This document shows positions 1 to 64,000 of a DNA stretch of 64,000 nt, piece after piece. Each line of letters opens with the position of its first letter. Within the stretch, counting starts at the first letter, position 1. The notes under the pieces were generated by a model that saw only the letters and a list, made by a program, of their open reading frames with translations, did no database searches and had not been told where the DNA came from. The stretch comes from Brooklawnia cerclae (GTDB lineage: Bacteria > Actinomycetota > Actinomycetes > Propionibacteriales > Propionibacteriaceae). The DNA is taken from NCBI RefSeq assembly GCF_011758645.1, contig NZ_JAAMOZ010000001.1, forward strand, positions 1,550,001-1,614,000, given 5' to 3'. The translations under genes and the position numbers were made by a program.

Positions 1-593
1 GCGCGGACCTGCGTGTGCTCGCCTCGCGCGGATACCTCGGCCACGTCGTGACGATGGCCGCCGGGTTCGCCGCGCTCATGGCATACATCTCTGCCTCGCC
101 GTTCGTCTACCAGCAGATGATGGGCTTCGGCCCGGTACCTTACGGTGTCCTGTTCGGTCTCAATGCGGTGGGGATCAGCACGTGCAGCGCGGTCGCCGCC
201 AGACTGACCGCCACACACCGCGTCCGCGCCGTGCTCGGCGCGGGCCTGATCGGAGTGAGCGCCGGCGTGGCCGCCCTGCTGATCCTGGTGCTCAGCGGGG
301 CGCCCGCGCGCTGGTACACGGTGGCGATCTTCGTGGCGGTGTCGAGCCTCGGCTTCGTCTTCGGGAACTCGACGGCACTAGCTCTGGCGCAGGCACGCGG
401 AGTGGCAGGCACCGCGTCCGCGCTGATGGGAGCGCTGCAGTTCGCGCTGGGCGCCGTCGTGGCTCCGCTGGTCGGTATCGCCGGTGAGAGCACCGCACTG
501 CCCCTGGCCGTGGTCATGGCATGCGCGATGGCCGTGTCCGCGACGGGCTTCGCCGTCGCCGGCCGACGAAGCGAAATGGTCATCACCGCATGA
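1..593 (+). CDS. Bcr/CflA-type MFS drug-efflux transporter, 3' part only
   Basis: The reading frame is open from the window edge, so the N-terminal half lies outside; the first in-window GTG (15) is not taken as the start. About 195 residues are visible, with roughly five to six hydrophobic segments. The stretch AYISASPFVYQQ is characteristic of the Bcr/CflA branch of the major facilitator superfamily, inner-membrane proton antiporters that export drugs or small molecules. The C-terminus ends in a short basic tail. The SDR gene starts about 50 bp downstream on the same strand, so the two may be cotranscribed. The substrate cannot be predicted. Confidence 0.8.
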   Translation, partial: ADLRVLASRGYLGHVVTMAAGFAALMAYISASPFVYQQMMGFGPVPYGVLFGLNAVGISTCSAVAARLTATHRVRAVLGAGLIGVSAGVAALLILVLSGAPARWYTVAIFVAVSSLGFVFGNSTALALAQARGVAGTASALMGALQFALGAVVAPLVGIAGESTALPLAVVMACAMAVSATGFAVAGRRSEMVITA

Positions 594-644
594 CGGCACC
601 AGGACCGGCGCCCCATGATGGACGAGGACGAAAGGGAGCACAAC

Positions 645-1373
645 ATGGCTGATCTCAACGGCACGACGGTGGTGGTCGTCGGTGGCAGCTCCGGCATCGG
701 GCTGCGGGTGGCCGAACTCGCGGCCGAACGGGGAGCCCTGATCATCCTGGGTGGACGGGATCCGGTCAGACTGACGAGCGCGGCGAACGCGGTGGAATCC
801 GCGGGGGCGGATGTGACCACCCTGACGGTGGACGCGCACGACCCCGCGTCCCTGGGTGACTTCTTCGAGCGGATCGAGGGCTTCGATCATCTCGTCTCGA
901 CGATAGGAGCACCGATGGGCGGCGGATTCCTGTCGGCACCGCTGTCGGAGATCCGCCGGACCGTCGAGTCGAAGTTCTTCGCAAACCTGAACATCGCACG
1001 CCTGGCCGCCGGGAAGCTCCGTGACGGGGGCTCCCTGACCTTCACATCGGGTACCGGCGGGCGCGCACAGGACGCCGCAGGCAGCTACGTCGGCAATCTC
1101 GCGGTCCATGCGATGATCGAAGGACTCGCCGTCGAGCTGGCCCCCGCAGCCCGCGTCAACGCGGTGGCGCCGACCTGGACGGACACGCCGCTGTGGGCGG
1201 ACCTGCCGGCCGAGGAGCGCGCGGCGACCAAGGCGAGTTTCGCCGAGACCATTCCGCTGGGACGCACGGCGACGATCGACGAACTCGCCTCCGCCTACCT
1301 CTTCCTGATGGAGAACGAGTTCGTCACCGGTCAGCAGCTGGCCGTCGACGGAGGGATCATGCTGGGCGCCTGA
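645..1373 (+). CDS. SDR-family protein, atypical active site
   Basis: A 242-residue short-chain dehydrogenase/reductase. The nucleotide-binding GGSSGIG motif lies near residue 12, and the C-terminus has the usual VTGQQLAVDGG. The start at 645 is chosen because AAAGGGAG precedes it by a good distance; an in-frame ATG at 615 would only add a hydrophilic decapeptide. The catalytic YxxxK is altered: the expected tyrosine is followed by VGNL, so the Lys is missing, although a Ser (TSGTGG) is present upstream. It may therefore be a divergent or non-catalytic SDR. Substrate is unknown. It follows the MFS gene and is convergent with the next SDR. Confidence 0.85.
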   Translation: MADLNGTTVVVVGGSSGIGLRVAELAAERGALIILGGRDPVRLTSAANAVESAGADVTTLTVDAHDPASLGDFFERIEGFDHLVSTIGAPMGGGFLSAPLSEIRRTVESKFFANLNIARLAAGKLRDGGSLTFTSGTGGRAQDAAGSYVGNLAVHAMIEGLAVELAPAARVNAVAPTWTDTPLWADLPAEERAATKASFAETIPLGRTATIDELASAYLFLMENEFVTGQQLAVDGGIMLGA

Positions 1374-1436
1374 CGCCGGCGGTGCCACCGCACGAGACGA
1401 ATTCGTCCCACCCGAGGCCCTCGTGGGTGAGGTGCC

Positions 1437-2276
1437 TCAGCCCGTTCCCCCTCGGCGTCGGAACGGGCTGGCGCCGCCGGCGACACAGCCACCGTCGCAG
1501 AGGATGTCGGTACCCGTGAGATAGCCCATGCGTTCGTCGGCCGCAGCCGCGTAGAGGTGAGCTATCTCCTCGGGCCTGCCGAGCCTCTTGATCGCACTGT
1601 TGCGCACGTAGGTCATCGACTCCTCGCTCTCGAGGTCGCCCATGGGTGTGTCGAAGCTGCCCGGGGTGACCGACACCACGCGCACTCCCCTGGCGCCGAA
1701 GCGGGCGGCGTCCGTGCGCGCGAACCAGATCACGAAGTGCTTGCTGATGCCGTAGGCGACCCCTGTTCGAACCGTGCGTGGGAACAGGTGGACGCGGCGC
1801 ATCATCCCGCGCATGAACCGGCTTCGATCGGTGCGGCTCAGAGGGTAGACGTGGGTCGGCATCACAATCTTCGGCGTCAGATACGCCGACATGGATGAGG
1901 TGTCGATGACGCAGCCCCTCGCGTCCATCACCTCGTAGAAGGCATCGTTGACGTTGACGGTGCCCAGAGCGTTGGTCGCCATGATCACACCGGGATCACC
2001 CATGTGGGGCGACATGCCGGCGGCATGGATCACAGCCGTCACCTGGCCGCGCTTCGCAGCGGTCCGCGCCAGTTGCCGCATGCTCTCCCGATCCGCGACG
2101 TCGCCGGCCAGAGCCTCGGCGTCCACCCCGGTCGCGCGCAACTCGGTGACGACCGTTTCGAGCTTCGCCGGCGTCCGACCGGTGAGGACGATCTGATAGC
2201 CGCGCTCCCCCATGGCCCGGGCAGTGGCGCGGCCGAGGCCGCTGCCGCCCCCGGTGATGACACACACGTCGTCCAT
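1437..2276 (-). CDS. SDR-family oxidoreductase
   Basis: A 279-residue classical SDR. The TGGGSGLG cofactor loop is at residues 8-15, the NAG-equivalent motif reads HAAGM, the catalytic motif is YGISK and TPGSFDTPMG follows; the C-terminus has the DILCDGG ending. It probably uses NAD(P)H to reduce or oxidise an alcohol or steroid-like substrate, as the 3-alpha-hydroxysteroid-dehydrogenase-like subgroup does; substrate is not determinable. Its start codon overlaps the stop of the upstream epimerase gene as TGATG, which implies translational coupling. The C-terminal tail is Arg/Gly-rich and partly encoded by a hairpin. Confidence 0.88.
   Translation of the reverse strand: MDDVCVITGGGSGLGRATARAMGERGYQIVLTGRTPAKLETVVTELRATGVDAEALAGDVADRESMRQLARTAAKRGQVTAVIHAAGMSPHMGDPGVIMATNALGTVNVNDAFYEVMDARGCVIDTSSMSAYLTPKIVMPTHVYPLSRTDRSRFMRGMMRRVHLFPRTVRTGVAYGISKHFVIWFARTDAARFGARGVRVVSVTPGSFDTPMGDLESEESMTYVRNSAIKRLGRPEEIAHLYAAAADERMGYLTGTDILCDGGCVAGGASPFRRRGGTG
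1439..1469. terminator. Possible bidirectional hairpin between convergent SDR genes
   Basis: AGCCCGTTCC and its exact complement GGAACGGGCT form a 10-bp stem with an 11-nt loop. It lies between two convergent genes but overlaps the 3' end of the minus-strand SDR coding sequence. There is no clear U-tract, so termination is an inference. Confidence 0.35.
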
Positions 2277-3313
2277 CAGGCCGCCCGCGTGATGACGCGG
2301 CCTTCGCGTTCGAGCCAGTCGATGGTGTCCGCGAGCGTGTCGCCGAAGGGACGGGTCTGGAATCCCAGTTCCCTGCGGGCCTTCGAGGAATCGAACAGGT
2401 TGTTCCGGGTCAAGTTGTACACGGCGAAGCTCGTCATGCGCAGGTTCTTGCCGAGGACCCTTCCGATCAGGTCGGACACGTGCCCGAGCACCTTACCGGC
2501 GCCCGCGGGGAGGATCGTGGTGACCTGCGGGGTTCCCGTCAGGTCGCTGAGCACGCGGAACATCTCCTCCATGCTCACGCACTCGTTGCCGAGGATGTAC
2601 CCCTCGCCCGTGCGTCCTCTTTCGACAGCAGCGACGGTGGCGTCAGCGAGATCACGGACGTCGACGGCGTTGAAGCTGCCTTCGATACCGGCCTTCATCT
2701 TGCCGTCGCAATAGTCGATGATGAAGCTCGTGACCGGCCCGAAGGCGTAGTCGTCCGGTCCGGCGATGCCTGTCGGGTAGACCAGGGTGGCGTCCAGTCC
2801 CTGGTTGCGGACGGCGTCGAGGACGAGTTGGGACGCGGTGGCCTTCGTCCACCCGTAGTACCCGACGACAGCGTCCGGATCGAACCGATCCGGTTCGGTG
2901 ATCGGGACACCGAAGGGTGTCTCGAGGATCCCGCCGGTCGAGCCGACATAGACCAGCTTGCGAACATTGTGGGTCAGACAAGCGTCGATGATGTTCTGGG
3001 TGCCCGTGACGTTGACGTCGTGGACCTTCTGGCTGAAGCCGCCGTCGACCGTCACGATCGCGGCGGTGTGGATGACGACCAGTTCACGTCCGCTCTCGGC
3101 CGCGAAGAAGCGCTGCAGGCTCACGGTATCGGTGACGTCGCCGGTGTGCAGGCTGACCTGGTCGGGGACCCGATCGGCTGCCGGATCACCTGGGAGTACG
3201 AGGCCGCGCACGTCCTGGCCGTCGGCCAGGAGCCGTGCGGCGACGGAGCTGCCGAGATTGCCGGCAACGCCGGTCACCAGGTAGAGGGGCGGCTGCTGAT
3301 CCTGCTCAGGCAT
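2276..3313 (-). CDS. NAD(P)-dependent epimerase/dehydratase (extended SDR)
   Basis: A 345-residue extended SDR. The TGVAGNLG dinucleotide loop is at residues 14-21, the active-site Tyr-Lys is in YYGWTK, and YPTGIAGPDD follows, a pattern close to dihydroflavonol-4-reductase-like and 3-beta-HSD-like enzymes. It should reduce a ketone or epimerise a sugar-like substrate; the family does not fix which. AAAGGACC precedes the ATG. It is the first gene of a two-gene unit with the following SDR (TGATG overlap). The LysR gene ends 199 bp upstream on the same strand, leaving room for a promoter. Confidence 0.88.
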   Translation of the reverse strand: MPEQDQQPPLYLVTGVAGNLGSSVAARLLADGQDVRGLVLPGDPAADRVPDQVSLHTGDVTDTVSLQRFFAAESGRELVVIHTAAIVTVDGGFSQKVHDVNVTGTQNIIDACLTHNVRKLVYVGSTGGILETPFGVPITEPDRFDPDAVVGYYGWTKATASQLVLDAVRNQGLDATLVYPTGIAGPDDYAFGPVTSFIIDYCDGKMKAGIEGSFNAVDVRDLADATVAAVERGRTGEGYILGNECVSMEEMFRVLSDLTGTPQVTTILPAGAGKVLGHVSDLIGRVLGKNLRMTSFAVYNLTRNNLFDSSKARRELGFQTRPFGDTLADTIDWLEREGRVITRAA

Positions 3314-3512
3314 GAAGAGGTCCTTTCGGAGATGTGCTGTGACGACGCTCCGATCCTCTCCACCACGAGCGGTTCACGAGTCGTCCGCCCGGACCGACCT
3401 GAGGTACTGCGCCCGCAGTACCCCGTTCGACTCGCATCCTGCAGGACGGTTCCCGGTCGATCCGTCGATGCGATCGGTCGTGTCTCTCCGCTTGTAAGCC
3501 CCGTTTATTGAA

Positions 3513-4439
3513 TCAGTGGAATCCCTGATCGGCGGGTGAGGGACGAGAACTGCCGCCGATCGGCTGCAGCGCGGCACGGATGTGCCGGATGAGCAGCCGT
3601 GCCGCGTGCGACGGTGGATGGTGGTCGGCGGTGGCGAGGAACAGCGACCACTGCAAGGGGGTGGCCAGCTCCAGCACCTTGACATTCGCGGCATGTCCCT
3701 CGGCGACGAAGGCGGGCACCATTGCGACGCCGACGCCCTTGCCGACGAGCACGGGGATCGCCCAGGCGTCCGGCGCCTCGACCACGATGCTGCGGCGCAG
3801 TCCCCTGCGACCCAGTTCCTGGTCGAGGAGGTCGCGATTGCCGAATCCGGCCGGCGAGTCGACGAACGGGCAGTCCATGAGATCTGCCAGGTCCACGCGG
3901 TCACGGCCGGCCAGTTCGTGGCCGGCAGGCACGAGCCCCACGAACGGGGCGTCGCCGAGGCGCGTGAGGGACAGATCACCGGGCAGCGGCCCCGCCGGGG
4001 ACATCAATGCGAAATCGACCTCCCCCTCGTCCAGTTGCCCGGCGAGTTTCGCGGTACCGGCGATGTGCAGGTGCACCGCCACGTGTGGGTGATCGGCGCG
4101 GAACGCGGCCACCGCCCGCGGAAGATCGACCAGCCCGAGGACCGGCAGAACACCGGCCACCACCGTGCCTCGCACGCCGCGCCGGACCTCGTCGACGGCT
4201 TCCGCGGCGGCCTGGACGTCGGCGAGCACCCGTTGCGCATGCGGCAGCAGTGCGGTGCCCGCATCGCTGAGCACCACGCCTCGCGCGGTCCGCTCGAACA
4301 GGGGGACACCGAGTTCGCGCTCCAGCGCGCGGATCGCGGTCGAGACGCCCGACTGCACGACGTGGAGGGTCTCCGACGCGGAGGAGAAACTGCCGTCTCT
4401 GGCGACCGCGAGGAAGTATTCGAGCTGTCGAAGCTGCAT
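3513..4439 (-). CDS. LysR-family transcriptional regulator
   Basis: A 308-residue LysR-type regulator. The N-terminal winged helix-turn-helix is at residues 1-60 (LRQLEYFLAVARDGSFSSASE, then ALERELGVPLFERT), followed by a periplasmic-binding-protein-like effector domain from about residue 90. It likely senses a small ligand and controls the surrounding oxidoreductase genes. It lies only 30 bp downstream of an SDR gene on the same strand, so it may be the last gene of that transcript instead of having its own promoter. LysR proteins often act on a divergent neighbour; none is adjacent here, so its target is uncertain. Confidence 0.92.
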   Translation of the reverse strand: MQLRQLEYFLAVARDGSFSSASETLHVVQSGVSTAIRALERELGVPLFERTARGVVLSDAGTALLPHAQRVLADVQAAAEAVDEVRRGVRGTVVAGVLPVLGLVDLPRAVAAFRADHPHVAVHLHIAGTAKLAGQLDEGEVDFALMSPAGPLPGDLSLTRLGDAPFVGLVPAGHELAGRDRVDLADLMDCPFVDSPAGFGNRDLLDQELGRRGLRRSIVVEAPDAWAIPVLVGKGVGVAMVPAFVAEGHAANVKVLELATPLQWSLFLATADHHPPSHAARLLIRHIRAALQPIGGSSRPSPADQGFH

Positions 4440-4469
4440 GTGCCTTGTCCTCGCCTTGACGAAACCCGG

Positions 4470-5243
4470 TCAGTGGGCGGTCTGGCCGCCGTCGATCGGG
4501 TAGACAGCCCCGTTGACGAAGGACGCCAGGTCGGAGGCGAGGAACAGAACGACTCCCGCGATCTCCTCCGGTTCCGACACCCTGCCCTGCGGGGAGTACG
4601 ACAGCACTGTCTCACGCATCGCCGGATCAGCGAGCCACCCGTCGATCATCGGGGTACGGACCAGACCCGGTGCGATCGCGTTGACGCGGATTCCCTGCTG
4701 TGCGTAGTCGAGCGCGGCGGCCTTGGTGAGCCCGATCACGCCGTGTTTGGCAGCGGCGTAGGGCGCCATGCCTGGATCGGCGATCAGACCTGCCACTGAC
4801 GAGGTGTTGATGATCGAGCCTCCGCCGTGGGCGAGCATCGCCGGGATCTCGTGCTTCATCGACAGGAACACGCCTGTGAGGTCGACTGCGATGGTGCGGT
4901 TCCAGGCTTCGATCGACTGTTCCACCAGGGCGCCGGTCGGCGGCAGGGAGCCGGCGTTGTTGAACGCGACGTCGAGCCGGCCGAACTCGTCCAGCGTCAC
5001 CTGCACGAGTCGCGCGAGGTCCTCTTCGCGAGAGACGTCGATGGGGACGAAGATGCCGTGCCCACCTGAGGCCGTCACCGCCTCGGCCGCCGCGTCCCCG
5101 CCGTCGCCGCGACTGGCGATCACGACGTTGGCTCCTGCGCGGCCGAAGGCGATCGCGGTCGCCTTTCCGATACCGGTGGATCCTCCGGTCACCACCACGG
5201 TCTTCCCGCTGAAATCCAGTGTCTGCTGCGTCATCGTCGTCAT
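4470..5243 (-). CDS. SDR-family NAD(P)-dependent oxidoreductase
   Basis: A 257-residue classical SDR with TGGSTGIG near residue 19, the structural NNAG motif, a catalytic Ser in NTSSVAG, YAAAK as the YxxxK pair, and the PIDGGQTAH ending typical of the glucose-1-dehydrogenase/3-oxoacyl-reductase-like group. Soluble. It starts 3 bp after the stop of the upstream MBL hydrolase gene, so the two are almost certainly one transcript. A second in-frame ATG lies three codons in. Substrate is unknown; the pairing with a hydrolase suggests a short catabolic sequence. Confidence 0.9.
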   Translation of the reverse strand: MTTMTQQTLDFSGKTVVVTGGSTGIGKATAIAFGRAGANVVIASRGDGGDAAAEAVTASGGHGIFVPIDVSREEDLARLVQVTLDEFGRLDVAFNNAGSLPPTGALVEQSIEAWNRTIAVDLTGVFLSMKHEIPAMLAHGGGSIINTSSVAGLIADPGMAPYAAAKHGVIGLTKAAALDYAQQGIRVNAIAPGLVRTPMIDGWLADPAMRETVLSYSPQGRVSEPEEIAGVVLFLASDLASFVNGAVYPIDGGQTAH

Positions 5244-5246
5244 CTC

Positions 5247-6146
5247 TCAGTCGGTCCACCGGACATAGAGCACCATGGCGCGGGCGTGGCTCTCGGTCCA
5301 CAACTCGACGCCTTTCATCGGGCCGTCCAGCCAACGAGAGGACAGTTCTTCGGTGGCTCGGCGGACGACTTCCTCGATGACGAACTTGATGCCGGCCTGT
5401 TCGCTGTCGCGGTGCTGGGCCAGCAGTTCGGGGGTGTTGATCTGGTCGTGCAACCTCTTGACGGTGGCGTAGACGTCCAGGACGTAGCGCTTGGTCAGTT
5501 CGACGTCGCTGCGTCGGGCGACATCGGCGGTGTGGCCCGAGAGGAAGTACTCGAAGTCGTACTCGAGGAACCGGTCGAAGGCACCCATGTAGGAGTAGAT
5601 GTTCTCGCTCAGGTCGAAGTCGAGCAACGGCACCCAACTGCGAGCCAGTAGGTCGATCGCGACCAGTACCTTCTCGTTCGGCAGGTACAGCACAGTGTCC
5701 CCGTCGGCGGAGTGGAAGCCGTCGCGGAACAGGTGGATCTCCCGATTGCCGATGTTCAGGGTGACGGCGGTGTCGAAGACGGTTGTGGGCAGGGGGCGAG
5801 CGGGATCGTTCTTCTCCGCGAGGAATCGCGCCGTCCCGGTCTCCGCGATGATCTGGATGCCCTCTGCCAGCAGGTAGGCGCCGCCGATGTGGTCGGTGTG
5901 CCCATGGGAGTAGATCATCGTGCGGACGGGTTCGTCGGTGACGTCGGCGATCGCCTCACGCAGATGATCGATCAGGGGCAAGGGGGCGTCGAGCAGGACC
6001 ACGCCCTCGCCCGTGGTGAGGAACAGGGTCTGATAGTTCCCGTTGGAGACCATGAAGACTCCCGGGCTCAGTTCGCGGGTGAGGAAGCCCGCGGACAGAT
6101 CGGTCACAGAGTCGGGCTGGACGTGGATTCGGGGTGATGTGGGCAC
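5247..6146 (-). CDS. MBL-fold metallohydrolase
   Basis: A 299-residue metallo-beta-lactamase-fold hydrolase. The metal-binding HxHxDH motif is present as SHGHTDH, followed by the GDTVLYLPNEKVL and DLL block and a final FLSGHT His, so the two-zinc site looks complete. The GTG at 6146 is chosen because AAAGGTGG lies about 8 bp upstream; the reading frame stays open far upstream but that part is antisense noise over the next gene. The family hydrolyses thioesters, lactones, sulfates or phosphoesters; substrate is unknown. It lies 76 bp downstream of an MDR oxidoreductase gene and 3 bp before an SDR. Confidence 0.88.
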   Translation of the reverse strand: MPTSPRIHVQPDSVTDLSAGFLTRELSPGVFMVSNGNYQTLFLTTGEGVVLLDAPLPLIDHLREAIADVTDEPVRTMIYSHGHTDHIGGAYLLAEGIQIIAETGTARFLAEKNDPARPLPTTVFDTAVTLNIGNREIHLFRDGFHSADGDTVLYLPNEKVLVAIDLLARSWVPLLDFDLSENIYSYMGAFDRFLEYDFEYFLSGHTADVARRSDVELTKRYVLDVYATVKRLHDQINTPELLAQHRDSEQAGIKFVIEEVVRRATEELSSRWLDGPMKGVELWTESHARAMVLYVRWTD

Positions 6147-6222
6147 AGCGGTGCCACCTTTCTGGCGCAGTGGCCGTAAGAAACGGAGAGGACGGGGAGT
6201 GGAAGGAACCGAAAAGAGGAGA

Positions 6223-7143
6223 TCAGGGAATGAGGACGGGTTTGGCAGGACCCTCGCCGTGCCAAGCCTTGTCGAAGTCGTCGAACCCGATCGGGTCGGC
6301 TGCGACTTCGAGCTCTCCTGTGGCAGCGAGCCCGGCCAGCTGTGCGAAGGCCGAGAGCCTTTCCTCGGTGCTGGCAAGGAAGTTCGAGTGTCCCACCAGG
6401 ATGGCGCCCTTGTTGCGGAACGCCGGGGCGTTGATCGTCGCGGTGGGACCGGCGGAGTTCCCGACCTGGACGACCCGTGCGTCCCGGGCGAGGTGCGTGG
6501 CGGCGACGGCCAGTGGGGTGCCCCACAGCAGGTCGACGATGACGTCGAAGCCGTTCGGTGCGACCGTGCCGAGCACCGTGTCGAATGCTGCGGGATCGGC
6601 CACTGATGCGGGTGTGCCGCCGAGCCGCTCCACTCGGTCCAGGCCCTCCGCGGATCGCGCCGTACCCACGACGATGCCCGCACCCAGTGCACGGGCCGCT
6701 TGCACGGCAATGGTGCCGACCGCCCCGGTAGCACCCAGGACGAGAACCGATTCGCCCGCCGCCAGGTGACCGGACCGGGTGAGCGCCAGCCACGCCGCCA
6801 CGCCGGGGACGCCCAGGGCTGCGGCGCGGACCTCGTCCAGGCCGTCGGGCACCGGTGTGGTCTCGGCGCCGGCCAGGGGGACGAACTCGGCGAACGACCC
6901 ATAGGGCGCCGGGGGCGCGAAGAAGTACCTGAGCTCGCCGTCTGGTGTACGGGCGACGCCTTCCAGCCCGGCGACGGCGGGGGGCACGAGCCGGCGGAAC
7001 GCCATCGTGCCCGCGGCGATGACGCGGTCGACCGGGTTCAGCGGCGCAGCGACGACGCGCGCCACCGAATCGGAGGCCGGCGGTTCGGGAAAGTCGGCGA
7101 CACCGGCATCGGCGCCGACGCTGCTCACGACTACTGCTCGCAT
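6223..7143 (-). CDS. MDR-family zinc-independent alcohol dehydrogenase / quinone oxidoreductase
   Basis: A 306-residue medium-chain dehydrogenase/reductase. The N-terminal GroES-like fold carries APLNPVDR (the MDR hallmark) and the Rossmann half has VLGATGAVGTIAVQ near residue 135. No zinc-binding Cys cluster is visible, so it is the NADPH quinone-reductase-like branch. The start at 7143 follows GAGGAG by about 8 bp; an upstream in-frame ATG adds five residues but has no ribosome site. It is the likely first gene of a three-gene unit with the MBL hydrolase and SDR. The substrate is unknown, probably an enone or quinone. Confidence 0.87.
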   Translation of the reverse strand: MRAVVVSSVGADAGVADFPEPPASDSVARVVAAPLNPVDRVIAAGTMAFRRLVPPAVAGLEGVARTPDGELRYFFAPPAPYGSFAEFVPLAGAETTPVPDGLDEVRAAALGVPGVAAWLALTRSGHLAAGESVLVLGATGAVGTIAVQAARALGAGIVVGTARSAEGLDRVERLGGTPASVADPAAFDTVLGTVAPNGFDVIVDLLWGTPLAVAATHLARDARVVQVGNSAGPTATINAPAFRNKGAILVGHSNFLASTEERLSAFAQLAGLAATGELEVAADPIGFDDFDKAWHGEGPAKPVLIP

Positions 7144-7324
7144 CGGAAAGCTCCTCACTTCACAATCTGTCGCACGATCTCGGCGACATCAGCAGTCTGC
7201 GTCGCCGGAGTGCTGCCAACAAGAATCGAAAAGTGATGGCCGCTATCACCGATGGTGAGGTTCGCCGGCCTGGTCCGGCCTGGGACGCAACGTCGGCTCG
7301 CGCTCCGGGACCGCCGAAGGCGCC

Positions 7325-8380
7325 TCAGGCGACGGGCACCACAGGCTGGTCGAAGGACGCTGCCGCGCCACCCTGGAGCCCGTTGAGCGCCCTGGCGTTC
7401 GCCTCGTGCGGGATACCGAGCGGGATGGCACTGACCTGGGTGAGCCGGTCGTACTGCTCCTCGGTGAGATCGAGTTCGAGCGCTCCCAGGTAGTCGTCGA
7501 GCTGGGCGAGGCTACGGGGACCGATGATCGGAATCAGCGAAGTGGCCGATCGTCGCGAACGCTCGTTCACCCAGGCGGTCGCGACCTGCGCCGGGGTGCG
7601 TCCGACCTCGCTCGCGATCGCGAGCACCGTGTCGAGCGTCGCAGTCACCTGGTCTGTGGATTCGGAGTGGACGAGCCTTCCCCAGTCCGCCAGCCTCCCC
7701 TGTCGGCTGCTCCGATACTTCCCGGTGAGCAGTCCCCCGCCGAGTGGCGACCACAAGGTGGTACCGAGGCCGAGCGCCTCGGCCATGGGAAGCAGTTCGC
7801 GGTCCGCGGAGCGCTCGACCAGACTGTACTCGACCTGGATGCCGGCCACCGGTGCCCAGCCGCCGAGGTCGGCCAGCGTGGCGGCGCGAGACACCCGCCA
7901 CGCGGGGAAGTTCGAGAATGCCGCGTACAGGATCTTGCCCTGGCTCACGAGGTCGTCGAGTCCGCGCAGCAGTTCCTCGGCCGGTGTCAGGGCGTCCGGG
8001 TAATGCACCCACAGCAGATCGATGTAGTCGGTGCCGAGCCGCCGCAGGCTGGCCTCGACGGAGGTCCGCAGGTTCTTGCGCGCGTTGCCGGTGCGCGACA
8101 CTCCCCCGGCGGGGTCGGCACCGACAGTGAACTTGGTTGCCACGACGAGGTCGTCACGGGCGGGGCCGACGAACTCGCCGACCAGCTGCTCGGACTGGCC
8201 CGCCTGATAGGTGTCGGCGGTGTCGATGAAGTTCCCTCCCGCCTCCACGAACCGATCGAAGATCCGCCGGGCCTCGTCGTGGTCGGCCCCGGTGCCCCAC
8301 GCCGTCCCGAAGTTTCCTGTGCCCAGCGCGTACTGCGAGACGCGCAGGCCGGTCCGGCGGCCGAAGGTGGTGTAACGCAT
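7325..8380 (-). CDS. Aldo/keto reductase
   Basis: A 351-residue TIM-barrel aldo/keto reductase. The catalytic tetrad is recognisable: Asp in NFIDTADTY, the Tyr in the same block, Lys in VVATKF and His in LLWVHYPD. The C-terminal NADPH-binding segment resembles the AKR yakc/YajO group. It reduces aldehydes or ketones with NADPH in the cytosol. CAGGAG precedes the ATG. It is transcribed divergently from the Old Yellow Enzyme gene across a 90-bp region carrying two palindromes, so both are probably under one regulator. It is otherwise monocistronic, with 180 bp before the next gene. Confidence 0.92.
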   Translation of the reverse strand: MRYTTFGRRTGLRVSQYALGTGNFGTAWGTGADHDEARRIFDRFVEAGGNFIDTADTYQAGQSEQLVGEFVGPARDDLVVATKFTVGADPAGGVSRTGNARKNLRTSVEASLRRLGTDYIDLLWVHYPDALTPAEELLRGLDDLVSQGKILYAAFSNFPAWRVSRAATLADLGGWAPVAGIQVEYSLVERSADRELLPMAEALGLGTTLWSPLGGGLLTGKYRSSRQGRLADWGRLVHSESTDQVTATLDTVLAIASEVGRTPAQVATAWVNERSRRSATSLIPIIGPRSLAQLDDYLGALELDLTEEQYDRLTQVSAIPLGIPHEANARALNGLQGGAAASFDQPVVPVA

Positions 8381-8425
8381 GGGAACGCTCCTGGCTCGTA
8401 GCGATCGAAGGACTTCGAGAGCAAC

Positions 8426-8452
8426 GCTAGAGCTCTAGCTTTGTTTAAACAA
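8426..8452. promoter_or_regulatory. Twin palindromes in the divergent AKR/OYE promoter
   Basis: Two perfect palindromes lie side by side: GCTAGAGCTCTAGC (8426-8439) and TTGTTTAAACAA (8441-8452). They sit just upstream of the -10 hexamer TAGCAT (8459-8464) of the OYE gene, over its -35 and spacer, which is where a repressor would block entry of RNA polymerase. The HxlR-family gene directly downstream of the OYE gene is the best candidate binder. Binding is inferred. Confidence 0.55.
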
Positions 8453-8470
8453 CCCAGATAGCATGCGCGT

Positions 8471-9601
8471 ATGACTCTTGCCTCCGAGACCACTGACACT
8501 CTCCTCGATGGCGCCGATCCATCGCCGCTGTTCACCCCGTTCCGCTTGTCAGGAGTGGAACTGTCCAACCGGTTCGTGATGGCCCCGATGACCCGGCGGT
8601 TCTCCCCGGGTGGCGTGCCCGGCCCGGATGTCGCTGCCTACTACGGCCGCAGGGCTGCGCACCTGGGACTGATCGTCACCGAGGGCACCTACATCGATCA
8701 TCCGTCCGCCGGGACGAGCGGTCGCGTGCCACGGATCTACGGCGAGGACGCCCTGACGGGGTGGCGCCGCGTGGTCGAGGCGGTGCACGCCAACGGCGGG
8801 AAGATCTTCCCCCAGCTGTGGCATGTGGGTCTTGCCCGCCAGGAAGGTGCCGAGCCTCGTCCCGACGCTCCGGTGCTGAGCCCGTCGGGGGTGGCACCGG
8901 ACGGCACGCCCGTGGGAAGGGCCGCCACCGAGGCGGATATCGCGGAGATCGTGGCGTCGTTCGCCCGCGCCGCTGCCGACGCCCAGCGGACCGGCTTCGA
9001 CGGCGTGGAGCTTCATGGGGCGCACGGCTATCTGCTCGACCAGTTCCTGTGGGCGGTGACCAACCACCGCACGGACGGGTATGGGGGCAGCCTGGCGGCC
9101 CGTGCCCGCCTGAGCGTCGAGGTGGTGTCGGCGGTGCGGGCGGCGGTCGGGCCCGATTTCCCGATCATGTTCCGGTTCTCGCAGTGGAAGAGCAGCGATT
9201 TCGACGCCCGGATCGCCGAGTCTCCCGCCGAACTCGAGGCGCTGCTGACGTTGCTGGTGGAGGCGGGAGCGAACGGGTTCCACGTGTCCACCCGCCGCTA
9301 CTGGCTTCCTGCCTTCGACGGCGACCCGCGCACTCTTGCGGGCTGGACGAAGCGGATCACCGGCCTGCCGACGATCGCACTGGGCTCGGTCGGGGTCAAG
9401 GCGCCTTTCCTGGGCGACCAAGCCGCCGAGTCGCCGCTCAGCCTGGCCCCGCTGCTGGAGTTGTTCGACAGGGGCGAGTTCGACCTGGTCGGGCTCGGAC
9501 GGGCTGAGCTGTCCGAACCAGAATGGCCGACCAAGATTCGTGAGGGACGGCTGAGCGAGATCAGGGGCTACGCCAAAGTGCATGAGACAGAACTCTTCTG
9601 A
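8471..9601 (+). CDS. Old Yellow Enzyme-family NADH:flavin oxidoreductase
   Basis: A 376-residue FMN TIM-barrel ene-reductase. SNRFVMAPMTR near the N-terminus, QLWHVG for FMN binding, the substrate-binding HGAH in VELHGAHGYLLDQF, RTDGYGGS, and the C-terminal VGLGRAELSEP are all present. It reduces activated C=C bonds using NAD(P)H and FMN. The gene appears leaderless: TAGCAT is followed by 6 bp and the ATG with no ribosome site. It is followed 46 bp later by an HxlR regulator and is divergent from an aldo/keto reductase. A close paralogue lies at 24062-25267. Confidence 0.93.
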   Translation: MTLASETTDTLLDGADPSPLFTPFRLSGVELSNRFVMAPMTRRFSPGGVPGPDVAAYYGRRAAHLGLIVTEGTYIDHPSAGTSGRVPRIYGEDALTGWRRVVEAVHANGGKIFPQLWHVGLARQEGAEPRPDAPVLSPSGVAPDGTPVGRAATEADIAEIVASFARAAADAQRTGFDGVELHGAHGYLLDQFLWAVTNHRTDGYGGSLAARARLSVEVVSAVRAAVGPDFPIMFRFSQWKSSDFDARIAESPAELEALLTLLVEAGANGFHVSTRRYWLPAFDGDPRTLAGWTKRITGLPTIALGSVGVKAPFLGDQAAESPLSLAPLLELFDRGEFDLVGLGRAELSEPEWPTKIREGRLSEIRGYAKVHETELF

Positions 9602-9647
9602 CATGTCCCTCCGGGTTGACGAAGGAAAGCTGGACTAGGAGCCGATC

Positions 9648-10157
9648 ATGCCGGTTCGATCGAAGATGCTGGCCAACGCACTGGACAGCACGTGCGCCAT
9701 CAAGCGCTCACTCGGGGTCCTCACTGACACGTGGACCTTCCTGGTACTTCGGGAGGCATTTCTCGGGCGGCGGACCTTCGCGGAATTCCACGACGAGTTG
9801 GGGATCGCGACCGACGTCCTCAGCGCCCGGTTGGCCGGCCTGGTCGAGCACGGGGTACTGAAGAAGGTGCCGTACCAGGAGCCGGGTCGGCGGACCCGCC
9901 ACGCGTACGAGCTCACACCGGCCGGTGAGGATCTGAAGGTCGTGATGGTCGCGCTGCAGCAGTGGGGCGAGTGTCACGTGCCGACTGCGGGGGGTCTCGG
10001 CGTAGTACCGCTCGTGCGAGATTCCGGGAAGCGCGTCCGGGTGTCGCTCGTCGACGAGGACGGGGTGCCCGTGGAGCCGACGGCTGCACAGTTCGTCCGA
10101 CTGGCCTCGCCCGAATCCCCGGCCGTGGTCGACGAAGTGAGAGGCGACGTCGGTTGA
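9648..10157 (+). CDS. HxlR-family transcriptional regulator
   Basis: A 169-residue winged-helix regulator. The CAIKRSLGVLTDTWTFLVLREAFLGRRTFAEF block with a leading Cys, then LSARLAGLVEHGVLKKVPYQEPGRRTRHAYELTPAGEDL, is the HxlR (MarR-like) signature; members respond to aldehydes, quinones or oxidants, often through a conserved Cys near the N-terminus, present here at about residue 16. AGGAG precedes the ATG. It sits directly after the OYE gene and probably governs the OYE/aldo-keto reductase promoter. A C-terminal extension of about 50 residues follows the wing. It is convergent with a TetR gene. Confidence 0.92.
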   Translation: MPVRSKMLANALDSTCAIKRSLGVLTDTWTFLVLREAFLGRRTFAEFHDELGIATDVLSARLAGLVEHGVLKKVPYQEPGRRTRHAYELTPAGEDLKVVMVALQQWGECHVPTAGGLGVVPLVRDSGKRVRVSLVDEDGVPVEPTAAQFVRLASPESPAVVDEVRGDVG

Positions 10158-10190
10158 GCGACTGTCCCCGGTGCACCACGGGCCATCCGG

Positions 10191-10793
10191 TCAGCGGCGC
10201 AGCAGGACGACGAGCTGAGCCGAGATGTCCTGCACGATGTCGTCGACCTCGGGCGCCGTGCCGGGGTGCGCGGCCATGCTGAGGAACATCACCGCGGAGA
10301 CGATGTGGGCGAGTGTCATGGCCTGGCCCGCGTGCAGTCGCGTGTCCCGCCCGAGAACGGCGGCGACGGCCTGCTCGGTCTGGGCGACGATGGCGATGGC
10401 GTCGCGATGGTGGGGCTCTCCGAGGTCGCCGAAGACCATCTCCCGCAGATAGGTACGCCCGTTCTCGACCTGTTTGCGGTTGCACTCCACAACTGGGCGG
10501 ATGATCGCCAGCACCGCCTCGAGCGGGTCGGCGATGAGCTCGGCGGCCGCGCGGCCCTGTTCCAGCGCTTCGGCATAGGCGGCGTTCTGTACGAGCAGGA
10601 GGAGCTCTCCTTTGGACTTGACGTACAGGAACAGGGTGCCGGTTCCGATGTCCGCCTTGTCGGCGATCTGCTGGGTGGTGACATCGTCGACGCCGTGCTC
10701 GGCGAAGAGTTCACGGGCAGCGGCTGTGATGCGGTCGAGCTTGGCCTGCTTGTTCCGCTCGCGTCGCCCGGCCGGTTGGTGGGCGAGTGGCAT
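10191..10793 (-). CDS. TetR-family transcriptional regulator
   Basis: A 200-residue TetR/AcrR regulator. The DNA-binding domain spans residues 15-65 (ITAAARELFAEHGVDDVTTQQIADKADIGTGTLFLYVKSKGELL), followed by an all-helical ligand and dimerisation domain. GGAGG precedes the ATG. It is divergent from an SDR gene over 190 bp that contain inverted repeats, so it likely represses that SDR gene and itself. The ligand is unknown. It is convergent with the HxlR gene, separated by 33 bp. Confidence 0.93.
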   Translation of the reverse strand: MPLAHQPAGRRERNKQAKLDRITAAARELFAEHGVDDVTTQQIADKADIGTGTLFLYVKSKGELLLLVQNAAYAEALEQGRAAAELIADPLEAVLAIIRPVVECNRKQVENGRTYLREMVFGDLGEPHHRDAIAIVAQTEQAVAAVLGRDTRLHAGQAMTLAHIVSAVMFLSMAAHPGTAPEVDDIVQDISAQLVVLLRR

Positions 10794-10816
10794 GTGAGCA
10801 TCCTCCGGGAATTAAT

Positions 10817-10842
10817 ACTGATTGTGGTCAGTTATGATCATA
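10817..10842. promoter_or_regulatory. Inverted repeats upstream of the TetR gene
   Basis: ACTGA and TCAGT (10817-10821 and 10828-10832) form an inverted repeat with a 6-bp gap, directly followed by the perfect palindrome TATGATCATA (10833-10842). They lie 24-50 bp upstream of the TetR start codon, the usual place for an autoregulatory operator. Function is inferred from position and symmetry. Confidence 0.45.
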
Positions 10843-10983
10843 GTCGCCAAAGGAAGGTGCGGATCCTTCGGCACCCAATCTTCGCACGGCCCGGCGGAAC
10901 CGGAGGGCATTGCGATTGTGGTGCGGGGACCGCGGCAGTTCGTCGGCGATCCCGATCGTCCAGAGAACAGGAACACTCAGAAC

Positions 10984-11700
10984 ATGCCCTCGCTCAGCGG
11001 AGCCGTCGTCCTCGTCACCGGTGCGAACGGTGGCATCGGCACACAGTTCGTCCACCAGGTCCTGGCGCGCGGCGCCGACAAGGTCTATGCCAGCGCGCGC
11101 AGGCCGCGTGACTGGAAGGACGAACGCATCGTCCCACTCCCCCTCGACGTCACCGACGCGACCTCCATCCGATCCGCGGCCGCGGCCGCCTCCGACGTGA
11201 CGGTGCTGGTGAACAACGCCGGGGCGTCGGTCTCCAGCGCCGGCATCCTGACGCAGACCGACGAAGAGATCCGGGCGAACATGGAGACCAACTTCTTCGG
11301 GCCGGTCTTCCTCGCCCGCGAGTTCGCACCCATTCTGTCGGCGAGGCCCGGATCGGTCATCGTCGACATCCACTCGGTGTTGAGCTGGCTCGCGGTCAGC
11401 GGGATCTACAGCGCGTCCAAAGCCGCGTTGTGGTCGGCCACCAACGCCCTGCGTCTGGAGCTGGCACCCAGTGGCGTGCATGTGGTGGGCGTTCATGTCG
11501 GCTATGTCGACACCCCAATGGCCGCCGGGGCTCCCGGCCCCAAGATTCAGCCTGCCGATCTGGTCGCAGCCGTCCTGGACGCCGTCGAGGCCGGTGAGTA
11601 CGAAGTGCTCGCCGACGAGGGGTCGGTGAAGGTCAAGGCCGGTCTCAGCGCGCCTATCGATGTCCTTTACCCTCAACTGCGCCTTCCCGTGGAGGGCTGA
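10984..11700 (+). CDS. SDR-family oxidoreductase under likely TetR control
   Basis: A 238-residue SDR with TGANGGIG near residue 13, VLVNNAG, a Ser in IHSVLSW, and YSASK as the catalytic pair; VGYVDTPM follows. The start at 10984 is chosen because the SDR fold begins there; the upstream in-frame extension is unlike the family and overlaps the operator region. A weak AGGA lies about 10 bp upstream. The missing C-terminal GG ending and the short length match the cyclopentanol-dehydrogenase-like/YdfG-type SDRs. Its divergent partner is a TetR regulator; the PhzF gene follows 51 bp downstream. Confidence 0.88.
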   Translation: MPSLSGAVVLVTGANGGIGTQFVHQVLARGADKVYASARRPRDWKDERIVPLPLDVTDATSIRSAAAAASDVTVLVNNAGASVSSAGILTQTDEEIRANMETNFFGPVFLAREFAPILSARPGSVIVDIHSVLSWLAVSGIYSASKAALWSATNALRLELAPSGVHVVGVHVGYVDTPMAAGAPGPKIQPADLVAAVLDAVEAGEYEVLADEGSVKVKAGLSAPIDVLYPQLRLPVEG

Positions 11701-11751
11701 GCGCACGGGAAGGTGTGGCCAAGCGGCCATCCGGAGTGAGAGGGTGATCGG

Positions 11752-12576
11752 GTGACACGCTTCGAGTTCTCCCAGGTCGATGTGTTTGCGCCCCAGCCAC
11801 TCGCCGGCAACCCTGTCGCCGTCGTCCAGGATGCCGATGAACTCGACGAGGCGACCATGGCGGGGTTCGCACGCTGGACGAACCTGTCGGAGACCACCTT
11901 TCTGCTGTCGCCGACCATCGCCGGCGCCGACTACCGGTTGCGCATCTTCACTCCCGCCGGAGAACTCCCCTTCGCCGGGCATCCCACTCTCGGCAGCGCG
12001 CACGCCTGGCTCGAGGCGGGTGGCATCCCGGCAGGTGACACGCTCGTCCAGGAATGCGGCATCGGGTTGGTGGAACTGCGCCGGGACGGCGATGCCCTCG
12101 CCTTCCGAGCCCCCGAACTGCTGCGATCCGGCCCCCTGGACGCCGCTACCCGGGATCAGGCGATCGGCGCCCTCGGTATCGACGCGTCACAGGTTCGGCA
12201 CGCCGCCTGGGCTGACAACGGGCCTGGGTGGGTGGGACTCGTGCTGGACTCGGCCGAGACCGTCCGCGCGATTCGACCCGACTACGACCGGATGGGCGAC
12301 CTGGCCGTCGGCGTCCTCGGGCGCGACAGCGTCGGGCCCGCCGATGTGGAGGTGCGTGCCTTCGACGCGAGCATCGGCGAGGATCCGGTGACGGGCAGCC
12401 TCAACGCGGCCTTCGCCGTGTGGCTGACCCGTGAGGGTCTTCTGCCGCCGTCCTACACGGTGCGCCAAGGCACCGCGCTGCAGCGGGCGGGCGAGGTGGT
12501 GATCACCACCGACGCGGAGGGCATCTGGGTCGGTGGGCGCAGCCGGACGCTGATCCGAGGTTCCCTGGCGTTGTGA
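11752..12576 (+). CDS. PhzF-family isomerase
   Basis: A 274-residue PhzF-like protein. The catalytic Glu is in NLSETTFLL, followed by FTPAGELPFAGHPTLGSAHAWL and, in the second half, GEDPVTGSLNAAFAVWL, which are the two pseudo-symmetric family motifs. Members are diaminopimelate-epimerase-fold isomerases; only a few, such as phenazine PhzF, have known substrates, and no phenazine genes lie nearby. The GTG start has GGAG and GAGGG upstream. It is on the same strand as the SDR before it and may be cotranscribed. Confidence 0.9.
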   Translation: MTRFEFSQVDVFAPQPLAGNPVAVVQDADELDEATMAGFARWTNLSETTFLLSPTIAGADYRLRIFTPAGELPFAGHPTLGSAHAWLEAGGIPAGDTLVQECGIGLVELRRDGDALAFRAPELLRSGPLDAATRDQAIGALGIDASQVRHAAWADNGPGWVGLVLDSAETVRAIRPDYDRMGDLAVGVLGRDSVGPADVEVRAFDASIGEDPVTGSLNAAFAVWLTREGLLPPSYTVRQGTALQRAGEVVITTDAEGIWVGGRSRTLIRGSLAL

Positions 12577-12607
12577 GACCAGTACGGTCCCGGCGAGGGG
12601 GCCGTGG

Positions 12608-13471
12608 TCAGCGGTCGAGGAACTCGACGGCGAGGGGAACGAACCGCTCGTGGTACTGGAAGATGCCGCCGTGGCCGGAATCGGGATAGATGACGAGTTC
12701 CGAGTCCGGGATCTGGTGATGAAGGCTTCGTGACAGCACACTGGGGACCATCCGGTCGTTGTCACCGTTGGCGATGAGTGTCGGCTGACCGATGGCCGTC
12801 AGGTCGGCGCTCGGGGCGCGTCCCCAGTTCTTGATCGCCTTCAACTGGGTTCGGAGGGCCGTGACCGTGATGGGAGCATCGCGGTCGCTGGTGCGCTCCT
12901 GCAGACGCTTGACGAAGGCCTTCGCCGCGATCCTGCCGGTGGCGTTCCGGTTGAAGAAGAGAAACTCCTTGGGGTCGGACCGGGTCAGGGCGGCGCGCAA
13001 CGTGTCGAGGTACGTGGTCGTGGCAACCTTGTCGATGTCCTTGCCACCTGCCGGTCCGGTGCCGGTCAGGATGAGCTTGCGGACGAGCTCGGGGTGACGC
13101 GCGACCAGCGCCTGCGCGACGAAACCGCCGAGGGAGAACGCGAGGACGTCGATCGTCTCGAAGCCGAGTGCCCGGATGAAGGTGAAGGCGTCGTCCGCCA
13201 TCGCCTCCACGGTGTCGGGCACCAGGCCGGTCGTCGCACCCACCCCGCGGTTGTCGAAGGTGATGACGCGGTGGTTCTCCGCGATGGGATCGATGACCCT
13301 CGGGTCCCAGTTGTCCAGAGTCCCGGCGAGGTGGACGAAGAAGACGACGGGGACGCCTCCGATCGGTCCGAGATCTCGGTAGGCGTAGGTCACCCCACCG
13401 GCGGAGATCATCCGAGTTGGCGCATCCTTGTAGGTGGTGACCACAGAGGGCTGGGATCGGTCGCTGACCAT
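12608..13471 (-). CDS. Alpha/beta hydrolase (haloperoxidase-like), copy 2
   Basis: A 287-residue alpha/beta hydrolase. The oxyanion strand reads FFVHLAGTLDNWDPR, the nucleophile elbow is AFSLGG near residue 115, NRGVGATTG follows the second strand, and the acid and His are in NGDNDRMVP and DSGHGG. The start at 13471 is chosen for AAAGGACAG just upstream; the frame stays open beyond this without family similarity. It is clearly paralogous to the hydrolase at 14559-15428, sharing LDNWDPRV and the overall layout, and an MDR gene lies between them on the same strand. Esterase, lactonase or C-C hydrolase activity is possible. Confidence 0.88.
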   Translation of the reverse strand: MVSDRSQPSVVTTYKDAPTRMISAGGVTYAYRDLGPIGGVPVVFFVHLAGTLDNWDPRVIDPIAENHRVITFDNRGVGATTGLVPDTVEAMADDAFTFIRALGFETIDVLAFSLGGFVAQALVARHPELVRKLILTGTGPAGGKDIDKVATTTYLDTLRAALTRSDPKEFLFFNRNATGRIAAKAFVKRLQERTSDRDAPITVTALRTQLKAIKNWGRAPSADLTAIGQPTLIANGDNDRMVPSVLSRSLHHQIPDSELVIYPDSGHGGIFQYHERFVPLAVEFLDR

Positions 13472-13511
13472 GAGCTGTCCTTTCGGAACGTGTACTGCTG
13501 GATCGGAGGGA

Positions 13512-14507
13512 TCAGCCGAGGCTGATGACGAGCTTGCCGCGGTGCCCGCCCTTGGTGAGCGCCGCGAGGGCATCCGGGGTGTGGTCGAAGGGATGGACCT
13601 CGTCCACGATCGGACGGATCACACCGGCGTCGACGAGGCCGCCCAGCTCGGTGAGTTGCTGACCGCTGGCCCGCATGAAGAGGAACTCGTAGCTGACGCC
13701 CAGCCTGCGGGCCTGGCGGCGGACCTTCGCGCTGAGTGCCGTGATCGCGAGTCGCAGCACTGGATTGAGGCCGGTCGCGCGTGCGAACGCGGGATCGGGT
13801 GGGCCCGAGATGCCGACGACCTTGCCGCCCGGGCGCAGGACGTGCAGGGACTTCTCCAGGTTCTCTCCGCCGAGGCTGTCGAGTACGAAGTCGTAGCCGT
13901 GCAAGATCTTCGAGAAGTCCTCGGAACGATAGTCGATGACGATGTCGGCCCCGAGCGAACGCACCCAGTCGGCAGTCTTGGCCGAGGCCGTCGTCGCGAC
14001 GTTCGCACCGAGATGTTTGGCGAGCTGGATGGCGGTCGAGCCGACGCCCCCGGCACCGGCGTGGATGAGCACCTTCTGGCCGGGTTGCACGTTGCCGCGT
14101 TCGACCAGGGCCTGCCAGGCGGTCAGGGCGACCAACGGGAGCGACGCGGCTTCCTCGAAACTGAGGGACGCGGGCTTGGGCGCGACGTCCGCCTGATCGA
14201 CCGCGATCCGCTCGGCGAACGTGCCGATCCGGTGGTCGCGTGGCCTCGCATAGACCTCATCCCCCACTGAGAAGCCGGTTACACCAGCCCCGACAGCGGT
14301 GACGACGCCTGCGAGATCGTGGCCGAGGACGAGCGGCATCGTGTAGGGCAGGATCTGGCGGAACTCGCCGTCGATGATCTTCGCGTCGAGTTGGTTGATG
14401 CTCGCGGCCTTGATGTCCACGAGCAGGTCGTGTTCGCCGAGTGCGGGCTCGGGAACCTCTGCGAGGTGCAGGTCGTCCTTGTAGTGGTCGATGATGAGTG
14501 CCTTCAT
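13512..14507 (-). CDS. NADP-dependent MDR oxidoreductase (quinone-reductase-like)
   Basis: A 331-residue medium-chain dehydrogenase/reductase. It has the GroES-like N-terminus with ASINQLDAKIIDG and GHDLAGVVTAVGAGV, then the Rossmann motif HAGAGGVGSTAIQLAKHLGA near residue 150, and DSLGGENL later. No structural zinc Cys set is visible, placing it with quinone oxidoreductases and enoyl-type reductases. AAAGGA precedes the ATG. It lies between two paralogous alpha/beta hydrolases, with 51 bp before and 40 bp after, so the three genes probably form one operon read from the 15.43-kb promoter. Confidence 0.91.
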   Translation of the reverse strand: MKALIIDHYKDDLHLAEVPEPALGEHDLLVDIKAASINQLDAKIIDGEFRQILPYTMPLVLGHDLAGVVTAVGAGVTGFSVGDEVYARPRDHRIGTFAERIAVDQADVAPKPASLSFEEAASLPLVALTAWQALVERGNVQPGQKVLIHAGAGGVGSTAIQLAKHLGANVATTASAKTADWVRSLGADIVIDYRSEDFSKILHGYDFVLDSLGGENLEKSLHVLRPGGKVVGISGPPDPAFARATGLNPVLRLAITALSAKVRRQARRLGVSYEFLFMRASGQQLTELGGLVDAGVIRPIVDEVHPFDHTPDALAALTKGGHRGKLVISLG

Positions 14508-14558
14508 GGCTCGGTTCCTTTGATCGGTTGGTCGTGTGCGGGGCTGCGGGGTCCGGTG

Positions 14559-15428
14559 CTACGGGTCAGGTGTGACCGTCCTGCGGAGGAAAGCCGTTGC
14601 GGTCGTGACGAAGTCGGCATGGTTCTGGAACACGGCGCCGTGACCGGCATGTGGATAGATCTTCAGAGTCGCCTGCGGCAGTCGCCGCTGCAGATCGGCG
14701 GCGTTGGTCACCGGGACCATCAGGTCGTCCTCACCATGAACGAGCAGGACCGGCCCCGTGAACGCGTCCCGGTCGGAGGCCGACTGCCCTCCCCAGCGGT
14801 GAACGGCTCGAAGCTGCGCCGCGAAGACCGCCGGGATGACGGGCTTCTCCCGGTCGGCGACGCGCTCGGCGAGCCGAGCGAGATACTCCTTGGCGGCATT
14901 CCGGCCCGAAGAACTCCGGGTGAAGAACAGCAGGGTCTTTGGATCCGTGAACCTCGCCATTGCACGCAGGGTCGTTCGGACGGTCACCTTTGTCATGGCC
15001 GTGAGCCCCGGCCCTCCGGCAGGACCGGTGCTGGCCAGGATGAGACGGTCGACCATCTGCGGGCGCCGGGAGACGATCGCCTGGGCGACCATCCCTCCCA
15101 TCGACAGGCCCAGGATGTCGATCTGATCTGTGCCGAGGGCTTCGACGAAGGCGATCACGTCGTCGGCCATCGCCTCGATCGAGTCGCGGACCGCCCCGGT
15201 GGAGCTGCCGACCCCCTGATAGCCGACGGCGATCACATGGCGGGTCTCGGCGAGACCATCCATGACGCGAGGGTCCCAGTTGTCCAGGTTCGCCCCCAGG
15301 TGCACCAGGACGACCAGCGGGATGCCGCCGGGCCGGCCGAGTTCGCGGTACGTGATCGTGGAGTCGCCGACGACCCGCGTGCGCGTCGCGGCGCCTGTGT
15401 ACCCCCGGTCGTTTCCCGGTGCGGACAT
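14559..15428 (-). CDS. Alpha/beta hydrolase (haloperoxidase-like), copy 1
   Basis: A 289-residue alpha/beta hydrolase with LVHLGANLDNWDPRVMDG, nucleophile elbow GLSMGG, acid segment HGEDDLMVP and catalytic His in PHAGHGAVFQ. The start at 15428 has AGGAGAC upstream. It is the first gene of a minus-strand unit (hydrolase, MDR reductase, hydrolase). A 22-bp near-perfect inverted repeat lies 38-59 bp upstream. Compared with its paralogue, the common NRGVG segment reads GYQGVGSSTG, a change near the active-site entrance. Confidence 0.88.
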   Translation of the reverse strand: MSAPGNDRGYTGAATRTRVVGDSTITYRELGRPGGIPLVVLVHLGANLDNWDPRVMDGLAETRHVIAVGYQGVGSSTGAVRDSIEAMADDVIAFVEALGTDQIDILGLSMGGMVAQAIVSRRPQMVDRLILASTGPAGGPGLTAMTKVTVRTTLRAMARFTDPKTLLFFTRSSSGRNAAKEYLARLAERVADREKPVIPAVFAAQLRAVHRWGGQSASDRDAFTGPVLLVHGEDDLMVPVTNAADLQRRLPQATLKIYPHAGHGAVFQNHADFVTTATAFLRRTVTPDP

Positions 15429-15465
15429 GTCTGTCTCCTGACGCTTTTCTCTCGAACTGTTCAAA

Positions 15466-15487
15466 GTATACTCATAAATGAGCATAC
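15466..15487. promoter_or_regulatory. 22-bp inverted repeat between hydrolase operon and lpd
   Basis: Half-sites GTATACTCAT (15466-15475) and ATGAGCATAC (15478-15487) are complementary with one mismatch and a 2-bp centre. ATACTCATAAAT also recurs as a direct repeat at 15468-15479 and 15484-15495, so a second partial site overlaps the first. AT-rich symmetry in an otherwise GC-rich divergent promoter suggests an operator for a TetR- or MarR-type repressor. The binder is not adjacent. Confidence 0.5.
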
Positions 15488-15582
15488 TCATAAATATTGG
15501 CAGGGAGAACCTCGAACGGCGCGGAACGCTGCCCCCCACGCTCGGTGCCGGTCGAGCGTCGGCCACCACAGAAGGAGAAGCC

Positions 15583-16983
15583 ATGACCAGCCACTACGAT
15601 GTCGTCGTCCTCGGTGCCGGGCCCGGCGGCTATGTCGCTGCGATCCGGGCGGCACAACTCGGCAGGACGGTCGCCGTCATCGAGAAGCAGTACTGGGGCG
15701 GGGTGTGCCTCAATGTCGGTTGCGTTCCCTCCAAGGCACTGTTGCGCAATGCCGAGATCGCGCACCTCGTGACCCGCCAGGCCGCGCAGTTCGGTATCTC
15801 GGGCAATCTGACCCTCGATTTCGGCGTGGCTCACGACCGCAGCCGCCAGGTCGCCGGCGGACGGGTCAAGGGCGTCCACTTCCTCATGAAGAAGAACGCG
15901 ATCACCGAGATCGACGGCTTCGGCAGCTTCCGGGACACTCACACCATCGAAGTGGCGCTCACCGCCGGCGGGACCGAGATCGTCACCTTCGACGACGCGA
16001 TCATCGCCACCGGGTCCACTGTCCGGCTCCTGCCCGGGGTGCGGCTCAGCGCCAACGTGGTCACCTACGAGGCCCAGATCCTCAACCGCGATCTGCCGGG
16101 CTCGATGGTCGTCATCGGCGCCGGCGCCATCGGGATGGAATTCGCTTACGTGCTGGCGAGCTACGGTGTCGACGTCACGATCATCGAGTATCTCGACCGG
16201 GTTCTACCCAACGAGGACGAGGAGGTCTCCAAGGAGATCACCCGTCAGTATCGCAAGCTCGGGGTGAGGTTGCTGACCTCGACAAGGGTACGGACCGTGG
16301 TGGACGACGGGGCGGCGGTGAACGTCACCTATGTGGGCCCGGACGATGACCTCGGCGACCTGCGGACCGATCGGGTGCTGATGTCCGTCGGGTTCGCTCC
16401 GCGGACCGCCGGCTACGGGCTGGACAACACCGGCGTGGTCCTCACCGACCGCGGAGCCATCGCCATCGACGACCGAATGCGCACCAACGTGCCGCACCTG
16501 TACGCGATCGGTGACGTGACCGCCAAGCTGCAGCTCGCCCACGTCGCAGAAGCTCAGGGTGTGGTTGCCGCCGAGACGATCGCCGGCGCCGAGACGCTGC
16601 CGCTGGGCGACTATCGGATGATGCCCCGCGTCACTTTCACTCAACCGCAGGTCGCCTCCTTCGGACTGACCGAACAGCAGGCCCGCGACGAAGGCCACGA
16701 CATCACCGTGGCCAGGTTCCCGTTCACCGCCAACGCCAAGGCTCAGGGCATCGGCGAACCGGCCGGTTTCGTCAAGCTCGTTGCCGACTCACGGTACGGT
16801 GAGCTCCTCGGTGCCCACATCGTCGGCGCCGATGCCTCCGAACTGCTCCCCGAGGTGACGCTGGCCCAGAAGTGGGACCTGTCGGCCACCGAACTCGCCC
16901 GCAACATCCACGCTCATCCCACGCTCGGCGAGGCGCTTCAGGAAGGATTCCACGGGCTCGCCGGCCACATGATCAACCTCTGA
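15583..16983 (+). CDS. lpdA: Dihydrolipoyl dehydrogenase
   Basis: A 466-residue flavoprotein disulfide reductase. The FAD motif [17 protein letters not shown] lies at the N-terminus, the redox-active disulfide in [13 protein letters not shown], the NAD motif [13 protein letters not shown] near residue 180, the second FAD motif [20 protein letters not shown], and the C-terminal catalytic His-Glu in [10 protein letters not shown]. It reoxidises lipoyl groups of 2-oxoacid dehydrogenases or glycine cleavage with NAD+. GAAGGAG precedes the ATG at 15583. No E1, E2 or lipoyl carrier genes are nearby, so it may be the general E3 or a second copy serving this redox region. Confidence 0.93.
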
Positions 16984-16997
16984 TCCCGCGGGAACTG

Positions 16998-17027
16998 CCG
17001 GGTGGGTGCACCTAATGCCGCACCCGG
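16998..17027 (+). terminator. Possible terminator after lpd
   Basis: CCGGGTG (16998-17004) pairs with CACCCGG (17021-17027), 14 bp after the lpd stop. The stem is short and no U-tract follows, so this is tentative. Confidence 0.3.
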
Positions 17028-17068
17028 GCGCGCGCCGCGACCGCGGCCACCCTCCTAGGATGGCCAAC

Positions 17069-17686
17069 GTGTTGGACTACGTCGTGCGGGAGACACGTCG
17101 ACGGTTCGCGGTCGCCGACTACGTGCGTGACTTCGTCGATGTGCCGCGTTTCCGGGGGTTCTGCGAGGCCTGTCAGCGCTACGGCGAGAACTGGGCCTGT
17201 CCGCCGTTCGACTTCGACCCGCTCGACGTCTGGGCTCGGTATCGCTGGCTCCACCTGACCGCGTTCATCATGGAGTTCACGCCTGCACAGCCACGTTCAG
17301 GTCTTGACCACGACCGGTTGGTCGCCGATGTCATGGAGATGTTCCACCAGGAGAAGCGAAGAGCTCATCACCGCCTGATGAAGCTGAGAGCCGCGGTGCC
17401 CGATTCGGTCGGCCTGGGTGCCGGCGGGTGCGACGTCTGCCCGGTGTGCACCCGGAAGCAAGGACTCCCCTGCAGGTTGCCCGGCCAGTTGGTGCACTCC
17501 ATCGAGTCCTTGGGCGGGGACGTCGAGGCGACGATGCGGGTCGCGTTCGAGCATCCCACACAGTGGAGCGATGGCACTGACCTGCCCGACAGCTACGTCC
17601 TGGTCATGGGCCTGCTGTGCGACCAGGAGGAACTGCCCGACAGCGCGCCGGTCGACCGTCCGGTACGGGCGTCGGTCAGCTCGTGA
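17069..17686 (+). CDS. DUF2284 predicted metal-binding protein
   Basis: A 205-residue Cys-rich soluble protein. The N-terminal part has CEACQRYGENWACPPFDFDPLDVW and the second part has GCDVCPVCTRKQGLPCRLPGQLVHSIESLGGDV, the two Cys blocks of the DUF2284 family, which probably bind an iron-sulfur cluster or another metal. Its function is not known. The start is placed at the GTG 17069 because TAGGAT lies 7 bp upstream with no Shine-Dalgarno, the leaderless pattern seen repeatedly here; the ATG at 17060 lies inside that hexamer. Its 3' end overlaps the convergent permease gene by 11 bp. Confidence 0.8.
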   Translation: MLDYVVRETRRRFAVADYVRDFVDVPRFRGFCEACQRYGENWACPPFDFDPLDVWARYRWLHLTAFIMEFTPAQPRSGLDHDRLVADVMEMFHQEKRRAHHRLMKLRAAVPDSVGLGAGGCDVCPVCTRKQGLPCRLPGQLVHSIESLGGDVEATMRVAFEHPTQWSDGTDLPDSYVLVMGLLCDQEELPDSAPVDRPVRASVSS

Positions 17687-18494
17687 CGTCGCGCGTGGTG
17701 AAGCGCGCCCAGGCCGCCAGGGTGAAGACGGCGACGTAGCCCAGTGCCAGCCACAGGCCCCGTGACACGTTGGTGGTGAGCATCGGCTCGCTCATGAGGT
17801 CGGTGAACGAGGTCATCCAATGAGTCAGCAGCCACGGGTGGAGCCAGTCGAGTTGTTCGATGGCCTCGGCGATCCATCCCAGGATGTTGACGACCATGAT
17901 GGCGACCGTCGCACCGAGGGGCTGCTCGGTGAGGGTGGAGACGAAAAGCCCGAGCGCGGCGAACCCCGCGAGCAACGCCGCGTAGTAGAGGTACATGAGC
18001 GCGACCCGCCCCAATGCCGCACCGAAACCCAGCTGGCTGCCCGACAGGGTGATCATCGGGCCCGCGCCCAGCATCACGACGCCCATCAGCGTCCCCACGA
18101 CGCCGATGATCCCGACCCCGATGAGACAACCGGCGAACAGCGAGAGCAGCTTGACCGCCAACAGCCTCGTCCGCCCGGCCGGCACCGCGAGCAGATAGCG
18201 GAGCGTGCCCTGGTGCGCCTCGCCCGCGATGGCGTCGCCGGCGAGCATCGAGACGGCCAGGGGGAGGAAGAAAGGTGCCTCCGCGATGAGTGCACCGATG
18301 GGGACGATGAGCCCGTTACCCGCCAGGATGCTGCCGAAGACACCGTCGCCGGCCGAGCGGATGGCGAAAGCCATCATCACCGGCACCGCCGCGAGGACGA
18401 CCAGACCGGCCTGGTTGCGGCGGCGCCCGAGGACCAGACCCACCTCGGAGGCCAGGAAGCGCACGAAGCCGCGGATCGGGGAGGAGTCAGCCAT
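17676..18494 (-). CDS. ABC-2 type transporter permease
   Basis: A 272-residue membrane protein with about six transmembrane segments: a cytoplasmic N-terminus (FLASEVGLVLGRRRNQ), then hydrophobic blocks around residues 28-48, 60-80, 105-130, 145-170, 180-205 and 235-255. EAHQGTLRYLLAVPAGRTRLL is typical of ABC-2 exporters of the YhfP/GldF/NosY-like type. It pairs with the ATPase upstream; their genes overlap by 8 bp (ATGGCTGA), indicating coupled translation. The substrate is unknown. Confidence 0.87.
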   Translation of the reverse strand: MADSSPIRGFVRFLASEVGLVLGRRRNQAGLVVLAAVPVMMAFAIRSAGDGVFGSILAGNGLIVPIGALIAEAPFFLPLAVSMLAGDAIAGEAHQGTLRYLLAVPAGRTRLLAVKLLSLFAGCLIGVGIIGVVGTLMGVVMLGAGPMITLSGSQLGFGAALGRVALMYLYYAALLAGFAALGLFVSTLTEQPLGATVAIMVVNILGWIAEAIEQLDWLHPWLLTHWMTSFTDLMSEPMLTTNVSRGLWLALGYVAVFTLAAWARFTTRDVTS

Positions 18495-19431
18495 TGACGT
18501 CGAACCCCTCACCGGTCAGCGAGACGAACAGGTCCTCCAGCGTGGGCCGCACGACGTTGAAAGCGCGTACCCTCACGCCGTCGGCCACCAGGTCGCTCAC
18601 GATCCGTTCGGTGGGCACCTGGCCGGGGACGAAGACCACCGTACCGTCGGGCGCCTTGTCACCCGGCACTGTTCCCAGCAGCCCGAGCCTGTCGAGACAG
18701 CGAAGTGCGTCGGCGACGTCAGGAGTGTGGAGTTCCACGTGGGCACGGGCCCGGTCGCGAAGCGTCTCGAGGCTGTCCTGGGTGACCAGGCGTCCCCGAC
18801 TCATGACACCGACGTGCGAGCACATCTGCTCGATCTCGCTCAGCAGGTGGCTGCTGACCAGGACCGTGGACCCCTCCTCGGCCAAGGACGAGACGATGTG
18901 GCGGACCTCGCGCGTGCCCTGTGGGTCGAGGCCGTTGGTGGGTTCGTCGAGCACCAGCAGATCCCGGGGCTGCAGCAGTGCCGCGGCGATGGCCAGTCGC
19001 TGTTTCATGCCGAGGGAGTAGGCCCGGTACGACTTGCCCGCGGCATTCGTCAGCCCGACGCGTTCGAGGGCATCCGCGACCCGCCTGTCGCAGGTCGCCG
19101 GATCCGCGGTGGCATCGGCGGCGTCGAGGCGCACGAGGTTGGCACGCCCGGACAGATGGGTGTGGAAAGCAGGCCCCTCGATCAGCGCACCGACGCGCGG
19201 CAACGCCAGATCGAGGCCCTGCGGAACCGGTCGGCCGAGGATCGCGCTGCTGCCCTCGGTGGGACGCACGAGGCCGAGCAGCATGCGGATCGTCGTCGTC
19301 TTGCCCGATCCGTTGGGGCCCAGGAAGCCGTAGACGCTACCCGCGGGCACGTCGAGATCGATGTGGTCGACGGCGACCTGCTTGCCGAACCTCTTGGTGA
19401 GACCGGACGACGAGACGGCCGCAGGGCTCAC
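18487..19431 (-). CDS. ABC transporter ATP-binding protein
   Basis: A 314-residue ABC ATPase. Walker A is GPNGSGKTT near residue 40, the signature is YSLGMKQRLAIAAALL, Walker B is LLVLDEPTNGLDPQG and the switch His is in VSSHLLSE. The C-terminal extension of about 90 residues is common in ABC-2 exporter ATPases. The GTG at 19431 is chosen because it overlaps the stop codon of the upstream gene as GTGA. It is the middle gene of a LolA-like/ATPase/permease operon, so export or membrane insertion of something handled by the LolA-like protein is possible. Confidence 0.93.
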   Translation of the reverse strand: MSPAAVSSSGLTKRFGKQVAVDHIDLDVPAGSVYGFLGPNGSGKTTTIRMLLGLVRPTEGSSAILGRPVPQGLDLALPRVGALIEGPAFHTHLSGRANLVRLDAADATADPATCDRRVADALERVGLTNAAGKSYRAYSLGMKQRLAIAAALLQPRDLLVLDEPTNGLDPQGTREVRHIVSSLAEEGSTVLVSSHLLSEIEQMCSHVGVMSRGRLVTQDSLETLRDRARAHVELHTPDVADALRCLDRLGLLGTVPGDKAPDGTVVFVPGQVPTERIVSDLVADGVRVRAFNVVRPTLEDLFVSLTGEGFDVNG

Positions 19432-20531
19432 CGAGCCAGGGCCTCGTAGAGCGCCTCGGGTGCGACCGCGCCCCAGGCCATTCGGCCGTCGTCGGTGATG
19501 ACCAGACTCACCAAGGTGCCGTCGAGGACGACGCCGCTGCCCCACTCCCCCGACACCGCCGGGAGCAGACCGGCCAGGTACCCGGATGCGGCGGCGGCCC
19601 CGGATGCGTCCGCCGGGACGACCGTCACCGACGACCAGCCCTCACCGCTCGACTCGACCGACGAGATCTCCTCGTCGGAGGCAGGGATCTGATCCACTGG
19701 GGCGCTCGTGCCGCTGGGCAGCGGCTCGGCGGAGCCGGTGTTCTCGATCACCTCGGCGCCCGGGGGCGGGGTGAACTCGAAGGTCGACGCACTGGGGGCG
19801 GTGTAGTCGAGCCTGGTGAAAGCGACGTCGATGACGGGTTCGTCGACCTGCGTCGAGTGGACGAGCACGCGCAACGGCATCTGCGTCTCGGCATCGACGG
19901 CGATCCGTACATCCTTCACGCGGGTGGACTCGTCCTCGGGCTTGACCACCAGTTCGTAGGCGGCACGACCGGCCACAGTCAGGTTGGCGTCGGTCTGCAC
20001 GGTGCTGTACTGCTCCAGTTCGGACAGCACCTGGCGGGCCAGTTCCTGTGGGGAGCCCGCCTCGGCGGGAAGCTGCGTCTGGTCGGCTGCGGTCGCTCCG
20101 TCCAGTTCGGTCCGGACCGCGGTGCGGCTCTGGCTCGACCAGGCCCACAGCACTGAGCCGTTGCTGATGAGATCGGATTCGGTCTGGTCGCGAATGATGG
20201 CGATGCGGTAGGCGCGGCCACCGTCGTACCAGATGCGCCAGGTGTTCGAACCGGACGCCAGGGCGAGCAGCGAGTTCGGATCGGAGAAGTCCAACCCGCC
20301 CACGGACGACAGGTCGGGCAGGCCGAGGTCGGTGCGCTGGGAGATCTCCCCCGTGAACGCGACCGGATCGGCCGACAGCACGTCGCTGACCAGCTCTTCG
20401 GCTGACCGCGGGGGCAGCGTGGGCTCGGCGGACGCCAGGCTGGTGAGGACGGCCGGGCTGGCGATCACGAGGCCGGCAGCTGCGGCCGGCGCGATCCAAC
20501 GGGTGCTCGGTTTACGCGCGCGAAGAATCAT
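19428..20531 (-). CDS. Exported LolA/RseB-like protein coupled to ABC exporter
   Basis: A 367-residue secreted protein. A signal peptide (RWIAPAAAAGLVIASPAVLTSLASAEP) covers about the first 35 residues. The body resembles the LolA/RseB lipid-binding half-barrel found in actinobacteria as outer-membrane-lipoprotein-carrier homologues, with WRIWYDGGRAYRIAI and repeated beta-strand patterns. Actinobacteria lack a classical outer membrane, so a role in sensing or shuttling lipids or lipoproteins outside the membrane is an inference. The gene looks leaderless (TAGGCT, 6 bp, ATG) and its stop overlaps the ATPase start, so it leads a three-gene operon. Confidence 0.75.
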   Translation of the reverse strand: MILRARKPSTRWIAPAAAAGLVIASPAVLTSLASAEPTLPPRSAEELVSDVLSADPVAFTGEISQRTDLGLPDLSSVGGLDFSDPNSLLALASGSNTWRIWYDGGRAYRIAIIRDQTESDLISNGSVLWAWSSQSRTAVRTELDGATAADQTQLPAEAGSPQELARQVLSELEQYSTVQTDANLTVAGRAAYELVVKPEDESTRVKDVRIAVDAETQMPLRVLVHSTQVDEPVIDVAFTRLDYTAPSASTFEFTPPPGAEVIENTGSAEPLPSGTSAPVDQIPASDEEISSVESSGEGWSSVTVVPADASGAAAASGYLAGLLPAVSGEWGSGVVLDGTLVSLVITDDGRMAWGAVAPEALYEALAR

Positions 20532-20621
20532 GTGTTCAGCCTAGGCGGGTACGCGGTCGTCGGCATCCTACCCGGGTAGCAGGGTCGGCCTCCGCCGACG
20601 GTAGGGGCGAACCCTGAGCCG

Positions 20622-21020
20622 TCAACGGGCATCCGGGTCGGGTTGGTGCAGGCCGAAGACGTTTCCTTCGGTGTCGAGGAAGTAGCCCTGCCACGCCATG
20701 CCGGGCAGAGCCGCCTTCGGCAGGGCGACCTGCCCGCCGGCAGCGAGGATCCTGGCGGCGTCTGCATCGAAATCGCCCGATCCGATGGTCAGGACGGCAC
20801 CGTTCACCGGTGCCCCCGGGCCCGCCGTACTGCCCTCCGGCCGGGCGAGCATGCCCCCGTTGATGCCGGGGTCGTCGTCGCTCCCCGTGACGATCCCGAA
20901 GTACGGGGTTCCGGCGTAGGCGCTGTAGTCCTCGAACGTCCAGCCGAAGACGTCGGCGTAGAACGCGCGCCCGCGGTCGAGGTCGTCGCAGTGGATCTCG
21001 AAATGGATGGGACGAGCCAT
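20622..21020 (-). CDS. VOC-family (glyoxalase/bleomycin-resistance-like) protein
   Basis: A 132-residue protein of the vicinal oxygen chelate superfamily, with two beta-alpha-beta-beta-beta modules: FEIHCDDLDRGRAFYADVFGWTF and later GYFLDTEGNVFGLHQPDPDAR. The metal ligand positions His (FEIHCDD) and Glu (TEGN) are present. The small size and sequence match the YdcW/27-kDa-type VOC proteins of unknown function rather than true glyoxalase I. GGAGGAG precedes the ATG at 21020. It stands alone, divergent from a glutamine amidotransferase gene. Confidence 0.87.
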   Translation of the reverse strand: MARPIHFEIHCDDLDRGRAFYADVFGWTFEDYSAYAGTPYFGIVTGSDDDPGINGGMLARPEGSTAGPGAPVNGAVLTIGSGDFDADAARILAAGGQVALPKAALPGMAWQGYFLDTEGNVFGLHQPDPDAR

Positions 21021-21132
21021 GATCTCCTCCGGTTCCCGATACGGGTGACGGATTCGGTTGAACCGTCGACTACAGCGTCGCACGGAACGACACGAATGTC
21101 AGCGGGCACGTCACGGCGCTAACCTGCAACAC

Positions 21133-21840
21133 ATGGCGAAGCAACCGCGCATCACCGTCGTCCAGCTCGATCCCGGCGTCCCACTGGGACGATTCGACCG
21201 GTGGCTTCGGGATTCGGGGGTGCGGCTGTCACTGGTCGAGCTGTGGGCCAAGGATGTGCCGCAGCTCGCGTCCGTGGGTGACGGCCTGCTGGTGCTGGGG
21301 GGCCGGATGTCGGTGCGCGACGGGAAGACACACCCGTGGATGGATCCGTTGTGTGACCTGCTCGCCGACGCCCACAGCATCGACCTGCCCGTCCTCGGCA
21401 TCTGTCTGGGGCACCAGCTGCTGGCCGAGACCCTCGGCGGGCACGTGACCGTGGCGGATCCGGTCGGAGGCGAGGAAGGGCCGGTCGAGATCGAGTGGCT
21501 GGAGGACGCCGCGGACGACCCGGTCTTCGGGGCGCTCGCTTCCCGCGGCACCACGATCCTGGCGGAGTCGCACCATGACACGGTCACGGTTCTGCCCGCC
21601 GGGGCGGTCGAACTCGCGCGGTCGGCCGGCTGTGCGAACCAGGCGTTCCGGTTGGGCAGCGCGCGGGGGGTCCAGTTCCATCCCGAGGCGACCCCGGAAC
21701 TGGTGGCCTCCTGGTCGGACACCGGCCTGCATGCGCGCGGCGAGATCGCCGAGCGCATGCAGGCCGCGGACGCAACGATCTCCGCGAGCAGCCGCTTGGT
21801 GGCCACCGGATTCGTGGAACTCGTCCGGGCGGGTTCCTGA
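21133..21840 (+). CDS. Class I glutamine amidotransferase-like protein
   Basis: A 235-residue class I glutamine amidotransferase domain. The nucleophile Cys is in LGICLGHQLLAETLGG (near residue 96) and the catalytic His-Glu in GVQFHPEATPE. Free-standing proteins of this type, GMP-synthase-like, include glutamine or gamma-glutamyl hydrolases of unknown role. The start at 21133 is supported by TAACCT 7 bp upstream (leaderless) and by the family's start. The gene is monocistronic, divergent from the VOC gene. No synthetase partner lies nearby. Confidence 0.88.
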   Translation: MAKQPRITVVQLDPGVPLGRFDRWLRDSGVRLSLVELWAKDVPQLASVGDGLLVLGGRMSVRDGKTHPWMDPLCDLLADAHSIDLPVLGICLGHQLLAETLGGHVTVADPVGGEEGPVEIEWLEDAADDPVFGALASRGTTILAESHHDTVTVLPAGAVELARSAGCANQAFRLGSARGVQFHPEATPELVASWSDTGLHARGEIAERMQAADATISASSRLVATGFVELVRAGS

Positions 21841-21907
21841 GGCCGGTGGGCGCTCGTCGCGGCTGTCCGCGGAGATCGCGTCGCCTGATTCCGGTAGATC
21901 GGTGGGA

Positions 21908-23329
21908 TCAGATCCCGGCCGAGGCCGCCTCGTCCTCCACCAGTGCGGCCAACTCGTCGTCGACGGACACGGCGCTGTAGTCGGTGTCCTTGGTCTCATG
22001 GGACAGGATCAGCGAGATCAGCGTGAGGACGCCGGCGGCGGCCAGGTACACGCCCACCAGCCAGGTGCTGCCGCCCGCGCGGGCCCACAGGGCGACCGCG
22101 ATGATCGGGGCGAGTGCGGCACCCAGGATGCTGGACACGTTGTAAGCGATGGCCGAGCCCGTGTAGCGGACGTTGGTCGGGAACAACTCGGGCAGGATGG
22201 CACCCATCGGGCCGAAGGTCATGCCCATCAGGGTGAAGCCGAGCACCAGGAACGCCTGCGTCATCGCGCCGGTGAACATGGCGTCCGGACGCACGGTGAG
22301 CCAGATCGGGAAGCTCACGCCGAAGACGATGATCACGGCCGTCACCCAGATCAGCAGCCGGCGTCGTCCGATCGCATCGGCCAACGGGCCCGACAGCAGG
22401 GTGAAAAACCCGAAGAAGACCACGCCGAGGATCTGCATGAGCACGAAGTGCGTGTACGAGATTCCCAGGCCGCCGGGGTTGGCGTCCTGCGCCTTGGTGC
22501 CGTAGGTGAGCGTGAAGCTGGTCATCAGATAGAACAGCACGTAGGTCGCCAGCATAATGAAGGTGCCCAGCACGACCTCGCGGGTGTGATGACGGAAGGT
22601 CGCGCTCAGCGGCAGCTTGCGGATGGCGCCCTTGCGCTCGGCCATGGTGAACGCCTCGGACTCGACCAGCTTCAGCCGCACCCACAGCCCGATGATCACC
22701 ATCACGGACGAGAACAGGAACGGGATCCGCCAGCCCCAGGTGAGGAACGCCTCGGATTTCAGCAACGGGTCCGTGGGGTGCGGAAGGGTGAAGTTGATCA
22801 CGAGGAACAGCCCGTTGGCGATGATGAACCCGAGGGGTGCACCGAGCTGCGGGAAGGTCCCGTACCAGGCCCGCTTGCCGGCGGGTGCGTTCTCGGTGGC
22901 CACCAGAGCGGCTCCCGACCATTCGCCGCCGATGGCGAAGCCCTGCGTCAGCCGCAGGAGGAGCAGCAGCACCGGAGCGAGGACCCCGACGTTGTTGTAG
23001 GTGGGCAGCAGGCCGATCACGAAGGTGGCGACGCCCATCGTGAGCAGGCTGATCACGAGCGTGGTCTTGCGCCCCCGCCGGTCGCCGAGGTGACCGAAGA
23101 CGATGGCCCCGATCGGCCGGGCCACCATGGCGGCGCCGAAGACAGCGAAGGACGCGAGAAGAGCGGTGGTGTCGTTGCCCACGGGGAAGAAGAGCTGTGG
23201 GAAGACGAGCACCGCGGCGGTCGCGTACACGTAGAAGTCGTAGAACTCGATGGTGGTGCCGACGAGGCTCGCCGTGATGACACGCGCCGGGGAGTTGAGC
23301 GGCGCCTTGGTCGGGATGGTGGTGGTCAT
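21908..23329 (-). CDS. MFS transporter, metabolite:H+ symporter (MHS) family
   Basis: A 473-residue inner-membrane symporter with 12 predicted helices. SLVGTTIEFYDFYVYATAAVLVFPQLFFP at the N-terminus, GHLGDRRGRKTTL after helix 3 and RLTQGFAIGGEWSGAALVATENAP are hallmarks of the MHS family (ShiA, KgtP, ProP, citrate and shikimate carriers). It likely imports a carboxylate or zwitterion with H+. AAAGGAG precedes the ATG. It is divergent from a MarR regulator whose gene starts 118 bp away, so regulation by that protein is plausible. Confidence 0.91.
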   Translation of the reverse strand: MTTTIPTKAPLNSPARVITASLVGTTIEFYDFYVYATAAVLVFPQLFFPVGNDTTALLASFAVFGAAMVARPIGAIVFGHLGDRRGRKTTLVISLLTMGVATFVIGLLPTYNNVGVLAPVLLLLLRLTQGFAIGGEWSGAALVATENAPAGKRAWYGTFPQLGAPLGFIIANGLFLVINFTLPHPTDPLLKSEAFLTWGWRIPFLFSSVMVIIGLWVRLKLVESEAFTMAERKGAIRKLPLSATFRHHTREVVLGTFIMLATYVLFYLMTSFTLTYGTKAQDANPGGLGISYTHFVLMQILGVVFFGFFTLLSGPLADAIGRRRLLIWVTAVIIVFGVSFPIWLTVRPDAMFTGAMTQAFLVLGFTLMGMTFGPMGAILPELFPTNVRYTGSAIAYNVSSILGAALAPIIAVALWARAGGSTWLVGVYLAAAGVLTLISLILSHETKDTDYSAVSVDDELAALVEDEAASAGI

Positions 23330-23447
23330 GTGATGGTCTCCTTTGCGTAGACCATTATGTGGGATATTTCGTCCAGAGTGTGAACACACCCTGTTGATGG
23401 ACAGGTCGTGGGCCGGACCGGCGGCGATCCCGGGTAGCCTCGATCGC

Positions 23448-23957
23448 GTGAGGCGACGAGGTGAAGGGCGCTCGAGTGCTCGAGAACTCGCCGAGGCGTG
23501 GGCCCGGGAGGGACGCAATCCGCACACGATCGAGCTGGCCACCTTGCTGCGACGAGTCACCGCGCAGGTCACCGGTGACGCGGATGCCGTCCTGGCCGCG
23601 CGCGGACTCAGCCGCGGGCAGTTCGACGTGCTCGCAGCGTTGCATCGCGCTCGCAAGGACAGTGGGGCGGGGCTCACGCAGGCCGAGCTGGCCGACCAGA
23701 TGACCCTGTCACCGCCGGGCATGCAGAAGCGCCTGGCAACGCTCTACGAGCTCGGCCTGCTGGAAAGGGACGTCGATCCCGCCGATGCCCGCAGGCTCGT
23801 CATCAGGCTGAGTGCCTCCGGCCAGGAACTGCTCGACGGCGTCCTGGACGCGTTCTTCGACGCCGAGGATCGCTCCCTGCGTGGGCTCAACTCCCGTGAT
23901 CGCTCGCAGCTGATCCGGCTCCTGCGCCGTATGACAGGCGATGACGATCGGACGTGA
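23448..23957 (+). CDS. MarR-family transcriptional regulator
   Basis: A 169-residue MarR regulator with winged helix: GLTQAELADQMTLSPPGMQKRLATLYELGLLERDVDPADARRLVIRLSASGQEL. The GTG at 23448 is chosen because TAGCCT lies 7 bp upstream (leaderless pattern); an upstream in-frame ATG at 23397 has no ribosome site. It sits between the divergent MHS symporter and a downstream OYE enzyme. A perfect 15-bp inverted repeat just after the gene, before the OYE start, suggests it controls the OYE gene. Its ligand is likely an aromatic or organic acid, as for many MarR proteins. Confidence 0.9.
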   Translation: MRRRGEGRSSARELAEAWAREGRNPHTIELATLLRRVTAQVTGDADAVLAARGLSRGQFDVLAALHRARKDSGAGLTQAELADQMTLSPPGMQKRLATLYELGLLERDVDPADARRLVIRLSASGQELLDGVLDAFFDAEDRSLRGLNSRDRSQLIRLLRRMTGDDDRT

Positions 23958-23971
23958 GGCGACGCAATATC

Positions 23972-23986
23972 ATTAACCTGGTTAAT
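23972..23986. promoter_or_regulatory. Operator-like inverted repeat before OYE paralogue
   Basis: ATTAACC, a single T, then GGTTAAT form a perfect 7+1+7 inverted repeat, 75 bp upstream of the second OYE start codon and 15 bp after the MarR stop. MarR-type sites are commonly AT-rich palindromes of this size. The link to the neighbouring MarR protein is inferred. Confidence 0.55.
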
Positions 23987-24061
23987 CGTTTCGACCAGTA
24001 GTCGTTCGCGCCCGGCTGGTCGTCGTCGTGCGAGGGCGCCATTGCGGGAAGGAACCCTGTC

Positions 24062-25267
24062 ATGGATGATCACCAGGCAACCCCGGCGGCGACCGGACCA
24101 GGACCCGCGACCATCGCGGCGGTGGACTCGGGCGCCTTGTTCCGACCTTTCGGGCTCGAGGGTCTCGAACTCTCCAACCGCCTGGTCATGGCGCCGATGA
24201 CCCGGTGGTTCTCCCCCGGCGGCGTCCCGGGTGACGAGGTCGCGCGCTACTACGCCCGGCGCGCGCCGCACATGGGCCTGCTGATCACCGAGGGGGCCTT
24301 CATCTCGCATCCGTCGTCGGGCTCGAACCAGGACATCCCCCACGCCTATGGTTCGGCCGCTCTCGACGGCTGGGGACGCGTCGTCGAGGCCGTGCACGAG
24401 GCGGGAGGGCGGATCGCGATGCAGCTGTGGCACGTGGGCCTCGCGCGCAGGCAGGACGGTCCGCTGCACCCGGGCGTCCCGGCACTGTCGCCCTCGGGCG
24501 TCGACGGTCTCGGACACACGGTGGGCAGAGCCGCGACCAGGGACGACCTGAGGGCCATCACCGAGTCGTATGCCCAGGCGGCAGCCGACGCCCAGCGGAT
24601 CGGCTTCGACGGGGTCGAGGTGCATGGTGCCCACGGCTTCCTGCTCGACTCGTTCGTGTGGACGCGGACCAACCGGCGTGAGGACGAATACGGTGGCGTC
24701 CTGACCAACCGGGTGCGGTTCCCCGTCGAGGTGGTTTCCGCGATCCGGGACGCCGTCGGGCCGGGATTCCCGATCCTCTATCGCTTCTCCCAGTGGAAGA
24801 ACGGCGCCTACGACGCACGGATAGCCGACGATCCGGACGAACTGGCCCGCATCCTGAGGCCGCTGGCCGATGCGGGCGTCAGCGCTTTCCACGCGTCCAC
24901 GAGACGCTTCTGGGCACCCGCGTTCGACGGGTCGCCCCTCACGCTGGCCGGGTGGGCGGCGAAAGTCTCCGGCAGGCCCGCCATCGCGGTCGGCTCGGCC
25001 GGGATCGACAGCCCTGGGAGTTCGGGCAACGGCAGTGCCCCCTCCCCGACGAGCGGCGACGGCACGGCACACGTCGCCGAGGCCGCTCGCCGTGTTGCGG
25101 CCGGCGAGTTCGACCTGCTCGCGGTCGGGCGCGCGGTGCTCTCGGATCCCGCGTGGGCCGTCAAGGTACGGGCGGGCGATCCGGGCTCGATCCTGCGGTA
25201 CCGCAAGGAGGACGAGGACACCCTCGACGGGCTTCCCCGGCGTCTCGGCACCGCGCTGGGGCTCTAG
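24062..25267 (+). CDS. Old Yellow Enzyme-family NADH:flavin oxidoreductase (paralogue)
   Basis: A 401-residue FMN ene-reductase clearly homologous to the one at 8471-9601: LSNRLVMAPMTRWFSPGGVPG, QLWHVGLAR, VEVHGAHGFLLDSF, EDEYGGVLTNRVRFP, and LLAVGRAVLSDPAW. Near residues 320-335 it has an inserted Ser/Gly/Pro-rich loop missing from the paralogue. GGAAGG lies about 10 bp before the ATG. A MarR-type operator precedes it. The stop codon TAG is part of the CTAG target duplicate of a MITE-like insertion, so the last codons may have been set by that insertion. Confidence 0.93.
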   Translation: MDDHQATPAATGPGPATIAAVDSGALFRPFGLEGLELSNRLVMAPMTRWFSPGGVPGDEVARYYARRAPHMGLLITEGAFISHPSSGSNQDIPHAYGSAALDGWGRVVEAVHEAGGRIAMQLWHVGLARRQDGPLHPGVPALSPSGVDGLGHTVGRAATRDDLRAITESYAQAAADAQRIGFDGVEVHGAHGFLLDSFVWTRTNRREDEYGGVLTNRVRFPVEVVSAIRDAVGPGFPILYRFSQWKNGAYDARIADDPDELARILRPLADAGVSAFHASTRRFWAPAFDGSPLTLAGWAAKVSGRPAIAVGSAGIDSPGSSGNGSAPSPTSGDGTAHVAEAARRVAAGEFDLLAVGRAVLSDPAWAVKVRAGDPGSILRYRKEDEDTLDGLPRRLGTALGL

Positions 25268-25380
25268 GGAAACGCTGATCAATGCGAACAACGCTGGCTG
25301 AGCCTGTCGAAGCCCGTTTCCGGACGACGGTTCCACGACCCTTCGACAGGCTCAGGGATCATTGATCAGCATTTCCCTAG
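25264..25380. mobile_element. MITE-like element with CTAG target duplication
   Basis: A 109-bp unit (25268-25376) has 17-bp terminal inverted repeats, GGAAACGCTGATCAATG at the left and CATTGATCAGCATTTCC at the right, with one mismatch. CTAG flanks both ends (25264-25267 and 25377-25380), as a target duplication would. Inside, CTGAGCCTGTCGAAG (25298-25312) and its exact complement (25341-25355) form a 15-bp second inverted repeat. There is no transposase, so a parent IS would have to act in trans. The left CTAG supplies the OYE stop codon. Confidence 0.65.
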
Positions 25381-25420
25381 GGACCTTGTCGCGCGGTACC
25401 TGGCCCGCAGGTCGGCGCGG

Positions 25421-25975
25421 TCACTGCGCCTGTGCGGGCCGCGCTCCGTAGGTGATGTCGAGGTAGTCGGGGTGACGCTCGATCCACCCCTTGATGAACG
25501 GGCACAGCGGCAACGCCTTGTGCGTGCCCTCGGAGCGAAGCTTGTCGAGGGCATACCGGGCGATAGCCGAGCCGACGCCGCGTCCCTCGAAGGCGGGATC
25601 GACCTCGGTGTGGGTGAAGACCACCAGTTGATCGGTGAGCTGGTATTCCGCGAAACCTGCCAGTACGCCGTCGATCCTGGCCTCGAACCTGCTGGCTTCG
25701 GGCGCGTCGATCACGCTCACCTCGCAGGAGGGGGTCGAGGCGGGGGCCGGCGCCGGGTGCTCCTCCACCACGAGGGCGCCCGAGGGACAGCGTCCGATCA
25801 CCTCACGCAGGTAGTCGGCGCGCTCGGCGGTGTCGGCGTTGACGGGATCGATCCAGGGTCGCTTCGAGGTGTTGAACACCTCGGGCATGCCCCGGACGCA
25901 CTCTGCGGCATGCCTGCAGACGTCCCCGTCGAAGGAGACATCGACAAGCGGGCCGTAATACACCTTCCGGGCCAT
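25421..25975 (-). CDS. Fused Fer4_19 mono-cluster domain and GNAT-like acetyltransferase
   Basis: A 184-residue two-domain protein. Residues 1-75 form a divergent 4Fe-4S domain (Fer4_19, formerly DUF1271) with CRHAAECVRGMPEVF, KRPWIDP and RCPSGAL. Residues 90-184 form a YjdJ-like GNAT domain, with the acetyl-CoA loop EGRGVGSAIARYAL and LPLCPFIKGWIERHPDY. In Escherichia coli these occur as the adjacent genes yjdI and yjdJ, so this is the fused version. GGGAGG precedes the ATG at 25975. The role is unknown. The GNAT arm has few catalytic hallmarks, so it may bind CoA without acetylating. Confidence 0.85.
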   Translation of the reverse strand: MARKVYYGPLVDVSFDGDVCRHAAECVRGMPEVFNTSKRPWIDPVNADTAERADYLREVIGRCPSGALVVEEHPAPAPASTPSCEVSVIDAPEASRFEARIDGVLAGFAEYQLTDQLVVFTHTEVDPAFEGRGVGSAIARYALDKLRSEGTHKALPLCPFIKGWIERHPDYLDITYGARPAQAQ

Positions 25976-26061
25976 GGCGTTCGTCCTCCCGCTCGTGTCT
26001 GAGGGCACCCACCCTACGTCGCCGTTCGTCGTTCCACTCGCACTTCACTTGGAAGGACGCA

Positions 26062-26691
26062 CTAACCTGCCTCGCGGATCGCGCCGCCGGGCACCCGGAT
26101 GATGCCCGCGGCGTCCGCAGCGGCCCCGTAAGCCCGCGCGAGCGAGGCGATGTTCTCGTGCGCGTTCAGGCCGGACGGGTTGGGCAGCGCCCAGACCCGG
26201 GCGCCAGCGAGAGGCTCGGGTTGTTCGCCCGGACGCGCCCGGGGGCGGGCGAATCCCACCCGATAAGCGCCGATGCCCGCAATCGCGACGACGCGGGGAC
26301 GATAGCGTTCGACGATCCCCCGAAGCCTGACCACACCCTCGCGCACCTCGGCGTCGTCCAGCTCGTCCGCCTTCACCGTGGGGCGGTCGACCAGGTTGGT
26401 GAGGCCCACTCCCCTGCCCACCAGGTAGTCGCGGTCGTCCTCAGACAGTCCCTCCGACGGATCGACGGGTCGGTCGACGATCCCGGCTTCGTGCAGTGCC
26501 GGCCAGAACCTGTTGCCGGGACGCGCGAAGTGTGCCCCGACCGCCGCCGACCACAGACCGGGGTTGATCCCCACGATCAGCATGGCCATGCCGTCCCCGA
26601 CGATGTCGGGCACGTTGAGTCGAGTGGGATCGGGGAGACGGTCGAGGACCGCCCTGAGTTCTGCCGGCGTGGGACGTGACACGTCACCCAT
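26062..26691 (-). CDS. mug: G/U mismatch-specific DNA glycosylase
   Basis: A 209-residue Mug/TDG-type uracil-DNA glycosylase. The catalytic GINPG motif follows MLIVGIN (near residue 43) and the second motif NPSGLNAHENI supplies the intercalating loop; GVGLTNLVDRPT is also conserved. It removes uracil or thymine, and 3,N4-ethenocytosine, from mismatches with G, in base excision repair. The ATG has no obvious ribosome site. It is divergent from the large ATP-grasp gene, with 95 bp between. Confidence 0.9.
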   Translation of the reverse strand: MGDVSRPTPAELRAVLDRLPDPTRLNVPDIVGDGMAMLIVGINPGLWSAAVGAHFARPGNRFWPALHEAGIVDRPVDPSEGLSEDDRDYLVGRGVGLTNLVDRPTVKADELDDAEVREGVVRLRGIVERYRPRVVAIAGIGAYRVGFARPRARPGEQPEPLAGARVWALPNPSGLNAHENIASLARAYGAAADAAGIIRVPGGAIREAG

Positions 26692-26786
26692 GCTGGCACG
26701 GGACGGCAGCGGCGATCCCGATCTCGTGGTCCGGGGACACGAGACGGGTGGGGCGTGTTGTTGAGGATGCCTCGTAGAGTGTTCGC

Positions 26787-29318
26787 GTGATCGTTCCAGC
26801 CGAAGCCAGCGACTCGGTGCTCGCGGACTATCTGCGGCGCGCCGGTGAGCACGACGAGTTCGGCCGACTGGCGGACGATCCCGGCTTCCGGTCGCCGGTC
26901 GATGCGGGCGTCGGTGGCGACGACCTGCGCCGGCGGCAGCGCTCCTTGGGACGCCTGGTCCGCGCCGAGGCGATCACCTACGGCGGGGCCCCCGCCGGGC
27001 AGCTGGCGCGTCCGTGGCTGTTGGACCTGCTGCCGCTGGTGATCCCCGGCGAGGAATGGCGTGAGCTGGAGGCAGGCCTGCGTCAGCGGGCCGAGCTGCT
27101 GGACGAGGTGCTCTCGGACGTTTACGGGCAGCGGCGTCTCCTGAGCGAGCGGGTGCTGCCCGCCGAACTCGTGCTCGGCCACGGCGGTTTCCTGCCCGTC
27201 GTCGACGGCATCCGGATGAACGCCGAACGGCAGCTGGTGATGACCGCCACCGACCTGGTGCGTGGCGCGGACGGTCGGTGGATGGCTCTCGGCGATCGCG
27301 CCCAGGCACCGTCCGGGGCCGGCTACGCGATGGCCAACCGGCGGCTCGTGGCCCGCATCCTGGAGCAGGACTACCGCGACGCACCGATACGCAGGTTGCG
27401 GGGTTTCTTCGATCACATGCGGCTGGCACTTCAGACCTGCGCGCCCGCGGGCGAGGACAACCCGCGCGTCGTCCTGCTGAGCCCGGGGCCTGCCAGTGAG
27501 ACCGCCTATGATCAGGCGCTCGTGTCGACGCTTCTCGGCCATCCCGTGGCCCAGTCCGGTGATCTCGAGGTGCTCGGCGGACGCCTGTGGCTGCGCACCA
27601 CCGGGCGCCGGGAGCCGGTACACGTCCTGCAGAGGCGGGTGGACGCGTCCTGGGCCGACTCGCTCGATCTGCGTCCCGAGTCACGGCTGGGAGTGCCGGG
27701 GCTCGTCGAGGCGGCCAGGCAGGGGCGGGTCGGTGTGGCCAACCCCCTGGGATCGGCTGTGCTGGAGAACCCGGGGTTGCTCGCCTACCTCGACCGCATC
27801 GCCGTGCACGTGCTGGGTGAACCCCTGCGCCTTGCATCGGTGCCCACCTGGTGGTGCGGCGACCCGGAGCACCTGGCTCATGTCCTGTCGCACCTCGACG
27901 AACTCGTCATCAAGCCGGTCGACCGGCGGGCCGGTCGGGGAGGCGTCCGCCCGGTCGACCTCGACGAGCCGGACAGACAGCGACTGGTGGCGCGGATCAC
28001 CGCGGAGCCCGGACGCTGGGCGGCACAGCAGTCGGTCGAGCCGAGCACGAGCCCGGTCGTCGGCCCCACCGGGTTGGAAGCGCGCCGCACGCTGCTGCGT
28101 ACGTTTGCCGTATCGGCCGGGTCCACCTACGCGATCCTCCCCGGCGGGCTGGCCCGGGTCGCGCCGGATGAGGAGTCCTGGGTGATCACCAACCGTGACG
28201 GAGCGATCAGCAAGGACGTCTGGGTGCTGGAGGCGGCGGACGAGACCGTCCGGCCGCTGGATCTCAGCCCCCGGCGTCGCGGAGAGGGTGAGGTGCCGAC
28301 GTCCAGGCCGGGCCTCACGCCGAGCGCCGCCGACCAGCTGTACTGGCTGGGGCGGTACTCGGAACGGACCGAGGCCACGGCCCGCATGCTCAAGGTGTCG
28401 GACAAGCTCATCGAGGACAACCTGCATCGCCCCGGCACCCCTGGTCATTCCGCGATGCGCGCGATGCTGGAGTCGCTCACCGCCGTGACCTCCGTCCGCC
28501 CCGGATTCACCGGGGAGGGAGCCGTCCAGCGTCTGGCGGACCCGCTGCCCCAGGTCCGTTCGCTGCTGCTGGACGAGTGGGTCCCCGGCACCGTCGCCTA
28601 CGGTGCGGGCCGCACGACCGCAGCCGCCGCCGATGTGCGCGAGGTCATCAGCGCCGACATCTTCAGCGTCCTCAACGCCCTCGACGCCACCTTGTCGGCG
28701 GCTCGAGCGGGGGCGGACGTTCATGTGCAGCACGTGATCGCCGACGTGCTGCGGTCGACGCTGGCGTTGGCCGGGATCGTCGGCGAGAGCCTGGTGCGCG
28801 AGCCCACCTGGACGTTCGTCGAGTCCGGACGCCGGATCGAGCGCGCGCAGACCACCGTGCGCATGCTGCGGCACACACTGGCCGGGGTGCGCGCGCCGGT
28901 GGCCGAGGCATTGCTGGTCGAGTCGGTGCTCGAGGTCGGTGACAGCCTGATCACGTACGCGCGCAGGATGGCCGCGGGGGTGGGCGCCAGCTCACCGGCC
29001 GAGGCGGCTGCCTCGTTGCTGCTCCTCGACCCGGACAATCCGCGGTCGGTGCGCTACCAGATCGATCGTCTGATCGACGCCTTGCGCTTCACCCCTGCTC
29101 CCGGCGTCGACTCGCTCGCCGCGCAGGTGCGAGATCTGCTTGTGGATGCCGACATGGACGTCCTCCGGGCAGACGAGCGTGCCCCGCTACGGCGACTGCT
29201 CGACGAACTGGACGAGCAGTTGCGCCTGCTGTCCGACCAGATCGAGCAGGAGCACTTCCAGATCCAGCAGCCCGCCGTGTGGTTCGCGGTGCAGGAGAAC
29301 ACCGGGGGCAGGCGATGA
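26787..29318 (+). CDS. Fused circularly permuted ATP-grasp / alpha-E protein
   Basis: An 843-residue cytosolic protein. Residues 1-500 are a circularly permuted ATP-grasp module (old DUF404/DUF407), and 510-835 an alpha-E helical domain (old DUF403) starting at AADQLYWLGRYSERTEATARML. Genomic surveys predict this class makes peptide or amide bonds together with a transglutaminase-type protease, but no product is known. Compared with the single-domain ATP-grasp at 32044-33561, key motifs differ: LEDN is LGDR (169-171), GSGGKG is RAGRGG, and QGGGSKD is RDGAISKD, so it may bind but not hydrolyse ATP. TAGAGT lies 6 bp before the GTG (leaderless). ATGA overlap with the next gene. Confidence 0.9.
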   Translation: MIVPAEASDSVLADYLRRAGEHDEFGRLADDPGFRSPVDAGVGGDDLRRRQRSLGRLVRAEAITYGGAPAGQLARPWLLDLLPLVIPGEEWRELEAGLRQRAELLDEVLSDVYGQRRLLSERVLPAELVLGHGGFLPVVDGIRMNAERQLVMTATDLVRGADGRWMALGDRAQAPSGAGYAMANRRLVARILEQDYRDAPIRRLRGFFDHMRLALQTCAPAGEDNPRVVLLSPGPASETAYDQALVSTLLGHPVAQSGDLEVLGGRLWLRTTGRREPVHVLQRRVDASWADSLDLRPESRLGVPGLVEAARQGRVGVANPLGSAVLENPGLLAYLDRIAVHVLGEPLRLASVPTWWCGDPEHLAHVLSHLDELVIKPVDRRAGRGGVRPVDLDEPDRQRLVARITAEPGRWAAQQSVEPSTSPVVGPTGLEARRTLLRTFAVSAGSTYAILPGGLARVAPDEESWVITNRDGAISKDVWVLEAADETVRPLDLSPRRRGEGEVPTSRPGLTPSAADQLYWLGRYSERTEATARMLKVSDKLIEDNLHRPGTPGHSAMRAMLESLTAVTSVRPGFTGEGAVQRLADPLPQVRSLLLDEWVPGTVAYGAGRTTAAAADVREVISADIFSVLNALDATLSAARAGADVHVQHVIADVLRSTLALAGIVGESLVREPTWTFVESGRRIERAQTTVRMLRHTLAGVRAPVAEALLVESVLEVGDSLITYARRMAAGVGASSPAEAAASLLLLDPDNPRSVRYQIDRLIDALRFTPAPGVDSLAAQVRDLLVDADMDVLRADERAPLRRLLDELDEQLRLLSDQIEQEHFQIQQPAVWFAVQENTGGRR

Positions 29319-30232
29319 ACCAGAGCCCTTCGCTCACGCACCGCTACGAGGTGACCCATCGCACCGAGTACTGCTACGACGCCGACGTGACGTCCTCGTT
29401 CGCGCGGGCGCGGCTCAGGCCGCGTCCGACCCCTACCCAGCAGGTGCTGCGGCACGAGGTGGTGGTCTCCCCCACCCCGGACATCTCGGATGAGCACGTC
29501 GACTTCTTCGGCAACTACAGCCAGTACATCGAGATCCACACCCCGCACCGGATCCTGTCGGTCGGGCAGACCTCCGTGGTGGACGTCGCCTGGCCCGCCG
29601 TCGACCTGTCCGCGCTCGACCTCACGGTCGCCGACGCGGCCGACCGTCTGGCGCGCGACCCGTCCCTCGACCCCACGGAACGGGCCACCTATCTGCTCGC
29701 CTCCCCGGTGATCGAGCTGACCGACGAGGTGAGGGCCTTCGCGTCAACCATGGTGGACGCGCGGTGCCCGGTCGGCGAGGCCATCGAGTCGGTCTACCAC
29801 TCCATCCACGAGAGATTCGAGTACAGCCTGGGCGTGACGAGTGTGAAGACGACACTGCCCGAGGTCATCGGCGCCCGGGCGGGTGTCTGCCAGGACTTCG
29901 CCCATCTGGCGGTCGCCTGTTTCCGGGCGGTCGGTCTGCCCGCGCGATACGTGAGCGGCTACATCGAGACGTCGGCCCCGGGCGAGCCCGCCGTGCTGAC
30001 CGGTGCGGACGCGACACACGCCTGGGCCTCCGTGCTCGTTCCCGACATGGGTTGGGTCGATCTGGACCCGACCAACGATCATCTGGCCGACTCGCGCTAC
30101 ATCGTCACCGCCTGGGGCCGCGACTTCCGCGACGTGTCGCCGCTGAAGGGGGTCATCTTCAGCAGCGGGCACGACAGCACCCTGGACGTCGCCGTCGAGG
30201 TCAGGCGATTACCCGATTCCGCCGACGCCTGA
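29315..30232 (+). CDS. Transglutaminase-like cysteine peptidase, intact triad
   Basis: A 305-residue protein with the N-terminal beta domain typical of this group (YEVTHRTEYCYDADVTSSFARARLRPRPT) and a transglutaminase-like core. Catalytic Cys192 lies in ARAGVCQDFAHLAVACFRAVGLPARYVSGY, His235 in THAWASV and Asp251 in GWVDLDPTND. It has no signal peptide, so it acts in the cytosol. Its ATG overlaps the stop of the ATP-grasp/alpha-E gene as ATGA, so the two are made together. Prokaryotic members are generally peptidases or amidases rather than crosslinkers. Its partner set on the opposite strand converges on it. Confidence 0.92.
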   Translation: MNQSPSLTHRYEVTHRTEYCYDADVTSSFARARLRPRPTPTQQVLRHEVVVSPTPDISDEHVDFFGNYSQYIEIHTPHRILSVGQTSVVDVAWPAVDLSALDLTVADAADRLARDPSLDPTERATYLLASPVIELTDEVRAFASTMVDARCPVGEAIESVYHSIHERFEYSLGVTSVKTTLPEVIGARAGVCQDFAHLAVACFRAVGLPARYVSGYIETSAPGEPAVLTGADATHAWASVLVPDMGWVDLDPTNDHLADSRYIVTAWGRDFRDVSPLKGVIFSSGHDSTLDVAVEVRRLPDSADA

Positions 30233-30252
30233 GCCGGGTTCGCGATCCCGGA

Positions 30253-30327
30253 TCCCTGAGCCTGTCGAAGGGCCCCGAGCGTGGAAGGTCCCTGAGCCTG
30301 TTGAAGGGTCCCTGAGCGTGACGAAGG
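30253..30327. repeat. Tandem copies of CCCTGAGCCTGTCGAAGGG-type repeat
   Basis: Four head-to-tail units of 16-20 bp lie between the two convergent transglutaminase genes: a full copy at 30254-30272, a decayed one to 30288, then copies at 30289-30308 and 30309-30327. The consensus is the same word that forms the inner arms of the MITE at 25298-25355. This 18-19-mer is a common dispersed intergenic repeat in high-GC genomes. A terminator role is possible since both genes end here. Confidence 0.7.
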
Positions 30328-30342
30328 CCGAGGTTCGGCGCC

Positions 30343-31107
30343 CTACGCGAGCCGCCGGACCCGCACCGTTCCGCTCGTCGTCGCGTCCTCACCCGCGCCG
30401 TGGATGCCGGTGAGCAGCGGGATGTCGTCGCGATCGCGGGCGAATCCCACCACCAGATGCCGTTGATCGGGGCTTGCGCCCAATGCGGGGTCCCAGTCGC
30501 ACCAGCCCTCGTCCCAGTACTGCAGCCATCCGTGCGGTGTCGCCTCGGCGGTGTCACCCACGTCCAGGCCCTCGGGAACCAGGTATCCGGAGACGAAACG
30601 ACCGGGGATGCCGGCCCACCTCATGGCTTGGATCACACGATCGACCAGGAGCACGGCATCCGGTGCCACGAGGCCGTGATCAACGATGCCTCGGACGAAC
30701 TCACACGGCGTGGCCGCCGAGTCGCGCCATTCCTGCCACGCGCCGGGGACGGACACCTCCTCGTCTGGGCCCTGGAGGTACTCCGCCTGTGCATCGGTGA
30801 GCGTGAGGTCGGCCAGGTCGTCCCAGCCGCTGGTGCCGGGTGGGCAGGCGGCCGGGATGCCGAGATCGAGTTCGGTGGTCGCGGTGATCTGCAGCTCCTT
30901 GCGCGCCGAGGAGACGTTGAACGCGGTCACCGCGGTGCCCCAGTAGTCGACGTATTCGTGTCGCCAGGCCGAGGGCTCGATGTCCACCACCGGGGTGATG
31001 AGGCTCTGGTTGTCGAGGAAACACGGCGTGAGGCGCAACTCCCCGTGGAACGACAGCATCGGTCGCGTCGTCGTCAGGACCAGCCTGTGGGTCAGTCTCA
31101 GTCGCAT
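30343..31107 (-). CDS. Transglutaminase-fold protein lacking the nucleophilic Cys
   Basis: A 254-residue homologue of the neighbouring transglutaminase-like peptidases: N-terminal strand RLTHRLVLTT, then SAWRHEYVDYWGTAVTAF, and the core MRWAGIPGRFVSGYLVPEG with PHGWLQYWDEGWCDWDPALG. His192 and Asp206 of the triad are kept. The residue aligned to the nucleophile is Ala151, and about 25 residues that carry the Cys loop in the other copy are missing. The frame is otherwise clean, so this is a pseudoenzyme, not a broken gene. The start at 31107 overlaps the alpha-E stop by 10 bp. It ends an ATP-grasp/alpha-E/transglutaminase operon. Confidence 0.85.
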   Translation of the reverse strand: MRLRLTHRLVLTTTRPMLSFHGELRLTPCFLDNQSLITPVVDIEPSAWRHEYVDYWGTAVTAFNVSSARKELQITATTELDLGIPAACPPGTSGWDDLADLTLTDAQAEYLQGPDEEVSVPGAWQEWRDSAATPCEFVRGIVDHGLVAPDAVLLVDRVIQAMRWAGIPGRFVSGYLVPEGLDVGDTAEATPHGWLQYWDEGWCDWDPALGASPDQRHLVVGFARDRDDIPLLTGIHGAGEDATTSGTVRVRRLA

Positions 31108-32042
31108 ACCGTCACCTCCTTGTGCCAGGCGACCACGCCCGGGCCTTCGAAATAGCGGTTGAACACCTGGTCGCTGACCTCGGCGCATGCCGTCTGCACC
31201 CGTTCCATCCGGTCCTCCAGGCCGATCACCAGCTCCGCCGGATCCATGTACTCCAGCCAACTGCGCACCCGGGCGATGATCCGGGCGGTCGGGTCGAGGC
31301 GGAGGTTCACGTTGATCGGGTCGAGTTCGGCCAGCGCGTCCTGCACCGCCTGCATGCCGTGTACGAGCGACCGGGGGAACCTGCGGTCGACGATGAGGAA
31401 GCGGGCCGCGTCGACCGCGTCACCGGCACCGGCGTACGTGCGGGTGAACGCGTGGAAGCCGCCGCACGCCCGCAGCGCGACCGTCCAGGCCACGAGCTGG
31501 TCGCCGTGATCGGGCACCGTGCTGACCGAGCGGGACGACATGTCGACCCGCTCCAGGTACCGTCCGAGCACGAGGAAATGATAGGCCTCGTCACGGGTCA
31601 TCAGGCTGTCGGCGATCCCGGCGATCTGGACGCAGCGGGTGCGCATCAGTTGCAGGGCCGCGGTCGGGCGCATGCTGGTGAACGACGGGGCCATGAACTC
31701 GTGGTAGGCGGCGTTGATGGCCTCCCACAGCTCCGGCGAGATGACGTCGCGAACCCTGCGCGCCGCCTCGCGGGCCGCGCGCAGCACCGCCCGGGTCGAG
31801 GTCGGCGAGTCGGGGTCGTAGCAGAGCCGTTCCAGCATCATCCCCATGTCCACGCGCTCGTGGACGAGGTCCTGCGGGTCCACGCCCATGGCGGCCAGGA
31901 TCGCGACCGGGGCGACTCGCTCGTCGACGGTGGGATCCTCCGCGAAGCGCTGCAGGTGCACCCCGACGATCCGTGAGGTGTCCTCGGCCCGCTCCAGATA
32001 GCGTCCGATCCAGAAGAGAGAATCGGCGATTCGGCTCAGCAT
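31098..32042 (-). CDS. Alpha-E domain protein
   Basis: A 314-residue all-helical alpha-E protein (old DUF403), beginning LSRIADSLFWIGRYLERAEDTSRIV, the family's hallmark, with conserved DEAYHFLVLGRYLERVDMSSR in the middle. It is predicted to work with circularly permuted ATP-grasp and transglutaminase-like partners; its biochemical role is unknown. It starts 1 bp after the ATP-grasp stop and overlaps the next gene by 10 bp, so the three are translated together. The same domain is fused to ATP-grasp in the protein encoded at 26787. Confidence 0.92.
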   Translation of the reverse strand: MLSRIADSLFWIGRYLERAEDTSRIVGVHLQRFAEDPTVDERVAPVAILAAMGVDPQDLVHERVDMGMMLERLCYDPDSPTSTRAVLRAAREAARRVRDVISPELWEAINAAYHEFMAPSFTSMRPTAALQLMRTRCVQIAGIADSLMTRDEAYHFLVLGRYLERVDMSSRSVSTVPDHGDQLVAWTVALRACGGFHAFTRTYAGAGDAVDAARFLIVDRRFPRSLVHGMQAVQDALAELDPINVNLRLDPTARIIARVRSWLEYMDPAELVIGLEDRMERVQTACAEVSDQVFNRYFEGPGVVAWHKEVTVCD

Positions 32043-32043
32043 C

Positions 32044-33561
32044 TCAGATCACCTCGCTGAGGGACGCGCCGACGGCGGAGACCTGGATGCCCCGTTCGAC
32101 CTGGGGCCCCGGAGGAGCGGCCCCGGCATCACTGTCGACGAGCACCCAGGTGTCCTTCGAGCCGCCACCCTGGGACGAGTTGACGATCAGCTGGCCCTCC
32201 TTGAGTGCGACCCGGGTGAGGCCGCCTGGCAGCACCTTCACCTGTTCACCGTCGTTGACCGCGAACGGACGCAGATCGACGTGCCTGGGCCGCAGATCGT
32301 GACCCACGATGGTGGGCACGGTCGACAGCTGGACGACGGGCTGGGCGATCCACGTGCGGGGATCGGCGAGCACCTGGGCGCGCAACGTGGCCAGTTCCGC
32401 CGCGCTCGCCTGGGGGCCGATCACCACGCCCTTGCCTCCCGAGCCGTCCACGGGCTTGATGACCAACTCGTCCAGCCTGTCGAGCACCTCGGCCAGGTCG
32501 GCCGGGTTCTCGAGGCGCCAGGTCTGCACGCCAGGCAGGATCGGCTCGGCCGACAGGTAGTAGCGGATGAGGTCGGGCACGTAGGTGCAGACCAGCTTGT
32601 CGTCCGCGACCCCGTTACCGACGCTGTTGGCGATCGTCACGTTGCCGGCGCGGGCGACGCTGAGCAGGCCACCCACTCCGAGCAGGGAGTCGGACCGGAA
32701 GTGCATGGGATCGAGGAAGTCGTCGTCGATCCGGCGGTAGATGACGTGCACAGTCTGGGAGCCGCGGGTCGTGCGGGCCTTGACCTGACCGCCCTCGCAG
32801 TAGAGGTCGCCGGCCTCGACCAGTTCGACGCCCATCATGCGCGCCAGCAGGGCGTGTTCGAAGTAGGCGGAGTTGTAGACGCCGGGGGTCAGCACCACCA
32901 CGTTCGGCTCGTGGGCCCCCTTGGGGGCCGCCGCGCGCAACGCGTCCAGGAGCATCTGGGGGTAGTCGTGCACCGGACGCAGCTGGTGGAGGCTCATGAG
33001 CTCGGGATAGGCGGCGCTCATCGCCCGGCGGTTGGTCATCACGTAGCTGACCCCGCTCGGAATGCGGACGTTGTCCTCCAGCACCCGGAAGGTGCCGTCG
33101 GCTCCGCGGACGAGGTCGGTCCCGGACACGTGGATCCGCACCCCGTTGGCGGGCTGGATGCCGTGCGCCACCCGGTGGAAGTGGCGTGAGGTGGTGATCA
33201 CCTTCCGGGGGATGACACCGTCCTTGAACACCTCCCCCTTGCCGTAGACGTCGGAGAGGAAGGCCTCGAGCGCGGTCACCCGCTGCTGGACGCCGGCCTC
33301 GATCGTCTGCCACTCGTGGGCGAGGATGATCCGGGGCACGACGTCGAGCGGGAACGGGTGCTCGACCCCACCGACGTCGAAGGTCACCCCCTGATCGAGG
33401 TAGGTGCTCCGCACGTACTCCGCGCGCTCGACGAGCCCGTCGTCGGTCATCGTCTGCATCAGCCGGTAGGCGGCTTGGTAGGCGGGGCGCGGCCGTTGTC
33501 CGTCGAACATCTCGTCGTAGACTCCCTCGGGAGCCCGATAGCGACCAACAAGGCTATCCAT
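32044..33561 (-). CDS. Circularly permuted ATP-grasp protein, motifs intact
   Basis: A 505-residue circularly permuted type 2 ATP-grasp enzyme. EDN at 162-164 within TFRVLEDNVRIPSGVSYVMTNR, RRIDDDFLDP near 276-285, Lys369 in LVIKPVDGSGGKGVV, and VNSSQGGGSKDTWV form the nucleotide and metal site, all present. It should be an ATP-dependent ligase, but neither substrate nor product is known. TAGACT lies 6 bp before the ATG and no ribosome site is seen, so it is probably leaderless. It is the first gene of an operon with alpha-E and a Cys-less transglutaminase. Confidence 0.93.
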   Translation of the reverse strand: MDSLVGRYRAPEGVYDEMFDGQRPRPAYQAAYRLMQTMTDDGLVERAEYVRSTYLDQGVTFDVGGVEHPFPLDVVPRIILAHEWQTIEAGVQQRVTALEAFLSDVYGKGEVFKDGVIPRKVITTSRHFHRVAHGIQPANGVRIHVSGTDLVRGADGTFRVLEDNVRIPSGVSYVMTNRRAMSAAYPELMSLHQLRPVHDYPQMLLDALRAAAPKGAHEPNVVVLTPGVYNSAYFEHALLARMMGVELVEAGDLYCEGGQVKARTTRGSQTVHVIYRRIDDDFLDPMHFRSDSLLGVGGLLSVARAGNVTIANSVGNGVADDKLVCTYVPDLIRYYLSAEPILPGVQTWRLENPADLAEVLDRLDELVIKPVDGSGGKGVVIGPQASAAELATLRAQVLADPRTWIAQPVVQLSTVPTIVGHDLRPRHVDLRPFAVNDGEQVKVLPGGLTRVALKEGQLIVNSSQGGGSKDTWVLVDSDAGAAPPGPQVERGIQVSAVGASLSEVI

Positions 33562-33683
33562 GGCCGGAGTCTACGAACCAAGTGTTGCTGTCGTGTTGCA
33601 ATCGTGAGTCTCTGCTAGGGGAATAGCGTCCAGGGTCGCATCGTTGTGAATCACGTAGGCAACTTCCGCAGAGGTGATGTCCC

Positions 33684-34622
33684 ATGCTCGATCCGAGTGC
33701 GCTTTTCAATTGGTCGCCGTATGTCGACCCCGCCGACCGCGCGCGGCAGTCCGGCGATCATCCGACCCTTCTGGTGACCATGGGCAGCTTCGCCGACGCC
33801 GGGGAGACCCGCAAGCTCGTCGAGGAACGCCTCCTCGACGGGTTCGCCAACCACAGACTCGGCACCTTCGACATCGACCAGTTGTTCGACTACGCGGGCC
33901 ATCGCCCGCAGATCGTGTTCGACCACGACCACTTCAAGCATTTCGAGGCTCCCGAGATCGCCCTGCACGAGGTCACCGACGGGCACGGGACGCGGTTCTT
34001 GCTGCTCAGCGGCCCCGAGCCGGCTCTCCAGTGGGAGCGTATGGCGGCCGCCGTCAACCACCTGGTGGACGTCTTCGACGTGAAGCGGGTGGTGTTCCTG
34101 CAGGCCATGCCCGCTCCGGCACCGCACACGCGTCCCGTCTACGTGTCGGGGTTCGCCTCCGACCCGGCATTGCTGGGAGATCGTGGCGGCATGCCCGGCA
34201 CGTTCCAGATGAGCGCGTCGTTCGGCAGCCTGCTCACGCTCCGGCTGGGCGAGCAGGGTCATGAGGTCGTCGGCCTCGTCGCCCATGTGCCCTACTACCT
34301 CGCCGAGGGTGAATACCCCGACGCCGCGATCGCACTGCTCAACCAGGTCGGCTCGGTCTCGGGCCTCGAACTCCCGAGTGGTGGACGTCTGGCGCAGGCT
34401 TCGGCGGCCAACCGCGGCCTGGTGGACGCTCAGGTCACCCAGTCCGAGGAGGTCCAGGCAGTGATCGGCCGCCTCGAATCCCAGTACGAGCAGTTCATGT
34501 CGCAGCGTGCGCTCGTCTCGAAGGCGAACGTGCCCAGTGCCGACGAGATCGGCGCCGAGGTCGAGGAGTTCCTGAAGGGCCTTGACGACGACGAACCGGA
34601 CGACGGCGACCAGGAAGCCTGA
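33684..34622 (+). CDS. PAC2-family protein
   Basis: A 312-residue PAC2 (proteasome assembly chaperone 2-like) protein: LLVTMGSFADAGETRKLVEERLLDGF, LGTFDIDQLFDYAGHRPQIVFD, PGTFQMSASFGSLLTLRLG and VGLVAHVPYYLAEGEYPDAAIALL. The C-terminal 35 residues are very acidic (GLDDDEPDDGDQEA). Actinobacterial PAC2 proteins have no firm function; a link with proteasome or ATP-grasp systems has been suggested for the superfamily. GAGGTGA precedes the ATG. It is divergent from the intact ATP-grasp gene with about 120 bp between, so shared control is possible. Confidence 0.9.
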   Translation: MLDPSALFNWSPYVDPADRARQSGDHPTLLVTMGSFADAGETRKLVEERLLDGFANHRLGTFDIDQLFDYAGHRPQIVFDHDHFKHFEAPEIALHEVTDGHGTRFLLLSGPEPALQWERMAAAVNHLVDVFDVKRVVFLQAMPAPAPHTRPVYVSGFASDPALLGDRGGMPGTFQMSASFGSLLTLRLGEQGHEVVGLVAHVPYYLAEGEYPDAAIALLNQVGSVSGLELPSGGRLAQASAANRGLVDAQVTQSEEVQAVIGRLESQYEQFMSQRALVSKANVPSADEIGAEVEEFLKGLDDDEPDDGDQEA

Positions 34623-34707
34623 GCCGAACCGATCCGACCGGCGTCCGGACCCTTGCCCAGCGGTCCGGACGTCGTCTTCTATCCGCTATTGCCTCCGGGC
34701 CCGTTCC

Positions 34708-35457
34708 TCAGCCGATGAGCGCCCAGGCCCGCACTCCCCCGACGATGCCGGCGGAGTTGGGAACGATCACCACGTCGTCGCCCAGCTGGGCGAGGATCGA
34801 CGGCGAGATACAGCGGGAGTTGCCGCCGCCCAGGTAGACCCGGTCCCACACGAACACCGGGCGCAGCCCGTCGACGACGCGCCGCACCCGCCGGGACCAG
34901 ATGGCGTTTCCCAGCCTGCGGCGCTCGGGCTCGCCGACGAACTCGTCGTAGGTCGTCATCCGTACCGGGGCACGCGACAGTTCGAGGTGCGGGGCGAGCC
35001 TGCCACCGTCGAAATGCGCCGAGCCCAGACCGGTCCCGAAGGTCAGGACGAGTTCCAGCCCGGCGCCGCTGATCACCCCCGAGCCGTGCACCTCGGCGTC
35101 GTTGAGCACCAGTGCGGGGATGCCCAGCCGCTGTTGCACCGCTGAGCGCATGTCCAGGCCGTCCCATCGGACGACCAGGGTGGGGTCGACCCGAGTACGC
35201 GGCCCCCGCTCGGTGATGTAGTGGGGCGTCGTGATCACCACGCCGTGACGCAGCATCCCCGGCATGCCGACGGTCACCCGGTCTGCCGGGGGCAGTCGGG
35301 AGGCGAGATCGGCGATCACCTCGACGAGCCGATCCGGCGGTAGCGGATAGGGGGTGGGGACGCGGATCACCGGCGTGCGCAGGGTGCCGGCCGCGTCCAA
35401 CACCGACGCCTTGATCCCGGACCCGCCGCAGTCGACGGCAAGGGTGGTCACATCCAC
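34708..35457 (-). CDS. ROK-family sugar kinase, polyphosphate-glucokinase-like
   Basis: A 249-residue ROK-fold kinase: phosphate loop AVDCGGSGIKASVL, catalytic Asp in LVLNDAEVHGSG, adenosine motif TFGTGLGSAHFDGG and LYLGGGNSR near the end. The short length and the GGSGIK start resemble polyphosphate/ATP glucokinases of actinobacteria, but NDAE and the missing GHLE segment differ from the best-known examples, so the substrate is not certain. It begins at a GTG with TACAGT 6 bp upstream (leaderless) and shares an overlapping -10 with the divergent MFS gene. Confidence 0.8.
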   Translation of the reverse strand: MDVTTLAVDCGGSGIKASVLDAAGTLRTPVIRVPTPYPLPPDRLVEVIADLASRLPPADRVTVGMPGMLRHGVVITTPHYITERGPRTRVDPTLVVRWDGLDMRSAVQQRLGIPALVLNDAEVHGSGVISGAGLELVLTFGTGLGSAHFDGGRLAPHLELSRAPVRMTTYDEFVGEPERRRLGNAIWSRRVRRVVDGLRPVFVWDRVYLGGGNSRCISPSILAQLGDDVVIVPNSAGIVGGVRAWALIG

Positions 35458-35475
35458 GCTGATACTGTACGGCTC
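35458..35475. promoter_or_regulatory. Overlapping divergent leaderless promoter
   Basis: Only 18 bp separate the GTG starts of the ROK kinase (minus) and MFS carrier (plus). TACTGT (35463-35468) is the plus-strand -10, 7 bp before its GTG; TACAGT, read on the minus strand over 35464-35469, is the other, 6 bp before its GTG. The two hexamers share five base pairs. No ribosome sites fit in the gap, so both mRNAs should start at their start codons. Confidence 0.65.
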
Positions 35476-36672
35476 GTGTCACCCCATCCCATCGCATCAC
35501 CCGGGCGCGCCAGACTGGGTGTCTCCCTGAACTTCCTGACCAACGGGCTGATGCTGAACCTGCTGCCTCGCCTTCCCGAGGTGAAGGAGGGGTTCGGGCT
35601 CGGCGACGGTGCCTACGGGCTCATGATGGCGGCGAGCGGGGTGGGCGCGATCGCCGCCTTCGCCTTCCCTGCACGCCTCATCGGTCGCTTCGGTGCCCTG
35701 CGGGTGGCTCTGGTGGGGACCCTGGCGGGCGCCGGGCTGCTCGTCGTCGCCGGTTTCGCGCCGCATCCGGCGGTGTTCGCCGCGGCTCTGCTCGGCATGG
35801 GCTTCGCCGACGCGTGCGCCGACGCGGCACAGAACACCCAGGGCGTCGCCGTCGAGGAGTGGACGGGGCGCACGATCATCAACTCCCTTCATGCCACCTG
35901 GAGCGTCGGCGCGGCGACCGCCGGGATCATCGGGTCGGCGGCGGCGGGAATGGGTATCGGGATCGGCGTGCAGACCGTGTGCATGGCGGTGATCGTCGGG
36001 ACGCTGGCGATCGTCTGCTACCGGCTGGGCACCATCCCCGACCACGTCCGTCATCAGCAGGCCGCCGTCCGCGCCCGGCGGGACGAGCAGGCCCCGACGA
36101 CCTGGCGACGACTGCTCCCGGTGCTCCCGCTTGCCGTGATCGCCCTGTGCGGGGTCATACCCGAGGACACGGCGAACAACTGGTCGGCGGTGTACCTCGT
36201 CCAGGAGTTCGGCGTCGGCTATTCCCTCGCGGGTCTCGCCGTGGTGGTCATGCTGGTCTCCCAGATTCAGGGACGCCTGGCGGGCGACCCGCTCACCGAC
36301 CGGTTCGGCGCGGAGCGGGTCGCGGCGGCCGGCGGCGTACTCGTGGCGTTGGGTTCGCTGACGATGGCCCTGGCCCCGGCGCCTGCCGCGGTCTACGCCG
36401 GTCTGGTGCTCAACGGCCTGGGGTGCGCGAGCCTGATCCCGGGCGCCTACGCGGCCGCTGGACGATTGCCGGGGCTGGCAGCAGGGACGGGCATCACCCT
36501 GGTGGGGTTCGCCCTGAGGATCGGTCTGGCATTGGGGTCGCCCGTGGTGGGCGGCATCGCGGAGGTGGCGAGCCTGCGTGCATCGTTCGCCGTCGTCGCG
36601 GCCGCGGGTCTCATCGCCGCCGTCCTGAGCGCACACCGATCGCTTCCCGGCCGTAGGGCCGACGCAGGCTGA
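35476..36672 (+). CDS. MFS transporter (YbjJ-like)
   Basis: A 398-residue major facilitator protein with about 12 hydrophobic segments. NFLTNGLMLNLLPRLPEVKEGFGLGDGAYGLMMAASGVGAIAAF, then HATWSVGAATAGIIGSAAAGMG and LRIGLALGSPVVGGIAE resemble the YbjJ/fucose-permease-like group of unknown substrate. It begins with a GTG 7 bp after TACTGT and shares its promoter region with a ROK sugar kinase, which hints at a sugar or sugar-derivative substrate. The C-terminus is basic. It is convergent with the amino-acid ABC ATPase. Confidence 0.88.
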   Translation: MSPHPIASPGRARLGVSLNFLTNGLMLNLLPRLPEVKEGFGLGDGAYGLMMAASGVGAIAAFAFPARLIGRFGALRVALVGTLAGAGLLVVAGFAPHPAVFAAALLGMGFADACADAAQNTQGVAVEEWTGRTIINSLHATWSVGAATAGIIGSAAAGMGIGIGVQTVCMAVIVGTLAIVCYRLGTIPDHVRHQQAAVRARRDEQAPTTWRRLLPVLPLAVIALCGVIPEDTANNWSAVYLVQEFGVGYSLAGLAVVVMLVSQIQGRLAGDPLTDRFGAERVAAAGGVLVALGSLTMALAPAPAAVYAGLVLNGLGCASLIPGAYAAAGRLPGLAAGTGITLVGFALRIGLALGSPVVGGIAEVASLRASFAVVAAAGLIAAVLSAHRSLPGRRADAG

Positions 36673-36696
36673 CCGATACCGGCACGGCGCTGTCGG

Positions 36697-37503
36697 TCAC
36701 AGCACCTTCGCGAAGAAGTCCCGGGTGCGCTGCTGCGTGGGCTGGTCGATCACCTGGGCGGGGTTCCCCCGCTCGATGATGGCGCCGTCGTCCATGAAGA
36801 CGACCTGGTCGGCCACCTCGCGGGCGAATCCCACCTCGTGGGTGACGACGATCATCGTCATGCCACTGGCCGCCAGCCCGCGCATCACCTCCAGTACCTC
36901 GCCCACGAGTTCGGGGTCGAGTGCCGAGGTCGGCTCGTCGAACAGCATCAGTTCGGGTTCCATGGCCAGCGCCCGGGCGATCGCGACACGCTGCTGCTGC
37001 CCTCCGGACAGCTGGGAGGGATAGTGGTCGGCACGGTCGCTCAGACCCACCCGTTCCAGTTGCCGCCTGGCCTCGCTCTCGGCGGCCTGCCTGCTCAGCC
37101 CGCGCACCTGCCGTGGAGCCTCCATGACGTTGCGGAGCGCCGTCATGTGCGGGAACAGGTTGAAACGCTGGAAGACCATGCCGATGCGCGAGCGCTGGCG
37201 GGCGATCTGCTCGTCCCGCAGCCGGTGGAGCGTCACGTGCCCGTCCTTGACGACCTCGCGCAGGCCCATCAGCTGCCCGTCCACGTACAGCCGCCCGGCG
37301 CTGATCTGCTCCATCTCGTTGATGCAGCGCAGCAGGGTCGATTTGCCCGAGCCCGAGGGCCCGAGCAGGACGCACACCTCACCGCGGGCGACCACGAGGT
37401 CTATCCCCTTGAGGACGTGCAGGTCGCCGAAGAACTTGTGGACGCCGCGCACATCCACCATAGGCACGGCCTGTTCGCCGTCCGCGGGAATCGGGTCGGT
37501 CAT
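36697..37503 (-). CDS. Polar amino-acid ABC transporter ATP-binding protein
   Basis: A 268-residue importer ATPase of the GlnQ/HisP type: Walker [11 protein letters not shown] near residue 45, Q-loop [18 protein letters not shown], signature [15 protein letters not shown], Walker [15 protein letters not shown], and [20 protein letters not shown]. It hydrolyses ATP to drive import by the partner permease. The start at 37503 overlaps the permease stop as ATGA, which fixes it; the frame runs open far upstream but only as antisense. It is the last gene of a binding protein/permease/ATPase operon. Confidence 0.94.
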
Positions 37504-38450
37504 GGTGTCACATCCAGGTTGGCGTCCTCGCGTACAGTGCCCGCCTCGAGGATCGCCTGCTGGCGTCTGGAGGCCATCCCCCGGCGTCTCGTCGCGGCCG
37601 ATCCGCTGCCGTCGAAGCCGCGCCCGTAGTAGGCCTCCAGGTAGTGCTGCCCGACCATGAGCACCGACGTGATGACGAGGTAGTAGATCGCCGCCACCAA
37701 CAGGAGCGGCACCGGGAGGAAGTTCTTGTTGCCGATCGCGTTCGTCACGAACGTCAGTTCCAGCGTGAACGGCACCGCGAGCACCAGCGAGGTCGTCTTC
37801 AGCATCGAGATCGTCTCGTTGCCGGTGGGCGGGACGATGACCCGCATCGCCTGCGGGATGATGATCCGCCGCAGGACGGCGCCGCGCCGCATCCCCAAGG
37901 CCGTCGCGGCCTCCCATTGCCCCTTGTCGACCGAGTTGAGGCCGGCTCTGACGATCTCGGACAGGTAGGCGCCCTCGTTCAGGCCCAGGCCGAGCACCGC
38001 GGCGACGCCCGCGTTGACGACGTCCTGGGTGGTGAACACGAAGAACTCGGGGCCGAAGGGAATGCCGAGGCTCAGCCTCGGGTACAGCACCGGCAGCAGC
38101 CCCCAGAACACGAGTTGGGTGTAGATGGGTGTGCCCCGGAAGATCCAGATGTAGACCCAGGCGACGCCCTTGAGGACGGGATTGGCGCCCATGCGCATGA
38201 TCGCGGTGCTGACGGCGAGGACGATGCCGATGACCATCGCACCGACCGTCAGCAGCAGCGTCCATCCGAAACCGGAGACGACCCGCGGGTCGAACATGTA
38301 CTGGCCGACGACGTCCCATCGGTAGTTCGGGTTGGTGAGCAGCCCGTGCACCAGCATCGCCGCCAGGACGACGACCACGCCCGCCCAGACCCACAGGTCG
38401 GGTCTGGGAACCGGGCGGGCCCTGATGAGATCGGGCGTGCGCTCGTCCAC
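37500..38450 (-). CDS. Polar amino-acid ABC transporter permease
   Basis: A 316-residue HisM/GlnP-type permease with about six transmembrane segments. [44 protein letters not shown] and the EAA loop [33 protein letters not shown] are typical. It has a 30-residue cytoplasmic N-terminus and a basic C-terminal tail. Starting GTG lies 3 bp after the binding-protein gene. It works as a homodimer with the ATPase encoded next. Confidence 0.93.
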
Positions 38451-38453
38451 GAC

Positions 38454-39365
38454 CTAGCTCGCCGGGTTCAGCTCGGCGGTGGTCAGCGCGGCGTCCTCGA
38501 CGCCCCAGCTGTCGAGGATCGCGGCCCAGGTGCCGTCGTCCATCAGCTGTTGCACGGCCTGCTGCACGGCTTCGGTGAGCTCCTGGTCGTCCTGCGGGAC
38601 GACGATGCCCTGCGGCGCGGCGTCGCGCACCCCGCCCACCACCTCGATCTGGCCCTCGGTCAGGGCAACGGCGTAGCTGGAGACGGTCGAGTCGGCGTAG
38701 AACGCGGCGATCTTGCCGCCGATGAGGTTGGTGGTCACGTCCGACTGGGAGCTGTAGCTCAGGACGTCGATCGCGTCCTGGCCCGCCTGGGTGCACTCGG
38801 TGCTCGCGGCGTCGAGTTCGTCGGCCTGCCACGTGCCGGTCTGGACGCCGATCGTCTGACCGCACAGGGCATCGGGGTCGAAGTCCTGCGGGTTGTCCTT
38901 CTGCACCGCGAAGGACGAGCCGACCGTGATGTAGGAGATCATGTTGTAGCTCGCCACGCGCTCGGGGGTGACGGTGAACGACGAGATACCGATGTCGTAC
39001 TTGGTGCCCATGCCGGGCAGCAGGCTGGCGAAGTCGGCGGCACTGACCTCGGTCTCGACGCCGAGCACCCGGCCGAGCGCCTTGCCGAGGTCGACGTCGT
39101 AGCCGATGGCCGTCTGCAGGTCGTCGGCACGGAACTCCGCGGGCGCGTAGTCGATGGAGGCACCGATCACCAGCGTGCCCTTGTCCTTGATGTCCTGCGG
39201 CAGCAGCGCGGCGATGTCGTCCACCTTCTCCACTCCCGACACGTCGTAGGTGCGGTCGGTGCTGGAGTCCGAACCGGACGACGATCCTGTCGTGGCGTCC
39301 CCACCGCTGCTGCAGGCGGTGAGTGCGAGTGCGGCTGCCAGTCCGGCAACCAGAAGTCGGCGCAT
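38454..39365 (-). CDS. Amino-acid ABC transporter substrate-binding lipoprotein
   Basis: A 303-residue lipoprotein with lipobox LALTAC at residues 13-18 and a Ser/Gly-rich linker. The periplasmic-binding-protein type 2 fold includes [61 protein letters not shown] and a Cys pair in LCGQTIGV...STECTQAG likely forming a disulfide. This is the GlnH/HisJ type, so glutamine, cystine or basic amino acids are candidates. Its gene leads the three-gene operon, with about 200 bp to the divergent SqdB gene. Confidence 0.92.
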
Positions 39366-39564
39366 GTTGAATTCCTCGTTTCATGAACGGCGGTTGAACT
39401 TCCGCGACCGAGCGGTGAACGCGAAAAGAATAGTGCAACTTTTGTGACGATGAGATGTCGCCACCGTGCTGGGGACACGCGGCGGGCCGGTTTGCGGGCC
39501 GACGGGACGACAGGACTTTGGCTACGCTGACCGTGGAAGCACGCGGGGAAGGCGGGAGTGATCG

Positions 39565-40767
39565 ATGAAGGTTCTGGTTCTGGGCGGGGACGGCTTTTGT
39601 GGTTGGCCGGCGTCGTTGCACCTGTCGGCGCGGGGTGACGACGTCGTGATCGTGGACAACTTCTCCCGCCGCCGGATCGACGAGGAACTGGGGGTGCAGT
39701 CGCTGACACCCATCCGCTCGATGGTCGAGCGTCGTGCGGCCTGGCGCGAGATCTCCGGGCGCGACGTCCGCGTCGTGGAGCTCGACATCGCCCAGGACTA
39801 CCCCGGCCTGCTCCAGTTGATCACCGACGAGCGTCCCGACGCGATCGTCCACTACGCCGAGCAGCGTGCCGCGCCGTACTCGATGAAGTCGGGCAAGCAC
39901 AAGCGGTACACGATCGACAACAACGTCAACGCGACGCACAACGTGCTGTGCGCGATCGTGGAGTCGGGACGCGACGTCCATCTGGTGCATCTGGGCACCA
40001 TGGGGGTCTACGGCTACGGCACCGCCGGGATGTCGATCCCCGAGGGGTACCTCAACATCCAGGTGCCGACCCCCGAGGCGGTCGTCGAGACCGAGATCCT
40101 CTACCCCAGCAATCCAGGGTCGATCTACCACATGACCAAGGTGCTCGACCAGACGATGTTCGCCTACTACGCGAAGAACGACGAACTGCGCATCACCGAC
40201 CTGCACCAGGGCATCATCTGGGGTACCAACACCGAGCAGACGAAGCTCGACGAGCGTCTGGTCAACCGTTTCGACTACGACGGCGACTACGGCACCGTGC
40301 TCAACCGGTTCCTCATGCAGGCCGCGGTCGGCTACCCGCTCACCGTGCACGGCACGGGCGGCCAGACGCGTGCGTTCATCCACATCCAGGACATGGTGCG
40401 ATGTATCGCGCTGGCCCTCGACAACCCGCCGTCGCGGGGCGATCGAGTGAAGATCTTCAACCAGATGACCGAGACCCACCGCGTCCGAGACCTCGCCGCC
40501 ATCGTGTCGCGGCTCACCGGCGCCAGGATCGAGACGGTTCCGGATCCGCGCAAGGAGGCGCTGGAGAACGAGCTGATCGTCCACAACGACAAGTTCCTGG
40601 CCCTGGGCCTCCACCCGATCACCCTGGACGAGGGCCTGCTCCGGGAGATCAACGAGACGGCTGCGAAGTACGCCGACAGGGCCGACCTCACACACATTCC
40701 CGCGACGTCGCTGTGGACGCGGGAGCAACAGGCGGGAATCCCGGCTTCGGTGAAGCTCGACGCCTGA
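39565..40767 (+). CDS. sqdB: UDP-sulfoquinovose synthase
   Basis: A 400-residue extended SDR matching UDP-sulfoquinovose synthase (SqdB/SQD1) in size and motifs. [34 protein letters not shown] at the N-terminus, SIYHMTK for the Tyr-Lys pair, THR in [11 protein letters not shown] and [15 protein letters not shown] are typical. It converts UDP-glucose and sulfite to UDP-sulfoquinovose in the cytosol. GGGAG precedes the ATG; TACGCT about 40 bp upstream is a likely -10. A GT4 glycosyltransferase follows 13 bp later, completing the two-step pathway to the sulfolipid SQDG. Confidence 0.88.
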
Positions 40768-40780
40768 TCGCCGCGGCCCG

Positions 40781-41935
40781 ATGCGCATCGCGATGTTCAC
40801 CGAGGTCTTCCTGCCGAAGATCGACGGTGTGGTCACCCGGGTGCTCCGCACGCTGGACGAGCTGTCGGAGATGGGGCACGAGGTGCTTGTGTTCGCACCC
40901 GGGGATCCCCCGCCCTACTACGCGGGCTTCGAGGTCGTCAGGGTGCGCTCCCTGCCGTTCCGCCCGGTGTACCCGGAGGTTCGGGTGGGCCTGCCGACAC
41001 CGAGGATCGCCGAGAGGATGGTCGACTTCCGGCCCGACGTCGTCCATGCGGTGAACCCGGTCTGGCTGGCGGCCTACGGAGTCTTGTCCGCGGAGCACCG
41101 TGACAGGCCGCTGCTGGCGTCCTACCACACCCAGGTCGCCAGCTACACCCGCAAGATGCACCTCGGGTGGCTCGAGGGCACGGCCCAGCGGTGGACGCGT
41201 TCGCTCCACAACCGGGCCGAGGTCAATCTGTGCACTTCACCGCAGATGGTGGACGCCGCGATCGCCGCCGGGGTGAAACGCGTCGATCTGTGGCCCAAGG
41301 CGGTGGACACGAAGACCTACCGCCCCGACGCGCGGACGGACCGTATGCGCCGGCGGCTCACCGACGACCATCCGGACATGCCGCTGGCGATCTACGTGGG
41401 CCGGATGTCGAACGAGAAGGGCATCGACGACCTGCTCGAGCCGGTGCACCGTCTGCGCGGCGTGCGTTTTGCCTTCGTCGGGTCGGGCCCGGCACGCGAG
41501 CGACTGCAGCACGCGTTCGCCGGGACGAACACGGTGTTCACCGGATACCTCACCGGGCACGAGTTGGCCGAGGCCTATGCCAGCGCCGACATGTTCGTGT
41601 TCCCCTCGACCACCGAGACCCTCGGGTTCGCGGGACTGGAGGCGATGGCCAGCGGCGTCCCCGTGATCGGGGCGCGCGCCGGCGGCATCCCGCACCTGTT
41701 CGACGACGGTGTCGAGGGAATCCTGTTCACCCCCCACGACGCGGACGAGATCATGGCGGCGATCTCGCGGCTCGTGGACGACGAGCCTCTGCGCCGGCGT
41801 ATGGGTGAGGCGGCGAGGATCGCGACCAATAAGTACACATGGCGCGCGTCCACCGAGGCACTCGTAGGCTTCTACGAGTTGGCGATCGACAGGCACGAGG
41901 CCTGCAGACGCCGGCGCCCGGGCACTCGAGGGTGA
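40781..41935 (+). CDS. sqdX: GT4 glycosyltransferase, SqdX-like sulfoquinovosyltransferase
   Basis: A 384-residue GT-B glycosyltransferase of family GT4. The N-terminal half has [27 protein letters not shown], close to SqdX/SQD2 and the mannosyltransferase MgtA group; the donor-binding half has [16 protein letters not shown], and the EX7E motif ETLGFAGLE. SqdX transfers sulfoquinovose to diacylglycerol at the membrane. The sequence alone cannot separate it from related diacylglycerol or phosphatidylinositol mannosyltransferases, but its position right after sqdB supports SQDG synthesis. Confidence 0.75.
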
Positions 41936-41948
41936 GACGGGCGGCGCT

Positions 41949-41968
41949 CCGGCGTTGTCACACGCCGG
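41949..41968 (+). terminator. Weak hairpin after sqdX
   Basis: CCGGCG and CGCCGG pair over an 8-nt loop, about 15 bp after the glycosyltransferase stop. The short stem and the missing U-tract make it a weak candidate. The remaining bases to 42092 are the leader of the decarboxylase operon, in which no riboswitch is recognised. Confidence 0.3.
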
Positions 41969-42092
41969 TGTGCCGTTCCGGTTGTCCGTGGGTGTGCAAC
42001 AAGTTGCCCTGAAACCGGGCTGACATGGGCAGCATGCTAGTTTCTTCATACGCGTCCGAGAGGCGCCAAAATTCTGCAACAGCGAGGTGACA

Positions 42093-43667
42093 ATGACTGA
42101 CACCGTGACGCCAGAGCAGTCGTCCAACGACCATCTGACGACACTGCGCGCGATGCGCGAGAAGGCCATTCAAGGGGGTGGAACCAAACGCATCGAGGCG
42201 CAGCACGCCAAGGGGAAGATGACAGCGCGTGAGCGGCTGTCCATTCTGTTGGACGAGGGCTCCTTCCAGGAGCTCGGTGCTTTGGCCACCCATCAACTGA
42301 CCGACTTCGGCATGGACGACAAGCGCTTTCCCGGCGACGGCGTCATCACCGGATTCGGCAAGATCAACGGTCGCCGCGTGGCGGTCTACGCGCAGGACTT
42401 CACGGTGCTGGGCGGCTCCTTCAGCCAGGTCCAGGCCCAGAAGATCAACAAGATCCAGGATCTGGCTCTGGAAAGCGGTATCCCGATCGTGGGTCTGAAC
42501 GACTCCGGCGGCGCCCGCGTCCAGGAGGGCGTCCGCAGCCTCGCCGCCTACGGCGAGGTCTTCCAGCGCAACGTGGCCTCCTCGGGCGTCATCCCGCAGA
42601 TCAGCCTGATTATGGGCCCCTGCGCGGGCGGAGCCGTCTACTCCCCGGCGTTGACCGACTTCACGGTCATGGTCGACACCACGTCGAACATGTTCCTGAC
42701 CGGGCCGGAGATCGTCGCGTCGGTGACCGGAGAGCAGGTGACGGCCGAGGAGCTCGGCGGTGCTGCCGTGCACGCCGGCCGCAGCGGTGTGGCCCAGTTC
42801 GAGGCCCGCAGCGAGGTGGAGGCACTGGAGCTGACCAAGCTGCTCCTGAGCTACCTTCCGTCGAACACCTCCGAGGACGCGCCCACGCTGGTCACCGATG
42901 ACTCGCCCGACCGCATGGACGACAACCTGAACGAGCTCGTCCCCGACGACGACCGCAAGGCCTACGACATGCGCGACGTCCTCGACGCCGTGTTCGACGC
43001 GGACAGCATTCTCGAGGTGCACCAGTCGTTCGCACCGAACGCCATCGTCGCGTTCGCGCGGCTCGACGGCCGTCCGGTCGGCATCGTGGCCAATCAGCCT
43101 ATGGTGATGTCCGGCGTCCTCGACATCGACTCGTCCGACAAGATCAGCCGCTTCATCCGCATCTGCGACGTCTACTCCATCCCGATCATCACGTTCGTGG
43201 ACTGCCCGGGATATCTGCCGGGCGTCGAGCAGGAGTACAACGGTGTGATCCGCCACGGCGCGAAGATCATCTACGCCTACTGCCAGTCGACCGTGCCGAA
43301 GATCTCGGTGGTCACCCGCAAAGCGATCGGCGGCTCGTACGTGGCGTTGAGCTCCAAGCAGATGGGCGCCGATGTGGCGTTCGCCTGGCCCACCGCCCAG
43401 ATCGCGGTCATGGGCCCGGAGGGGGCAGCGCGCTTGCTGCATGGCAAGGCGATCAAGGCGTCCGAGGATCCGGCCGCCACCGAGGCGGAGTTCATCGCGG
43501 AATACCGGGAGCGTTTCTTCAACCCGTACCGCGCTGCCGATCTCGGACAGATCGACGAGGTCATCGAGCCCCGCGAGACACGACCCCGGTTGGTGCGTGC
43601 GCTCGAGGTGCTGCAGACCAAGGTCTCGACCGCTGTGCCCAAGAAGCACGGCCTGTTCCCGGTGTAA
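42093..43667 (+). CDS. mmdA: Methylmalonyl-CoA decarboxylase alpha / carboxyltransferase 12S subunit
   Basis: A 524-residue carboxyltransferase with two crotonase-like halves. GGGTKRIEAQHAKGKMTARERLSILLDEGSF, NDSGGARVQEGV, GPCAGGAVYSPALTDF, and FVDCPGYLPGVEQEYNGVIRHGAK are hallmarks of the propionibacterial 12S subunit, methylmalonyl-CoA decarboxylase alpha and propionyl-CoA carboxylase beta. It moves the carboxyl of methylmalonyl-CoA onto biotin, giving propionyl-CoA. GAGG precedes the ATG at 42093. The downstream genes (gamma-like, biotin carrier, membrane beta) identify it as MmdA of a Na+ pump, not the soluble transcarboxylase, which needs a 5S subunit missing here. Confidence 0.9.
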   Translation: MTDTVTPEQSSNDHLTTLRAMREKAIQGGGTKRIEAQHAKGKMTARERLSILLDEGSFQELGALATHQLTDFGMDDKRFPGDGVITGFGKINGRRVAVYAQDFTVLGGSFSQVQAQKINKIQDLALESGIPIVGLNDSGGARVQEGVRSLAAYGEVFQRNVASSGVIPQISLIMGPCAGGAVYSPALTDFTVMVDTTSNMFLTGPEIVASVTGEQVTAEELGGAAVHAGRSGVAQFEARSEVEALELTKLLLSYLPSNTSEDAPTLVTDDSPDRMDDNLNELVPDDDRKAYDMRDVLDAVFDADSILEVHQSFAPNAIVAFARLDGRPVGIVANQPMVMSGVLDIDSSDKISRFIRICDVYSIPIITFVDCPGYLPGVEQEYNGVIRHGAKIIYAYCQSTVPKISVVTRKAIGGSYVALSSKQMGADVAFAWPTAQIAVMGPEGAARLLHGKAIKASEDPAATEAEFIAEYRERFFNPYRAADLGQIDEVIEPRETRPRLVRALEVLQTKVSTAVPKKHGLFPV

Positions 43668-43670
43668 GCC

Positions 43671-44051
43671 ATGGAGGACTTTTTCTGGAGTCTTGAGATG
43701 ACCGTGGTGGGCATGGGAACGGTGTTCCTGATGCTCATCATCCTGATGATCGCCCTGATCCTGGTCGGCAGGATCGACACCCTCCGGAAGACGAAGGTCG
43801 CAGAGGTCGAGGAGGCGCCCGCGAGTGTGGCGCCCGCCGCGCCCGTCCCGGCCATCGAGTTCCGCGACCCGAGCGGTTTGACGCGCGACCAGATCGCGGC
43901 GATCACGGTCGCCGTCGCCACCCACGCCGAAGTGCGCCGCAAGCAGGGTGCCCCTGTCAATCGCGTCCATGCTCCCGGTTCTCGCCTGTGGGCGAGCCGT
44001 TGGGTGTCGATGGGACGCTCTTCCCAGATGCGCAACACCCAGAGGAGATGA
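43671..44051 (+). CDS. mmdD: Decarboxylase delta/OadG-like small membrane subunit
   Basis: A 126-residue protein with one transmembrane helix (MTVVGMGTVFLMLIILMIALILVG) and a cytoplasmic tail that includes a Pro/Ala linker, then DQIAAITVAVATHAEVRRKQ, the OadG/MmdD signature. In related pumps it holds the complex together and anchors it to the membrane. It starts 3 bp after mmdA and its stop overlaps the biotin carrier start (ATGA). The tail after residue 95 is unlike most members. Confidence 0.85.
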   Translation: MEDFFWSLEMTVVGMGTVFLMLIILMIALILVGRIDTLRKTKVAEVEEAPASVAPAAPVPAIEFRDPSGLTRDQIAAITVAVATHAEVRRKQGAPVNRVHAPGSRLWASRWVSMGRSSQMRNTQRR

Positions 44052-44569
44052 CCGTGCGTCGATACACAGTCACTGTCAACAACAATCCGTATGAGATCGA
44101 CGTCGAAGAGGTCAGCGCCTCCCAGTTCCAGGTGCAGATCGACGGCAAGCTCGTCGACGTCGAACTGACGTCGCAGCAGGACGCCGCCGACGCGCTGATC
44201 GCCCCGCAGATCGAGGCGTCCCACAGGTCGCTCAGCGATCCCCCGACGGGCGTCGGGGTCGCCGTGGCCACCGCCCCGAAGGTTCCCGCAGCATTGCGGT
44301 CGGAGAATCCGCGCACACCGTCGCCGGCCGTTGCGGGAGGAACCGATCTGGCCTACTCCATGAGTGCTCCGATGCCGGGGGTCATCCTGGACGTCAACGT
44401 GACCGCCGGGGCCCAGGTCGCCAAGGGCGACGTGGTCATGGTGCTCGAGGCCATGAAGATGAAGAACGAACTGCATGCCAGCCGCACCGGCGTGATCGAG
44501 GACGTCCTCGTCGCCTCGGGTGAACAGGTGAAGTATGGCCAGTTGCTGCTGCGGTTCGTGAAGGACTGA
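44048..44569 (+). CDS. mmdC: Biotin carrier protein of methylmalonyl-CoA decarboxylase
   Basis: A 173-residue biotinyl protein. The C-terminal 75 residues are a biotinyl/lipoyl domain with the biotin-attachment motif VLEAMKMKNELHA, preceded by APMPGVILDVNV. The N-terminal part (YTVTVNNNPYEIDVEEVSASQFQVQIDGKLVDVEL) resembles the swinging-arm module of transcarboxylase 1.3S subunits, and a Pro/Ala linker joins the two. The ATG overlaps the mmdD stop. It shuttles CO2 from MmdA to MmdB. Confidence 0.91.
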   Translation: MTVRRYTVTVNNNPYEIDVEEVSASQFQVQIDGKLVDVELTSQQDAADALIAPQIEASHRSLSDPPTGVGVAVATAPKVPAALRSENPRTPSPAVAGGTDLAYSMSAPMPGVILDVNVTAGAQVAKGDVVMVLEAMKMKNELHASRTGVIEDVLVASGEQVKYGQLLLRFVKD

Positions 44570-44571
44570 GA

Positions 44572-45693
44572 ATGGACCAATCCACTGTCGAGAACCTTCT
44601 GCGCGGCGTTCTGAACGTGCAGTGGCAGGGACTCGTGATGATCGCCGTCGGCCTCCTGCTGGTCTGGCTGGCGATCGCCAAGGAGTACGAGCCTCTCCTG
44701 CTGCTCCCGATCGGTGCCGGCTGCATCCTGGCCAACCTCCCCGTGTCGATGATGGTCGGGGAACACGGGATGCTCACCGTCTTCTACGACGTCGGCGTCG
44801 GTAACGAGCTGTTCCCGTTGCTGATCTTCATCGGCATCGGGGCGATGACCGACTTCGGTCCGCTGCTCGAGAATCCCAAGATGGTGTTGCTCGGGGCGGC
44901 GGGACAGTTCGGCATCTTCCTGACGCTGATCCTGGCCATCCTGCTCGGCTTCGATCGCAACGAGGCCGCTTCCATCGGCATCATCGGCGCGATCGACGGA
45001 CCCACGTCCATCTATGTGTCGGGCAAGCTGGCACCCAACCTGCTGGGCCCGATCACGGTCGCTGCGTACAGCTACATGTCGCTGGTGCCGATCATCATGC
45101 CGCCGATCATGCGGCTGCTGACCACCAAGCACGAGCGCACCATCCGCATGCCCTACTCGCAGCGCGAGATCAGCCAGCGCACCCGGATCATCTTCCCGAT
45201 CGCCGTCACCATTCTGGTCGGGATCCTGGTGCCGTTCGCCCTGCCGTTGATCGGCAGCCTGATGCTCGGCAACCTGATGCGCGAGTCCAAGGTGGTCGAG
45301 CGGCTCACCGGAGCGGCCCAGAACGAGATGAACAACGTCGTCACGCTGTTCCTCGGCCTGGCCATCGGCTCCACGATGGTGGGCGAGGACTTCATCCAGC
45401 TGCAGACCCTGTTCATCCTGGTGCTGGGGCTCATCGCCTTCTGCCTCGACACCGCGACCGGCGTCCTGTTCGGCAAGCTCATGAATGTCGTGAGCCGGGG
45501 CAAGTTCAACCCGCTGATCGGCGCGGCCGGCATCAGCGCGTTCCCGATGGCCGCACGCGTCGTGCAGCGCGAGGTCTCCCGCGAGGACGACGGCAACTTC
45601 GTCCTCATGCACGCCATGGGGGCGAACGCGGCCGGGCAGGTAGCCTCCGCGGTTGCCGGCGGTGTGCTGCTGGCCCTCATGGGCACGTACTGA
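44572..45693 (+). CDS. mmdB: Na+-translocating decarboxylase beta subunit
   Basis: A 373-residue integral membrane protein of the OadB/MmdB/GcdB family with about 9-11 transmembrane segments. The key region GIIGAIDGPTSIYVSGKLAP holds the Asp that takes part in Na+ binding, and MHAMGANAAGQVASAVAGG holds the Asn and Ser of the last ion site. It decarboxylates carboxybiotin with one proton and pumps Na+ outward. It starts 2 bp after mmdC. A strong hairpin follows the stop, so the operon ends here. Confidence 0.92.
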   Translation: MDQSTVENLLRGVLNVQWQGLVMIAVGLLLVWLAIAKEYEPLLLLPIGAGCILANLPVSMMVGEHGMLTVFYDVGVGNELFPLLIFIGIGAMTDFGPLLENPKMVLLGAAGQFGIFLTLILAILLGFDRNEAASIGIIGAIDGPTSIYVSGKLAPNLLGPITVAAYSYMSLVPIIMPPIMRLLTTKHERTIRMPYSQREISQRTRIIFPIAVTILVGILVPFALPLIGSLMLGNLMRESKVVERLTGAAQNEMNNVVTLFLGLAIGSTMVGEDFIQLQTLFILVLGLIAFCLDTATGVLFGKLMNVVSRGKFNPLIGAAGISAFPMAARVVQREVSREDDGNFVLMHAMGANAAGQVASAVAGGVLLALMGTY

Positions 45694-45718
45694 CAAGCGA
45701 GGTCGCCCACGACACCAC

Positions 45719-45765
45719 CACGATGCCGGGGCCGGTTCCACAAGGGATCCGGCCCCGGCATCGTG
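45719..45765 (+). terminator. Strong hairpin after the mmd operon
   Basis: CACGATGCCGGGGCCGG (45719-45735) pairs perfectly with CCGGCCCCGGCATCGTG (45749-45765), a 17-bp stem with a 13-nt loop, 25 bp after mmdB. There is no clear U-run, common for actinobacterial terminators. Confidence 0.65.
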
Positions 45766-45836
45766 TCGTACCGGTGCGGTCCCCGGCTGGTGGCAGGTGA
45801 CGTGGCTGGTGGGACCCGGGCCGATAGGGTGTCGGT

Positions 45837-47342
45837 ATGCAGCTGGGCATCGACTTCGGAACCACGCGGACCATCGTGGCGCACGCTGATCGTGGCAACT
45901 TCCCGGTCGTGGCGTTCATGGACGAGGGCGGCGACGCCCATGAATACGTCCCTTCCCTTGTCGCGCTGACCGACGACGGGTTGGTGAGCGGTTTCGCCGC
46001 CCAGCGTGCCCGGGCCGCAGGGGCCCCCGTCCTGCGGTCGTTCAAGCGTGCGCTGGCCTCCCCTGCCGTCAACACCTCCACGCTGGTCCACCTGGGTTCG
46101 ACCCAGGTGCGCCTGCTCGAGGTGCTCACCGTGTTCCTGCGCGACCTGCTGGTCGCCCTGCACCATTCGTCGACGGTCGGTCCCCTGCTCCACGACGATC
46201 CACTCGGCCAGGTCGTGATCGCGGTTCCCGCCCACGCTCACAGCGCCCAGCGGTACCTGACCCTGGAGGCGTACCGCCAAGCGGGCTTCAGCGTCGCCGC
46301 GATGATGAACGAGCCCTCGGCGGCGGGGTTCGAGTACACCCACCGGCTGCGCTCCGCCGTCAGCGCCAAACGCACCCGGTTGGTGGTCTACGACCTCGGG
46401 GGCGGCACGTTCGACGCCTCGCTGGTGTCGATCCACGACCGCAGCCACGCGGTGCTGGGCTCCATCGGCATCAACCGCCTGGGTGGTGACGACTTCGACG
46501 TCGTCCTGGCTGATCTGGCGTGTGAGCTGGCCGGCGTCGGCCCTGACGCGCTGGGCCTGGAACGTTACTTCCAGCTGCTGGCCGACGCGCAGGCGGCGAA
46601 GGAGCAACTGTCGCCGCAGTCGAAGCGCATCGTCCTCGATGTCGCCGACACCACGGTCACGATCCCGGTGGCCGACTACTACGAGGCCGTCACTCCGCTC
46701 GTCGAGCAGTCGGTGGCGGCCATGGCGCCGCTCGTCGACGGGCTGGACGACGGCGACCCCGACCTCAGCCAGATCGCGGGACTGTACCTGGTCGGTGGTG
46801 CGAGTTCGCTTCCCCTCGTGCCCCGCCTGCTGCGCGAGACCTTCGGACGCCGGGTGAACCGCTCACCGTTCCCCGCCGCGTCCACGGCCATCGGCCTGGC
46901 CATCGCCGCTGATCCGGGCTCGGGATACACCCTTTCGGATCGCCTGTCCCGCGGCTTCGGCGTGTTTCGCGAGGCCGAGTCCGGCGAGCGGCTGCGATTC
47001 GACTCCATCTTCGACCGCGACGCCGTCCTGGGCCATGAGCAGCGGGTCGAGCGGCGCTACCGCGCGGTTCACAACGTGGGCTGGTACCGGTTCGTGGAGT
47101 ACGCCGAGCTTGCCGATGCTCAGCCGGTCGGCGATATCGTCCCCTTCGACGATGTGTTGTTCCCCTTCCAGACCGACCTGCAGCGTTCGGGGCTCGACCT
47201 GAGGACGATCCCGGTCGAACGCGTCGGGGAAGGCGACCTCATCAACGAGTCGTATGTGATCGACCGCAACGGCATCGTCTCGGTGACCATCACCGATCTC
47301 GATACTGGATACAGCCTGACGAGGCAGCTCGGCCTCAGCTGA
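45837..47342 (+). CDS. Hsp70-family ATPase, short
   Basis: A 501-residue protein with the Hsp70 nucleotide-binding fold: phosphate 1 loop LGIDFGTTRTIVAHA, DLGGGTFDAS, INRLGGDDFD and LYLVGGASSLPLV. Canonical DnaK is over 600 residues; here the NBD ends near residue 370 and the last 130 residues form only a beta-rich domain, with no C-terminal helical lid. It is thus an Hsp70-like ATPase whose client binding is altered or lost. It is leaderless (TAGGGT, 6 bp, ATG) and has no DnaJ or GrpE neighbours. Confidence 0.87.
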   Translation: MQLGIDFGTTRTIVAHADRGNFPVVAFMDEGGDAHEYVPSLVALTDDGLVSGFAAQRARAAGAPVLRSFKRALASPAVNTSTLVHLGSTQVRLLEVLTVFLRDLLVALHHSSTVGPLLHDDPLGQVVIAVPAHAHSAQRYLTLEAYRQAGFSVAAMMNEPSAAGFEYTHRLRSAVSAKRTRLVVYDLGGGTFDASLVSIHDRSHAVLGSIGINRLGGDDFDVVLADLACELAGVGPDALGLERYFQLLADAQAAKEQLSPQSKRIVLDVADTTVTIPVADYYEAVTPLVEQSVAAMAPLVDGLDDGDPDLSQIAGLYLVGGASSLPLVPRLLRETFGRRVNRSPFPAASTAIGLAIAADPGSGYTLSDRLSRGFGVFREAESGERLRFDSIFDRDAVLGHEQRVERRYRAVHNVGWYRFVEYAELADAQPVGDIVPFDDVLFPFQTDLQRSGLDLRTIPVERVGEGDLINESYVIDRNGIVSVTITDLDTGYSLTRQLGLS

Positions 47343-47408
47343 CGACCGGGGAATAGCCCCGTGGGCCCGGATGTTAAATAGTTGAATCTTCTACTACCGG
47401 GAGCCATC

Positions 47409-48557
47409 GTGTCCGTTCAGATCGGCGTCTTCAGCGTCAGCGACATCACCACCGACCCCACCACGGGTCTCACCCCCACCGAGCACGAGCGTATCCGCGC
47501 CGAAGTCGCGATCGCCCGCAAGGCCGAAGAGATCGGCCTCGACGTCTTCGCGATCGGCGAGCACCACAACCCGCCGTTCTTCAGCTCGTCGCCCACGACC
47601 ACGCTCGCCTACATCGCTGCCCAGACTTCGCGACTCGTCCTGTCGACGTCGACGACCCTGATCACCACGAGCGACCCGGTGAAGATCGCCGAGGACTTCG
47701 CGATGCTGCAGCACCTGTCGGACGGGCGCACCGACCTCATGCTGGGCCGCGGCAACACCGGCCCGGTCTACCCCTGGTTCGGCCAGGACATCCGCAACGG
47801 CATCTCCCTGGCCATCGAGAACTACGCGCTGCTGCACCGCCTGTGGCGCGAGACCGACATCGACTGGGACGGTCACTTCCGCAGCCCGCTCGCCGGCTTC
47901 ACCTCCACCCCGCGTCCGCTCGACGGCGTCGCCCCGTTCGTGTGGCACGGCTCGATCCGCAGCCCAGAGATCGCCGAACAGGCCGCCTACTACGGTGACG
48001 GGTTCTTCCACAACAACATCTTCTGGCCGATGGAGCACACCGCGCGGATGGTCGACCTGTACCGACGCCGCTACGAGCACTACGGCCACGGCGCCTACCA
48101 CCAGGCGATCGTCGGCCTCGGCGGCCAGTTCTTCATGCGACGCAACTCGCAGGACGCATGGCGCGAGTTCCAGCCGTACTTCGACAACGCCCCGGTGTAC
48201 GGGCACGGGCCGAGCATGGAGGACTTCACCGCGCAGACGCCGCTCACCGTCGGCAGCCCCCAGCAGGTGCTGGAGCGCACCTTGTCGTTCCGGGACGCCG
48301 TCGGCGACTACCAGCGCCAGCTGTTCCTCCTCGACCACGCCGGGCTACCGCTCAAGACTGTGCTGGAGCAACTCGACCTGCTGGGTGAGATCCTGCCCGA
48401 CCTTCGCAAGGGGTACGCCGAGGGCCGCCCGGCCGATGTCCCGGACGCCCCCACGCACGCCTCGCTGGTCGCTGCAGCCGGTGGCGCGCACGACTCGACC
48501 GTCCACGCGGCGGCCGACGACGTGACCGGCACCTCCGATCGCGACACCGTCGCCTGA
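47409..48557 (+). CDS. LLM-class flavin-dependent oxidoreductase, CE1758-like
   Basis: A 382-residue bacterial-luciferase-like TIM barrel: GVFSVSDITTDPTTGLTPTEHERIRAEVAIARKAEEIGLDVFAIGEHHNPPFFSSSPTTTLAYIAAQT. It uses reduced FMN supplied by another protein. Its length, opening motif and its FMN-reductase neighbour match the CE1758/CE1759 two-component pair of corynebacteria and relatives. The GTG at 47409 has GGGAG upstream. A C-terminal 40-residue Ala/Asp-rich tail is unusual. Substrate is unknown. Confidence 0.87.
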   Translation: MSVQIGVFSVSDITTDPTTGLTPTEHERIRAEVAIARKAEEIGLDVFAIGEHHNPPFFSSSPTTTLAYIAAQTSRLVLSTSTTLITTSDPVKIAEDFAMLQHLSDGRTDLMLGRGNTGPVYPWFGQDIRNGISLAIENYALLHRLWRETDIDWDGHFRSPLAGFTSTPRPLDGVAPFVWHGSIRSPEIAEQAAYYGDGFFHNNIFWPMEHTARMVDLYRRRYEHYGHGAYHQAIVGLGGQFFMRRNSQDAWREFQPYFDNAPVYGHGPSMEDFTAQTPLTVGSPQQVLERTLSFRDAVGDYQRQLFLLDHAGLPLKTVLEQLDLLGEILPDLRKGYAEGRPADVPDAPTHASLVAAAGGAHDSTVHAAADDVTGTSDRDTVA

Positions 48558-48599
48558 CCCGGCATCAGTGACCGTCATCTTCCGACTGGAGGCGAAATC

Positions 48600-49220
48600 G
48601 TGAACATCGTGGTGATCAGCGCGGGGGCCGGGAGCCCCTCGTCCACCCGCAAGCTCGCCGACCGCATGGCCGGCGTGGTCGCCGAGCAACTGCCCGGCGC
48701 GTCTGTCGTGACCATCGACGTCCGGGAGCTCGCCGGTGATCTGGTGACCGCGATGACCTCAGGCCTTCGCAGTGAGCCCGTCCGCCAGGCGCTCGACCAG
48801 GTGTCGCACGCCGACGGGGTGATCGCCGTCACGCCGGTCTTCAACGCGGCGTACTCGGGGCTGTTCAAGCTGTTCTTCGACGTGCTGGACGAGGGCAGCC
48901 TGCGCGGCGTCCCCGTGCTGCTGGGTGCGACCGGCGGCACGGCCCGGCACAGCCTGGCCATCGACCAGTCGATGGTTCCGTTGTTCTACTACCTGCGAGC
49001 CGTCCCCTTGCCGTCACCCGTGTTCGCGGCCACCGACGACTGGGCCGATCCGCACTCCCTCGACTCGAGGGTCCGGGAAGCGGTCGGCTTGTTCGTCGCC
49101 GCGCTGTCGGGCGGCGCGCAGGCCCCGGCACGCCCGCGCACCACGCAGGACGACGACTTCGATCCCGGAGGCGACTTCGAGGAGATGCTCAAGAAGGTGC
49201 ACGAGACCGGCACCTGGTGA
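48600..49220 (+). CDS. NAD(P)H-dependent FMN reductase, CE1759-like
   Basis: A 206-residue flavodoxin-fold FMN reductase: VVISAGAGSPSSTRKLADRMAG for FMN phosphate, ADGVIAVTPVFNAAYSGLFKLFFDVLDEGSLRGVPVLLGATGGTARHSLAIDQSMVPLFYYLRA. It gives reduced FMN to the LLM monooxygenase encoded 42 bp upstream, with which it forms the LLM/FMN-reductase duo. The GTG start has GGAGG upstream. The C-terminal 35 residues are acidic. Downstream lies a 243-bp intergenic region with GC-rich repeats. Confidence 0.88.
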   Translation: MNIVVISAGAGSPSSTRKLADRMAGVVAEQLPGASVVTIDVRELAGDLVTAMTSGLRSEPVRQALDQVSHADGVIAVTPVFNAAYSGLFKLFFDVLDEGSLRGVPVLLGATGGTARHSLAIDQSMVPLFYYLRAVPLPSPVFAATDDWADPHSLDSRVREAVGLFVAALSGGAQAPARPRTTQDDDFDPGGDFEEMLKKVHETGTW

Positions 49221-49261
49221 GGCAGAGGCGGCGGTGAAGCCGAGCAAGGCTCCCGCCCGGC

Positions 49262-49375
49262 TTCACGCGGGCCGCGTGACCTCGCGCGGGTCCCAGAGTT
49301 TCCCGCGGGCCGTACACCGCCCGCGGGAGCACACGGCACTCGCGTGAATGACACGGCACCCGCGGGAACCGGGTG
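49262..49375. repeat. Dispersed CGCGGG-rich intergenic module, copy A
   Basis: The 243 bp between the FMN reductase and rhomboid genes are filled with alternating CGCGGG/CCGCGG words. Read on the minus strand, it matches the module at 56006-56140 in order: TCCCGCGGGTGCCGTG, then TCACGCGAGT, then GGTGTACGGCCCGCGG, then CCCGCGCGAGGTCA. No protein-coding signal is seen here. Confidence 0.55.
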
Positions 49376-49463
49376 CCGTCCCGTCGCCTGGTTCCGGGGA
49401 CGATCCGCACAGGGGACGAGCCCGGCCTGTGGCCGGGCTGTGGCCCGGCGGTAGGCTGGGTGA

Positions 49464-50453
49464 ATGGACGAGAACGGCACCGACGACTACTCGAGGTGGC
49501 CCGACTTCATCCCGCCCGAATTCGAGCAGTCCCCGGACGAGGCGCCGGGAAAGCCCGACGAGCCGGTGCGGCCCGTCGTCCCGCCCGGAGGCACTGCCTC
49601 ACAACAGCCGCCCGCGACGGCCGCGCCGGGCCCGTCGTCCCGCCCCTGGCAGCCCGACGCCGGCCAGTCGTTCCGACGCTCCCCCGGGTCGGCACCGTGG
49701 CCGCCCAGCGCCGGCGGATACCAACCCCCGCGCGTGATCCCTCCGTCGCATCCGTCGATGCACGGCCGGATGGTGTTCCGCAGGGCAGGCGACAAACCCT
49801 CTGTGACCAGCGTCATCATCGGGATCTGCGTGGTCGTGTGGATGCTGCAGAACGTGTCGTACCAGGTGAACGACATGGTCACGCTGATCCCGGCGCTCGG
49901 GGCCCAAGAGCCCTGGCGGTTCCTCACCTCAGCCTTCGCCCACGCACCCCGGTCACTGACCCACATCGGTTTCAACATGCTCGCACTGTGGCTGCTGGGC
50001 CGAATGCTGGAGCCGCTGCTGGGACACGCGAAGTTCCTCGCCATCTACCTGATCTCGGCACTGGGCAGTGGCGCACTGTTCGTCCTGCTCGCGTTCCCGC
50101 CCAGCCAAGGGGCCGGCGGCTACGGAACCAACTGGTACTCCGGCGTGGTGGGGGCTTCCGGCGCGGTTTTCGGGCTGTTCGGCGCCTTGCTGGTCATCAC
50201 GCTCATCCAGAAGGGTGACGTGAAGCCCATCCTCATCCTCCTGGGGCTCAATGCGGCGATGGCCGTGCTCGTCCCGGGAATCGCCTGGCAAGGCCACCTG
50301 GGCGGGTTCCTCGCGGGGCTCGCCGCCACCGGTGTGCTGGCGCTCGACGCCCGGCGCGCCGCCATGCGGAAGCCGTCTCTGGTATGGCCGGGGCTCGCGA
50401 TCGTCGCCGTGGTCATCGTCCTCGCGGTGGTGGCCAAGTACTCCCTCGTGTGA
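49464..50453 (+). CDS. Rhomboid-family intramembrane serine protease
   Basis: A 329-residue membrane protein. The first 110 residues are cytosolic and Pro-rich, then about six transmembrane segments. The catalytic Ser is in VVGASGAVFGLFGAL and His in WQGHLGGFLAGL; the HIGFNMLALWLLGRMLE segment is the conserved helix-2 region. It cleaves membrane proteins within the bilayer; substrates unknown. TAGGCT lies 6 bp before the ATG (leaderless). It is followed by a PPK2 gene after 99 bp. Confidence 0.93.
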   Translation: MDENGTDDYSRWPDFIPPEFEQSPDEAPGKPDEPVRPVVPPGGTASQQPPATAAPGPSSRPWQPDAGQSFRRSPGSAPWPPSAGGYQPPRVIPPSHPSMHGRMVFRRAGDKPSVTSVIIGICVVVWMLQNVSYQVNDMVTLIPALGAQEPWRFLTSAFAHAPRSLTHIGFNMLALWLLGRMLEPLLGHAKFLAIYLISALGSGALFVLLAFPPSQGAGGYGTNWYSGVVGASGAVFGLFGALLVITLIQKGDVKPILILLGLNAAMAVLVPGIAWQGHLGGFLAGLAATGVLALDARRAAMRKPSLVWPGLAIVAVVIVLAVVAKYSLV

Positions 50454-50552
50454 ACCCTGGGGAAACTCTGGGGGAAGCCTTGCCGTCCTGGGCCGACAAC
50501 GGGCTTCGTGACCGCTAGGGTCCCTGCGGATGGGTCGTCGTGAGGAGGGGGC

Positions 50553-51458
50553 ATGGACCAACGCGAGTTCCGGGAGTACATCGACTGGCTCAGGGCCGGC
50601 GGATACACCGTCCTGCACGACATCACCGGGTCCGATCCCGATCTGATCACTCCTGAGGGCAGCGCGATCGACACCTGGCGCGACGATTACCCGTACGACA
50701 ATCGCCTGGACCGCGAGGCATATGAGGCCGAGAAATACTCCCTGCAGGTCGAGCTCATCAAGTTCCAGGACTGGACGCGCGAGACCGGCACCAGGCACAT
50801 CGTCGTCTTCGAAGGACGCGATGCGGCGGGCAAGGGTGGGACGATCAAGCGGTTCTCCGAGCACCTGAACCCTCGGTACGCGCGCATCGTGGCCCTGCCC
50901 AAGCCGAACAGGCGAGAGCGCGGGCAGTGGTTCCTGCAGCGCTACATCGAGCACTTCCCCACCGCCGGCGAGATCGTCCTGTTCGACCGGTCCTGGTACA
51001 ACCGGGCGGGGGTCGAGCCCGTCATGGGGTTCTGTAGCCCGGACGACTACCAGCGATTCATGCGGGAGGCGCCGGCGTTGGAGGAGATGCTCATCGAGTC
51101 GGGCACTTCGCTGACGAAGTTCTACCTGGCCGTCACCCGCAACGAGCAGCGGACGCGCTTCGCCATCCGCCAGCTCGACCCGGTGCGTCGCTGGAAGCTG
51201 TCACCCATGGACGTCGCATCCCTCGGTAAATGGGACGAGTACACAGCCGCCGCCGAGCGCATGTTCGAGCAAACCGACACCGAGCTGGCCCCCTGGACAT
51301 GGATCAACGCGAACGACAAGAAGCGCGGACGCCTCAACGCCATGCGGGCCTTCCTCGACAAGTTCGACTACACCGACAAGGATCCGTCGGTCGTCTTCGC
51401 TCCCGATGAGCTGCTGGTCAAGCGCGGACGCGACACGTTGAGGACGCTGGCACCGTAG
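50553..51458 (+). CDS. ppk2: Polyphosphate kinase 2, class I
   Basis: A 301-residue PPK2 with one catalytic domain. Walker A is FEGRDAAGKGGTIKRF, Walker B is LFDRSWYNRAGVEPVMG, and PKPNRRERGQWFLQRYIEHFP and RRWKLSPMDVASLGKWDEYTAA are family-specific. It uses polyphosphate to make NTPs, or the reverse. GAGGAGGG precedes the ATG, giving a strong ribosome site. The window also encodes a PPi-PFK and a ROK kinase, all using PPi or polyphosphate or probable relatives. Confidence 0.95.
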   Translation: MDQREFREYIDWLRAGGYTVLHDITGSDPDLITPEGSAIDTWRDDYPYDNRLDREAYEAEKYSLQVELIKFQDWTRETGTRHIVVFEGRDAAGKGGTIKRFSEHLNPRYARIVALPKPNRRERGQWFLQRYIEHFPTAGEIVLFDRSWYNRAGVEPVMGFCSPDDYQRFMREAPALEEMLIESGTSLTKFYLAVTRNEQRTRFAIRQLDPVRRWKLSPMDVASLGKWDEYTAAAERMFEQTDTELAPWTWINANDKKRGRLNAMRAFLDKFDYTDKDPSVVFAPDELLVKRGRDTLRTLAP

Positions 51459-51545
51459 CTCCGACTCGATGCCGACAGGGCGCCGGGCCGCAGCGAGCAC
51501 GCCCCGAATTGCGCGCTCGCTTGCCTGTCGGACTATCGTCGTGCC

Positions 51546-52349
51546 ATGGAACCCACCTGTCTGTGGCACCTCGACGTGGGTGCGCGTTCGGATGTGGGGC
51601 CGCGCCGACGCGAGAACCAGGATTCCGGCTTCGTCAGCGACCGGATGCTGTTGATAGCCGACGGCGTCGGAGGCGCACCCGCCGGCGATGTGGCTTCGTC
51701 CACGGTCGTGGCCAATTTGGCCGCAGGCCTGTCGCGCATCGAATCCTGCGGCGAGCAGCGGTTGCGCGACCAGGTGTCCGCTGCCAACTCGGTGCTGCAC
51801 ACCACGATGCAGGCCGACCAGGACGTGCAGGGCATGGCCACCACGTTGACGGGGCTCGTGCTGTGCGGCGGGCAGGCGTTCGTCGTCCACCTCGGCGACT
51901 CGCGTGCCTACCGGCTGCGCGACGGGCGGTTGGAGCAGGTCACCACCGACGATTCCTGGGTGCAGATGCTCATCGACGAGGGCCTGCTGGCCCCCGAGGA
52001 CGCGCCCCGGCATCCGATGCGTCACCTGCTCCTGCACTCGTTGTCCGGGAGCCTGGCCGACCCCGGCTACGTGCATGTCTGGCCGGTCGACGTCCGGCTC
52101 GGCGACCGGTGGGTGCTGACCACCGACGGGCTGACCGACTACCTACCGGAGGTGGTGCTGGCCACCATCGTCGCATCCACACCCGATCCGCGCGTCGCCG
52201 CCGACGCTCTCGTGGACGAGTGCTTTGCCGCCAGCCTCGACAACATCACGGTGCTCGTCGCCGACATCGCCGAGGGCGAGCCGTCGGGTCGCGGCCAGTA
52301 TCTGGGCGCTGCCGCCGCAGATCCTCTCGCCCCGCCCCGGGCGGGCTGA
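51546..52349 (+). CDS. PP2C-family protein phosphatase
   Basis: A 267-residue soluble PPM phosphatase. RRRENQDSGF, LLIADGVGGAPAGDVAS, HLGDSRAYRLRDGRLEQVTTDDSW, LTTDGLTDYL and DNITVLVADI give the Mg/Mn-binding Asp residues. It removes phosphate from Ser/Thr residues, normally opposing a Hanks-type kinase; none lies nearby. The ATG is 6 bp after TATCGT (leaderless). It ends 3 bp before the convergent YciO stop. Confidence 0.92.
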   Translation: MEPTCLWHLDVGARSDVGPRRRENQDSGFVSDRMLLIADGVGGAPAGDVASSTVVANLAAGLSRIESCGEQRLRDQVSAANSVLHTTMQADQDVQGMATTLTGLVLCGGQAFVVHLGDSRAYRLRDGRLEQVTTDDSWVQMLIDEGLLAPEDAPRHPMRHLLLHSLSGSLADPGYVHVWPVDVRLGDRWVLTTDGLTDYLPEVVLATIVASTPDPRVAADALVDECFAASLDNITVLVADIAEGEPSGRGQYLGAAAADPLAPPRAG

Positions 52350-52351
52350 CC

Positions 52352-52975
52352 TCAGGCCTCGAAGGGCGACGGGTCTCCCCCACCGACGCGCACCACATCG
52401 GGAGAGCTGTCGGTCAGGTCGACCACGGTGGTCGGTTCGGAGCCGACGTCACCCGAGTCCAGCACCGCGTCCAGCACGTGCCCGAGTTCCTCGCTGATCG
52501 TCCAGCCGTCGTCCATGGGTTCCTCGTGACCGGGCAGGATGAGCGTGGACGACGCCAGGGGCTCACCCAGCGTGTCCAGCAGGGCGAGTGCGGTCGTGTG
52601 CTGCGGCACCCGCACACCGATCGTCTTCCGCCGGGCGTGCTGCATCGCGCGCGGCACCTCGCGGGTGGCCGGCAGGATGAAGGTGTACGGGCCGGGGGTC
52701 ACCGACTTGATCGCACGGAACGCCCAGTTGTCGAGCTGGACGTATCGTCCGACCTGGGCGAAGTCGCTGACCACCACGGTGAAATTGTGGTGGGCATCCA
52801 CCTGCCGGATGTGACGGATCCGCTCGACCCCCGAGTGGTTGCTGAACAGCGAACCGAGCGCGAAGCCGGAGTCCGTCGGATAGGCGATGACACCGCCGTC
52901 GCGCAGGATCGCCGCGGTCTGATCCAGCGCACGCGACTGCGGGTTTTGGGGGTTCACGTCGAAGTAGCGGGCCAT
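52352..52975 (-). CDS. yciO: YciO/YrdC-family protein
   Basis: A 207-residue YrdC-fold protein. It aligns along its whole length to E. coli YciO: VIAYPTDSGFALG, RQVDAHHNFTVVVSDF, TPGPYTFILPATREVPR, KTIGVRVPQH and PTTVVDLTD. The family includes the threonylcarbamoyladenylate synthase TsaC/Sua5, but YciO itself does not clearly replace it, so the role in tRNA t6A is doubtful. TACTCT lies 6 bp before the ATG (leaderless). It lacks the Sua5 C-terminal domain. Confidence 0.87.
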   Translation of the reverse strand: MARYFDVNPQNPQSRALDQTAAILRDGGVIAYPTDSGFALGSLFSNHSGVERIRHIRQVDAHHNFTVVVSDFAQVGRYVQLDNWAFRAIKSVTPGPYTFILPATREVPRAMQHARRKTIGVRVPQHTTALALLDTLGEPLASSTLILPGHEEPMDDGWTISEELGHVLDAVLDSGDVGSEPTTVVDLTDSSPDVVRVGGGDPSPFEA

Positions 52976-53011
52976 TCCCCCAGAGTAGGTCAGTTGTGGC
53001 CGCTGCGTTCG

Positions 53012-53434
53012 TCAACGCGGACGCAGCTCGACGACCGCCGATCCCCGGGCAGGCAACGTGTCGACGCCGATGAGGGAGAGAAAGGTCGTCGCCACGGACG
53101 TCTCGGTCGTCACCGTCAGGCGACCATCGGCGTCCACGGTGGCCGAACCGCTCATTCCTGCGTGCGCCGCTACCACCGACCGGGCGGCCGTGGTGGCCGT
53201 TGCGGCCCCGTCCTGCCCGCTGATCACCAGGGGTGCCGCGGCATCGAGCCCCGCACGGGCCGCCTGCGCCGCGACCGCCTCGGCTCGCCGGTCCGCGGCC
53301 GCCTTGGACGCGCCGTCGATCGCCAGCCCGCAGACGAGCAGCAACGACGGAACGAGCAGGGCGAAGAGCACCGACAGGCTCATGCCGCGCGAGGCGCGAG
53401 CCGCTACACGTGCGGGGACGGACACGGCGGTCAT
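53012..53434 (-). CDS. TadE/TadG-like small secreted pilus-type protein
   Basis: A 140-residue protein. RGMSLSVLFALLVPSLLLVCGLAIDGASKAAADRRAEAVAAQAARAGLDAA near residues 18-67 has the TadE/TadG shape: a charged start, one transmembrane helix and an Ala-rich amphipathic helix, then a small beta domain. Tad pseudopilins of this kind usually sit with tadA/B/C genes; none is here, so it is an orphan. GAGGAG precedes the ATG at 53434. It is divergent from the PPi-PFK gene. Confidence 0.72.
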   Translation of the reverse strand: MTAVSVPARVAARASRGMSLSVLFALLVPSLLLVCGLAIDGASKAAADRRAEAVAAQAARAGLDAAAPLVISGQDGAATATTAARSVVAAHAGMSGSATVDADGRLTVTTETSVATTFLSLIGVDTLPARGSAVVELRPR

Positions 53435-53565
53435 GGTGACTCCTCGGGCAGGGGTGAGGACCGTGGGCGAGTGACAGTCTGCCATCCAGCTGGCTCGTTG
53501 TTGCCCGCCGCCCACAGCTAGGCTGGGAGGCGAACGCCCGGACAACGAAGAAAGGTACGTTTCCC

Positions 53566-54783
53566 ATGGTCAACAAGGTCGCGCTGCTCACTGCCGGTGG
53601 CTTCGCCCCCTGCCTGTCGTCGGCTGTCGCCGGCCTTATCAAGCGGTACACCGAGGTGGCTCCGGCCGTCGAGATCATCGCGTACCGATACGGGTACGAG
53701 GGTCTGCTCAAGGGCGACTCGATCCCGGTCACGCAGGCGGTCCGCGACAATGCGGAACGTCTGTACGCGTTCGGGGGCTCCCCCATCGGGAACTCGCGGG
53801 TCAAGCTCACCAACGTGGCCGATCTCGTCAAGCGCGGTCTGGTCGCCGAGGGCCAGGACCCGCTGGAGGTGGCCGCGAAGCAGCTGGTTGCCGACGGTGT
53901 CGACGTGCTGCACACCATCGGTGGGGACGACACCAACACCACGGCCGCCGACCTGGCGGCCTACCTCGCCGGAAACGACTTCAACCTCACCGTCGTGGGG
54001 CTGCCGAAGACCATCGACAACGACATCGTCCCGGTTCGGCAGTCGCTCGGTGCCTGGACCGCTGCCGACGAGGCGGCGAACTTCGCCAAGAACGTGATCG
54101 CCGAGCACAACTCGGCACCCCGCGAGCTCATCATCCACGAGATCATGGGACGCAACTGCGGCTACCTGGCTGCCGAGACCGCGCGTCGTTACCGTGCCTG
54201 GCTGGACGAGCAGGAATGGCTGCCCGAGATCGGTCTGTCCCGCGAGGCCTGGGACGTGCACGCCGTGTACGTGCCCGAGGCCGCCCTCGACATCGACGCG
54301 GAGGCCGCGCGTCTGCGGGCGATCATGGACCGTGTCGGCAATGTCAACATCTTCCTGTCGGAGGGTGCCGGCGTCACCGAGATCGTCGCGCAGCTGGAGC
54401 AGGCGGGCGAGGAGGTGCCCCAGGACGCCTTCGGCCACGTCCAGATCGACAAGATCAACCCGGGGGCCTGGTTCGGCAAGCAGTTCAGCAAGCTCATCGG
54501 AGCCGGCAAGACGATGGTGCAGAAGTCCGGCTACTTCAGCCGCTCGGCTGCGTCCAACCCGGAGGACCTCGAACTCATCGGACGCACCTGCGTCCTGGCG
54601 GTGGACGCCGCCCTGGCGGGGACCCCGGGTGTCGTGGGGCAGGACGAGGAGGCCGGCGACGTGCTGTCGGTGATCGACTTCCCGCGGATTGCCGGTCACA
54701 AGCCCTTCGACGTGACGCAGCCCTGGTTCGTCGAGCTCAGCGAGCAGATCGGTATGCCGGCTCCTCGCGTCGCGGCGCACTGA
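53566..54783 (+). CDS. pfp: PPi-dependent 6-phosphofructokinase
   Basis: A 405-residue PFK-A fold enzyme. TIGGDDTNTTAADLA carries the Asp and the GGDD form that favours PPi over ATP, and PKTIDNDIVPVRQSLGAWTA plus MGRNCGYLA are the active-site motifs. It matches the size of the enzyme purified from Propionibacterium freudenreichii. It phosphorylates fructose-6-phosphate with PPi, reversibly, in glycolysis. GAAAGG precedes the ATG and TAGGCT about 45 bp upstream is a likely -10. A hairpin follows the stop. Confidence 0.94.
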   Translation: MVNKVALLTAGGFAPCLSSAVAGLIKRYTEVAPAVEIIAYRYGYEGLLKGDSIPVTQAVRDNAERLYAFGGSPIGNSRVKLTNVADLVKRGLVAEGQDPLEVAAKQLVADGVDVLHTIGGDDTNTTAADLAAYLAGNDFNLTVVGLPKTIDNDIVPVRQSLGAWTAADEAANFAKNVIAEHNSAPRELIIHEIMGRNCGYLAAETARRYRAWLDEQEWLPEIGLSREAWDVHAVYVPEAALDIDAEAARLRAIMDRVGNVNIFLSEGAGVTEIVAQLEQAGEEVPQDAFGHVQIDKINPGAWFGKQFSKLIGAGKTMVQKSGYFSRSAASNPEDLELIGRTCVLAVDAALAGTPGVVGQDEEAGDVLSVIDFPRIAGHKPFDVTQPWFVELSEQIGMPAPRVAAH

Positions 54784-54814
54784 CGCGGAACCCCGAGGAC
54801 GTGGTCCCGGGGTG

Positions 54815-54857
54815 GCGAGCCGGACGAGGGCCCTCACGGGCCGCGCGTCCGGCTCGC
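54815..54857. terminator. Bidirectional hairpin between pfp and yihY
   Basis: GCGAGCCGGACG (54815-54826) and CGTCCGGCTCGC (54846-54857) form a perfect 12-bp stem with a 19-nt GC-rich loop, between convergent genes. It touches the yihY stop at 54859. Confidence 0.6.
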
Positions 54858-54858
54858 G

Positions 54859-55935
54859 TCATGACGTCGTGTCGTCGCCGGGCCTGCGCGTGTCATCGGG
54901 CTCGGCGACGTGGTCCGGCTCGGTGACAGCCGTGTCGTCCGCCGGAGGTTCGATGCCCCGGCGGGCGCGATCGGCGTCGGCCGACTCCCAGTGGTACTCG
55001 GCCATCACGGTGTCGTCCCGGTCGCGCAGGATCGCGTCCGCGGGGTTGTAGCGGCGTGCCATCGCCGGCTGGTTCCACGTTGCGATCCATGCGGCGAAGA
55101 ACAAGATGAGTCTGGCGAACACGTTGATGAACAGCATCGCCACGATCACCGGCCCGAAGATCTGCGTGGCCCGGTTGGTCGTGAACATGGTGGTCAGCAG
55201 ACTGGCTGCGGCCTGCAGGACGACGAAGCAGACGGCCGCGGCGAGCGATCCCCGCACGATCGCCGTGCGAGGCGCCGGTTCCTCGGGCAGGAAGCGGAAG
55301 ATCAGCAGGAACAGGATGGTCGCGCCGACCAGCGAGAGCGCGAAGGACGCGCCCTGCACCAGACCCTGCGAGATCGTCTCCACCGACAGCCAATCGGCGA
55401 CACGACCTGCGAGGTGGGTGCCGACAACGGTCGCAGCGAACGTGACGCCGACCAGCAGCAGGAGCGCCAGAAGGAGCACGACGTTGATCAGGGGCTCCAG
55501 CAGCGGGGTGTGCCGACGTTCGGTCATGTCGAAATCGGGTCGGCCCAGGGCCCGGATCGCTCCCTTGACGTTGGCGATCCATCCCTGGCCGGCGAACAGC
55601 GCCAGCAGCGCCGCGAACAACCCCACGCTGCGCCAGTTGGTGAGGTAGTCCTCGACGAGGAACAGCACGTCCTCCTGGAGCGGGCCGGCGTTGAGGTTCG
55701 CGGTGATGAACGCCTTGGTGGAATCGAGCCACTCCGGCCGCAGGACGGTGAGGGTCAGCCCGACCGCCGAAAACGCGAACATGAGCACCGGCACGATCGC
55801 GGTGACGCTGAAGAAGGCGATGGCAGCGGCGAGTTGGTTGCCCAGACGGGCGTTGTACCGGTCGAAGGCGCGCAGCAGGTGTGCCGTCGCGGGCGTCGCA
55901 TACGCCCACCGGACCGCCCGCCGCAACCAGTTCAC
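54859..55935 (-). CDS. YihY/BrkB-family inner-membrane protein
   Basis: A 358-residue membrane protein with about six transmembrane segments: NQLAAAIAFFSVTAIVPVLMFAFSAVGL near the N-terminus, then ALLALFAGQGWIANVKGAIRALGRPD, and IFGPVIVAMLFINVFARLILFFAAWIATWNQ later, as in the YihY (formerly RNase BN, virulence factor BrkB) family. Its function is unknown. The start is a GTG at 55935. The last 70 residues form an Asp/Glu/Arg-rich cytoplasmic tail. It lies downstream of the phosphohexomutase gene on the same strand, 288 bp apart. Confidence 0.9.
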   Translation of the reverse strand: MNWLRRAVRWAYATPATAHLLRAFDRYNARLGNQLAAAIAFFSVTAIVPVLMFAFSAVGLTLTVLRPEWLDSTKAFITANLNAGPLQEDVLFLVEDYLTNWRSVGLFAALLALFAGQGWIANVKGAIRALGRPDFDMTERRHTPLLEPLINVVLLLALLLLVGVTFAATVVGTHLAGRVADWLSVETISQGLVQGASFALSLVGATILFLLIFRFLPEEPAPRTAIVRGSLAAAVCFVVLQAAASLLTTMFTTNRATQIFGPVIVAMLFINVFARLILFFAAWIATWNQPAMARRYNPADAILRDRDDTVMAEYHWESADADRARRGIEPPADDTAVTEPDHVAEPDDTRRPGDDTTS

Positions 55936-56005
55936 CCGTTCATCATTCCAGCCGCGGCGGGCCTGTTCAGGGTGCCGTGCCGCGCGAGCCGCCTCTGGAG
56001 GGGGG

Positions 56006-56140
56006 CTCCCGCGCGGGTGCCGTGCCGCTCACGCGGGTCTCGCATCCTCGCGCGGGCCTCGTGTTACTCACGCGAGTCTCGCGTCCTCGCGCGGGTGGTG
56101 TACGGCCCGCGGCAGGAAGCGGCGCCCGCGCGAGGTCAGG
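56006..56140. repeat. Tandem CGCGGG-rich intergenic module, copy B
   Basis: Three related units of about 39-41 bp begin at 56006, 56047 and 56086. Each opens with CTCCCGCGCGGG or CTCGCGCGGG and the first two end with TCACGCGRGTCTCGCRTC. The third continues into GGTGTACGGCCCGCGG and CCCGCGCGAGGTCA, which are also in the inverted module at 49262. The rest of the 288-bp gap (55936-56223) shows no gene. Confidence 0.55.
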
Positions 56141-56223
56141 CGGGCCGCATGGGCATCGCGTTCGTGACCGGGCCGACCGAGCCGACCGGCCGAGAGCCGG
56201 GCCCGGGGTCAGACCTCTCTGGC

Positions 56224-57657
56224 CTAGGCGGAGGCGCCGGATCCGTCCAGCCCGAAGCAGCTGGCGACGAGCTCGACGTTCTCGCGGGCCGCATCGAGTG
56301 TCGGCATCTCCGAGAACACCCGCAGCAACGGCTCGGTGCCCGAGAACCGGATGACGACCCACCCGCCGTTCTCGAAGTAGACCTTGCAGCCGTCCTGGTA
56401 ACTCACGTGGTCGATCTTCTCGGGGAAAGCCGGGAGCTCCTTGCGCTCGAACAGGCGATCTGTCAGCTCGACCCTGCGGTGCGGGGTGAACGAGTAGGCG
56501 GTCTCGATCATCTCGAGGCTGCCGTACTCGGCGACGATGTCGTCCCACAGCTCACTGAGCCGGCGTTTGCTGGAGGCGATCATCTCGACCAGCAGCGACG
56601 CGGCGTAGACGCCGTCCTTGCCGGCGATGTGCCCGCGCACCGTGAGACCACCGGAGGACTCCCCGCCGATGACGGCGTCCGTCTCGGCCATCTTGGCGCT
56701 GATGTATTTGAAGCCGACGGGAACCTCGTGGCACTCCTGCCCGTACCGAGCCGCGACGCGATCGAGCAGGCTGGTCGTGGCGATGTTGCGGACCACCGGC
56801 CCCTGCCAACCCTTGCCCGCCAGCAGGTAGCGGTAGAGCAGGACGAGGATCTGGTTCGCCGACAGGTAGTTCCCCTTGTCGTCGATGATGCCGAGCCGGT
56901 CGGCGTCGCCGTCGGTGGCGATTCCGAGATCGGCATGCCGCTCGAGGACCTCGCGGCGCAGGCCGTGCAGGTTGTCGACGTTCGGGGAGGGCAGCCGGCC
57001 GCCGAAGAGCGGGTCGTGACGCGAGTTGATCACGTCCACGTCGCACCGGGCGGTCATCAGGATCGTCTGCAGGCAGGTCTGGGAGACGCCGAACATCGGG
57101 TCGAGGACGACCTTCAAGTGGCTGTGCCGGATGACCTCGGTGTTGAGCTGGGCGAGGATCGAGTCGATGTACCAGTTCATCGAGCGCTGGATCGTGAGCA
57201 ACGGCGAGTCTTCCAGCTCGTAGTCGGCCACCGCGCGCACATCGTCCGGTGTGAGCCCGTTGATGCCGTCCTGCAGCGACCGGGTCACCTCGACGTCCGC
57301 GTCGCGGCCGCCCTCGGTGAACACCTTGATGCCGTTGTAGATCGCGGGGTTGTGGGACGCGGTCACCGCCAGCCCGTAGGCGCAGTCCTTGTTGCGCGTC
57401 GTCCACATGATCATGGGCGTCGGCGCCGGTCGGTCGACCAGCGTCACCGGGATCTGGTTGGCGACCAGCACCGCGGCCGCCCACCTCGCCGCGTCCCCCG
57501 AGAGGAACCTACGGTCGTAGCCGATGACGACGCCACGTTGCGCGACGTTCTCCGCGAGGATCCTGTTCGCCAGACCCTGGGCGAGCAGCCGCACGTTCTG
57601 TTTGGTGAATCCGTCGGCGATGATGGCTCGCCAACCGCCTGTTCCGAACTCGATCAT
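56224..57657 (-). CDS. Phosphoglucomutase/phosphomannomutase family protein
   Basis: A 477-residue alpha-D-phosphohexomutase. The phosphoserine loop is VTASHNPAIYNGIKVF, the Mg-binding loop DGDADRLG, the sugar-binding GGESSGGL and the phosphate-binding RFSGTEPLLRVF; all four are intact. It interconverts hexose 1- and 6-phosphates, giving glucose-1-P or mannose-1-P for nucleotide-sugars such as the UDP-glucose needed by SqdB. TACTGT lies 6 bp before the ATG (leaderless). It is divergent from the sugar nucleotidyltransferase gene. Confidence 0.93.
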   Translation of the reverse strand: MIEFGTGGWRAIIADGFTKQNVRLLAQGLANRILAENVAQRGVVIGYDRRFLSGDAARWAAAVLVANQIPVTLVDRPAPTPMIMWTTRNKDCAYGLAVTASHNPAIYNGIKVFTEGGRDADVEVTRSLQDGINGLTPDDVRAVADYELEDSPLLTIQRSMNWYIDSILAQLNTEVIRHSHLKVVLDPMFGVSQTCLQTILMTARCDVDVINSRHDPLFGGRLPSPNVDNLHGLRREVLERHADLGIATDGDADRLGIIDDKGNYLSANQILVLLYRYLLAGKGWQGPVVRNIATTSLLDRVAARYGQECHEVPVGFKYISAKMAETDAVIGGESSGGLTVRGHIAGKDGVYAASLLVEMIASSKRRLSELWDDIVAEYGSLEMIETAYSFTPHRRVELTDRLFERKELPAFPEKIDHVSYQDGCKVYFENGGWVVIRFSGTEPLLRVFSEMPTLDAARENVELVASCFGLDGSGASA

Positions 57658-57883
57658 GGCGCCACAGTAGGCAGGGGGTGCCCGGGGCGGTAGACGTGCG
57701 CAGCGTCCGTGATCAATCGGTCAACCGTTGTGCGCGACCGACGGCGCTCCTTCGCTGGTTTCTTGCTCTGACGAGGAACGACGCACCGCAACCCCGTTCG
57801 GTCGGCGACAGCCGAGGTGATCGATCGCGCAGCAGCGGTGCTCGCGTGGGGTGCTCGCGCCGCTCCGCTCCTACTATGCGGGC

Positions 57884-58723
57884 ATGACCGGAGTGCAGCC
57901 GACGAAAGCGGTGGTCCTGGCGCGTGGGCTGGGAACGCGCATGCGCAGGGCCGGAACGGCGCTCAGCGCCGCCCAGGCGAGGATCGCCGACATGGGCCTC
58001 AAGGCCATGATGCCGATCGGACAGGAGGAACAGGCCGGCATAGGTGGACGTCCCTTCGTCGACTACGTCATCAGTGCACTGGCCGATGCCGGGATCATCG
58101 ACGTCTGCCTGGTCATCGGGCCCGAGCATCAACTGGTGCGCGACTACTACACGGCCGTGAGACCGGAACGGGTGGCCATCCACTACGCCGAGCAGACCGA
58201 GCCCCTGGGCACCGGTGACGCCGTCCGCGCGGCCGAGGCGTTCGCGGGCGACGATCGGTTCGTCATGGTCAACTCCGACAACTACTACTCCGCGTCCTCG
58301 CTGCGCCTGCTGGCCGCGGCTCCGGGCACCGCGCTCGTCGGTTTCGACGCCGCCACCATGGTTGCCCGGTCGAACATCCCCGCCGAGCGCCTCGCGTCCT
58401 TCGCGATCGTCGACACCGACGCTCACGGTCATCTCGTGGACATCCTCGAGAAGCCCTCTCCCGATGAGCTGCGGGCGCGCGGGGAACACGCGCTCGTCTC
58501 GATGAACTGTTTCCTGTTCTCCCCCAGCATCTTCCCCGCGTGCGCCTCCATCGGACGATCGCCACGGGGCGAGTACGAGATCGTCGACGCCGTCCGAGCG
58601 CTGGTGAGCGCCGGGGAGGCGGTGAGCGTCGTACGGGCCGACGACGCGGTGCTCGATCTGTCGGGGCGCAGCGACGTGCCGGCCGTCATGGCCGCCCTCG
58701 ACGGGCAGGACGTACGCCTGTGA
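57884..58723 (+). CDS. Sugar-phosphate nucleotidyltransferase
   Basis: A 279-residue nucleotidyltransferase. The activating loop reads AVVLARGLGTRMRRAG (usually AAGxGTRM), followed by LKAMMPIG, GGRPFVDYVISAL, MVNSDNYYSASSL and SMNCFLFSP. It should couple NTP to a sugar-1-phosphate. It is leaderless (TACTAT, 6 bp, ATG) and its stop overlaps the GTG of the following GHMP kinase as GTGA, so the kinase probably makes the sugar-1-phosphate it uses. The sugar is unknown. Confidence 0.85.
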   Translation: MTGVQPTKAVVLARGLGTRMRRAGTALSAAQARIADMGLKAMMPIGQEEQAGIGGRPFVDYVISALADAGIIDVCLVIGPEHQLVRDYYTAVRPERVAIHYAEQTEPLGTGDAVRAAEAFAGDDRFVMVNSDNYYSASSLRLLAAAPGTALVGFDAATMVARSNIPAERLASFAIVDTDAHGHLVDILEKPSPDELRARGEHALVSMNCFLFSPSIFPACASIGRSPRGEYEIVDAVRALVSAGEAVSVVRADDAVLDLSGRSDVPAVMAALDGQDVRL

Positions 58724-59922
58724 GCGGCGCGGCGTGGTTCGCACCCGGACGCATCGAGGTGCTCGGGAAGCACACCGACTACGCGGGCGGCAACGTGCTC
58801 GTGTGCGCCATAGACAAGGGGGTATCCGTGTGGGCCGAGCCCGGCACGGACGCCGTCGAGGCACGCAGCTCGGCCTCTGCCGATCGGGTGCATCTTCGCG
58901 CCGGCACCCCGTCGGGGCTGCCGCAGGGTCATTGGGGACGCTACCTGCAGACCGTGGTCGACCGGCTTGCCTCGAACTTCGCGAGCCTGGCGCCCGCCAG
59001 GCTGACGATCGAGTCGGATCTGCCGTTGGCCAGCGGCATGAGCAGTTCGTCGGCCCTCGTCGTCGCGTGCGCCCTCGCACTCGCCCGGATGAACGGCTTC
59101 GACGAGGACGAGCGCTGGACGCGGGCGATCCGCGGCCCCGTCGACCTCGCGGGATACCTCGCGACGATCGAGAACGGCCGATCCTTCGGCGACCTGGCGG
59201 GCAGCCGCGGCGTGGGAACGCTGGGCGGGTCGGAGGACCACATCGCCATGCTATGCAGCGAACCCGACCGGCTCGGGCTCTTCTCGTTCGCTCCCCCACG
59301 GCTCGTCGAGCGGGTTCCCCTGGCCGACGACCTCGCGTTCGTGGTGGCGATCAGCGGCGTCCGGGCCGAGAAGACGGGAAGCGCCCGGGAGGCGTACAAC
59401 CAGGCGTCCAGCGGAGCCGCGGAGATACTCCGGCGCTGGAACCAGGCCACCGGGCGGTCGGACGACAGCCTCGCGCAGGCCGTCGGCTCCGGTGACGATG
59501 CGGGCGAGCGTCTCGAACGGCTGGTGGCCGATGACGACCGGCTCACCGGCAGGCTGGCCCAGTTCGTCCACGAGTCCGCCGAGCTCGTTCCCGGCGCCGC
59601 CCACGCCCTGGCAGCCGCCGACCTGGACGAGTTCGGACGCCTGGCGGCGGCATCCCAGCGGTGGGCCGCCGAAGGCCTGGTCAACCAGGTGCCCGAGACG
59701 CGAGCCCTGGTGGAGCTGGCCGGCGGCCTCGGAGCGCACGCGGCGTCCAGCTTCGGAGCCGGCTTCGGCGGAAGCGTGTGGGCACTGGTCGGCGCGACGG
59801 ACGCGCCGGGCTTCTCCCGGGCGTGGCTCGGCGCGTACCTCGGCCGATTTCCCGAGCACACGGGCGAGGCCTCGACGATCGTCACCCGGCCCTCGGGGGC
59901 GGCACACCCCTTGTTCCCGTGA
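58720..59922 (+). CDS. Galactokinase-like GHMP sugar kinase
   Basis: A 400-residue GHMP kinase of the galactokinase group. GRIEVLGKHTDYAGG (residues 10-24) replaces the usual GRVNLIGEHTDYN; PLASGMSSSSALVVA is the ATP loop, GGSEDHIAML holds the likely catalytic Asp and AGFGGSVWAL is motif 3. The Glu to Lys change at residue 17 touches a residue that contacts galactose in known enzymes, so the substrate may differ. The GTG start overlaps the upstream stop. It likely makes a sugar-1-phosphate. Confidence 0.85.
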   Translation: MSGAAWFAPGRIEVLGKHTDYAGGNVLVCAIDKGVSVWAEPGTDAVEARSSASADRVHLRAGTPSGLPQGHWGRYLQTVVDRLASNFASLAPARLTIESDLPLASGMSSSSALVVACALALARMNGFDEDERWTRAIRGPVDLAGYLATIENGRSFGDLAGSRGVGTLGGSEDHIAMLCSEPDRLGLFSFAPPRLVERVPLADDLAFVVAISGVRAEKTGSAREAYNQASSGAAEILRRWNQATGRSDDSLAQAVGSGDDAGERLERLVADDDRLTGRLAQFVHESAELVPGAAHALAAADLDEFGRLAAASQRWAAEGLVNQVPETRALVELAGGLGAHAASSFGAGFGGSVWALVGATDAPGFSRAWLGAYLGRFPEHTGEASTIVTRPSGAAHPLFP

Positions 59923-59969
59923 CCTCCGGAGCCTTGTCGGGACCGCAGGGTGGTCGTCCGCGAGAGGCC

Positions 59970-61139
59970 CTAGAGACGCTGGCGGTACAGCTTGGACAGC
60001 ACCAGACCGGTGGCACCCAGGATGGTCGTCAGGTCGGGTTGGTCGGCGAACAGAACCCGCGGAGCGGGTGCACGTCGCGGAGAGGCTCTCACGAGTTGTT
60101 CCTCAACGGCCTGGCGCACCGATTCCCCGGACGCGGCCACGTCCCCGTGCATGATGTAGGTGCCCAGGCCGAGCAGTTGCTCGAGGTTGGCGAGTCCCAG
60201 GGCGATCGACCGGGCATAGCGGTCGAGGAGTTCCTTGTGGCGGACGCTGCCCGCCGCCGACCCCTCGCACAGGGACGCAGCCGTGATGTTCGCGGCATCG
60301 GGCAGGCCGAGGGTGATGGCCTGGTCGCGGAGCCAGCCGAGCGTGGCCACCGTCTCCCAGCAGCCGCGCCGGCCGCACGGGCATTGCAGGCCGTTCATGT
60401 CCACGACCATGTGGCCCGCCTCTCCCCCGGCTCCCCTGATGCCGCGCTCCACCTGCCCACCCAGCACGTACCCGGCGCCGAGCACCTCGCCGGTCACGAC
60501 GGAGGCGAAGCTGTCGAGGTCGCGTCCCAGGCCGAACCATGCGTCGCCGAGGGCCTGGATCCGTGGGTGGTGGTCGACGAACACCGGGGCGCCGAACCGC
60601 TTCGTCAGACTCGCCGCGACCGGCATCCGGTTGACCGAGGGACGCCGGTAGTTCTCCAGCAGCACGCCGTCGGTGGTGTCGACCATGCCCGCGAATGCCG
60701 CCCCGATCCCGACCATGCGGCGGTCGCCGAACACGGACTGGCAATGTTCGAGCACCGTCGCGCTGAGGTCGGGACGATCGTGAGCGGTCAGGTCGATGCC
60801 GTCGATCACGCGGATGGTGCCGTCCATCCCGAGCACGGCGGCTATCAGTTCGTCCGGTGAGAGGAAGACCGCCCCCACCGAGTGCCCGGTACCGAACCAC
60901 AGGGGACGACTCGGTTTGCCTCCGGAACGTCCGGGCATGCGGGGCGCCTGCTCGACGAGCACCTCCTCGTCCAACAGCGGTTGCACGACGGCGCTGATGG
61001 TCGAGCGGCTCACACCCAGGTGTTGGGCGAGTTCGGTGCGGCTCTGGGGGCCGTGCACGTACAAGAGCCGGATCAGGCGCGCCCTGTTGGCATCGCCGAC
61101 ATGTGATGAACTGAGCAGCATGTCATGAGCCGTGGGCAC
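59970..61139 (-). CDS. ROK-family transcriptional regulator
   Basis: A 389-residue ROK repressor. The N-terminal winged HTH (GPQSRTELAQHLGVSRSTISAVVQPLLDEEVL) is followed by a ROK domain with zinc motif CPCGRRGCWE and the paired His in GGEAGHMVVD. The catalytic Asp of sugar kinases is replaced: VDHHPRIQALGD is found where ENDANAAALGE is expected, so it binds sugar without phosphorylating it. The GTG at 61139 has AAAGGA upstream. It is divergent from the oxidoreductase/sugar ABC operon and likely represses it. Confidence 0.92.
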   Translation of the reverse strand: MPTAHDMLLSSSHVGDANRARLIRLLYVHGPQSRTELAQHLGVSRSTISAVVQPLLDEEVLVEQAPRMPGRSGGKPSRPLWFGTGHSVGAVFLSPDELIAAVLGMDGTIRVIDGIDLTAHDRPDLSATVLEHCQSVFGDRRMVGIGAAFAGMVDTTDGVLLENYRRPSVNRMPVAASLTKRFGAPVFVDHHPRIQALGDAWFGLGRDLDSFASVVTGEVLGAGYVLGGQVERGIRGAGGEAGHMVVDMNGLQCPCGRRGCWETVATLGWLRDQAITLGLPDAANITAASLCEGSAAGSVRHKELLDRYARSIALGLANLEQLLGLGTYIMHGDVAASGESVRQAVEEQLVRASPRRAPAPRVLFADQPDLTTILGATGLVLSKLYRQRL

Positions 61140-61535
61140 GTCGAATCCTTTCTGTTTTTCCGATCGGGCTATACATTAACCCCGTTGTCATGGCGGCCAT
61201 CATCCGCCGCCATCGCGCTCGTCCGGCGCGTTGCGCCCCGAATCGTTGTCGGTTCGCTTGTCGGAGGCGAAGCGGAGATTGTTTCGTTCTTGTTACGGAT
61301 ACGATCTCAAGAACCTCACTTTCCACGGGAAGCCGGTACGGTGCAGCGCCGCCGCGATCTTCCGATGCCGAGAGTCCGACCTTGTCAGGGCAGGCTCACG
61401 CTGACCAATTGTACGGGGGATTCAGGTTTTACCTAACCGTAATCCAGGTTTGTAGCCGTCTAGCCCAAACCCATCTATGATTCTAGACAATCTCCTTGGG
61501 AAAGACCTCATGGGATAGGGAATGTGGAGGTCCAA
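61140..61535. promoter_or_regulatory. 396-bp divergent control region
   Basis: No gene is supported here: the short open frames have no ribosome sites and odd composition. The right half is AT-richer than the window. GTCTAG (61458-61463) and CTAGAC (61483-61488) form an inverted repeat, and CAGGTTT recurs at about 61423 and 61445. These are candidate sites for the ROK repressor. The plus-strand gene has GGAGG 5 bp before its ATG. Confidence 0.45.
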
Positions 61536-62552
61536 ATGGTCGACCCGGTACGCGTCGCGATTGTCGGCGGCGGAATCCGTGGATCCATCTTCGCGCGTGT
61601 CGTGGGTGAACACCCACGTGCCGAACTCGCCGGAATCTGCGAACCGGCACCCCCGGTCGCCGAGCGTCTCGCGTCGGAATTCGACACTCCGATCGTGGGT
61701 AGCGTCGACGAACTGCTCGACAAGCACGCGCCGGATGCCGTCATCATCGCGACCCCGGACTTCGCGCACGTGGAGGTGGGACTGGCCGTCCTCGGACGCG
61801 GTCTCCACGCGATGTTCGAGAAGCCCCTGGCCACCACGGTCGAGGAGGCCGGCGTCCTTCGCGACGCGGCGAGCGCCTCACCCGGCAAGGTGATGGTGGG
61901 ATTCGAGAACCGGTGGAACCCGAAGTTCCAGGCCGTCAAGCGGCTGATGGGGCAGGCCGGAGCACCGCTGATCGCTCAGCGGATCCTGCTGCAGGACACC
62001 GAGTTCGTGCCGCGGCAGATGCTGTCGTGGGCAGGACGCTCCACCCCGGGGTGGTTCCTGTTCCCTCACACCCTCGACATGGCCATGTGGTTGTCCGGGG
62101 CACGGCCGGTGGAGGCCTACGCACGCGGCGTCCGCAAGGTGCTCGCCCCCGACGGCATCGACACCTGGGACCGGATCTCCGCGACGATCCTCATGTCGGA
62201 CGATTCGATCGTCACCCTCGACTCGGGTTGGGTCCTCCCGGAATCCAGGCCCGCGGTCTTCCAGTTCCACTACGAGGTCGAGGCCAAGGGCGCCCTCTAC
62301 GACATCACGATCGACGATTCCGGCATCACCCACTACAGCGCCGACCGCGCCTCGTACGTGGGCACCCCGGACACCGATTCACGGGGCCGCCTCGTGGGGG
62401 CGCACATCGACATGATCCGGGACTTCATCGACCTGTGCGACGGACAGGACGTGGAGACTCCCGATATCGAGCAGGGCTACGAGGTGACGATGGCCATCGC
62501 GGCCATCCACGAGTCCCTGCGCACCAATGCCAACGTCAGAATCCGCTACTGA
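61536..62552 (+). CDS. Gfo/Idh/MocA-family oxidoreductase
   Basis: A 338-residue NAD(P)-dependent sugar or cyclitol dehydrogenase. The Rossmann motif VAIVGGGIRGSIFA opens the protein, EKPLATT holds the catalytic Lys of the EKP motif, and FPHTLDMAMWL has the likely catalytic His. It would oxidise a sugar, inositol or their phosphates. GGAGG precedes the ATG at 61536. The sugar-binding lipoprotein gene starts 18 bp downstream, so the two are one operon, probably repressed by the divergent ROK protein. Confidence 0.9.
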   Translation: MVDPVRVAIVGGGIRGSIFARVVGEHPRAELAGICEPAPPVAERLASEFDTPIVGSVDELLDKHAPDAVIIATPDFAHVEVGLAVLGRGLHAMFEKPLATTVEEAGVLRDAASASPGKVMVGFENRWNPKFQAVKRLMGQAGAPLIAQRILLQDTEFVPRQMLSWAGRSTPGWFLFPHTLDMAMWLSGARPVEAYARGVRKVLAPDGIDTWDRISATILMSDDSIVTLDSGWVLPESRPAVFQFHYEVEAKGALYDITIDDSGITHYSADRASYVGTPDTDSRGRLVGAHIDMIRDFIDLCDGQDVETPDIEQGYEVTMAIAAIHESLRTNANVRIRY

Positions 62553-62570
62553 CGAGGAAGGATCACAACA

Positions 62571-63911
62571 ATGGGTGCATTCGACAACCGTATTTCGCGC
62601 CGTTTCATGCTCCAGGCGGGAGGTGTCGCGCTCGGCAGCTGGGCTCTCGCGGGCTGCGTCTCCCCCACTGCCGGCGACTCCGAGGCCTCGGGCTCAGCGG
62701 CGAGCTCGCCGCTGAAGCCCGACAGCGGGGATGTCACCGGTGAGCTCACGATCCTGGACGACAACACCAACCTGGTCTTCCAGGACGGCTTGATCGACGT
62801 TTTCCAGGAACAGACCGGCATCACCGTCAAGACTTATGAGATGGGTAACTTCAACGACCTGCACGACCGGTTCGCGACACTGTTCGCCGCCCAGGACAGC
62901 TCGTTCGACATCATCATGACCTGGGCCGGATGGTCTGCCGAGTTCGGCAAGGCCGGATGGCTGCAGGAACTCGACTCCAGCGCGCTGCCCTCCGATCTCA
63001 TCAGGCCCGCCCTCGACGCGGTCAGCTGGGACAGCAAGGTCTACGGGATGCCCAAGTTCGCCTCCGTGCAGACCATGTTCTGGAACAAGGAGCACTTCTC
63101 CGCCGCCGGGCTCGACCCCGACACGGTGCCGGAGAACTGGGACGACTTCGTCGCCGCGGCGAAGGCCTGTACGACGGCCGACCACTACGGATACTGCTGC
63201 GACATGGGCAACCCGGCGGGCGCCTACCAGAACTACCTGCGTGCGCTCCTGCTGGCCGGCGGCGAGCTCTACGACGCCGACTGGAACCCGCAGCTCAACT
63301 CGGAGGCGGGCATCGAGGGCCTCACGAAGATGGTCGAGCTCCTCAACCTCCACAAGGCGATGGATCCCGCGTCCCTGCAGATCACCAACGCCTCTGATCT
63401 CAACGACGTCTTCGCCCAGGGCAACACGTCCATCGTGTTCAACTGGCCCTTCCAGTGGGCGGCCGCCACCAAGGACGGCGCGAAGACGACCGCTGCGACC
63501 ACGGGCAACGGCCTCATCCCGGGCATCAACGTGCGCTCGGCATCCATCGACGGCTCGGAGGGCTACGCCATCAACGTGAACTCCCCGAACAAGCAGGCGG
63601 CGCTGAAGTGGCTGCAGTTCGCGTCCAGCGCGACCGCTCAGGCACAGATCGTCGGCCAGGAGGGCTGGTTCCCCGTGTCCCAGACCACCCTCGACGACCC
63701 CGCCACCGCCGAGGCACTGCCCGTCGTCACGACGTACAAGCAGAGCACGGACTACGTCACCAAGCGCTACGGCACCCCGTGGTCGAGCGAGCTCGACCAG
63801 CTGCTGTCGGTGCAGGTCAACCAGGCGATGAACCAGCAGATCACGCCTGAGGAGGCGCTGAACAACGCCCAGGAGGAGCTGAAGCCCATCGTCGAGAGGT
63901 ACATGGCATGA
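62571..63911 (+). CDS. Sugar ABC transporter substrate-binding lipoprotein
   Basis: A 446-residue type 1 extracellular solute-binding protein. The N-terminus RISRRFMLQAGGVALGSWALAGC joins a twin-Arg-like motif to a lipobox ending at Cys29, so it may be a Tat-exported lipoprotein. The fold has ITVKTYEMGNFNDLHDRFATLFAAQDSSFDIIMTWAGW and GMPKFASVQTMFWNKEHFSAAGLDP, typical of UgpB/MalE-type proteins. It delivers a sugar to the permeases encoded next; the stop overlaps the following ATG. Confidence 0.92.
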   Translation: MGAFDNRISRRFMLQAGGVALGSWALAGCVSPTAGDSEASGSAASSPLKPDSGDVTGELTILDDNTNLVFQDGLIDVFQEQTGITVKTYEMGNFNDLHDRFATLFAAQDSSFDIIMTWAGWSAEFGKAGWLQELDSSALPSDLIRPALDAVSWDSKVYGMPKFASVQTMFWNKEHFSAAGLDPDTVPENWDDFVAAAKACTTADHYGYCCDMGNPAGAYQNYLRALLLAGGELYDADWNPQLNSEAGIEGLTKMVELLNLHKAMDPASLQITNASDLNDVFAQGNTSIVFNWPFQWAAATKDGAKTTAATTGNGLIPGINVRSASIDGSEGYAINVNSPNKQAALKWLQFASSATAQAQIVGQEGWFPVSQTTLDDPATAEALPVVTTYKQSTDYVTKRYGTPWSSELDQLLSVQVNQAMNQQITPEEALNNAQEELKPIVERYMA

Positions 63912-64000
63912 CGCGAGCTCGCGTCTCGGTCGGGGAGAGGCAGGATCGCCGGTTCGCGATCGCTGCCTCTGCCCCGGCTGTCCTGACCATCTGTGCGCTG
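63908..64000 (+). CDS. Sugar ABC transporter permease, N-terminal fragment
   Basis: A 31-codon start of a gene that runs off the window. It overlaps the binding-protein stop as ATGA. The visible part is a basic cytoplasmic segment (RARVSVGERQDRRFA) followed by the start of a hydrophobic helix (APAVLTICAL), as expected for a MalF/UgpA-type permease in this position. Confidence 0.75.
   Translation, partial: MTRARVSVGERQDRRFAIAASAPAVLTICAL

Follow-up and report, generated by a model that had tools for sequence, protein, structure and literature searches.

A candidate two-way promoter core with one near-symmetric -10 box between divergent, predicted leaderless kinase and carrier genes in Brooklawnia cerclae

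The window, by which we mean the whole 64-kb stretch of Brooklawnia cerclae DNA that was analysed, holds a gene for a ROK-family kinase of 249 aa (34708..35457, minus strand; Pfam ROK, 2.3e-07) and, divergent to it, a gene for an MFS carrier of 398 aa (35476..36672, plus strand; Pfam MFS_1, 4.7e-26), both with a predicted leaderless GTG start. The best NCBIfam match of the kinase was polyphosphate-glucose phosphotransferase, whose 86.4 bits lie well under the cut-off of 250. Two codons downstream of the kinase start a further in-frame GTG (35451) offers an alternative start; however, every one of the four relatives in the genus that carry the kinase has TANNNT-N6-GTG at the outer GTG, and their third kinase codon, CTC or ATC, could not serve as a start. 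Convergent to the kinase lies a PAC2-family gene (window 33684-34622).

The two start codons, CAC at 35455-35457 (GTG on the minus strand) and GTG at 35476-35478 (plus strand), flank an 18-bp intergenic region, GCTGATACTGTACGGCTC (35458..35475, unstranded), which is predicted from its sequence to be a bidirectional promoter core. Within it, the near-symmetric 7-mer TACTGTA (TANNNTA; 35463..35469, unstranded) provides both predicted -10 elements at a one-base offset: TACTGT on the plus strand (35463..35468), 7 nt 5' of the carrier GTG, and TACAGT on the minus strand (35464..35469), 6 nt 5' of the kinase GTG. An earlier note on this DNA had described 18 bp between the GTG starts and an overlap of the two hexamers by five bases (35464-35468), and the sequence confirmed it. 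Directly upstream of the carrier hexamer stands TGA, a TGN resembling that of an extended -10. No Shine-Dalgarno-like stretch was seen by eye in the 20 bases 5' of the kinase start or of the carrier start, a search of 35300-35650 for a sigma-70 -35/-10 pair gave nothing, and the 64-kb window had no Rfam match at gathering score.

To place these spacings in their genomic background, we sampled 40 stretches of the same contig together with the window (864 kb), in which 768 genes were called by script and 739 starts were usable. Because the script placed gene starts from coding content only, it may have overlooked a few divergent pairs with overlapping -10s. TANNNT stood 6 nt before 43 and 7 nt before 25 of the 739 starts (68 in total), whereas each of the 38 remaining spacings examined had 0-6 starts, with a mean of 2.2. 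This peak at 6-7 nt is the actinobacterial leaderless signature, and both genes carry TANNNT there, the kinase at a spacing of 6 and the carrier at 7. With the background multiplied over two starts and two spacings, the chance of such a double signature is about 4e-5 per pair; the five-base overlap of the -10s is not chance. Candidate leaderless starts on both genes were found in 13 of 110 sampled divergent pairs, and the -10s overlapped only in the kinase/carrier pair. Its gap was also the shortest of the 110, the next being 36 bp, which bears out the earlier description of the promoter as extremely compact as far as the sample goes; another pair of the same genome, described below, has a gap of 17 bp. 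The -10 scores (over nine bases) were low among genes with the leaderless signature, at the 18th percentile for the kinase and the 9th for the carrier. The 66 genes of the leaderless set reached at most 0.13 bit at any position upstream of the hexamer; the lack of a -35 at the kinase and carrier is normal for this set.

Two papers (PMC12825309, PMC10268837), in the sections available to us, describe two-way promoters in which both directions use one symmetric -10, with starts mostly 18 bp apart and also 10 or 23 bp apart, in agreement with the statement of the earlier note that symmetric -10 elements can drive transcription both ways in bacteria. According to one of them (PMC10268837), divergent starts of this class lie 7-25 bp apart, commonly 18, and the -10s overlap with reciprocal -7T/-11A. 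A -18T, typical of such promoters and not obligatory, is said to help them. Overlapping opposite-strand -10s with reciprocal A/T key positions are present in TACTGTA at 35463-35469. Because both RNAs are predicted to be leaderless, we took the start codons as the transcription starts; counted by codon position, the divergent starts would then be 19 apart and G would occupy -18 in both directions. The kinase/carrier gap is like the shared -10 class in its common -10 and its reciprocal -11A/-7T, and unlike it in that both RNAs are predicted to be leaderless, in the G expected at -18, in a separation that would be 19 by codon position against about 18 there, and in that its starts are predicted from sequence.

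Leaderless TANNNT starts are likewise known in Actinobacteria, judging from the portions of the literature at hand (PMC3160421, PMC3898074, PMC3848588): TAnnnT was found at 872 of 1106 mapped starts in Propionibacterium acnes, whose leaderless mRNAs include ones that begin with GUG (PMC3848588), and leaderless mRNAs have been described in Mycobacterium smegmatis (PMC5741613). The kinase and carrier resemble these promoters (PMC3160421, PMC3898074, PMC3848588) in carrying TANNNT some 12 bp ahead of the start codon, and in the leaderless set of M. tuberculosis, too, no -35 is conserved; such promoters are described gene by gene in the text available, whereas two predicted starts share one box here. 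Divergent neighbours whose mRNAs are both leaderless are also represented by prpD (Rv1130)/Rv1129c of Mycobacterium tuberculosis (PMC3898074). A term search of a Streptomyces paper (PMC4681348) returned neither "divergent" nor "bidirectional", and no published account of two leaderless genes on one -10 was found among the titles and beginnings of abstracts listed, a weak negative that mostly does not cover the subscription literature.

The genus set comprised 8 genomes, of which five carry the kinase. The pair is divergent in four of the eight (the window genome, G002, G006 and G007), and G001 has the kinase with no match to the carrier. The kinase start reads TACAGT-N6-GTG in G002, G006 and G007 and TACGCT-N6-GTG in G001; the carrier start reads TAAGCT-N6-GTG in G006/G007 and TAGGCT-N6-GTG in G002. 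The spacing belonging to each start is therefore retained although the two are arranged differently from genome to genome. Between the start codons lie 18 bp in the window genome, 22 bp in G006/G007 and 197 bp in G002, and the overlap of the -10s falls from five bases in the window genome to two (TA) in G006/G007. Counted by codon position, the starts are 19 apart in the window genome and 23 in G006/G007, at or beside the commonly reported 18 and 23 bp (PMC12825309, as far as its text was available). Kinase and carrier have separate boxes in G002, so sharing of the -10 is not essential. G006 and G007 are nearly identical at the locus and best counted once, which leaves two seemingly independent examples of the two-way arrangement.

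Beyond the genus, among the best 80 of 367 related kinase loci (window included), TANNNT stood at spacing 6-7 in 39, and at the other 24 spacings only once at 15, once at 20 and four times at 21. For the carrier, 13 of 30 loci (window and genus relatives included) had TANNNT at 6-7, against two at spacing 3, four at 8 (one being L033) and at most two at any other. The kinase-carrier partnership itself was sought in as much as 3 kb of upstream sequence at each of the 80 kinase loci (seven had less, two of them fewer than 250 bases) and was rejected as a feature reaching beyond the genus: an MFS match at 1e-10 occurred only in L045, whose contig is the one found in G007. Many kinase orthologues from Micromonospora (among L056-L124) have CAGACT 7 nt before GTG instead of TANNNT. 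This arrangement was seen in 20 of the best 80 of 367 kinase loci; spacing 10, where GTG follows GTG, forms another peak (12/80), and CAGACT is possibly a variant -10. CANNNT also scores elsewhere in the kinase loci (13 at spacing 10, 9 at spacing 1), and the CAGACT loci were therefore left out of the support.

Taken together, we consider it likely (probability roughly 0.8) that the kinase/carrier gap is a two-way housekeeping-sigma promoter core in which one near-symmetric -10 would serve two leaderless mRNAs. It seems unlikely that TACTGTA drives one direction only, most probably towards the kinase, with the second TANNNT incidental and the carrier mRNA starting within the kinase gene, at a promoter there, and so having a leader. 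That possibility draws on the kinase side having the signature in more loci (39/80), on the lower -10 score of the carrier and on the separate carrier box in G002; yet TANNNT-N6-GTG marks the carrier start in all three relatives within the genus where kinase and carrier are neighbours, TANNNT recurs at 6-7 in the 13/30 carrier loci, and by eye no GGAG- or GAGG-like stretch lies in the 20 bases upstream of the carrier start. Still less credible, and in our judgement highly improbable, is that the near-palindrome between kinase and carrier is mainly the site of a regulator controlling both genes rather than a shared -10, given that its symmetry spans only 7 bp, that its position matches the genome-wide leaderless signature and that each -10 spacing is kept in G006/G007 even though the register differs.

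Under the favoured reading of a two-way core, housekeeping-sigma polymerase would bind and melt TACTGTA in either orientation, and transcription would begin at or beside the first base of the start codon, yielding a leaderless kinase mRNA leftward and a leaderless MFS carrier mRNA rightward. The upstream promoter contacts of each gene would fall within the first codons of the other. The analysis shows the sequence, its geometry and the spacing signature across the genome and the relatives, and from these we infer the actual start sites, the sigma factor, the two-way activity and any coupling of expression. The proposal that these are divergent leaderless genes on overlapping -10s, with predicted start sites, draws support from the spacing signature, from the relatives and from its likeness to an already described promoter class. 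Both orientations would never be occupied simultaneously, as opposing polymerases cannot bind a shared -10 promoter together (PMC12825309, PMC10268837, in the parts available). At ordinary activity there would probably be little interference: for five E. coli bidirectional promoters, the available text reports basal activity too low for much effect between directions, lowering one direction changed the other little, and activating one could repress the other (PMC12825309). The earlier expectation that the two genes are expressed in exclusive events holds as steric exclusion, which follows from the geometry, but exclusivity of a meaningful degree in expression is at most possible, and in the E. 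coli study the two directions competed little at basal activity.

At least one further pair with overlapping leaderless-type -10s lies in this genome outside the 864-kb sample, with a 17-bp gap between genes for a 5-formyltetrahydrofolate cyclo-ligase and a MoeA-like protein (identified by Pfam in the G001 copy). It came from a scan of 116 genomes for CAY-N5-TANNNTA-N6-RTG, with recurring, similar sequences among the matches listed; 60 listed places and 30 loci were read, and a gene was called in frame on both sides in 31 of the 90. The raw count of the pattern was rejected as evidence, since the 6/7 pattern in 69 genomes (own and family) gave 53+37, lower than the 88+94 of the reversed-pattern control, and a pattern without gene starts proves nothing. 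The cyclo-ligase/moeA-like locus was scanned directly, because gene calling by script frequently left its genes out or made them too short. The G001 cyclo-ligase as query matched in 114 of 116 genomes, and the spacing scan covered the 30 best loci (L255-L284) of these 114. TANNNTA with leaderless spacings, in frame with the cyclo-ligase, was present in 29 of the 30, own genome included (6/6 in 10, 6/7 in 18 and 7/7 in one), and all 8 genus genomes are among them; in the remaining locus, L276, box and spacing are the same, but the cyclo-ligase match lies in another frame. Across a control grid of 196 spacing pairs the other non-zero cells held only 6, 4, 1, 1 and 1, and all ten cases in the cells of 6 and 4 (right gaps 11 and 12) came from a TTG inside the second gene, two codons beyond its ATG. 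The box differs between loci in its three central bases (TATCGTA in 18/29, and five other forms); the constancy of T1, A2, T6 and A7 in the 29 cores was withdrawn as evidence, since the search pattern fixes these bases. The box, which looks doubly leaderless, is TATCGTA or similar in these 29 of 30 loci, L260 (match G000:C1:2849953-2850555) being one of those scanned, with 17-19 bp between the cyclo-ligase and moeA-like start codons.

The kinase/carrier promoter appears, on its base pattern, to be an instance of a known two-way promoter kind, here doubly leaderless, and to recur at the cyclo-ligase/moeA-like pair. More tentatively, and with considerable doubt on our side, leaderless genes paired on one -10 may be a maintained actinobacterial design that packs the promoters, transcription starts and start codons of both genes into about 18 bp. 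On this view, the persistence of the cyclo-ligase/moeA-like arrangement in many genera of the family would point to selection for expression that is coupled and mutually limiting, over mere compaction. Equally speculative is that the kinase/carrier register has perhaps shifted between an 18-type and a 23-type with sharing retained. The studies of bidirectional-promoter regulation that we found concern E. coli and Salmonella, and a very short doubly leaderless case together with a widely kept one in one family provides natural variants for study. With no untranslated leader predicted on either side, mutations in the bases common to both -10s would leave none disturbed, so that the coupling of two genes by one box becomes directly testable.

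Two other recurring sequences were seen among the scanned places. One is a divergent pair of the same geometry (TACGGTA and similar) formed by an AidB-like acyl-CoA dehydrogenase and a BrkB-family membrane protein, at L166, L169-L171, L173-L175, L179, L180, L186, L190, L191 and L253 in families f2, f3 and f4 of the order; one copy per side was identified in Pfam and the rest by N-terminal likeness. The other, CACGTCGCTAGGTTAG...ATG, lies between a frame of 210-249 aa and one of 51 aa in family f2 (L178, L181, L182, L184 and L188).
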